From Lachnospiraceae bacterium (lineage in GTDB: Bacteria; Bacillota_A; Clostridia; Lachnospirales; Lachnospiraceae), in contig JAFSFU010000190.1 of NCBI GenBank assembly GCA_017435025.1, positions 1 through 31,683 of the forward strand: a stretch of 31,683 bases of DNA. Reading direction: 5' to 3'. Each line of letters opens with the position of its first letter. Within the stretch, counting starts at the first letter, position 1. The notes beneath the pieces were generated by a model. The model did not search any database. It was not told the DNA's origin and saw only the letters and a program-made list of their open reading frames with translations. A program made the position numbers and the translations under genes. Of the stretch, positions 1 to 31,683 are shown one piece after another.

Positions 1-390
1 TACTACTTCGATGAAGATTCCAAAGTGGCGATTAAAGGTAAGGAAACCATTGAGGAAGGCGATGGCACTGTTTCCACATTCTATTTTAATGAAGGAAGCT
101 ATGCAGGTCGCGGTGTTACCGGCGTAAAGGATGGTTATCTGTATTACATGGGTAAACGTCAGGAGGCAGACGAAGAAGCAAAGTATGAAGCGATTACAAT
201 CGAATCCGGTAAGACTTATGTTGTAAATAAGAATGGTAAGGTTGTTAAGAACAAGTCTGTAAAAGATGACGATGGAACCAAATATACAGTAAATAGTGCC
301 GGCCTTTTAACTCATGTAGATGGCGAATCGGCTAGCGGCGAGAAATTCAATGATCCGATTGAGCCGGAGTTCGTTGAGTGGGATTGGTAA
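1..390 (+). CDS. C-terminal end of a repeat-containing, probably cell-surface protein (5' end outside window)
   Basis: The frame is open from base 1, so this is the 3' part of a longer gene; the GTG at 25 is an internal valine codon, not a start. The visible 129 residues are rich in Tyr, Gly, Lys and Asp and contain loosely repeated units of the type GYLYYMGK, GKTYVVNKNGK and GTKYTVNSAG. These are spaced like the aromatic/glycine repeats of Firmicute cell-wall-binding (choline- or glucan-binding-like) proteins. The protein ends in an acidic and aromatic tail, EFVEWDW. No membrane anchor or LPXTG motif is visible. The likely role is non-covalent attachment to the cell envelope, inferred only from repeat style. 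The N-terminal catalytic or adhesive part lies outside the window, so overall function cannot be given. Confidence 0.6.
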   Translation, partial: YYFDEDSKVAIKGKETIEEGDGTVSTFYFNEGSYAGRGVTGVKDGYLYYMGKRQEADEEAKYEAITIESGKTYVVNKNGKVVKNKSVKDDDGTKYTVNSAGLLTHVDGESASGEKFNDPIEPEFVEWDW

Positions 391-400
391 AGAGAATCAA

Positions 401-614
401 TATTTAACTCAGTAATTATATAACAAAAATCGGTGTACAAAGATAGCTTCGTTTTCGAAGTTCATCCGTGCGCTTATAAGCAACTGCTCTCGCAACTCGT
501 CCCTTTGGGACTCAAACAGTGCTCCGCAGTTGCAGCTAGCACAGATGAACTTTGCGAAAGCCTCGCAATCATCTTTGGTACGCCGATTTTTGCTGTATAA
601 TACTGAATCAAATA
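401..614. repeat. 214-bp imperfect palindrome (long inverted repeat)
   Basis: Left arm 401-438 and right arm 578-614 are near-perfect reverse complements, sharing TCAGTA/TACTGA, CAAAAATCGG/CCGATTTTTG and GTAC/GTAC. Further nested stems lie inside: GAAGTTCATC (457-466) with GATGAACTTT (544-553), GCAACTGC (480-487) with GCAGTTGC (526-533), and a central TCCCtttGGGA. The whole element could fold into one long hairpin. It sits between convergent genes (1-390 plus, 773-1912 minus). I see no ORF and no transposase. It could be a MITE-like element or a bidirectional terminator. Confidence 0.75.
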
Positions 615-660
615 TCTTTATATAATTACTACACCATACTTGTGTTTATGTGCATTTTGT

Positions 661-770
661 TAAGATTTTTTAATTGGGGAAGATAAAAAGGACCATCTAA
701 TGGAAAAACGCTCATTCTGTAAATGAGCGTTTTTCTATATATGGCTTTTTATTTACTCAATTAAATATCA
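661..770. repeat. Short copy (copy A) of a three-copy inverted-repeat element
   Basis: The right arm, ending TTTACTCAATTAAATATCA at 770, and the GACCATCT/ATGGCTTTTTATT flanks match the ends of the longer elements at 25664-25896 and 31206-31443. The left terminal repeat (about 663-690) is degenerate. The roughly 120-nt interior of the long copies is missing. A 14-bp perfect stem (703-716 with 722-735) takes its place. The element ends two bases from the stop codon of the minus-strand amidohydrolase at 773. No coding capacity. Confidence 0.7.
703..735. terminator. Bidirectional intrinsic terminator hairpin inside copy A
   Basis: GAAAAACGCTCATT (703-716) pairs perfectly with AATGAGCGTTTTTC (722-735) across a 5-nt loop. 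The A- and T-rich stem ends give a U-tract on either strand. It lies 38 nt past the stop of the minus-strand amidohydrolase, so it probably ends that transcript. Confidence 0.75.
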
Positions 771-772
771 CC

Positions 773-1912
773 TTAAATCTCCACACCGTCGATCAGCACG
801 TGTTTTACCTCGCCCTGAACTGTGAATGGAGAACCGTCGATCACAACGATATCAGCATCCTTGCCAACCTCCAGGGAACCAACACGGTCAGCAACACCGA
901 GGTGCTCTGCCGGATGGATTGTGATGGCACGGAGGGCATCGTACTCGTCCATACCGGCCTGGATTGCAAAACCTGCACAGAGCGGGAGAGAATCAAGCGG
1001 AGTGAACGGAGCATCTGTGATGATGGAAACATGGCAGCCTGCGTTTGCAAGGATGCCCGGTGTTTCCCATGTGATGTTCTGGAGCTCAAATTTTGTTGCA
1101 TGGCCGAATGTCGGACCAACTGCCAACGGAACGTTTGCCTCAACCAGTTCATCTACGATCAGGTGACCTTCCGTCACGTGCTCGAGAGTCAGGTTTACAC
1201 CAAACTCTTTTGCAATGCGGATCGCTGTCAGAGAGTCATTTGCCTGATGAGCATGAGCTTTTAATGGGATCTCTTTATTGAGAACCGGGATCAGAGCTTC
1301 GGATTTTTCATCGTATGCCGGCATCTTGGACGGATCGCCTGCAGCAGCATCTAACTGAGCTTTGTAAAGCTGTGCTTTCTTTAAAGCGATGCGGATATTT
1401 GCAGCAGTTGTCATACGGCTGGAGATACCTTTTTTCTCATAGCAGCGTTTCGGGTTTTCACCGAATGCACATTTCATAGCAACCGGATTTTTTACCAGCA
1501 TGTCGTCCACGCATCTGCCTACAGATTTGATCACGCAGAAAGTACCACCGATGGCGTTGGCACTGCCTGGGCCTGTTGCGAAACAGGTAACACCGGCTTT
1601 TGCAGCTTCCAGAAGACACGGATCCATCGGCTGGATACCGTCAAGACCGCGAACCTGCGGAGTTACCGGGCTTCCTAATTCATTATAATCCGTTCCTTCA
1701 TAACCGATACCATGGCCTGCCATACCTGTGTGGCAGTGTGCTTCAACGAAGCCCGGGTATACATGGAGACCTGTCGCATCGATCACTTCTGCGTCTTCTG
1801 CGTTCAGATTTTCACCGATTTCTACGATTTTACCATTGTCAACAAGGATATCAGCTACGAAAGCATCTCTTGCGACTGCTGTGTGCAGAGTACCGTTTTT
1901 AATACAGATCAT
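773..1912 (-). CDS. Amidohydrolase-superfamily metallo-hydrolase, paralog 1
   Basis: 379 residues from ATG at 1912, chosen because an AAGGAGG lies 9 nt upstream and the product then has the same N-terminus and length as the paralog at 1985-3124. An ATG at 1921 would abut that ribosome binding site. The protein starts with the small beta domain of COG1228-type amidohydrolases, followed by a metal-binding HCH motif near residue 60 (VEAHCHTG). Later come KAHAHQAND, LEHVTEGH and the catalytic-Asp region IITDAP. The family hydrolyses cyclic amides, imidazolones, dipeptides or related C-N bonds; the substrate cannot be told here. It is second of two tandem copies, separated by a hairpin. Cytoplasmic, with no signal peptide. 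Confidence 0.85.
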   Translation of the reverse strand: MICIKNGTLHTAVARDAFVADILVDNGKIVEIGENLNAEDAEVIDATGLHVYPGFVEAHCHTGMAGHGIGYEGTDYNELGSPVTPQVRGLDGIQPMDPCLLEAAKAGVTCFATGPGSANAIGGTFCVIKSVGRCVDDMLVKNPVAMKCAFGENPKRCYEKKGISSRMTTAANIRIALKKAQLYKAQLDAAAGDPSKMPAYDEKSEALIPVLNKEIPLKAHAHQANDSLTAIRIAKEFGVNLTLEHVTEGHLIVDELVEANVPLAVGPTFGHATKFELQNITWETPGILANAGCHVSIITDAPFTPLDSLPLCAGFAIQAGMDEYDALRAITIHPAEHLGVADRVGSLEVGKDADIVVIDGSPFTVQGEVKHVLIDGVEI

Positions 1913-1936
1913 TGTACTCATCCTCCTTATAAATAA

Positions 1937-1971
1937 GGCTGTCACCAATTGAAATTCAACTTGTGACAGCC
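1937..1971 (-). terminator. Intercistronic hairpin between the amidohydrolase paralogs
   Basis: On the minus strand GGCTGTCAC and GTGACAGCC form a 9-bp perfect stem (1963-1971 with 1937-1945) followed by TTATTT. It lies between the upstream paralog's stop (1985) and the downstream paralog's ribosome binding site. It is likely a terminator or partial attenuator reducing expression of the second copy. Confidence 0.65.
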
Positions 1972-1984
1972 CTTTTGTTATTTA

Positions 1985-3124
1985 TTAGATTGCCTTACCG
2001 TCGATAAGAACGTATTTAGCTTTACCTTCTACTGTGAACGGGCAGCCTTCCATAATAACGATATCAGCGTCTTTGCCTTCCTCAAGGGAACCTACGCGAT
2101 CAGCAACACCGATGTGCTCAGCCGGGTTGATTGTGATAGCGCGGAGAGCGTCGAACTCGTCCATACCAGCTTTGATCGCAAAGCCTGCGCATAACGGAAG
2201 GTGGTGAAGCGGGATAACCGGAGCGTCAGTGATGATGGAAACGTGGCAGCCTGCTTTTGCAAGGATACCCGGTGTCTCCCAGCACTTGTACTGAAGCTCA
2301 AATTTTGTGGAGTGACCGAATGTCGGACCAACTGCTAACGGCTTATTAGCTTCAACCAGCTCGTCAACGATCAGGTGACCTTCTGTTACATGCTCAAGAG
2401 TAACATCAACGTCGAACTCTTTTGCAATGCGGAGAGCTGTGAGGATATCATTTGCCTGATGTGCATGAGCCTTTAACGGGATCTCTTTGTTGAGAACCGG
2501 AATTAAAGCTTCGGATTTCTCATCGTAAGCCGGAAGTTTGGAAACATCTTCGCCAGCAGCTTCAACTTTTGCTTTGTAAAGCTGAGCTTTCTTTAATGCG
2601 ATGCGGAGATCAGCAGCAGTTGTCATACGGCTGGAGATACCCATTGATTTGTAGCAGCGTTTCGGGTTCTCACCGAATGCGCATTTCATAGCTACCGGAT
2701 ATTTTACGATCATCTTATCTACACAGTTGCCGGTTGGTTTGATAGCAACGAATGTACCGCCAAGTACGTTGGAGGAGCCTGGGCCTGTTGCGAAGCAAGT
2801 AACACCAGCTTTAGCAGCCTGCTTCATAGTAACATCCATCGGATTGATACCGTCGATGGAACGAAGGTGCGGAGTTACCGGCTCGTTGTACTCATTATAG
2901 TCCTGTCCTTCATAACCGATACCGTGGCCGTCAAGACCTGTATGGCAGTGAGCATCGATGAAGCCCGGATATACGTTAAGGCCAGTAGCATCGATCACTT
3001 CTGCGCCTTCTGCACATAAGTTTTCACCGATTTTTGCAATTTTGCCGTTGTCAACAAGGATATCAGCTACGAAAGCTTCTCTTGTTACCGCTGTATGCAG
3101 GTTACCATTTTTAATTAAGATCAT
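1985..3124 (-). CDS. Amidohydrolase-superfamily metallo-hydrolase, paralog 2
   Basis: 379 residues; ATG at 3124 with AAAGGAGG 9 nt upstream. The protein is closely similar to the product of 773-1912 along its full length, for example sharing MKCAFGENPKRCY, GISSRMTTAA and LEHVTEGHLIVDELVEAN. Metal-binding His59 and His61 lie in DAHCHTG. The HAHQAND motif, LEHV and IITDAP complete the expected amidohydrolase ligands. The differences between the copies, such as the GLDGHG/GMAGHG loop after the first metal site and the VIPLHHLP/FTPLDSLP segment near the catalytic Asp, could alter substrate choice. This copy has its own promoter and is first in the pair. The reaction is probably hydrolysis of a cyclic amide or amide-like C-N bond in the cytoplasm; the substrate is unknown. 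Confidence 0.85.
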   Translation of the reverse strand: MILIKNGNLHTAVTREAFVADILVDNGKIAKIGENLCAEGAEVIDATGLNVYPGFIDAHCHTGLDGHGIGYEGQDYNEYNEPVTPHLRSIDGINPMDVTMKQAAKAGVTCFATGPGSSNVLGGTFVAIKPTGNCVDKMIVKYPVAMKCAFGENPKRCYKSMGISSRMTTAADLRIALKKAQLYKAKVEAAGEDVSKLPAYDEKSEALIPVLNKEIPLKAHAHQANDILTALRIAKEFDVDVTLEHVTEGHLIVDELVEANKPLAVGPTFGHSTKFELQYKCWETPGILAKAGCHVSIITDAPVIPLHHLPLCAGFAIKAGMDEFDALRAITINPAEHIGVADRVGSLEEGKDADIVIMEGCPFTVEGKAKYVLIDGKAI

Positions 3125-3186
3125 GGAAAAATTCCTCCTTTATAATTGTTCGGCCCTGATCGGGGACCGAGAATGTTCACAGATAT

Positions 3187-3215
3187 ATGATAGCTGTTTT
3201 GATGAAAAAAAGCAA
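3187..3215 (-). promoter_or_regulatory. Sigma-A promoter for the amidohydrolase pair
   Basis: On the minus strand TTGCTT (3210-3215) and TATCAT (3187-3192) are separated by 17 nt. A G/C-rich inverted repeat (CGGtCCC with GGGcCG, about 3153-3171) follows in the leader before the AAAGGAGG. Confidence 0.6.
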
Positions 3216-3253
3216 GATATTCTTGGGATTCTATGTGAAAATCTTACAAAAAG

Positions 3254-4207
3254 TTATTTGGAAACCACGTTGATCGGACTGCCGCTTAAGTATGCTTTGA
3301 TGTTGCCGTCCAGAATGGATACCAGTCTCTGACGGGTTTCCAGTCCTTTCCAACCCATGTGAGGAGTAAGAATCACATTGTCCAATGTGTACAGTGGATT
3401 ATCAGCTACCGGCGGTTCTGTCTCCTGGACATCCAGACCTGCGCCTGCGATCACATGCTCCTGAAGGGCTTTGATCAGAGCTGGTTCATCCACCAGCGCA
3501 CCGCGGGAGGTGTTGATCAGGAAAGCGGTCGGTTTCATCATTGCCAGAGTCTCTTCGTTGATAATGTGTTTTGTCTGCGGAGTCAACGGACAGTGCAGAG
3601 ATACATAATCGCTGGATCTCAGCAGGGTTTCCAGATCCACATAACGGATACCGTCCTCATCCTCTCGCGGTGTTCTTGTATAAACAAGAATATTCATATC
3701 CAGAGCCTTTGCCACCTTGATCACGGAGCGGCCGATGTTGCCTGCACCGATGATGCCGAGGGTTTTATCATTTACCTCCACATGCGGAACCTGCAGATTC
3801 TTTGTGAAATTGTCGCGGTTTCCATTCGCCAGCATCTTCATCTGGGTCTGCATGGTAGAACTTAAGTTGAGGATCATCATAATGGTTGTATGGGCTACAC
3901 GCTGGGAGCTGTAAGCCGGAATATTGCATACGAGGATGCCTTTTTCCTTTGCGGCATTCAGATCCAGGTTGTTGTATCCGGTGCCTGCCTCACAGATCAG
4001 TTTTACGGATTCCGGAAACTGACGGATCAGATCACCGCTCACCGGCATTTCTTTTGTCACAATGATATCTGCATCCTGAATACGGGACAGCAGCTCCTCC
4101 GGAGTAGTGTCATCGTATACTACAACCTCATCAGAAAGCACAGAAAAATCCAGATTTCCGTCGAAATTCATCTTTGCAGCGTTCAGTACAATTGTTTTTG
4201 CGTTCAT
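3254..4207 (-). CDS. D-2-hydroxyacid dehydrogenase (NAD(P)-dependent)
   Basis: 317 residues from ATG at 4207, with GGAGG 9 nt upstream. The protein shows the two-domain arrangement of the family. Its Rossmann motif GAGNIG is at residues 154-159, inside the catalytic domain formed by both termini. The catalytic Arg235 (NTSRGALVDE), Glu264 (ETEPP) and His283 (TPHMGW) are all present. The family reduces 2-keto acids such as hydroxypyruvate, glyoxylate or phenylpyruvate to D-2-hydroxy acids. The sequence alone does not decide the substrate; glycerate/hydroxypyruvate reductase is the most common annotation for this type. The gene lies downstream of aroD, with an 89-nt gap containing a weak hairpin (4239-4264). 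Confidence 0.88.
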   Translation of the reverse strand: MNAKTIVLNAAKMNFDGNLDFSVLSDEVVVYDDTTPEELLSRIQDADIIVTKEMPVSGDLIRQFPESVKLICEAGTGYNNLDLNAAKEKGILVCNIPAYSSQRVAHTTIMMILNLSSTMQTQMKMLANGNRDNFTKNLQVPHVEVNDKTLGIIGAGNIGRSVIKVAKALDMNILVYTRTPREDEDGIRYVDLETLLRSSDYVSLHCPLTPQTKHIINEETLAMMKPTAFLINTSRGALVDEPALIKALQEHVIAGAGLDVQETEPPVADNPLYTLDNVILTPHMGWKGLETRQRLVSILDGNIKAYLSGSPINVVSK

Positions 4208-4238
4208 GGGAATCTACCTCCATTGATAAAACTGGGTT

Positions 4239-4264
4239 CCGTCGCAGCAAGAAACAGGCGACGG
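4239..4264 (-). terminator. Weak hairpin between aroD and the hydroxyacid dehydrogenase
   Basis: CCGTCGC and GCGACGG form a 7-bp stem with a 12-nt loop. The T-run (TTTT) begins only 7 nt after the stem, so termination is probably partial at best. Confidence 0.4.
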
Positions 4265-4296
4265 TGCGGTTGTAAAGTTCTATGAAAGGGGAGCGG

Positions 4297-5052
4297 CTAG
4301 GCCAGACTCTCCAAAATGTTTTTTAGCAAATCTGCCGGGAGCTGACCCGGAGCAGATGCATGGCCGGCAGTTCCGAAGGTAACTGCGGAGCCGGAAAATG
4401 TACCACAGACACGGCTTAATGCACCGAGACGTCCCATGGACATGGTGATCACAGGGGTGTCGGTATGTGTTTGTTTCATGGTTACGGTCGCATCGAGAAG
4501 TGTCAGTACGTCCTGTTCGCATTGCGGCATGACGGCATATTTTGCCAGATCTGCTCCTAGCTCCTGCATTCGGCAGAGGGTTTTGACGATCACATCTTTC
4601 GATGGTGTTTTGTCAAAATCATGGCAGGAGCCGACGACTTTCATATCGGATTCATGGGCGGAAGCTACCAGAGTGGTCATCACATCATCGCCGCGCGACA
4701 ATTCCACATCCACCAGATCAGCCAGACCTGTTTGCATTACGGAATAGTTGATGGCTTCGTATTCTTCGGTTTTGATCACAGCCTGACCGCCCTCTAGGGA
4801 GGTGCGGATCGTGAACAGAAGCGGGATATCACCAATCCTTTCCCTGAGAAGTTTTAATGCCTCATTTCGCACAGTTTCATCTTGAAAGTTTTTATAAAAA
4901 TCTGCGCGCCATTCGACCAGATCGCAGGGAACTGTTTGCAGTGTCTCCACGGATCTTTTCAGTGATTCAAGGTTGGAATCGGTCAGTGGAATACAGATCT
5001 TTGGGAGTCCTTCTCCCAGTTTCAAGTTTCGTATTTGTATCACAGAGGGCAT
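4297..5052 (-). CDS. aroD: Type I 3-dehydroquinate dehydratase
   Basis: 251 residues. ATG at 5052 was chosen because GGAGG lies 7 nt upstream and this gives the usual type I length; a longer in-frame start at 5094 lacks this spacing. It dehydrates 3-dehydroquinate to 3-dehydroshikimate through a Schiff base (shikimate pathway step 3). All key residues of the Salmonella enzyme are found at a constant offset of one: Glu47, Glu87, His144, the Schiff-base Lys171, Arg214, Ser233 and Gln237. The enzyme should therefore be fully active. It has its own promoter behind a nitrilase-family gene and precedes a hydroxyacid dehydrogenase. No other shikimate genes are in the window, so either a biosynthetic or a quinate/shikimate-scavenging role is possible. 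Confidence 0.95.
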   Translation of the reverse strand: MPSVIQIRNLKLGEGLPKICIPLTDSNLESLKRSVETLQTVPCDLVEWRADFYKNFQDETVRNEALKLLRERIGDIPLLFTIRTSLEGGQAVIKTEEYEAINYSVMQTGLADLVDVELSRGDDVMTTLVASAHESDMKVVGSCHDFDKTPSKDVIVKTLCRMQELGADLAKYAVMPQCEQDVLTLLDATVTMKQTHTDTPVITMSMGRLGALSRVCGTFSGSAVTFGTAGHASAPGQLPADLLKNILESLA

Positions 5053-5089
5053 AAAAGATCCTCCTTCTGACATGTGGTATGAATGCTCA

Positions 5090-5110
5090 CGCATCCGTAT
5101 AAAGGATGCG
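5090..5110 (-). other. Hairpin in the aroD leader
   Basis: CGCATCC (5090-5096) and GGATGCG (5104-5110) are perfect 7-bp complements with a 7-nt loop. The hairpin lies just downstream of the predicted aroD transcription start. No T-run follows, so it is more likely an mRNA-stabilising 5' hairpin or a protein site than a terminator. Confidence 0.5.
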
Positions 5111-5125
5111 AAGTTATCTGTATTC

Positions 5126-5155
5126 AGTATAATATAGGAGAGAAAGGTCTGTCAA
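5126..5155 (-). promoter_or_regulatory. Promoter for aroD
   Basis: On the minus strand TTGACA (5150-5155) and TATACT (5126-5131) are 18 nt apart. The -35 box lies directly behind the nitrilase-family stop codon at 5162, so aroD can be transcribed independently. Confidence 0.65.
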
Positions 5156-5161
5156 TGATGC

Positions 5162-5926
5162 CTACTGATACAGTTCCGGACGTCGTTTGTCCGGGAAAAA
5201 GTGTTTCTTCCAATTCAAGGACGAATCCGCTTCGAAAGTCACCAGTTCCGGCTCATTTTTATAGGAAGAGACGATGACCTCGCCATCCGGTGCAGTCACG
5301 AAGATACCGCCGCCGTACCGATCTTCATCCCAAAGATTGCAGCATGCCATGTAAACACAGTTATCATAACTGCGGGCGGGAATGTATTTGTTCCAAATCG
5401 CCTTGCGGTTTCCGGCAGCAGACGGTACCGCATGTGGAGCAAAAATAACGGATGTGCCTCGCAGAACCAGAGTCTGAGTGATCTCAGGGAAGTGTGTTTC
5501 TACACAGAGCTGGAAACCAATCTTGATTCCACAGGTAAGCGGGTAGACGCGGAGCGAATCGCCGGACTCGAACACTTGGGATTCGCGGTTTCCTAAATGG
5601 GTTTTACGGTAGGAACGAACCGTACCATTGGAATAAAAGATACTGTGATTGATATAGAGGCTATCTTCGTCGCGCTCCATAAAACCAACCAGAAGATCTA
5701 TGTTCCATTGAAAAGCCAGTTCAGAAATCTGTACGCATGGATCAGAGTCCATGGAGATTGCTTGGGAAGATGCCAGTTCTCTGGAATAACCGGTGAGAAA
5801 ACACTCCGGGAAGCAGAGGGCGGTGCAGCCAAGGGCATGGGCCTCCTGTGCATAACGGGCGATGGTTTCGATATTATGTTGAATATCTGCAGCAGATTTT
5901 GCAGAGATCAGACCGAATTTGTACAT
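5162..5926 (-). CDS. Carbon-nitrogen hydrolase (nitrilase-superfamily amidase)
   Basis: 254 residues from ATG at 5926, with GGAG 8 nt upstream; a GTG at 5935 is too close to the ribosome binding site. The Glu-Lys-Cys triad is complete: Glu41 in CFPECFLTGY, Lys108 in YRKTHLG, and Cys141 in GFQLCVETHFPE. These enzymes hydrolyse omega-amides, carbamoyl amines or similar linear amides through a thioester intermediate in the cytoplasm. The lack of a fused domain and the 254-residue length fit a stand-alone amidase such as omega-amidase or carbamoylputrescine-amidase type. The substrate cannot be assigned. It is the first gene of the minus-strand block, whose members (amidase, hydroxyacid dehydrogenase, cyclic amidohydrolases) could jointly process amide compounds, which is an inference from proximity. 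Confidence 0.88.
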   Translation of the reverse strand: MYKFGLISAKSAADIQHNIETIARYAQEAHALGCTALCFPECFLTGYSRELASSQAISMDSDPCVQISELAFQWNIDLLVGFMERDEDSLYINHSIFYSNGTVRSYRKTHLGNRESQVFESGDSLRVYPLTCGIKIGFQLCVETHFPEITQTLVLRGTSVIFAPHAVPSAAGNRKAIWNKYIPARSYDNCVYMACCNLWDEDRYGGGIFVTAPDGEVIVSSYKNEPELVTFEADSSLNWKKHFFPDKRRPELYQ

Positions 5927-5950
5927 ATAAAACACTCCTATCTATTCCTT

Positions 5951-5979
5951 ATTATAAATCAAGCAACTTCCATTTGCAA
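5951..5979 (-). promoter_or_regulatory. Promoter for the nitrilase-family gene, sharing its -35 hexamer
   Basis: On the minus strand TTGCAA (5974-5979), 17 nt, then TATAAT (5951-5956). TTGCAA is its own reverse complement, and the same six bases serve as -35 for the opposite promoter. Confidence 0.75.
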
Positions 5980-6002
5980 TTTGATTGCATGTCAGATATA
6001 AT
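5974..6002 (+). promoter_or_regulatory. Promoter for the ABC transporter/precorrin-2 dehydrogenase operon
   Basis: TTGCAA (5974-5979), 17 nt, then TATAAT (5997-6002). The predicted start near 6009 leaves a leader of about 185 nt before the first gene. Confidence 0.75.
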
Positions 6003-6007
6003 AGGAA

Positions 6008-6192
6008 GGAACAAAATATGTGAATGAAATCTGCCGGATCGCAACAGACGATGCAAGGCCTTAAAATGTATTTCAACACGCATCGTGACAGCGTGACCTA
6101 AATATGGGTCGTGTTATTTTGTGTTGAAAGAACAGGAAAGGAAGTCTGTCGCGGGTCGGTTTTTATTTTTTTGAGATGTGAGGTATGAAAAT
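6008..6192 (+). promoter_or_regulatory. Long structured 5' leader, candidate cis-regulatory RNA
   Basis: TTTCAACAC (6071-6079) and GTGTTGAAA (6121-6129) form a perfect 9-bp stem. It encloses a second helix, GACC (6095-6098) with GGTC (6107-6110). A second GGGTC at about 6154-6158 lies directly before a T-rich tract (6160-6172) and could compete for the same GACC. This arrangement resembles an alternative-fold terminator. I do not recognise a known riboswitch class; there is no B12 box. Confidence 0.4.
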
Positions 6193-7152
6193 ATGAAGAA
6201 AACGATGATGCTGGCATGTCTGCTCACGGGAATTATGGCAACGGGGTGCGGACAGGCCGAAACGGATACAGCTGTGACAGCCGAAACACAAACCATGTCC
6301 TACACGTTCACCGATGATCTTGGTCGTGAAGTGACGGTCGAACAGCCGGAGAGAGTGGCGGCACTTTTAGGAAGTTATGCGGACATGTGGTATTTGGCTG
6401 GCGGAGAGGTGGTCGCTTCGGCAGATGATGCGTGGGATGATTTTGACCTGCCAATGAAGGAAGATGCGATCAATCTTGGTATGACGAAAGATCTGAATCT
6501 TGAGAAATTGTTTGAGGCGGATCCGGACCTGGTTCTTGCAAGCACCAACACGAAGCAAAACATGGAGTGGCAGGATACGCTGGAATCTGCCGGCATCACA
6601 ACTGCCTATTTCAATGTTTCTGATTTTGATGATTATCTTCGCGTTTTGAAGATTTTTACGGACATCACCGGCTGTAGCGATCTGTACGAGAAGAATGGCG
6701 TTTCCATTCAGGAACAGATGAAGGAAATTGTGGATGAGAGTGAAGGACACATTGCGGAAAATGGAGAACCGCCGAAAGTGCTGGTGATCCGTGCCTCGGC
6801 GACCATGATCCTCGCTAAGAACAGCAAGAACAACGTGATGGGCGAGATGCTTCATGCCCTCGGCTGTGAGAATATTGCAGACAGTGATGACTCTCTTCTG
6901 GAAAATCTTAGCCTGGAACATATCATGGTGGAGGATCCGGACCATATCTTTATCTGTCAGTTTGGTGATGACGCGGATGCGGTCAAGGCTCATATGGAAG
7001 AATTTATCGGTGAGAATCCGGCATGGAGCAATCTGACGGCGGTGCAGGAGGGAAATGTTCACTACATGGATAAGTCTCTTTATACTTTGAAACCGAACGA
7101 CCGATGGGCAGAAGCCTACGAGAAAGCAGAGGAATTGTTATTCCATGAATAG
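6193..7152 (+). CDS. ABC transporter substrate-binding lipoprotein, iron-siderophore/B12 type
   Basis: 319 residues from ATG at 6193 (MKKTMML), with a GAGG-type site about 9 nt upstream; a GTG at 6178 is a weaker alternative. A lipoprotein signal ends in MATGC, so the mature protein is anchored outside the membrane by its lipidated Cys. The body is a TroA/FepB/BtuF-like helical-backbone binding protein: TDDLGREVTVEQPERVAAL at the start, DPDLVLAS in the first lobe, and a second lobe ending EGNVHYMD. Such proteins capture iron-siderophores, haem or cobalamin-like ligands. The gene overlaps the permease by 8 nt. The coupling to precorrin-2 dehydrogenase suggests an iron- or tetrapyrrole-related ligand, but the ligand itself cannot be read from the sequence. 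Confidence 0.88.
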   Translation: MKKTMMLACLLTGIMATGCGQAETDTAVTAETQTMSYTFTDDLGREVTVEQPERVAALLGSYADMWYLAGGEVVASADDAWDDFDLPMKEDAINLGMTKDLNLEKLFEADPDLVLASTNTKQNMEWQDTLESAGITTAYFNVSDFDDYLRVLKIFTDITGCSDLYEKNGVSIQEQMKEIVDESEGHIAENGEPPKVLVIRASATMILAKNSKNNVMGEMLHALGCENIADSDDSLLENLSLEHIMVEDPDHIFICQFGDDADAVKAHMEEFIGENPAWSNLTAVQEGNVHYMDKSLYTLKPNDRWAEAYEKAEELLFHE

Positions 7153-8152
7153 AGGAAACAGAAACAAATACAAATTTGGCAGAATCATGGCGGCGGCGGT
7201 GGTGTTTATGGCGGCTGCCGTTCTGTTGAGCCTTTGCCTTGGCACGGCAAATCTGTCTCTGGCTGATCTTCGGACGGCTGTTGTGGAAGGCGCGGACAGC
7301 GGCGTGGCTGGGCGTATTTTCTGGTATGCGAGATTGCCGCGAACACTGGCGACGATTTTAGCTGGAGCGGCTTTGGCTGTGTCCGGTGCTGTGATCCAAA
7401 ATGTACTGACCAATAAACTGGCCTCTCCGGGCATCATCGGTGTCAACGCCGGTGCGGGACTGGCGGTGACGATCTGTTGTGCTATGGGGGCGATTTCCGG
7501 GTGGGCCATTGCAGGAGCAGCCTTTGGCGGTGCCCTTCTGGCAGTGATCCTGGTGACAGTGACGGCGCGGAAAATCGGTGCGTCCAGAACGACGGTGATT
7601 CTTGGCGGCGTGGCGATCAACAGCTTTTTGAACGCCGCGTCGGAAGCGATTACGACTCTGGTGCCGGATGTGGCCGTTCAGAGTGCGGATTTCCGTGTGG
7701 GCGGCTTTTCGTCGGTGGCTTACACAAGGTTGATTCCGGCGGGGATTCTGATCATGGCGGCTCTGCTGGTGATCTTTACCTTGTGCAATGAGCTGGATGT
7801 GATGGCGCTTGGGGAGGATACGGCTCAGGGGCTGGGACTATCTGTAAAGAAAATGAGGACAGTGTTTCTGGGAATTGCTGCGCTCCTTGCCGGTGCAACG
7901 GTCAGTTTTGCAGGACTTCTCGGTTTTGTGGGTTTGATCGTTCCCCATTTGGGTCGCAGTGTGGTTGGTTCTGAAAGCCGCAATCTGCTGCCGTTTTGTG
8001 CGGTGTTTGGTGCAGGATTTGTGGCACTCTGTGATCTGATCGCCAGAACGGTATTTGCGCCTTATGAGATTGCTGTGGGCATTCTCATGTCATTCATTGG
8101 CGGTCCATTTTTCATCTACATTCTGCTTCGTCGGAGAGGAGGGCGCGTATGA
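7145..8152 (+). CDS. ABC transporter permease, FecCD/BtuC family
   Basis: 335 residues, with multiple hydrophobic segments throughout (about ten, typical of the family). Recognisable family segments include RLPRTLATILAGAALAVSGAVIQ near residues 60-80, NKLASPGIIGVNAGAGLAV, and the cytoplasmic-loop/late region LLGFVGLIVPHLGRSVVG. It forms a homodimeric channel for iron-siderophore, haem or cobalamin uptake, powered by the adjacent ATPase. The start overlaps the binding-protein gene by 8 nt and the stop overlaps the ATPase start as ATGA, so the three are probably translationally coupled. Confidence 0.92.
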   Translation: MNRGNRNKYKFGRIMAAAVVFMAAAVLLSLCLGTANLSLADLRTAVVEGADSGVAGRIFWYARLPRTLATILAGAALAVSGAVIQNVLTNKLASPGIIGVNAGAGLAVTICCAMGAISGWAIAGAAFGGALLAVILVTVTARKIGASRTTVILGGVAINSFLNAASEAITTLVPDVAVQSADFRVGGFSSVAYTRLIPAGILIMAALLVIFTLCNELDVMALGEDTAQGLGLSVKKMRTVFLGIAALLAGATVSFAGLLGFVGLIVPHLGRSVVGSESRNLLPFCAVFGAGFVALCDLIARTVFAPYEIAVGILMSFIGGPFFIYILLRRRGGRV

Positions 8153-8913
8153 TCGAACTGAAACATGTTTGTGCCGGTTATGAAGACCGGGAAGTGCTTC
8201 GTGATATCAGTATGTCCTTTGAGCCGGGCAAAGTGACGGCTCTGATCGGCCCCAACGGATGCGGAAAAAGTACGTTATTAAAGACGCTGGTTCGCATCCA
8301 TACCCACAGCAGCGGCGAGATTCTTGTGGACGGGAAGCAGATTGAAACATATAAACCGAATGAACTGGCAAAACAGGTTGCCTATCTGGCCCAGAGCAAA
8401 TCCACGCCGGACATCTCCGTGCTCCGTATGGTGCTCCATGGACGGTTTGCGTATCTCAGTTATCCGAGACGATACCGGGAGGAAGATCTTGCTGTTGCGA
8501 GAAGAGCTTTAACATGGGCCGGTCTCGAAGATATGGAAGATGAAAATGTGAACCGGTTATCCGGCGGTATGCAGCAGAAGGTTTATATTGCCATGGCACT
8601 GGCCCAGGATGCGGCGACGATCCTGATGGATGAGCCAACTACCTATCTGGATGTGGTTCACCAACTTCGGCTGATGGACATGGCAAAACAGCTGGCGGCA
8701 CAGGGGAAAGCAATAGTTATGGTACTTCATGATCTTTCGCAGGCGCTTCGGACGGCGGATGAAGTGGTGGTACTGAGCGATGGACAGATCGCTGCCAAGG
8801 GGACGCCGGATCATGTTTTTGAGAGCGGCAAGCTGCAGGAAGTGTTCGGAATTGGAATTGAAAGGGTATGGACAAAGAGCGGATGGCATTATTTCCATTT
8901 TTCAGAGATATAA
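8149..8913 (+). CDS. ABC transporter ATP-binding protein, FecE/BtuD family
   Basis: 254 residues. Walker A GPNGCGKST at residues 34-42, the ABC signature LSGGMQQ near 138-144, Walker B ILMDEPTTYLD near 157-167 and the switch His in VLHDLSQ are all intact. The length and the RIHTHSSGEILVDGKQI segment are typical of the iron/B12 importer subgroup. It energises the permease encoded immediately upstream (ATGA overlap). Its last codons overlap the start of the precorrin-2 dehydrogenase gene, tying that enzyme to the transporter. Confidence 0.93.
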   Translation: MIELKHVCAGYEDREVLRDISMSFEPGKVTALIGPNGCGKSTLLKTLVRIHTHSSGEILVDGKQIETYKPNELAKQVAYLAQSKSTPDISVLRMVLHGRFAYLSYPRRYREEDLAVARRALTWAGLEDMEDENVNRLSGGMQQKVYIAMALAQDAATILMDEPTTYLDVVHQLRLMDMAKQLAAQGKAIVMVLHDLSQALRTADEVVVLSDGQIAAKGTPDHVFESGKLQEVFGIGIERVWTKSGWHYFHFSEI

Positions 8914-9455
8914 AAGATAAGACAATGATTGTAGTAGGGGCCGGAAAAGAGGCGGAGAGCAAGTGTGCAAAATTGGAACCTTATGGGGCAAAGATTGTGC
9001 GGATAAGGGAGGATATGATCTCTGTTGACCAACTTGCAGATTTGGCCCCGATTTGCGTGATCGTGGCAGGCGAGGACCGGGAGATGAACCGAAGAATTGC
9101 GGTCATGTGCCGCGAATGCGGTATTCTAGTCAATACGGTGGATGATCCGGAATACTGTGATTTTGTCTTTCCGTCCCTGATCAGTCGGGGGAATCTGTCG
9201 GTGGGAATCTGCACCGGCGGGGCAAGTCCCAGCATAGGAATGCTTTTAAAGCAGAAGGTGGAAGAACAGATCCCGGAACACATGGAGGAGATTTTAGACT
9301 GGCTGCAGGAAGTGCGGCCGGTGATTGCGGAGTCTGTTTCGGATAAAAAACAAAGGTTTTTATTGTTCCATCGCATGGCTGAAATGTGTATGGATCTTGG
9401 CAGACCTCTGACAGAAGAGGAGTTAAAGTGTGTGATTGAGGATTTTTGTCCATAG
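8868..9455 (+). CDS. Precorrin-2 dehydrogenase / sirohydrochlorin ferrochelatase (Met8/CysG N-terminal type)
   Basis: 195 residues from ATG at 8868; ATG at 8883 (MALFPFF) is an equally plausible start, since neither has a strong ribosome binding site and both overlap the ATPase gene (translational coupling). The NAD-binding motif is GAGKEA (24-29). The hallmark NTVDDPEYCDFVFPS segment includes the Asp used by Met8 for both oxidation and chelation. It is followed by RGNLSVGICTGGASPS. The enzyme converts precorrin-2 to sirohydrochlorin, and in Met8-like members inserts Fe to give sirohaem. No methyltransferase (SUMT) domain is attached. A sirohaem-type sulfite reductase lies nearby at 12447, a clear consumer of the product. 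Confidence 0.9.
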   Translation: MDKERMALFPFFRDIKDKTMIVVGAGKEAESKCAKLEPYGAKIVRIREDMISVDQLADLAPICVIVAGEDREMNRRIAVMCRECGILVNTVDDPEYCDFVFPSLISRGNLSVGICTGGASPSIGMLLKQKVEEQIPEHMEEILDWLQEVRPVIAESVSDKKQRFLLFHRMAEMCMDLGRPLTEEELKCVIEDFCP

Positions 9456-9458
9456 AAT

Positions 9459-9690
9459 TGGGTGTAAAACTACATTGTTTGTTTTCACGCCCATTTTACG
9501 TTGCATAATGGGCATAAACCTTGTTCTTTTATTTCATACGCCCACATTATTGGGTGTTTGAATGCCACCTTACTGCATTAATGCCCATTATGAGAAGAAA
9601 ATGTGGGTGTACGAATAGCTTGAATGTATCCTATGCCCAACATCTGTTTAAAAATGGGCGTTGGGGACCTTCGACCTCCTGCTATGCCCA
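9459..9690. repeat. Array of alternating inverted motifs, about 50-bp period
   Basis: Five units each contain TGGGYRT, 21-23 nt, then AYGCCCA. Left motifs start at 9459, 9509, 9551, 9604 and 9655; right motifs end at 9493, 9544, 9587, 9639 and 9690. Unit lengths are 35, 36, 37, 36 and 36. The units are separated by 15, 6, 16 and 15 nt. Each TGGGYRT can pair with the AYGCCCA on either side, so alternative hairpin sets are possible. The sequences between motifs are not conserved. It fills the gap between convergent genes (precorrin-2 dehydrogenase and lysR) and has no credible ORF. Confidence 0.75.
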
Positions 9691-9728
9691 ATGAATATTC
9701 GAATGGAGGGAGACTGCTCATTCACTTT

Positions 9729-10619
9729 TTACTGGAAATCCGCCGGTAACTGATCAATATAATTGATAAAGTCCTGCATCTGGGATGTGACCGGATGGAA
9801 TCGGTTGTAGCATAGGTAAAAGTATCGCTCCAAAGCGACTTCCTGCACCGGTAATTTGTGAACAGAACCGTCGGCCAATTTATCGCCGGCGCTGCGTTCG
9901 GAGAGAAAACCGAGACCGAGATTGTAGGTGACGGCATCGATGATGGCCGGGGTGCTGGTGCTCTCCCATTTGATTTTGTACGGAACATGCTGGGACTGCA
10001 TGAGGCTTTCAAAGATGGCACGGGTGCCGCTGCCTTTTTCACGGAGGATAAAATCCTGATTTCGCAGTTCGGAAATCTTGATGGAGTCACAGGCGGCCAA
10101 GGGATGTTCATTGCTGCAGATGATGCATAGGGAGTCGGTAAGTGCCGGGCGGGTCAGGATCTCATCGCGGGAGATCGTACCTTCCACCAGTGCAATATCC
10201 AGTGTATTTTCCAGCAGCATCTGCTCGATCTGGCGGGTGTTGCTGATCATAACAAATGTATCGATATCCGGGTAACGTTGGTTGAGCCCGGATATTATTT
10301 TGCCCATAATGTTGGAGCCGATGGTCATGGTGGCACCGATGCGGAGCGGCCGGAGAGCGTTGATGGTCTTCATGTTCTGTTCTAAAGTTTCGTGGATCGC
10401 AATGATCTGGCGGGCGTTTTCCAGCAGAAGCATGCCGGCTGGTGTAATCTGAAGCTCTTTTGCATGGCGCTCAAATAACAAGGTCCCATATTCTTTTTCC
10501 AGATCAGAGATGATTTGGCTGACGGTCGGCTGGGAGATAAAGAGATGTTTTGCTGCCTCGCTCATTTTCTTGTACTCGGCTGTGATGACAAAGGCTTTTA
10601 ACTGACGTAATGTTGCCAT
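9729..10619 (-). CDS. LysR-family transcriptional regulator, probably controlling the divergent sulfur genes
   Basis: 296 residues from ATG at 10619, with GAGG 6 nt upstream. An N-terminal winged helix-turn-helix (MSEAAKHLFISQPTVSQIISDLEKEYG, residues about 19-43) is followed by the LysR linker helix (ITPAGMLLLENARQI) and a two-lobe effector domain beginning near residue 90 (LRIGATMTIGSNIMG). It is divergent from the persulfide reductase/sulfite reductase genes, the usual layout for a LysR activator and its target. Known sulfite-responsive relatives are CysL and YeiE, so a sulfur ligand is a fair guess but is not shown by the sequence. A palindromic candidate operator lies between the genes. 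Confidence 0.88.
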   Translation of the reverse strand: MATLRQLKAFVITAEYKKMSEAAKHLFISQPTVSQIISDLEKEYGTLLFERHAKELQITPAGMLLLENARQIIAIHETLEQNMKTINALRPLRIGATMTIGSNIMGKIISGLNQRYPDIDTFVMISNTRQIEQMLLENTLDIALVEGTISRDEILTRPALTDSLCIICSNEHPLAACDSIKISELRNQDFILREKGSGTRAIFESLMQSQHVPYKIKWESTSTPAIIDAVTYNLGLGFLSERSAGDKLADGSVHKLPVQEVALERYFYLCYNRFHPVTSQMQDFINYIDQLPADFQ

Positions 10620-10663
10620 AATATACCTCGCGGTTTCGTTTGCGGATTCTCACGTGACTGAAA

Positions 10664-10681
10664 TATAGGAAAAAACCTATA
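10664..10681. promoter_or_regulatory. Candidate LysR operator palindrome
   Basis: TATAGG-N6-CCTATA is an 18-bp palindrome in the divergent lysR/persulfide reductase gap. Its right end is 21 nt upstream of the -35 box of the plus-strand promoter. Length, symmetry and placement suit a LysR recognition site. Confidence 0.55.
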
Positions 10682-10702
10682 CTATACATTAGATAATAAT
10701 AG

Positions 10703-10731
10703 TTTACTGAGGAATTATCAAGTGTTATAAT
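10703..10731 (+). promoter_or_regulatory. Promoter for persulfide reductase and sulfite reductase
   Basis: TTTACT (10703-10708), 17 nt, TATAAT (10726-10731). A consensus -10 with a weaker -35 suits an activator-dependent promoter. Confidence 0.65.
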
Positions 10732-10801
10732 GGATAAAAGTATGTTTTGCAATCAGATTTTTTAATAATTGGAACGTAAAACGATAGCAGGAGGGGCGAA
10801 A

Positions 10802-12427
10802 ATGAAAGTACTGGTACTTGGCGGTGTAGCAGCGGGAACCAAAGTTGCTGCAAAACTGATGAGAGAAGACCGCAGCAATGAGGTAACGATTTTAAACAAA
10901 GGAAAAAATATCTCCTATGCCGGCTGCGGACTTCCGTATTATGTTGGACATGTGATCGAAGATAAAGAGAGTCTGATCGTGAATACACCGGAGAAATACT
11001 CCAAACTGACAGGTGTACAGGTATTAACAGAAACTGAAGCTGTGAAAGTGGATCCGGCTGCAAAGAAAGTAACGGCATTGGATTTAAACACACAGGAAAC
11101 AAAAGAGTATGATTATGATAAACTGGTAATCGCCGTTGGTGCGAGCCCGGTGAAACCGCCGATCAGCGGCTGTGATCTGGAAAATGTATTCTTTATGAGA
11201 ACACCGGAAGATGCGATCCGCCTTCGCGAAGTGGTGGATGTAGGAGATATTAAGAGAGCCGTTGTAGTCGGTGCCGGCTATATCGGTCTGGAGATTGCAG
11301 AGAATCTGAAAGAGCAGGGAATTCGCCCGTTTGTTCTGGATATGGCTCCGCAGGTGCTTCCGGGATTTGATAAGGAAATGGCAGCTTATATCGAGAATAA
11401 GCTGGTAGAAAACGGTATTCCGGTGGTGACCGGTGTGACTGTGACCGGTATCGAAGGTGACGGTAAAGTTGAAAAGGTAACAACAAGCAAGAAGGCTTAT
11501 AAGGCTGATCTGGTGGTGTTGAGTGCCGGTATCAGACCGAATACCGAGTTTTTAAATGACACAGGTCTGGAGATGGCAAAGGGAACAATCCTGACCAATG
11601 AGTTTGGTGAGACCAATCTCCCGGATATCTATGCGGCAGGCGACTGCGCGATGGTTCGCAATGCGATGACCGGCAAGGCGGCATGGTCTCCGATGGGTTC
11701 TACAGCCAATATCGTTGGCCGTCTGATCGCCCAGAATATGACAGGCAAGAGCGCCGGCCATAAGGGTGTTCTTGGCACAGCCGTATGTAAACTTCCGGAG
11801 ATCAATGTGGGAAGAACCGGTCTCACAGAGGAGCAGGCAAAGGCGGAGGGCTTTGATCCGATCAGTGTTGTGACAATCGTGGATGATAAGGCTCATTATT
11901 ATGCAGATGCCAGCACATTTGTGATCAAGATGATCGCAGATAAGGCAACGGAGAGACTTCTCGGTGTGCAGGTGATCGGTTCCGGTGCTGTTGACAAAGT
12001 AGTGGATATCGCAGTGACAGGTATTACTTTAAAGGCGACACTTTCCGATCTGGCAGATTTGGATCTGGCGTATGCACCGCCGTTCTCCACAGCGATCCAT
12101 CCGTTCGAGCATACCTTAAACGTGCTTCGCAATAAGATGAGCGGCAATCTGGAGTCTATGACTCCGGCCGAGTATGCAGACGGTGCAGCGGAAGACTATA
12201 AGCTGATCGATACAAGCTTACAGCCGTCCGTGGAAGGTGCTCCGTATGTGGAGATGACCGATGTAAATGGTCCGATCGAAGGTTATGATCCGGAGGATAA
12301 ACTCCTTCTGGTATGTAATAAAGGTAAACGTGCATATCTGCTGCAGAACCGTTTGAAACATTACGGTTACAAGAATACAAAGGTTCTTGAGGGCGGCACA
12401 TTGTTTAACGATGTAGAAATGGAATAA
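10802..12427 (+). CDS. FAD/NAD(P)H-dependent persulfide (CoA-disulfide) reductase with C-terminal rhodanese domain
   Basis: 541 residues from ATG at 10802, with AGGAGG just upstream. The N-terminal flavin motif (GGVAAG) is followed by redox Cys42 in AGCGLPYY, the single active cysteine of CoA-disulfide/persulfide reductases. A second nucleotide motif (VVGAGYIGLEIAENL) and the FAD-contact sequence YAAGDCA follow. The dimerisation domain runs to about residue 450. A rhodanese domain ends the protein, with Cys505 in LLVCNKGKRAY and the VLEGG strand. This two-cysteine architecture matches NADH-dependent persulfide reductases, which reduce CoA- or protein-persulfides and release sulfide. It is cotranscribed with a sulfite reductase. 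A plain CoA-disulfide reductase role is the main alternative. Confidence 0.88.
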   Translation: MKVLVLGGVAAGTKVAAKLMREDRSNEVTILNKGKNISYAGCGLPYYVGHVIEDKESLIVNTPEKYSKLTGVQVLTETEAVKVDPAAKKVTALDLNTQETKEYDYDKLVIAVGASPVKPPISGCDLENVFFMRTPEDAIRLREVVDVGDIKRAVVVGAGYIGLEIAENLKEQGIRPFVLDMAPQVLPGFDKEMAAYIENKLVENGIPVVTGVTVTGIEGDGKVEKVTTSKKAYKADLVVLSAGIRPNTEFLNDTGLEMAKGTILTNEFGETNLPDIYAAGDCAMVRNAMTGKAAWSPMGSTANIVGRLIAQNMTGKSAGHKGVLGTAVCKLPEINVGRTGLTEEQAKAEGFDPISVVTIVDDKAHYYADASTFVIKMIADKATERLLGVQVIGSGAVDKVVDIAVTGITLKATLSDLADLDLAYAPPFSTAIHPFEHTLNVLRNKMSGNLESMTPAEYADGAAEDYKLIDTSLQPSVEGAPYVEMTDVNGPIEGYDPEDKLLLVCNKGKRAYLLQNRLKHYGYKNTKVLEGGTLFNDVEME

Positions 12428-12446
12428 AAATAAGGGGGATTTGGTT

Positions 12447-13397
12447 ATGGGATGTACAATTAAACCGGATGAGATTAAAAGAGTAAAAGCGTTAGGTTTC
12501 CTGAACAACAAGGGTACAGACTGTTTTAACGCACGTGTGATCACAGTAAACGGTAAAATCACAGCAGATCAGGTTCGTGTGATCGCGGATGCTGCAGAAA
12601 AGTTTGGTAACGGTGATGTGGAGTTTACAACACGTCTGACTGTAGAGGTTCGCGGTATCCACTATGATAATATTGAAGCGTTCCGTGAGTTTATTGGAAA
12701 AGCAGGTCTGCAGACTGGCGGTACCGGCTCTCTGGTACGTCCGATCGTTTCCTGTAAAGGTACAACCTGCCAGTACGGTTTATATGACACATTTGCACTT
12801 TCCGAGAAGATTCATGAGAGATTCTATCTGGGCTACCACACAGTAAGACTTCCGCACAAGTTCAAAATTGCAACAGGCGGATGCCCGAACAACTGTGTAA
12901 AACCGGATCTGAACGACCTTGGTATTGTAGGCCAGCTGGTTCCGAACTTCGATGAGGATATGTGTAACGGCTGTAAGAAGTGCCAGGTTGAGAAGGCATG
13001 TCCGATGAAGGCTGTTGCTGTGGAAGGCGGCGTTGCTGAGATCGATCAGGAAATCTGTAACAACTGCGGCCGTTGTATCGGCACATGTCCGTTCGATGCA
13101 ATTGAAGACGGTACACCGGGCTTCAAGATCTACATCGGCGGCAGATGGGGCAAGAAAGTTGCCCGTGGCAGAGCATTATCCAAAGTGTTCACAACAGAGG
13201 AAGAAATGCTTGATACTGTAGAGAAAGCAATTCTCTTATTCCGTGAACAGGGTATCACAGGCGAGCGTTTCGCTGACACAATCGAAAGAATCGGTTTCGA
13301 GAATGTTGAGAAACAGCTTCTCTCCAACGAGATTCTTGAGAGAAAGCAGGAAATCCTGGATGCAAAATTGCATCTTACAGGCGGCGCTACCTGCTAA
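12447..13397 (+). CDS. Siroheme-type sulfite/nitrite reductase fused to two [4Fe-4S] ferredoxin motifs (AsrC-like)
   Basis: 316 residues from ATG at 12447, with AAGGGGGA upstream; a TTG at 12441 is too close. Residues 1-85 form the ferredoxin-like half domain of the nitrite/sulfite reductase family. Sirohaem/[4Fe-4S] ligands are Cys103, Cys108, Cys146 and Cys150. The first pair reads CX4C rather than the textbook CX5C, and the second is CX3C. Two ferredoxin motifs follow (Cys173/176/179/185 and Cys204/207/210/214), inserted before the final GGRWGKKVARG segment. The order resembles AsrC of anaerobic sulfite reductase. It should reduce sulfite by six electrons to sulfide in the cytoplasm. AsrA/AsrB are absent here, so the electron donor is unclear. 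Confidence 0.85.
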   Translation: MGCTIKPDEIKRVKALGFLNNKGTDCFNARVITVNGKITADQVRVIADAAEKFGNGDVEFTTRLTVEVRGIHYDNIEAFREFIGKAGLQTGGTGSLVRPIVSCKGTTCQYGLYDTFALSEKIHERFYLGYHTVRLPHKFKIATGGCPNNCVKPDLNDLGIVGQLVPNFDEDMCNGCKKCQVEKACPMKAVAVEGGVAEIDQEICNNCGRCIGTCPFDAIEDGTPGFKIYIGGRWGKKVARGRALSKVFTTEEEMLDTVEKAILLFREQGITGERFADTIERIGFENVEKQLLSNEILERKQEILDAKLHLTGGATC

Positions 13398-13414
13398 TTG
13401 AAAATCTTAATAAG

Positions 13415-13456
13415 GTCGCACAGTGGTCAGAATTTGGTCGCTGTGCGACTTTTTAT
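13415..13456 (+). terminator. Intrinsic terminator after the sulfite reductase gene
   Basis: GTCGCACAG (13415-13423) and CTGTGCGAC (13441-13449) form a 9-bp stem followed directly by a run of T. Confidence 0.85.
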
Positions 13457-13475
13457 TATTCGGCTTTTGAAATAC

Positions 13476-13504
13476 TTCACAGCTGAAACAAACTGCGATA
13501 TAAT
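13476..13504 (+). promoter_or_regulatory. Promoter for the PLP enzyme-RidA-EamA operon
   Basis: TTCACA (13476-13481), 17 nt, TATAAT (13499-13504), downstream of the preceding terminator. Confidence 0.65.
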
Positions 13505-13542
13505 AGGCGGTAGAGCAATTTGGATACAACAGGAGGAAGCAA

Positions 13543-14637
13543 ATGCAGTATATTTGTTCAAAATGTGGGCATGCAGAGAATGTGACCACCAGAAAAGCCA
13601 AATGTGAGTGCGGTGGTTTATGGAAACTGGATTACAAACCGCCGAAGTACGATCCGAAAATGATCGATCAGGGGACATGGAGTCTGTTCCGTTATCGTGC
13701 ATTTATGCCGATGGAAGGGGATACCTGGAAGGATATCACCATGGGTGAGGGCATGACCCCGATCATTCGTCTGGATGAAGATGTTCTCTTAAAGATGGAT
13801 TACTATATGCCGACCCTCTCCTTTAAAGACCGCGGTGCTGCCGTTTTAGTGGCTCACTGCAAATCCATCGGAGTGGAGCAGGTGGTGCAGGATTCCAGCG
13901 GAAATGCAGGAAACAGCGTGGCTGCATATTGCGGAAAAGCGGGAATCGGATGTGAGATTTTTGTTCCGGAGGGAACATCCCCGAAGAAGATTACGATGAT
14001 CAAGTCCCATGGCGCGAAGGCCAATGTTGTGCCGGGCAACCGTGAGGCTTGTGCCAATGCGTGCCGCAGCAAGGTAGAAGAGGAAGGAATCTTCTACTGC
14101 AGCCATGTATACAATCCGTTCTTCTATGAAGGAACTAAGACATATATTTATGAGACTTTTGAACAGCTCGGCCGTATTCCGGAGTATATTTTTATTCCGA
14201 CCGGAAACGGAACTCTGTTTATTGGTGCGATCAAAGCGTTAGAGCATCTGCTCGAAAGCGGTATGATCGAAAAAATGCCGCACATCGTCGGTGTTCAGAG
14301 CGAACGCTGCAATCCGCTGGATGAAGCGGTGAAACTTGGTTCTAAAGAACCGGCATCTGTCATTTCTGTTCCGACTCTGGCAGAGGGTATTGCGATCGCA
14401 GAACCGATGCGCGGTGAAGAGATGCTGGAATATATCTATCAATACGGTGTGGAGATTCAGACCGTGCCGGAGGATGAGATCTTAAATGCCCGTGCGGAAC
14501 TGGCTGAAAAAGGTGTGTTCTGTGAGCATACCACAGCCGGGACTTACGCAGCTTATCTGGCATACTGCAAGAAACATGGCAAGACATCGGATGCTCTGCT
14601 GCCGATGTGCGGAGCAGGACTGAAGTCCGAGCACTAA
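13543..14637 (+). CDS. Threonine-synthase-like PLP-dependent (fold type II) enzyme with N-terminal zinc ribbon
   Basis: 364 residues; ATG preceded by AGGAGG. Cys5, Cys8, Cys21 and Cys23 make a small zinc ribbon, as in many clostridial and archaeal threonine-synthase homologs. The PLP Lys is Lys95 in LSFKDRGAA, with the partner motif SSGNAGNSVAAY and the phosphate loop PTGNGTLFIGA. The fold family covers threonine synthase, serine/threonine dehydratases, diaminopropionate lyase, cysteate synthase and L-cysteate sulfo-lyase. No threonine-pathway genes are adjacent. Instead RidA, which clears enamine products of such enzymes, follows 22 nt later. I therefore favour an amino-acid lyase or beta-replacement role over threonine synthesis; the substrate is open. 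Confidence 0.8.
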   Translation: MQYICSKCGHAENVTTRKAKCECGGLWKLDYKPPKYDPKMIDQGTWSLFRYRAFMPMEGDTWKDITMGEGMTPIIRLDEDVLLKMDYYMPTLSFKDRGAAVLVAHCKSIGVEQVVQDSSGNAGNSVAAYCGKAGIGCEIFVPEGTSPKKITMIKSHGAKANVVPGNREACANACRSKVEEEGIFYCSHVYNPFFYEGTKTYIYETFEQLGRIPEYIFIPTGNGTLFIGAIKALEHLLESGMIEKMPHIVGVQSERCNPLDEAVKLGSKEPASVISVPTLAEGIAIAEPMRGEEMLEYIYQYGVEIQTVPEDEILNARAELAEKGVFCEHTTAGTYAAYLAYCKKHGKTSDALLPMCGAGLKSEH

Positions 14638-14659
14638 GAAGTCAGGAGTTATTGTTAGG

Positions 14660-15046
14660 ATGAAATTTATCACAACAGAAAGTTCAAAAAAACGAAATGC
14701 GCCATATAGTCCGGGCGTGATCCACAATGGGATATTGTATGTTTCCGGACAGCTGGCACTTGATCCGGCAACCGGAAAAGTGGCAAAAGGCGGCGTGCGG
14801 GAACACGCAAGACAGGCACTTGCCAACATGGATGAAGTGCTGCAGCTGGTAGGCGTTCCGAAAGAGAATGTAATCCAGTGTCGTGTGTACACACCGAACG
14901 TGGAATACTGGGACGATATTAATGTGGAATATGTAAACTATTTTGGTGATCATCGCCCGGCGCGCGTGGTAGTGCCGACCGGACCGCTGCATTTTGGCAG
15001 CCTGGTGGAAATTGAAGCGATGGCAGCGGTGCCGGAGGAGAAATAA
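14660..15046 (+). CDS. ridA: RidA-family reactive enamine/imine deaminase
   Basis: 128 residues. Family features are clear: YSPGVIHNGILYVSGQLALDP at 16-36, and Arg102 in RPARVVVPTGPL with Glu119 in VEIEAMA, the Arg-Glu pair that positions substrate in active RidA proteins. It hydrolyses 2-aminoacrylate or 2-aminocrotonate released by PLP dehydratases to pyruvate or 2-ketobutyrate plus ammonia, protecting PLP enzymes. It sits between a PLP fold type II enzyme and a permease. The next gene starts one nucleotide after its stop. The operon strongly suggests that the upstream enzyme releases an enamine. Confidence 0.93.
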   Translation: MKFITTESSKKRNAPYSPGVIHNGILYVSGQLALDPATGKVAKGGVREHARQALANMDEVLQLVGVPKENVIQCRVYTPNVEYWDDINVEYVNYFGDHRPARVVVPTGPLHFGSLVEIEAMAAVPEEK

Positions 15047-15047
15047 C

Positions 15048-15938
15048 ATGGGAAATACACAGACAAATGAAAACAAAGCCGCCATCGGACGTATCGCACT
15101 GTCCATGGCTATCTGGGGTACCGTTGGTATTTTTATTAAGAAACTTCCGTACCCGTCTGCAGTTACCGCATTGGGACGCGGTATCATCGGTGCCTTATTC
15201 CTGCTTTTGACCGCAGCGATCGCGAAGAAACCGCTGGATAAGGCAGCGATCAAGAAGAATTTTAAACTGCTTATCCTGTCAGGTACATTGATCGCAGTGA
15301 ACTGGATGCTGTTGTTCGAATCTTATAACTACATTCCGGTATCGATCGCAACATTATGCTATTACTTGTCACCGGTATTTGTGACACTGGCATCTCCGGT
15401 GGTTCTGAAGGAAAAACTGACAGGAATGAAACTGGCCTGCATTGGTGCAGCCCTTCTTGGTATGGTTTTGATCTCCGGCGTTCTGCAGGGAAATACAGCC
15501 GGTGACACCAAGTTTGTCGGAATCCTGTTGGGATGCGGAGCGGCAGTCCTTTATGCATGTGTGGTTCTGGTCAACAAATTTATTAAAGATATTCCGTCTA
15601 ACGACTGTACGATCATGCAGCTTGGAACTGTGGCTGTGGTCCTTACCCCATATGTTCTTTTGACACAGGATCTCGGTGCAATGGACTGGAATCCGTCTTT
15701 TTTGCTTATGCTGGTACTTGTCGGTATCGTACATACCGGTATTGCATATAAACTGTATTTTGGTGCAGTTCCGTACGTAGAAGGACAGAAGATTGCCCTG
15801 CTCAGCTATATTGATCCGGTGATCACAATTATCCTGGCAGCGGTTGTTCTTGGCGAGCCGATGACGATTTACAGCATCGTTGGCGCAGTGCTGATCCTTG
15901 GTTCCACGATGGTGAGTGAGTTGTTTGGAAAGAAATAG
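15048..15938 (+). CDS. EamA/DMT-family transporter
   Basis: 296 residues from ATG at 15048, with GGAGGAG 7 nt upstream inside the ridA end. Ten hydrophobic segments are arranged as two EamA repeats. The first begins MAIWGTVGIFIKKL, and the second includes LGCGAAVLYACVVLVNKFIKD and ends with YIDPVITIILAAVVLGEPMTIYSIVGAVLILGSTM, the typical closing motif. DMT proteins usually export amino acids or related metabolites, and some import. Operon membership with the PLP enzyme and RidA suggests movement of its substrate or product. Confidence 0.88.
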   Translation: MGNTQTNENKAAIGRIALSMAIWGTVGIFIKKLPYPSAVTALGRGIIGALFLLLTAAIAKKPLDKAAIKKNFKLLILSGTLIAVNWMLLFESYNYIPVSIATLCYYLSPVFVTLASPVVLKEKLTGMKLACIGAALLGMVLISGVLQGNTAGDTKFVGILLGCGAAVLYACVVLVNKFIKDIPSNDCTIMQLGTVAVVLTPYVLLTQDLGAMDWNPSFLLMLVLVGIVHTGIAYKLYFGAVPYVEGQKIALLSYIDPVITIILAAVVLGEPMTIYSIVGAVLILGSTMVSELFGKK

Positions 15939-15966
15939 ACTATAGATTTTATCAATTGAAATTCTA

Positions 15967-15995
15967 TTGTATCGCTACAAAAAATATGGTATCAT
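15967..15995 (+). promoter_or_regulatory. Promoter for the MalY/PatB-type gene
   Basis: TTGTAT (15967-15972), 17 nt, TATCAT (15990-15995). A GCCGCA-AAG-TGCGGC hairpin (16023-16037) lies in the leader just before the AAAGGAG ribosome binding site. Confidence 0.5.
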
Positions 15996-16059
15996 AAAAG
16001 TTATGAGATTCAGTTTTTTAAAGCCGCAAAGTGCGGCGATTTGAAAGGAGATAAATAAA

Positions 16060-17271
16060 ATGAAGTACGATTTTACCAGTATTATCGACCGTCATGGAAA
16101 AGACTCTATCGCTGTTGATCCGGATCCGAAGTCCCCGTATCGTTCCGGTTTCGAATTAAAGCCGGGCTTTGATCATATCCCGATGTGGGTTGCTGATATG
16201 AACTTTGCAACGGTTCCGACAATCCAGGAAGCAATCATTGAGCGTGTAAAACATCCAACATTTGGTTATTTCAATCCGCGTGAGGAATATTTTAACAGCA
16301 TCATCGAATGGCAGAAGACAAGAAATGGTGTAGAGGGCTTAAAGCCGGAGAATATCGGTTATGAGAACGGTGTTCTTGGTGGTGTTACAAGTGCGCTCCG
16401 CATTCTTGCATCCCAGGGTGACAAGATCTTACTTCACTCCCCGACTTATATCGGTTTCACAAACGTTCTGAAGAACAATGGCTTTACCGCCGTTCACAGC
16501 CCGCTTTACCAGGATGAGAACGGTGTATGGCGTATGGACTTCGAAGATATGGACAAGAAGTTAAAAGAGCACAAGATCCACACAGCAATCTTCTGTTCCC
16601 CGCACAACCCGAGCGGCCGTGTTTGGGAGAAGTGGGAGATTGAGAAGGCGATGGAAGTATACGCTGCAAACAACGTATATGTAATCTCCGACGAGATCTG
16701 GTCCGATATCCTTCTGGATGGTCACAAGCACATTCCAACACAGTCCGTTTCTGAGGATGCAAAACAGAGAACCATCGCTATGTACGCTCCGTCCAAGACT
16801 TTCAACCTTGCCGGTCTGATCGGAAGCTACCATATCGTTTATAATCCGTGGCTCAATGACCGTCTGTTAAAGCATGAGTCCTTAAGCCATTATAATACAA
16901 TGAACCTTCTCTCCATGTATGCACTGATCGGTGCTTACAAGCCGGAAGGTCACCAGTGGGTAGATGAGCTCTGCCAGGTTCTTTCTGAGAACGTAGACTA
17001 TGGTTATAATTACATCAAAGAGAACTTCAAGGGCGTGAAGATCATCAAACCAGAGGGTACATACCTCCTCTTCCTTGACTGCACAGAGTGGTTAGAGGAG
17101 CACAATATGACAATCGAAGAGCTTAGAAAGAAAGGCTACGAGGTTGGTGTTGACTGGCAGGATGGTGAGGCATTCTTTATGAAGAATGGTATCCGTATGA
17201 ATCTGGCTCTTCCGTTATCCAGAGTAAAAGAGGCATTCGATCGTCTTGACAAGTATGTTTTCAACGCATAA
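16060..17271 (+). CDS. MalY/PatB-type aminotransferase-fold cystathionine beta-lyase (C-S lyase)
   Basis: 403 residues; ATG with AAAGGAG upstream. Fold type I PLP enzyme: YENGVLGGVTSALR near 105, the CSPHNPSGRVW motif, Asp/Glu in VISDEIWSDILLDG, and the PLP Lys246 in YAPSKTFNLAG. The RSGFELKPGFDHIPMWVADMNFATVP start is typical of MalY/PatB proteins. These cleave cystathionine or cysteine conjugates to pyruvate, ammonia and a thiol or sulfide. A simple transaminase role is possible but less likely from the motifs. It follows the PLP enzyme-RidA-EamA operon and precedes an amino acid symporter, with its own promoter and terminator. Confidence 0.88.
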   Translation: MKYDFTSIIDRHGKDSIAVDPDPKSPYRSGFELKPGFDHIPMWVADMNFATVPTIQEAIIERVKHPTFGYFNPREEYFNSIIEWQKTRNGVEGLKPENIGYENGVLGGVTSALRILASQGDKILLHSPTYIGFTNVLKNNGFTAVHSPLYQDENGVWRMDFEDMDKKLKEHKIHTAIFCSPHNPSGRVWEKWEIEKAMEVYAANNVYVISDEIWSDILLDGHKHIPTQSVSEDAKQRTIAMYAPSKTFNLAGLIGSYHIVYNPWLNDRLLKHESLSHYNTMNLLSMYALIGAYKPEGHQWVDELCQVLSENVDYGYNYIKENFKGVKIIKPEGTYLLFLDCTEWLEEHNMTIEELRKKGYEVGVDWQDGEAFFMKNGIRMNLALPLSRVKEAFDRLDKYVFNA

Positions 17272-17291
17272 TTGAATACTCTTAAAATTTT

Positions 17292-17332
17292 AACTGTCGC
17301 TTTGCGAGTGTATCGCAGGGCGGCAGTTTTTT
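17292..17332 (+). terminator. Intrinsic terminator after the MalY/PatB-type gene
   Basis: AACTGTCGC (17292-17300) pairs with GCGGCAGTT (17320-17328), with an inner GCGA/TCGC helix, followed by TTTTTT. Confidence 0.8.
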
Positions 17333-17334
17333 GA

Positions 17335-17485
17335 TTTACAGGAAAGAACTTGTCGCGCTGATGCATGAAAGTTTCTTTCCTGTAAACCCAAAAGGCCCTG
17401 TACGGGCCAATATGCACAGCTCGCGGCGAGGAAGCTGCTGCTTCGCAGCCCGCTCGCGCGCGAAGAATGTGCCAAGGCACATTCT
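17335..17485. repeat. GC-rich multi-hairpin intergenic repeat-like element
   Basis: Several inverted repeats follow one another: TTTACAGGAAAGAA (17335-17348) with TTCTTTCCTGTAAA (17373-17386), GGCCC/GGGCC (17394-17408), GCTGCttcGCAGC (about 17431-17443), and AGAATGTGCC/GGCACATTCT (17464-17485). The central part is much richer in G and C than its surroundings. Short ORFs cross it on both strands but look incidental. It resembles dispersed palindromic repeats of Lachnospiraceae; only one copy is visible here, so its repetitive nature is inferred. Confidence 0.5.
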
Positions 17486-17537
17486 TTATTCCTTAAAAAT
17501 ATTCTGTTCAGAGTCGGTTAAGATTCCGTATATCCTG

Positions 17538-17566
17538 TTGACTTTATGAAAAGAAATTGTTAGAAT
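17538..17566 (+). promoter_or_regulatory. Promoter for the AGCS symporter
   Basis: TTGACT (17538-17543), 17 nt, TAGAAT (17561-17566). The short leader contains a small TCGCG/CGCGA hairpin. Confidence 0.7.
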
Positions 17567-17637
17567 ATCAAATTGGGGGTTCGCGGTATTTCGCGATTAA
17601 AATCCAATAAAACAAATTTTTATGGGGGATAAAAGAC

Positions 17638-18993
17638 ATGGAATCACTTATGACGTTACTGAGTAAGGTTCAGGCCTTTGTATGGGGCCCGCCGACTTTG
17701 ATTCTGCTGATCGGTACAGGTTTCTACTTTACCTGTAGATTAGGACTTCTTCAGCTCTTCAAATTCCCGAAGGCAATCAGATGCATCTTTGAGAAGGAAG
17801 AGGGCGCAGGCGGCGACGTATCTGCATTTGCAACTCTTTGTACCACACTGGCAGCGGATATCGGTACCGGTAGTATCGTAGGTGTTGCCACTGCTCTTCG
17901 TGTAGGCGGTCCGGGCGCTATGTTCTGGATGTGGGTTTCTGCGATCTTTGGTATGACAACCAAGTATGCAGAGGCACTTTTAGCAGTAAAATATCGTGTT
18001 AAGGATGAAGAGGGTCACATTGCCGGCGGCCCGATGTACTACATTCAGAACGGTATGGGTAAGAAATATATCTGGCTGGCAAAAACTTTCGCGCTGTTTG
18101 GTGCGATCACAGCGTTACTTGGCTGTGGTACTTTCCCGCAGGTGAACGCGATTACCGAATCTGTAAACAACGCGTTCGGTATTCCGATCTTCGTGGTTGG
18201 TGCGATCATCACAGTTCTTGTAGCAGTAGTTATCATCGGTGGCATTCAGTCTATCTCTAAGGTAGCTGAGGTTGTAGTTCCGTTCATGGCACTCTTCTTC
18301 ATCGGCGGTTCTGTACTGATCCTGTGCCTGAATGCGAGTGCGATTCCGGGTGCTTTCGGTGAGATCTTCCGCTGCGCATTTGCAAAAGAGTCCGTACTCG
18401 GTGGTGCAGCTGGTTCTGCGATCACATTTATGACAGCAATGCGTACCGGTGTTGCCCGTGGTGTTTACACAAACGAAGCTGGTCTGGGAAGCTCTCCGAT
18501 CGTAGCGGCTGCAGCGCAGACAAATTCCTGCGTAAGACAGGGTCTGATCACAATGACAAGTGTATTCTTCACAACACTGGTTACATGTACAATGACAGGT
18601 CTGGTTATCATCTCCAGCGGCCTGCTTCACACATCCACAATGGATGGCAGTATCCTGGTATCCACTGCTTACAATATGAACCTTCCGCTTAATCTCGGTA
18701 AGTACATGATCGCTCTTGGTATTATCTTCTTCTCCTTCACAACCATCCTTGGTTGGGACTACTATGGTGAGAGATGTACCTTATACTTAACAGGAAGTAC
18801 AAAATATATCAAAGTATTCAAAGTTGTTTATATCGCAGCAATCGCAGCAGCTCCGTTCTTATCCCTGGAGCCGATCTGGTTACTGGCTGATATTACAAAC
18901 GCGCTGATGATCATCCCGAACCTGATCGCTCTGATCGCACTTAGAAAAGTCATCATCGAAGAGACACGTTTGTATTTTGCAAAAGAAAAATAA
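17638..18993 (+). CDS. Sodium:alanine/glycine symporter, AGCS family
   Basis: 451 residues; ATG with GGGGGA upstream. About ten to eleven hydrophobic segments. Family signatures are clear: ALCTTLAADIGTGSIVGVATALRVGGPGAMFWMWVSA and KYAEALLAVKYR in the first third, and ARGVYTNEAGLGSSPIVAAAA near residue 280. It imports small amino acids (alanine, glycine, possibly serine) with Na+ across the cytoplasmic membrane. It lies downstream of PLP lyases that could consume such amino acids and has its own promoter and terminator. Confidence 0.94.
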   Translation: MESLMTLLSKVQAFVWGPPTLILLIGTGFYFTCRLGLLQLFKFPKAIRCIFEKEEGAGGDVSAFATLCTTLAADIGTGSIVGVATALRVGGPGAMFWMWVSAIFGMTTKYAEALLAVKYRVKDEEGHIAGGPMYYIQNGMGKKYIWLAKTFALFGAITALLGCGTFPQVNAITESVNNAFGIPIFVVGAIITVLVAVVIIGGIQSISKVAEVVVPFMALFFIGGSVLILCLNASAIPGAFGEIFRCAFAKESVLGGAAGSAITFMTAMRTGVARGVYTNEAGLGSSPIVAAAAQTNSCVRQGLITMTSVFFTTLVTCTMTGLVIISSGLLHTSTMDGSILVSTAYNMNLPLNLGKYMIALGIIFFSFTTILGWDYYGERCTLYLTGSTKYIKVFKVVYIAAIAAAPFLSLEPIWLLADITNALMIIPNLIALIALRKVIIEETRLYFAKEK

Positions 18994-19004
18994 TATGTTT
19001 ATTG

Positions 19005-19041
19005 AGAAGACTAGGCAGAAATGTATGGTCTTCTTTTTTTT
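19005..19041 (+). terminator. Intrinsic terminator after the AGCS symporter gene
   Basis: AGAAGAC (19005-19011) and GTCTTCT (19028-19034) followed by a T-run to 19041. Confidence 0.8.
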
Positions 19042-19079
19042 GTATTGAGTTAGTCTTTCGTAACTAAATCACGGAAACA

Positions 19080-19100
19080 ATCCGACGGATCGCATATAAT
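19080..19100 (+). promoter_or_regulatory. msrAB -10 box with adjoining 11-bp palindrome
   Basis: TATAAT (19095-19100) is preceded by the perfect palindrome ATCCGACGGAT (19080-19090) in the spacer region. No good -35 box is present. A regulator binding the palindrome would overlap polymerase contacts. Confidence 0.4.
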
Positions 19101-19124
19101 AGAAAAAATGAAAGGAGAATGCCT

Positions 19125-20216
19125 ATGAAAAACAAAAAAAGAAGACCTGGTTGGTATTGCCTTTCCATTCTGCCGGCTTTGACGCTGGCGCTGAGCGGCT
19201 GTTCTGCAACTCAACATGAAGGTGATACAGTGGAACATGTTTCTGACGCAGAAACTGAACATATTATTTACTTGGCAGGCGGCTGCTTCTGGGGAATCGA
19301 GCATCTTATGCAGTCGATCCCGGGAGTGATTGATGCAGAAAACGGCTATGCCAATGGTACCGGTGCGGAGGATGCCAATTATTCGAAGATCCTATCCGGA
19401 AAGACCGGATTCCGGGAGACTGTAAAAGTGACATATGATCCGGAGCAGGTAAGTCTGGATGCATTGCTTCTGGCTTACTTCTATGTGATCGACCCGACAG
19501 TGGAACACAGACAGGGCAACGACGTCGGCAGCCAGTATCAGTCCGGTATTTATTATACCAATGAGGAAGACAAGGAAATTGTAGAGAGGATCGCAGAAAT
19601 GGAAAAGAGTCGCAGCGAACAGTTTTTCGTGGAGATTGGACCGTTAGTAAACTTTTTCCGTGCAGAGGAACTTCATCAGGACTACTTGGAGAAGCATCCG
19701 AATGGCTATTGCCATATCCCATTGGAGGCCATTGAATTGTTCTCCAATCTGCGCATCGATCCGGGTGACTACCAGAAACCGGCGACGGAAGCGATTGAGG
19801 AAATGCTGACTGCGGAACAATATTATGTGACGCAGGAGAGCGGCACGGAGTATTCCTTCTATAATGAATACTGGAACCAGTTTGAAAAGGGCATTTATGT
19901 GGATGTTGTGACCGGAGAGCCTCTGTTTTCATCGGAAGACAAGTATGAGAGCAGCTGCGGGTGGCCGGCGTTCACCAAACCGATCGAAGCACCGGTTGTG
20001 GTGGAACTGGAAGATAACAGTTACGGAATGCAGCGCACGGAAGTGCGAAGCAGGGCCGGAAACTCCCATTTGGGACATGTTTTCACAGGCGATCCGGAAT
20101 CGCCCAACGGTGTGCGTTACTGTATCAATAGCGCGTCCCTTCGCTTTGTTCCATATGAAAACATGGAAGAAGAGGGATACGGATATCTGTTAGAATTATT
20201 TGATGAAGAGAAATAG
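19125..20216 (+). CDS. msrAB: Exported lipoprotein methionine sulfoxide reductase, MsrA-MsrB fusion
   Basis: 363 residues from ATG at 19125, with AAAGGAG 7 nt upstream; an in-frame ATG at 19119 is too close. A lipoprotein signal ends LALSGC (Cys26), placing the enzyme outside the membrane. The MsrA domain (about 47-205) has catalytic Cys54 in GGCFWG and reduces Met-S-sulfoxide. The MsrB domain (about 225-350) contains SSCGWPAF and HLGHVF, with catalytic Cys333 in RYCINSAS, and reduces Met-R-sulfoxide. The two zinc CXXC pairs of zinc-type MsrB are missing. CcdA and a membrane thioredoxin follow and would supply electrons, as in the pneumococcal MsrAB2 system. Confidence 0.95.
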
Positions 20217-20234
20217 AAAGAGGTGCAGCAGTTT

Positions 20235-20897
20235 ATGTCATATGCAATCGCGTTTTTGGAGGGAATCATAACATTTATTTCCCCGTGTTTACTTCCGATG
20301 CTCCCAATTTATATTTCCTACTTTGCGGGAGGTGGGGAGCGCAGTACGAAGAAGACACTGACAGGTGCTTTGGGGTTTGTCCTTGGTTTTACCGTGGTAT
20401 TTACAGCCATGGGTGCGCTCGCCGGAACACTTGGAAGTTTCTTAAGGGAACACCAGATGATAGTCAATCTGATTTCCGGTCTTATTGTGATTCTATTCGG
20501 ACTGAATTTTCTCGGTGTTGTGAAATTGAATCTGTTCGGTGGAAACCGGAGAGCGTTTAATACCGATAACATGGGGTTCGTTTCTGCCGTGTTGTTTGGT
20601 GTGATCTTCTCACTGGGTTGGACCCCATGTGTAGGCGCGTTTCTTGGCTCGGCACTCTTGCTCGCTTCCCAGCAGGGAAGTGTATTTGCCGGAACCATGA
20701 TGCTGCTTGCATATTCACTGGGACTTGGCGTACCGTTTATTCTCAGTGCTGTGCTGATCGACAATCTGAAAACTACGTTTGACTGGATCAAACGGAACTA
20801 TAGCGTTATCAATACCATCAGCGGAATGATCCTTGTGGTGATCGGCATTCTGATGGCGACAGGAACCTTTGGGCGACTGCTCAGTCTGCTCAGCTAG
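20235..20897 (+). CDS. ccdA: CcdA-type thiol-disulfide transmembrane electron carrier
   Basis: 220 residues from ATG at 20235; a GTG at 20223 would add four residues and lies too close to the AGAGG. Six hydrophobic segments. The two membrane cysteines of the family are Cys18 in FISPCLLPMLPIY and Cys132 in LGWTPCVGAFLGSA. It moves reducing equivalents from cytoplasmic thioredoxin across the membrane. The gene lies between msrAB and a membrane-anchored thioredoxin, so its job here is to recharge the extracellular sulfoxide-repair enzyme rather than cytochrome c maturation. Confidence 0.93.
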   Translation: MSYAIAFLEGIITFISPCLLPMLPIYISYFAGGGERSTKKTLTGALGFVLGFTVVFTAMGALAGTLGSFLREHQMIVNLISGLIVILFGLNFLGVVKLNLFGGNRRAFNTDNMGFVSAVLFGVIFSLGWTPCVGAFLGSALLLASQQGSVFAGTMMLLAYSLGLGVPFILSAVLIDNLKTTFDWIKRNYSVINTISGMILVVIGILMATGTFGRLLSLLS

Positions 20898-20905
20898 GAG
20901 GAATT

Positions 20906-21592
20906 ATGAAAAAGAAGAATCATCTGTTAATTTTGAGTGCAGTTTTTGCACTGCTCCTGGGAGGGGCGTACGTATTATATGGTAAATTAGGACGGAATGT
21001 GGCTGCGGAACAGCTGATCGCAGCAGAACGTCCGGCAACCGTACATGCGGAGGTGAAGGAGACACAGCCGCAGACAGAAGAATCGGAAACACAGAAAAAT
21101 GAGACACAACCGAAGCCTCTGGAAACAGAGACTCCGGTTGTGGAAGAATCGGAGCAGGAGACACAGGTTCCGGAGCTTGAAAAGGCACCGGATTTTACCA
21201 TATATGACATTGCTGGCAACGAGGTTCATTTGTCCGATTATATCGGAAAGCCGGTGGTCCTCAATTTCTGGGCCAGCTGGTGCGGACCGTGTCAGAGCGA
21301 AATGCCGGATTTTGACGAGGTTTATGCAGAACTCGGTGATGAGATCCACTTCCTTATGGTCAATATGACGGGTGGAAGAGAAACCATCGATACGGCATCG
21401 GCTTTCATCGAAGAGCAGGGATATTCTTTCCCGGTATTCTATGATACTGAGTCCGATGCAGCGATGACATACGGGGTATACTCCCTTCCAACCACATATT
21501 TTATTGATGCGGAGGGATATGGAATCGCGCAGGCCATCGGTGCCATCAATCGCGAGACGCTGCAGAAGGGAATTGATATGATCCTTCCTTAA
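20906..21592 (+). CDS. Membrane-anchored TlpA/ResA-like thioredoxin
   Basis: 228 residues; the AGGAGG overlaps the ccdA stop. An N-terminal hydrophobic anchor (residues 6-26) has no lipobox. A Glu/Thr/Gln-rich low-complexity linker (about 45-90) holds the catalytic domain away from the membrane. The thioredoxin fold starts near 94 (APDFTIYDIAGNEVHLSDY), with Cys126 and Cys129 in WCGPC and the cis-Pro loop LPTTYFID. It probably passes electrons from CcdA to the MsrAB lipoprotein outside the cell. Confidence 0.92.
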   Translation: MKKKNHLLILSAVFALLLGGAYVLYGKLGRNVAAEQLIAAERPATVHAEVKETQPQTEESETQKNETQPKPLETETPVVEESEQETQVPELEKAPDFTIYDIAGNEVHLSDYIGKPVVLNFWASWCGPCQSEMPDFDEVYAELGDEIHFLMVNMTGGRETIDTASAFIEEQGYSFPVFYDTESDAAMTYGVYSLPTTYFIDAEGYGIAQAIGAINRETLQKGIDMILP

Positions 21593-21686
21593 TCGTTGAT
21601 ATCTTCACAGCACTCGGTCTCATAAACAATGCCTTCCTTCTCTCCTTTGGAAAAGTATCAGACCCATTATATCACAGGAATGGCGG
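21593..21686. other. Gap with minus-strand promoter-like and ribosome-site-like signals but no gene
   Basis: Read on the minus strand, TATAAT (about 21667-21672) is followed by AAAGGAG and an open stretch that ends in a stop near 21591, but no start codon is correctly placed. It could be a leftover of a small gene. No terminator for the upstream thioredoxin gene is evident. Confidence 0.25.
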
Positions 21687-21715
21687 TTGAAAAAAGGGGG
21701 ATTTAGCAATATACT
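21687..21715 (+). promoter_or_regulatory. Promoter for the fructokinase gene
   Basis: TTGAAA (21687-21692), 17 nt, TATACT (21710-21715). Confidence 0.65.
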
Positions 21716-21799
21716 AGATGAAAGTGCTGCGCGTATATACGGAATAACATGCGCAGAAATGATAGGGATAAGCAGAGTCAAATGAAAGGGAACAGCGAT

Positions 21800-22768
21800 A
21801 TGGAGAAGAAATATGATGTGACGGCGTTAGGGGAATTGTTGATCGATTTTACGGAAAACGGAGTGAGTGGCCAGGGAAATCCGATATTGGAGACCAATCC
21901 GGGCGGTGCGCCGTGCAATGTGCTGGCAATGCTGCAGAAGCTGGGAAGTAAGACCTCATTTATTGGCAAGGTAGGAAATGATCAGTTTGGCTGGATGTTG
22001 AAAGAGACAATTGAATCCGTTGGTATTGACTCGGGGAACTTGATCATGGATGATGAGGTTCATACGACCTTAGCCTTTGTTCACACCTTCGAAGACGGAG
22101 ACAGAGACTTTTCTTTCTACCGCAATCCGGGCGCGGATATGATGTTAAAAGTGACGGATGTGCAGAAAGACAGAATCGAAGCGTCAAAGATCCTCCATTT
22201 TGGCACACTTTCTTCCACTCATGAGACATGTCGTGAGGCGACCAGATATGCACTGCAGTGTGCAAAAGATGCAGGTGTGCTTGTGTCCTTTGACCCGAAT
22301 CTGCGAGAACCACTGTGGAATGATCTGGAGGATGCAAAGCGTGAGATCGCCTATGGACTCGGATTGGCGGATATTGTAAAAATCTCTGATAATGAAGTAG
22401 TATTTATGACCGGGGAAGAAGATTACGAGAAGGCGGCAAGAATCCTGCAGGAGAAATATCAGATTCCGCTGCTGTTTGTGACTCTGGGACGCGATGGCAG
22501 TCGTGCATATTATAAAGATATGCGTGTTGAGGCTGCAGGTTTTATTCAGGAACATACCATCGAGACCACCGGTGCCGGTGATACGTTTACCGGCTGTGTA
22601 CTCAGTAAGATTCTGGAACGCGGCGGTATCGAGGGACTGACGGAAACGGAATTAAAAGAAATGCTGACGTTTGCAAATGCCGGTGCATCTTTGATCACCA
22701 CAAGACGCGGGGCATTGAAGGTCATGCCGGAGCGGGTGGAGATTGAAGAATTGATTATGAAGAGATAA
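21800..22768 (+). CDS. PfkB-family carbohydrate kinase, probable fructokinase
   Basis: 322 residues from ATG at 21800 (MEKKYDVTALGE), about 10 nt after AAAGGG; in-frame ATGs at 21749 and 21782 are less likely. The ribokinase-fold start TALGELLIDFT and NPGGAPCNVLAML are the fructokinase form of the substrate loop. The PfkB signature TTGAGDTFTGCVL holds catalytic Asp261. It phosphorylates a free sugar, most likely fructose to fructose-6-phosphate, in the cytoplasm. No sugar transporter or hydrolase is adjacent, so the sugar is assigned by family resemblance only. Monocistronic, with its own promoter and terminator. Confidence 0.88.
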   Translation: MEKKYDVTALGELLIDFTENGVSGQGNPILETNPGGAPCNVLAMLQKLGSKTSFIGKVGNDQFGWMLKETIESVGIDSGNLIMDDEVHTTLAFVHTFEDGDRDFSFYRNPGADMMLKVTDVQKDRIEASKILHFGTLSSTHETCREATRYALQCAKDAGVLVSFDPNLREPLWNDLEDAKREIAYGLGLADIVKISDNEVVFMTGEEDYEKAARILQEKYQIPLLFVTLGRDGSRAYYKDMRVEAAGFIQEHTIETTGAGDTFTGCVLSKILERGGIEGLTETELKEMLTFANAGASLITTRRGALKVMPERVEIEELIMKR

Positions 22769-22769
22769 G

Positions 22770-22790
22770 GGGCGGGTTTCCGCCCTTTTT
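22770..22790 (+). terminator. Intrinsic terminator after the fructokinase gene
   Basis: GGGCGG and CCGCCC with a 4-nt loop, followed by TTTTT; the stem begins one nucleotide after the stop codon. Confidence 0.85.
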
Positions 22791-22823
22791 GATTTCCGTG
22801 TGAATGTATTAAGAAATTATAAA

Positions 22824-22850
22824 TTAGCACTCTCTGCTTGACAGTGCTAA
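22824..22850. promoter_or_regulatory. CIRCE operator (HrcA binding site) upstream of clpB
   Basis: TTAGCACTC, 9 nt, CAGTGCTAA. It matches the CIRCE consensus (TTAGCACTC-N9-GAGTGCTAA) at all but one position. It overlaps the clpB -35 box, so HrcA binding would block polymerase. Confidence 0.9.
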
Positions 22851-22866
22851 CAACATGTGCTATAGT
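22838..22866 (+). promoter_or_regulatory. Consensus sigma-A promoter for clpB
   Basis: TTGACA (22838-22843), 17 nt, TATAGT (22861-22866). The -35 box lies across the spacer and right arm of the CIRCE palindrome. Confidence 0.85.
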
Positions 22867-22930
22867 TCTTCTAGAACAAACAAAAATGAACACATTGTAA
22901 TTCATCTAACGTTTTAGGAGGCTTGCAATT

Positions 22931-25519
22931 ATGAATATCAGTAAATTTACGCAAAAATCGGTTCAGGCGGTACAGGGCTGTGAGAAGCTGGCTTATGAAT
23001 TTGGCAATCAGCAGATTGGTCAGGAGCATCTTCTTGTGAGTCTGCTTCGCTTGGAGGACAGCCTGATTTTGAAATTGATCACGAAAATGGGAATTTCCGG
23101 TGAGCAGTTTTTGAACGAGGCAGAACAGTTGATCAATAAACTTCCGAAGGTGTCCGGCGGCGGTCAGGTTTATATCAATAATGATCTGAATAAAGTCCTG
23201 ATCAATGCGGAGGACGAGGCAAAGGCAATGGGAGACGAGTATGTTTCCGTGGAACATGTTTTCCTTTGCCTGATGAAAGAGGCAAATAAAGCGCTGAAAG
23301 ATCTGTTCAAGATGTACGGCATTGACCGTAACAAGTTTTTACAGGTACTTTCCACAGTACGAGGCAACCAGCGTGTGGTCAGTGACAATCCGGAAGTGAC
23401 GTATGATACATTAAATAAATATGGTGCAGATCTGGTAGAAAGAGCCAGGGAACAGAAATTGGATCCGGTAATCGGCCGCGATGCGGAGATTCGAAACGTG
23501 GTTCGTATTCTTTCCAGAAAGACGAAAAATAATCCGGTTCTGATCGGTGAACCGGGTGTCGGTAAGACAGCGGTAGTGGAAGGCCTGGCGCAGAGAATTG
23601 TCCGCGGCGATGTGCCGGAAGGACTGAAGGATAAAAAGTTGTTCTCACTGGATATGGGTGCATTGGTGGCAGGTGCCAAGTACCGAGGTGAGTTTGAAGA
23701 ACGTCTGAAAGCCGTCCTGGATGAAGTGAAGAAAAGTGACGGTCAGATCATTCTCTTTATCGATGAACTGCATACGATTGTCGGCGCTGGTAAATCCGAT
23801 GGCGCTATGGATGCAGGTAATATGTTAAAACCGATGCTGGCCCGCGGTGAGCTGCACTGCATCGGTGCTACCACACTGGATGAGTATCGCAAATATATTG
23901 AAAAGGATCCGGCGCTTGAGCGTCGTTTCCAGCCGGTACTGGTGGATGAACCGACAGTGGAAGATACGATTTCCATTCTTCGCGGTCTGAAGGATCGTTA
24001 TGAAGTGTACCATGGCGTGAAGATCACAGACTCTGCGCTGGTAAGTGCAGCAGTGCTTTCCAACCGCTATATCAGCGATCGTTTTCTGCCGGATAAAGCC
24101 ATCGATCTGGTGGATGAGGCATGTGCGATGATCAAGACCGAGTTGGATTCTATGCCAACCGAACTGGATGAATTATCCAGAAAGATCATGCAGATGGAGA
24201 TTGAGGAAGCGGCGCTTAAGAAAGAGACGGACCGCCTCAGCCAGGATCGTCTGGCGGACTTACAAAAAGAATTGGCAGAGCTGCATGATACCTTTACTTC
24301 CCAAAAGGCTCAGTGGGAAAATGAGAAGGCATCCGTGGATAAACTTTCCAGTCTTCGCGAAGAGATTGAGAGTGTGAATCGTCAGATTCAGGATGCGCAG
24401 CAGAGATATGACCTGAATAAGGCGGCAGAATTGCAGTACGGAAAACTTCCGCAGCTGGAGAAAGAACTGCAGGAAGAGGAAGAACGTGTAAAGAATCAGG
24501 ACTTAAGTCTGGTACACGAAAGTGTGACTGACGATGAGATTGCAAGGATTATCTCCCGCTGGACCGGAATTCCTGTGGCAAAGCTGACTGAGAGCGAGAG
24601 AAATAAGACTCTTCATCTCGATGAGCAGCTGCACAAGCGTGTGGTCGGACAGGATGAAGGTGTGGAGAAAGTGACCGAGGCCATTATTCGTTCCAAGGCC
24701 GGAATCAAAGACCCGACCAAACCGATTGGTTCTTTCCTGTTCCTCGGTCCAACCGGTGTCGGTAAAACGGAGCTTGCGAAAGCTCTGGCTGAGAATCTGT
24801 TCGATGATGAAACCAATATGGTCCGCATCGATATGAGTGAATACATGGAGAAACACTCCGTATCCAGACTGATCGGAGCGCCGCCAGGATATGTAGGTTA
24901 CGATGAAGGAGGTCAGCTGACCGAGGCAGTTCGCAGAAAACCGTACTGTGTCGTACTGTTCGATGAGGTGGAAAAAGCCCATCCGGACGTGTTCAATGTG
25001 CTGCTTCAGGTGCTGGATGACGGACGGATCACAGATTCCATGGGTAAGACAGTTGATTTTAAGAATACGATCATCATCCTTACATCCAACATTGGTTCCC
25101 AGTATCTGCTGGATGGAATTGATGAGGAAGGAATGATCCGCCCAGAGGCAGAGGCTGCGGTTATGCACGATCTTCGTGCGCATTTCAGACCGGAATTCCT
25201 GAATCGTCTGGATGAGATGGTTCTGTTCAAACCGCTCACCAAGAGCAACATCGGTGGAATCATCAACCTGCTGATCGCAGATGTGAATAAGCGCCTTGCA
25301 GATAAAGAACTGTCCATCGCACTGACTGATGAGGCTAAGGCGTTTATCGTGGAGAATGGCTACGATCCGGTATACGGTGCAAGGCCGTTAAAACGTTACC
25401 TGCAGAAACATGTGGAGACATTGGCTGCGAAGCTGATTCTTTCCGACGGCGTGCGTGTGGGCGATACGATTCTGATTGATGTGGTAGATGGAAAACTGAG
25501 TGCGAGTGCAAAGAGATAA
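22931..25519 (+). CDS. clpB: ATP-dependent disaggregase ClpB
   Basis: 862 residues, the normal ClpB length; ATG with AGGAGG 9 nt upstream. Layout: N-terminal substrate domain (1-145), first AAA+ module with Walker A GEPGVGKT (206-213) and Walker [10 protein letters not shown], coiled-coil middle domain (about 400-530, rich in Lys/Glu/Gln), and second AAA+ module with Walker A GPTGVGKT (606-613) and [12 protein letters not shown]. The pore-loop segment [10 protein letters not shown] is present. It lacks the ClpP-docking loop typical of ClpA/ClpX as far as I can see. It rescues aggregated proteins with DnaK. It is controlled by CIRCE/HrcA. Confidence 0.96.
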
Positions 25520-25535
25520 TTATAAGTTGATATTT

Positions 25536-25621
25536 CATTCAGTGATGTAAGTTTCATTCGTTCATTAAATTATAAAATTATAATCCAACAATTGAATGTG
25601 AAAGAAACTTACATCTGAATG
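25536..25621. repeat. Long hairpin directly downstream of clpB
   Basis: CATTCA plus GATGTAAGTTTC (25536-25555, 2-nt bulge) pairs with GAAACTTACATC plus TGAATG (25604-25621), giving 18 bp around a 48-nt A/T-rich loop. It is preceded by TGATATTTCATT (25528-25539), the same start as the terminal repeat of the element at 31206. It may terminate clpB mRNA or be a related element. Confidence 0.6.
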
Positions 25622-25663
25622 AACTATGCATAGAACATACACACGAGAGGTTCATTTTAATTG

Positions 25664-25896
25664 TGATATTTTGATTGAGTAAGATTGAAAGTGTCTATTA
25701 GAAAATCCCATATTCTGAAAATGATAGGCTGGACGACTGAGCTTCCAAAGATTTTCGCCTGTACAAAGATTGCAAATGCATTTATCGCAATCGTCGTACA
25801 GGCGGATAAAATCGCATGGAAGCAAAGGTAGTCAGCCGTATTTACAGAATATGGGATTACTATATAGATAGCTTTTATTTACTCAATTAAATATCA
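25664..25896. repeat. Full-length copy B of the structured inverted-repeat element
   Basis: 233 bp with ends TGATATTT...ATTGAGTAA and TTTACTCAATTAAATATCA. The outer stem is AATCCCATATTCTG (25704-25717) with CAGAATATGGGATT (25845-25858). Inner stems are GCCTGTAC (25757-25764) with GTACAGGC (25796-25803), and GATTGC (25768-25773) with GCAATC (25787-25792). Copy C has the same layout in the opposite orientation, with different but still complementary bases in the stems. No ORF. Confidence 0.8.
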
Positions 25897-25927
25897 ATTC
25901 CCCCATCCATGCGTCCACAGATTTACA

Positions 25928-25957
25928 TTGACACTTAACATAATTATCATGTATGAT
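25928..25957 (+). promoter_or_regulatory. Promoter for the acetolactate synthase pair
   Basis: TTGACA (25928-25933), 18 nt, TATGAT (25952-25957). The leader of about 45 nt is too short for a T-box or leader-peptide attenuator. Confidence 0.7.
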
Positions 25958-26010
25958 AAAAGGTAAATTTGATTTGATATACGTGATGGAAATAGAGGGG
26001 AGACCTAACA

Positions 26011-27624
26011 ATGAATGGTGCACAGGCAATGATCAAATGCCTTGAAAATGAAGGGGTAGAGACCATATTCGGTTATCCGGGTGTGGCAATCTGTCCGTTT
26101 TATGATGCAGTGTTGGATTCTGATATCCGTACAGTTTTGGTGCGTTCGGAGCAGAATGCGGCTCATGCTGCCAGTGGAATGGCACGTGTGACGGGAAAGG
26201 TGGGGGTCTGCGCGGTCACAAGCGGTCCTGGTGCGACCAACCTGATCACAGGAATTGCTACGGCGTTCGCGGATAGTATTCCGCTGATCTGTATTACCGG
26301 CCAGGTAAACAGCGAATTGATTGGAAGCGATGTATTCCAGGAGGCTGATATTACCGGTGCAACGGAATCATTTGTAAAGTACAGCTATCTTGTGAGAAAC
26401 GTGGAAGATATTCCGCAGATCATGAAAGAGGCGTTCTATATTGCCAATACCGGACGAAAGGGACCGGTTCTGATCGATGTGCCAATCGATGTGCAGAATG
26501 CGACGATCAAGAAATTCAAATATCCGGAGAGTGTTTCTCTTCGTACATATAAACCGACCGTCAAAGGTCATGCTGTTCAGATGAAAAAGGTGATGACAGA
26601 GCTCCAAAAGGCAAAACGCCCGGTAATCTGCGCCGGCGGCGGTGTGCTGCTTAGTGATGCACAGAATCTGATGCGCGAGTTTGCCCACAAATACCGTGTT
26701 CCGGTGGTTTCCACGATGATGGGAATCGGAGCAATGCCGACTCTGGATCCGCTGTATTTCGGTATGGTTGGAAACAATGGTATGGCGTATGCAAACCGTG
26801 CAATGAACGAAGCGGATATGGTCATTATGGTCGGTGCCCGCGTGGCGGACCGTGCGGTAAATCAGCCGGAGATCATCACAAAAAATAAGGTTTTAGTACA
26901 TATGGATGTGGATCCGGCAGAAATTGGAAAGAATGCCGGTCCGACGATTCCGCTGGTTGGCGATGCAAAACATATCTTTACAGATATGATGCAGATGGAA
27001 ATTGAAGTGGACCATGAAGAGTGGATCCAGACTTTGTATCGATATGGCGAAACAATGGAAGTAAAACGTAATCCGGATCCGGACTATGTGGATCCGGCGG
27101 CGTTTGTACGTATGTTGTCCGAGAAAATGGATGAAGATGGAATCTACGTGGCTGACGTAGGCCAGAATCAGATCTGGTCCTGCAAAAATTATCTGATGCG
27201 AAACGGCAGTTTCCTTACTTCCGGCGGTATGGGAACCATGGGTTACTCTATTCCGGCTGCCATTGGTGCTAAAATGGGCTGTCCGGATCGGCAGGCGGTT
27301 GCAGTATGTGGTGACGGTTCTTTCCAGATGTCTATGTGTGAACTGGCGACCATGCGCCAGCATGGAGTGGCTGCCAAAGTGGTCGTGATGAAAAACGGAT
27401 ATCTCGGCATGGTGCGCGAGTACCAGACGAAGACATACAACAATCGATTTTCCGTGGTGGATCTTTCCGGTAGTCCGGATCTGTCCAAAATCGCGGAGGC
27501 GTATGGAATTCCGTTTATCCGTGTGACAAGGATGGATGAGGCGGAGGCAGCGATCGAACGTTTCCTGGAGAATGACGAATCGGTGTTGATGGAGTGCGTG
27601 ATCCATCCGTTGGACAGAGTGTAG
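26011..27624 (+). CDS. ilvB: Acetolactate synthase, large (catalytic) subunit
   Basis: 537 residues. Thiamine-diphosphate enzyme with Glu47 in RSEQNAAHAASGMAR, the glutamate that activates the cofactor. The cofactor motif GDGSFQMSMCELATMRQHGV starts at about residue 434 and ends in VVMKNGYLGMVREYQ. It joins two pyruvates to acetolactate, or pyruvate and 2-ketobutyrate to acetohydroxybutyrate, for valine, leucine and isoleucine. It is slightly shorter than the usual 560-590 residues. The small ACT-domain subunit follows 12 nt later, which supports a biosynthetic rather than fermentative enzyme. No ilvC or ilvD is in the window. Confidence 0.92.
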   Translation: MNGAQAMIKCLENEGVETIFGYPGVAICPFYDAVLDSDIRTVLVRSEQNAAHAASGMARVTGKVGVCAVTSGPGATNLITGIATAFADSIPLICITGQVNSELIGSDVFQEADITGATESFVKYSYLVRNVEDIPQIMKEAFYIANTGRKGPVLIDVPIDVQNATIKKFKYPESVSLRTYKPTVKGHAVQMKKVMTELQKAKRPVICAGGGVLLSDAQNLMREFAHKYRVPVVSTMMGIGAMPTLDPLYFGMVGNNGMAYANRAMNEADMVIMVGARVADRAVNQPEIITKNKVLVHMDVDPAEIGKNAGPTIPLVGDAKHIFTDMMQMEIEVDHEEWIQTLYRYGETMEVKRNPDPDYVDPAAFVRMLSEKMDEDGIYVADVGQNQIWSCKNYLMRNGSFLTSGGMGTMGYSIPAAIGAKMGCPDRQAVAVCGDGSFQMSMCELATMRQHGVAAKVVVMKNGYLGMVREYQTKTYNNRFSVVDLSGSPDLSKIAEAYGIPFIRVTRMDEAEAAIERFLENDESVLMECVIHPLDRV

Positions 27625-27636
27625 GAGGGGACATAT

Positions 27637-28122
27637 ATGAAAAAGATTTATTCTGTTTTGGTAGAAAACCGCTCCGGTGTTCTGTTCAAGGTGGCAGGGT
27701 TGTTTTCGAGAAGAGCTTTCAATATTAATAGTCTGGTTGTGGGTGAGACCGATGATCCGACCATGTCCAGAATGACCATTGTTTCCACCGGTGATGCCCA
27801 TACGCTGGAGCAGATTGAGAAACAGCTCAATAAGAAACTGGATGTGATCAAGGTTAAAACTTTTGATGAGCATGAATGTTATACCCGCGAGCTGATGCTG
27901 ATCAAGGTGAAATATGGAAGAAGCAATCGAAAGGACATTATGGAAATCTGCAGCATTATGAAGGCTGAGATTGTGGACATGTCAAAAAATTATATGATGA
28001 TTCAGCTTTGCGATACATCGGATCGGATTCAGTTGTTCATGAATATGCTGAATGGAATTACGATTACAGAAGTGGCCCGTACCGGTACGGTGGCGCTGCC
28101 AATGTGCAAAGAGAATGAATAG
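27637..28122 (+). CDS. ilvN: Acetolactate synthase, small (regulatory) subunit
   Basis: 161 residues, the standard length; ATG with AGGAGGGG upstream. An N-terminal ACT domain (YSVLVENRSGVLFKVAGLFSRRAFNINSLVVGETDDPTMSRMTIVS in consecutive short motifs at 4-49) binds the feedback inhibitor valine. The C-terminal ACT-like domain (ELMLIKVKYGRSNRKDIMEICSIMKAEIVDMS region) completes the fold and contacts the large subunit. It is cotranscribed with ilvB and stimulates and regulates it. The symbol ilvH is equally valid for this family. Confidence 0.93.
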   Translation: MKKIYSVLVENRSGVLFKVAGLFSRRAFNINSLVVGETDDPTMSRMTIVSTGDAHTLEQIEKQLNKKLDVIKVKTFDEHECYTRELMLIKVKYGRSNRKDIMEICSIMKAEIVDMSKNYMMIQLCDTSDRIQLFMNMLNGITITEVARTGTVALPMCKENE

Positions 28123-28126
28123 GCGG

Positions 28127-28164
28127 ATGCTGTCTTGTAGATAAAACTGCAGGACAGCATTTTT
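28127..28164 (+). terminator. Intrinsic terminator after the acetolactate synthase genes
   Basis: ATGCTGTC (28127-28134) pairs with GACAGCAT (28153-28160), followed by TTTT. Confidence 0.8.
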
Positions 28165-28166
28165 AA

Positions 28167-28195
28167 TTGACAGGGAAATACACTGTTTATATAAT
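28167..28195 (+). promoter_or_regulatory. Perfect-consensus promoter for the nucleotidase fusion gene
   Basis: TTGACA (28167-28172), 17 nt, TATAAT (28190-28195). Both hexamers and the spacing are ideal, predicting strong expression. Confidence 0.85.
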
Positions 28196-28220
28196 GAAGT
28201 CAGAAAAGGAGGCGATATCC

Positions 28221-31202
28221 ATGAAAAGATATAAGAAATTTGGCGTTTTGTTTTTGGCGATGATGATGGTCCTGCATGTGACTGTCCTTGCTTTTGCTGA
28301 CCAATCTGCTTCAAAGAACGGGGATGTAGTGGTCCTTTATACCAATGACGTCCATACACATGTGGATAATGAGGGGCTTCGCTATTCCAACGTGGCTGGT
28401 CTCAAGAAAGAATTGGCAGCAGCGGGTAATGAGGTAATCCTGGTGGATGCGGGTGATCATATTCAGGGAACTGCCTACGGCTCCATGGACAAAGGCGAAA
28501 CGATCATTCATTTGATGAATGCAGCAGGATACGATCTTGCTACTTTGGGAAACCATGAATTCGATTACGGTATGGACGGCGCCATGAATGCGATCCAATG
28601 GGCAGGTTTTCCATATGTGTCTGCAAATTTCCATCATGAAACGAACGGTGCAATGGGTGAGAGTGTGCTGGATTCTTACCATGTTTTTGATTTCGGAGAG
28701 ATGGAAGTGGCATTTGTTGGTATTACCACACCGGAGACTTTTACGAAATCCACACCGGCATATTTCCAGGATGGAAAAGGCAATTATATTTACGGAATTG
28801 CAGGCGGCACGGACGGTAAAGCACTGTATGCGTCTGTACAGAAGGCGATTGATGCGGCGGCAAAAGAGGCAGACGTTGTCATTGCACTCGGCCATCTGGG
28901 AGATGATCCGGCTTCGAAACCGTGGACCAGTGAGGAATTGATCGCAAATACGACCGGTCTTGATGCATTTATCGATGGTCATTCACATTCAACGGTAGCA
29001 GGAAAGAATGTGAAAGACAAAGCAGGCAATGATGTTCTGCTTACACAGACCGGTGAGTATCTGGATGCGGTCGGAAAGATGACCATTAAACCGGATGGTT
29101 CGATCATGACAGAATTAGTGACCGATTATGCGGGTGTTGATGAAACTGTGAAAGCGATGGAACAGGGATGGATCGATTCTGTCAACGGAAAATTAGGACA
29201 GAATGTTGGCTCTGTTTCTGATGTTCTCGATAACTACGACGCTGAGGGAAATCGATTGGTGAGAAGTCAGGAGACCAACACCGGTGATTTCGCAGCTGAC
29301 GCGTTATACTATCTGTTTACAGATATGGGGCTGGATGTGGATGTTGCTGTTATGAACGGCGGCGGAATCCGTAACAAAGCAGTAACCGGTGATATCACAT
29401 ATCTGACATGCAAAGAAATTCACAGCTTTGGCAATGTGGCATGTTTGCAGACTGTCACAGGTCAGCAGCTTCTCGATGCGCTCGAGTGGGGTGCGAAAGA
29501 TGCGGGTGCAGCTGAGAATGGCGGATTCTTACAGGTGTCCGGCCTAAAATATACGATCGACACAAATATTCCATCCACAGTGCAGAAGGATGAAAAAGGC
29601 GTATGGACCGGCGGGCCGACCGGAGCGTACCGTGTTAAAAATGTACAGGTACTGAATAATCAGACCGGCGCATATGAAGCGTTGAATCTGAATGCAAAAT
29701 ATAATCTGGCAGGTTACAATTATACACTCCGTGACCTGGGTGACGGTTTTGCCATGTTTGACGGAGCGGTCAATGTGCTGGATTATGTGATGGAAGATTA
29801 CATGGTACTGGCAAATTACATTCAGTCCTTTGCGGGATGTGAGGTGACCGGTTATTCTGAACCGCAGGGCAGAATTACGATCATCGAATCGGAAGCAATG
29901 GATAGCGGAAAGATTACAGTGGGTGGCCTGGACCAGAATCTTTGGACCACAAAGTACGGAAATTTGTATTGTGATCTGAAGGTGGAGAAGTTCTTTGATA
30001 TGGGCTATGGACTCGGTGATCTGGTAAAGGTGAAATTCCTGAATCAGGAACTGGTTCTCCCGGTAGTTCCAACGTATTCTTATGTGGAATCCGGAAAGCC
30101 GGCGATCATTGCCGGATTTACGGATAGCGGTGCACCGACCGGCTATATCTCCTTTGCGATCAATATGGGTAACTTTACGGAAACTTATGGAATTGCCGTG
30201 AAGAAGACGGACGATGCAGGGAACTGGTGGTTTGAGGCATGTGAAGGTGTGACATTCCCGATGGAGATCACATTGGAGATGGCAGAAGATGACGGATATA
30301 TGGCCCAGTATATGCTCCATGACCTGAACCGCACCAATGTGCGCGAGGACTATGCAGCGCTGACCGATGATCAGTTCGCGAATTTCCGGAATATTGCAGT
30401 AAGCGGTATGGGCAACCGGATTCTCTACCGGTCTTCCAGCCCGATCAATCCGGAGCTTGGAAGGAACACTTATGCCGATGCGGCGATTGAGGCAGCAGGC
30501 GTAAAGACGATCGTGAATCTGGCTGACAACAGAGATGAGGCTCAAGCATATCCGGGCTTTGGGGATTCTTATTACAGCAAACAGAATGTGATCTATCTTG
30601 GTCTTGGGGTGGACTTCCAGGCAGATGAGTTCAAGGCCGGACTTGCAAATGGTCTGAAGTTCATGTCATCCAACGAGGGTCCGTATCTGGTACACTGTAC
30701 CGAAGGTAAGGATCGCGCAGGTTTTGTTTCTGCTCTGCTTTCCTGCCTGATGGGGGCAAGCTACGAAGAAGTTCTTGCTGATTACATGGTTACATACGAC
30801 AATTACTACGGTATAAAACCTGGAACCGATAAGTACCAGGCGATTGCCGACAGTAATATCGTGAAGTCACTGAAACTGGCGTTTGGTGTAGATGATCTGA
30901 CTGCGGTGAATCTGGCAGCAGAAGCGGAAGAATATCTGCAGTCCATCGGACTGCGTTCTGATGAGATTGCCGCATTGAAGGCAAATCTGAGTGTCAGCCG
31001 TGAGGGTGCACCGGAGATTGCATACGTCAATGTTGTTACGAAAGGATACGTGGTTGTGCGCGGCGATTCCCTGTGGCTGATCGCACAGAGAGAGCTGGGC
31101 AATGGAAGACGCTGGACTGAGATTTATGATATGAATAAGAACGTTCTGGTGAATCCGGATTTGATCCGTGTTGGTCAGAGACTGGCGATGCCGGGACGGT
31201 AG
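28221..31202 (+). CDS. Secreted 5'-nucleotidase / tyrosine-phosphatase / LysM three-domain fusion
   Basis: 993 residues from ATG at 28221, with AGGAGG 8 nt upstream; a longer frame from 28167 starts inside the promoter. A signal peptide is cleaved after about AFA (27). The metallophosphatase domain (35-330) has YTNDVHTH, DAGDHIQG, GNHEFDYG, ALGHLG and DGHSHS; the 5'-nucleotidase C-terminal domain (about 355-575) has TGDFAADAL and MNGGGIRNK. A beta-rich region (about 575-715) is not recognised. A phosphatase of the Y_phosphatase3 type follows, with P-loop HCTEGKDRAG (Cys826, Arg832). A LysM module (about 945-993, VVVRGDSLWLIAQ) should hold the protein on peptidoglycan. It probably scavenges phosphate and nucleosides outside the cell. 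The combination is unusual. Confidence 0.88.
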   Translation: MKRYKKFGVLFLAMMMVLHVTVLAFADQSASKNGDVVVLYTNDVHTHVDNEGLRYSNVAGLKKELAAAGNEVILVDAGDHIQGTAYGSMDKGETIIHLMNAAGYDLATLGNHEFDYGMDGAMNAIQWAGFPYVSANFHHETNGAMGESVLDSYHVFDFGEMEVAFVGITTPETFTKSTPAYFQDGKGNYIYGIAGGTDGKALYASVQKAIDAAAKEADVVIALGHLGDDPASKPWTSEELIANTTGLDAFIDGHSHSTVAGKNVKDKAGNDVLLTQTGEYLDAVGKMTIKPDGSIMTELVTDYAGVDETVKAMEQGWIDSVNGKLGQNVGSVSDVLDNYDAEGNRLVRSQETNTGDFAADALYYLFTDMGLDVDVAVMNGGGIRNKAVTGDITYLTCKEIHSFGNVACLQTVTGQQLLDALEWGAKDAGAAENGGFLQVSGLKYTIDTNIPSTVQKDEKGVWTGGPTGAYRVKNVQVLNNQTGAYEALNLNAKYNLAGYNYTLRDLGDGFAMFDGAVNVLDYVMEDYMVLANYIQSFAGCEVTGYSEPQGRITIIESEAMDSGKITVGGLDQNLWTTKYGNLYCDLKVEKFFDMGYGLGDLVKVKFLNQELVLPVVPTYSYVESGKPAIIAGFTDSGAPTGYISFAINMGNFTETYGIAVKKTDDAGNWWFEACEGVTFPMEITLEMAEDDGYMAQYMLHDLNRTNVREDYAALTDDQFANFRNIAVSGMGNRILYRSSSPINPELGRNTYADAAIEAAGVKTIVNLADNRDEAQAYPGFGDSYYSKQNVIYLGLGVDFQADEFKAGLANGLKFMSSNEGPYLVHCTEGKDRAGFVSALLSCLMGASYEEVLADYMVTYDNYYGIKPGTDKYQAIADSNIVKSLKLAFGVDDLTAVNLAAEAEEYLQSIGLRSDEIAALKANLSVSREGAPEIAYVNVVTKGYVVVRGDSLWLIAQRELGNGRRWTEIYDMNKNVLVNPDLIRVGQRLAMPGR

Positions 31203-31205
31203 GAT

Positions 31206-31443
31206 TGATATTTCATTGAGTAAATAAAAAGCCATCTATAGAAAATATCTTATTTTGTAAAAACGGCTGACTACCTTCGCTTCCATGCGATTTTATATGC
31301 CGGTACGACGATTGCGATAAATGCTTTTGCAATCTTTGTACCGGCATAAATCTTTGAAAGCTCAGTCGTCCAGCCTATCATTTACAAGAATAAGATATTT
31401 TCTACCAGATGGTCTTATTTATCTTTACTCAATCGAAATATCA
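31206..31443. repeat. Full-length copy C of the structured inverted-repeat element (inverted relative to A and B)
   Basis: 238 bp, starting 3 nt after the nucleotidase stop codon. Ends TGATATTTCATTGAGTAAATAAA... (left) and TTTACTCAATCGAAATATCA (right). The outer stem is GAAAATATCTTATT (31241-31254) with AATAAGATATTTTC (31389-31402); the inner stem is GCCGGTAC (31299-31306) with GTACCGGC (31338-31345). It may also terminate the nucleotidase transcript. No ORF or transposase. Confidence 0.8.
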
Positions 31444-31683
31444 CAATAAAGCTCAAAGTGTGCTGGGAGTATCTATATGAGATTTTTATATCAATGGATA
31501 CTATAGAACTTGAAAAAACGAGAATCAAGGGCGGTAAAGTATCTCATGAAAAAAATGAAGGTCTCAGATACCGCAAAATGTTCGTTTCGGGTATCGCAGA
31601 ATCCGATTCTCATGCATAGATACTTTAAAACCATGTAAAATGTACCACATAGACTGGACACACCATTAAACAAGATAGACCCA
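31444..31683. other. No recognisable gene to the window end
   Basis: This A/T-rich stretch has several GTATCT/AGATAC motifs in both orientations and a GAGAATC (about 31520) with GATTCTC (about 31604) inverted repeat, so it may fold. I see no convincing ORF, promoter or RNA gene. It may be the upstream region of a gene beyond the window. Confidence 0.4.

Follow-up and report, generated by a model that had tools for sequence, protein, structure and literature searches.

We analysed a contig stretch of 31,683 nucleotides from a Lachnospiraceae bacterium, hereafter the window, and found in it five palindromic elements spanning 103 to 238 bp, which we call e1, e2, e3, x and e0 (Table 1). Two of them are full copies of one sequence (e1 and e2), one is a short copy (e3), and two are hairpins with the same ends (x and e0). 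As a first, sequence-only reading of this DNA had stated, with correct coordinates and correctly quoted stems, the element at 31206-31443 is a reverse-complement copy of the one at 25664-25896; the e1 region and the opposite-strand e2 region can be aligned over their full length with 83.7% identity in 258 columns. The same reading spoke of three copies, and a third does exist, but it lacks the inner module, the e3 hairpin having only a short loop at the position where e1 and e2 hold these 117 bp. The occurrence of e1 and e2 in opposite orientations at loci unrelated to each other, and of e3 at a third, shows that the element has been dispersed.

Table 1. Positions of the elements and their parts in the window (coordinates of the variable stems were counted from the sequence)
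Feature	Position	Strand	Remarks
e1	31206-31443	- (e2 orientation taken as +)	238 bp; 3 bases past the stop codon of 28167-31202
e2	25664-25896	+	233 bp; flanked on one side by a clpB-like gene, from which e0 separates it, and on the other by an acetolactate-synthase-like gene
e3	663-770	+	108-bp copy without inner module; 2 bases separate its end from the stop codon of 773-1948, a minus-strand gene
x	398-617		220-bp hairpin with a different interior; 7 bases past the stop codon of 25-390
e0	25528-25630		103-bp hairpin; 8 bases past the stop codon of 22931-25519
Terminal repeat, e1	31206-31223	+	exact, 18 bp
Terminal repeat, e2	25879-25896	-	exact, 18 bp
Terminal repeat, e3	753-770	-	exact, 18 bp
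Inner module, e2	25721-25837	+	117 bp; no indel relative to e1; absent from e3
Inner module, e1	31265-31381	-	117 bp
Variable stem, e2	25706-25711	+	TCCCAT; pairs with ATGGGA, 25851-25856
Variable stem, e1	31246-31251	+	TATCTT; pairs with AAGATA, 31392-31397
Variable stem, e3	708-713	+	ACGCTC; pairs with GAGCGT, 725-730
Inner helix (helix 8), e2	25754-25764	+	pairs with 25796-25806; three paired changes
Inner helix (helix 8), e1	31338-31348	-	pairs with 31296-31306; three paired changes

The terminal repeat TGATATTTNATTSAGTAA, allowing up to three mismatches, matches the window six times, against 0.16 matches expected, and none of 100 shuffles reached this number. As the pattern was written after the ends had been seen, the weight of this result rests on the fact that all six matches sit at hairpin ends. 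One of the two ends of e3 is degenerate, the ends of x carry the repeat with two and three mismatches, and e0 carries it with one mismatch at one end, its other end being degenerate as judged by eye; x and e0 are joined to e1-e3 through this repeat, while their interiors differ. Each of the five elements forms one long hairpin, with folding z-scores of -13.6 (e1), -14.6 (e2), -11.8 (x), -9.4 (e3, folded as 671-770) and -5.0 (e0), the fold energies of e1 and e2 having been compared with those of dinucleotide shuffles. Both full copies are nearly full-length palindromes, e1 matching 77% and e2 74% of its own reverse complement.

Four of the five elements (e1, x, e3 and e0) lie 2 to 8 bases from a stop codon. 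Under random placement of the elements within their own intergenic regions this would have a rough chance of 1.5e-6, an after-the-fact estimate that treats the elements as independent, leaves e2 out, ends the last region at the window edge and counts one stop codon per region, though 391-772 has one at each end. The core of e3, AAAAACGCTCATT-CTGTA-AATGAGCGTTTTT, has an A-tract, a stem and a T-tract and, lying between convergent genes, resembles an intrinsic terminator that would work in both directions; the stem base of x likewise has an A-tract and a T-tract. A simple terminator scan, confined to 22000-31683 and to loops of 3-8 bases, did not return e0, e1 or e2.

The sequence-only reading had also claimed that the stem bases of e1 and e2 differ in compensating pairs. 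In a consensus structure of the two copies, 7 of the 82 pairs are changed on both sides and still pair, five show one-sided G-U steps and none is broken, a result reached by 6 of 500 partner shuffles; when the partner was slid by 1-3 columns, such pairs dropped to 0. Since a structure drawn from both copies favours this outcome, we repeated the test using the pairs of a single copy at a time. Pairs from e2 scored in e1 gave 7 compensated, 7 one-sided and 6 broken out of 92, where the null means were 0.8, 4.1 and 20.0, respectively, and pairs from e1 scored in e2 gave 7 compensated, 5 one-sided, 7 broken and 5 gapped out of 94; in neither direction did any of 20000 simulations reach seven. Paired changes are therefore above chance. 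The signal is milder in a control that randomised the letters but left the substituted columns where they were (seven reached in 55 and 339 of 20000 runs), because part of it consists in changes standing opposite each other.

These double changes are concentrated in two short stems, with three in helix 4 (the variable stem), three in the 11 pairs of helix 8 (the inner module), one in helix 3, and none in the terminal helix (helix 1), all 17 paired positions of which are unchanged. Hence, the claim of compensating stems holds for two stems containing six of the seven changes, but not for the outer arms outside the variable stem, where 6-7 pairs are broken between e1 and e2. Within the inner module, the 38 consensus pairs include three with double changes and no broken one (three is reached in 4 of 200000 random placements), and mismatched internal loops a few bases from the changed pairs are preserved in both copies. 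The accompanying statement that single-stranded segments are nearly identical is literally true of the inner module, where 2 of 41 unpaired positions are changed, but it marks no real contrast with the 7 of 76 paired ones (p = 0.49), and over the whole alignment including the flanks the unpaired positions changed more often (17 of 82 against 19 of 164 paired ones, p = 0.08).

In the short copy the variable stem has yet another sequence. Across e1, e2 and e3, five of its six adjacent pairs vary, and every pair is still complementary, whereas 4-8 other outer-arm pairs are broken in each of the six comparisons among these copies; the compensated counts in the six comparisons were reached by 8-34 of 5000 simulations. 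As outer-arm pairs do break outside the variable stem, the compensation is local rather than arm-wide. The mismatches do not tell which strand might act as RNA: among transition mismatches, G-U number 9 and A-C 5 in e1-e3 (p = 0.42), 5 and 8 in x, and 1 and 1 in e0, and we rejected this line of evidence since the excess in e1-e3 is not significant.

Further copies were sought in several collections. The inner module of e1 and e2 contains the same 36-codon open frame, and with this frame as the query two proteins were matched. One, P0121, is identical to the frame in the window; the other, P0122, is a 75-residue ENA ORF from another source, the last 36 residues of which are 81% identical to the e2 frame and agree with that of e1 at 34 of 36 positions. 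At both inner-helix pairs for which residues are informative (codons 12/29 and 14/27), P0122 has those of the e1 type, indicating that the two helix sides go together, and we take P0122 to represent one more copy outside the window, found as a translated fragment. The opposite-strand open frame matched no protein, and TBLASTN searches with the open frame gave one chance-like match in plasmids (E-value 7) and none in phages. BLASTN searches against plasmids and phages returned nothing for e1 at an E-value of 1e-5 and nothing for x at 0.01. At an E-value of 10, the matches of e1 in plasmids (26-49 query bases each among the 20 of 37 matched records listed) and of e0 and e2 in phages (43 query bases each among the 20 of 33 listed) are chance-like. 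Four pattern scans of viral contigs had 0 matches and others yielded 22, 95, 68 and 36 stretches, among which no relative was confirmed. A scan of genome contigs gave nine stretches with a single 18-mer each, also chance-like, under titles naming Planctomycetales, Proteobacteria, Saccharibacteria or Akkermansia. The five elements, compared by BLAST with first 33 and later 196 collected loci, produced short matches only, the best one (e1 to L091, 52 columns, E-value 4e-4) falling on the terminal-repeat pattern by which that locus had been selected. From two sequences of the inner module (effective number 0.63) we built a covariance model, which had ten matches in the window up to an E-value of 10, namely, e1 and e2 on both strands each, e3 weakly on both strands (E-values 0.44 and 1.1) and four others with E-values of 4.3-8.7; it had none up to an E-value of 1 in 100 of the 196 collected loci. 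Beyond the ends, a 14-base match of x to e1/e2 (E-value 9.1) is too weak to claim a likeness; at 434-447 x has GTACAAAGAT[AT]GC and, by eye, TCGCAATC...GTAC in common with the apical stem of e1/e2, for which a common ancestor is possible.

A Pfam scan of the 26 window proteins named neither a transposase nor a RAYT family. For the clpB-like protein, the 25 of 31 families listed include TniB and IstB, and we read these matches as shared AAA ATPase domains. Seven pairs of ends lie 0.5-3.5 kb apart in viral loci, which is chance-like, and the five proteins scanned from two of these loci (L036 and L099) matched no Pfam family. Inspection of the element flanks by eye revealed no clean target-site duplication.

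Taken together, we consider that the elements are probably non-autonomous, MITE-like palindromic repeats, presumably moved in trans, with stems that are kept paired either for a 3'-end function or by correction between the arms. Judging by the terminal repeats, these ends would be recognised by a transposase, or by a comparable enzyme, supplied in trans. Pairing in the variable stem and the inner helix may be kept because the hairpin serves as a 3'-end structure, either a terminator or an mRNA stabiliser, of the preceding gene; alternatively, the paired arms may be corrected against each other during replication. The small number of copies, two in full, one shortened and one translated fragment from elsewhere, weighs against this reading, as does the failure of the above scans to name a transposase and to reveal a clean target-site duplication. 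Of the sequence-only reading, a structured, apparently non-coding repeat with kept pairing that would need mobilisation in trans fits these findings, but the selection on an RNA or single-stranded DNA fold that it proposed is not established.

Indeed, fold selection and palindrome-correcting template switches cannot be separated as the cause of the paired changes. It is quite possible that these changes arose by mutation alone, with template switches during replication copying one arm of the palindrome onto the other and thereby altering bases in both arms together, several at a time. Such switches in E. coli make imperfect palindromes more perfect and also yield paired changes (PMC7202029). 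The clustering of changes in blocks, i.e., in five of the six adjacent variable-stem pairs of three copies and in three of the 11 inner-helix pairs, together with the lack of a significant strand preference among the G-U mismatches, speaks for correction. On the other hand, the mismatched loops kept in the inner module speak for selection, since arm-wide correction would have erased them, although short-tract correction would not.

That the elements are instead a structured RNA (a small RNA or a regulator in 3' UTRs) that has spread through duplication and is under selection for the RNA fold of one strand appears unlikely. The low folding energies and paired changes would agree with it, as would an inner module with no indels and few unpaired changes, but no Rfam model matched the window at gathering scores, the excess of G-U over A-C mismatches is not significant, and with respect to the preceding plus-strand gene e1 runs in reverse but e2 directly, so that no fixed strand would be read from upstream. 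We regard as improbable a mobile element recognised by its shape, in which an enzyme or RNA partner would read the terminal repeats and the kept loops, the stem sequence would be free as long as it pairs, and terminator hairpins could acquire or drop the inner module as a cassette in their loop; if this were true, copies could renew their stems without losing function.

Finally, it is hardly credible that the inner module codes for a 36-residue peptide, although the same open frame occurs in e1, e2 and the metagenome match P0122: seven of the eight codons changed between e1 and e2 are nonsynonymous, which led us to reject coding, six of the nine changed bases of the module fall in compensated stem pairs, and no Shine-Dalgarno-like sequence was seen by eye in front of the frame. 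The sequence-only reading had denied the element any ORF; an open frame is in fact shared, but on the codon changes and the missing Shine-Dalgarno-like sequence it looks non-coding. The longest stop-free frames are 53 codons in e1, 73 in e2 and fewer than 30 in e3.

With moderate confidence, we place the elements in a new family of the bacterial MITE kind, compared with known families by their descriptions. At 108-238 bp, they have no transposase gene inside, bear terminal inverted repeats and occupy several unrelated sites. The bcr1 repeats of the Bacillus cereus group are reportedly also dispersed and proposed to have a conserved fold, a likeness by description. REP/RAYT and IS200/IS605 ends are hairpins mobilisable in trans, but these are short and located at element ends, whereas in the window a single palindrome, with an 18-bp repeat at its termini, makes up the entire element. 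Likewise, REP sequences are defined as palindromes of 20-40 bp with a GTAG or CGTC tag (PMC3733652), a definition that does not cover elements of 103-238 bp with such ends. According to PMC2229807, the Correia/NEMIS, ERIC (RU-1), YPAL (RU-2) and RUP MITEs are about 100-200 bp long, chiefly intergenic and bounded by terminal inverted repeats, their transcripts would fold into long stem loops, and several hold short open frames. By description they thus resemble e1-e3 in size, intergenic place, terminal repeats and long stem loop; for Correia, ERIC and RUP, 5'TA3' termini and target duplications are also tabulated there, and no clean duplication was seen by eye at the flanks here. SPRITE of Streptococcus pneumoniae, as portrayed in PMC10969869, is a small dispersed repeat with a rho-independent-terminator-like hairpin as in e3, a likeness by description only. 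A search of PMC full text for Lachnospiraceae with miniature inverted-repeat, a scope outside which most subscription papers fall, returned three papers, none of them about such a family by title, and none appears among the 20 listed of 1,393 results of a further search. The elements thus appear to be an undescribed family of structured small repeats. If their stems are free and their loops fixed, hairpin shape as a driver of mobility or 3'-end function becomes testable; if not, the elements are a clean case in which palindrome correction mimics the covariation of an RNA, and RNA discovery based on covariation should take it as a caution.

Other structured regions and neighbouring genes are recorded here in their own right. 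The intergenic region 17272-17500 is densely filled with separate strong hairpins, which include an inverted repeat of 21 nt (17328-17348 and 17373-17393) and the pair AAGAATGTGCC/GGCACATTCTT; the e1 terminal motif is absent from it. Between convergent genes, 9456-9728 contains repeated ATGCCCAT/ATGGGC palindromes with several possible pairings, a repeat type different from that of e1. The genes at 773-1948 and 1985-3124 are tandem and amidohydrolase-like, with stretches 77-81% identical. The gene 28167-31202 encodes a single long protein with 5'-nucleotidase, tyrosine-phosphatase-like and LysM domains; its closest match is P0002 (99%), P0040 (81% identical) is named Lachnospiraceae, by which the host is probably an uncultured relative of that family, and longer matches of 64-65% are named Ruminococcaceae or Oscillospiraceae.
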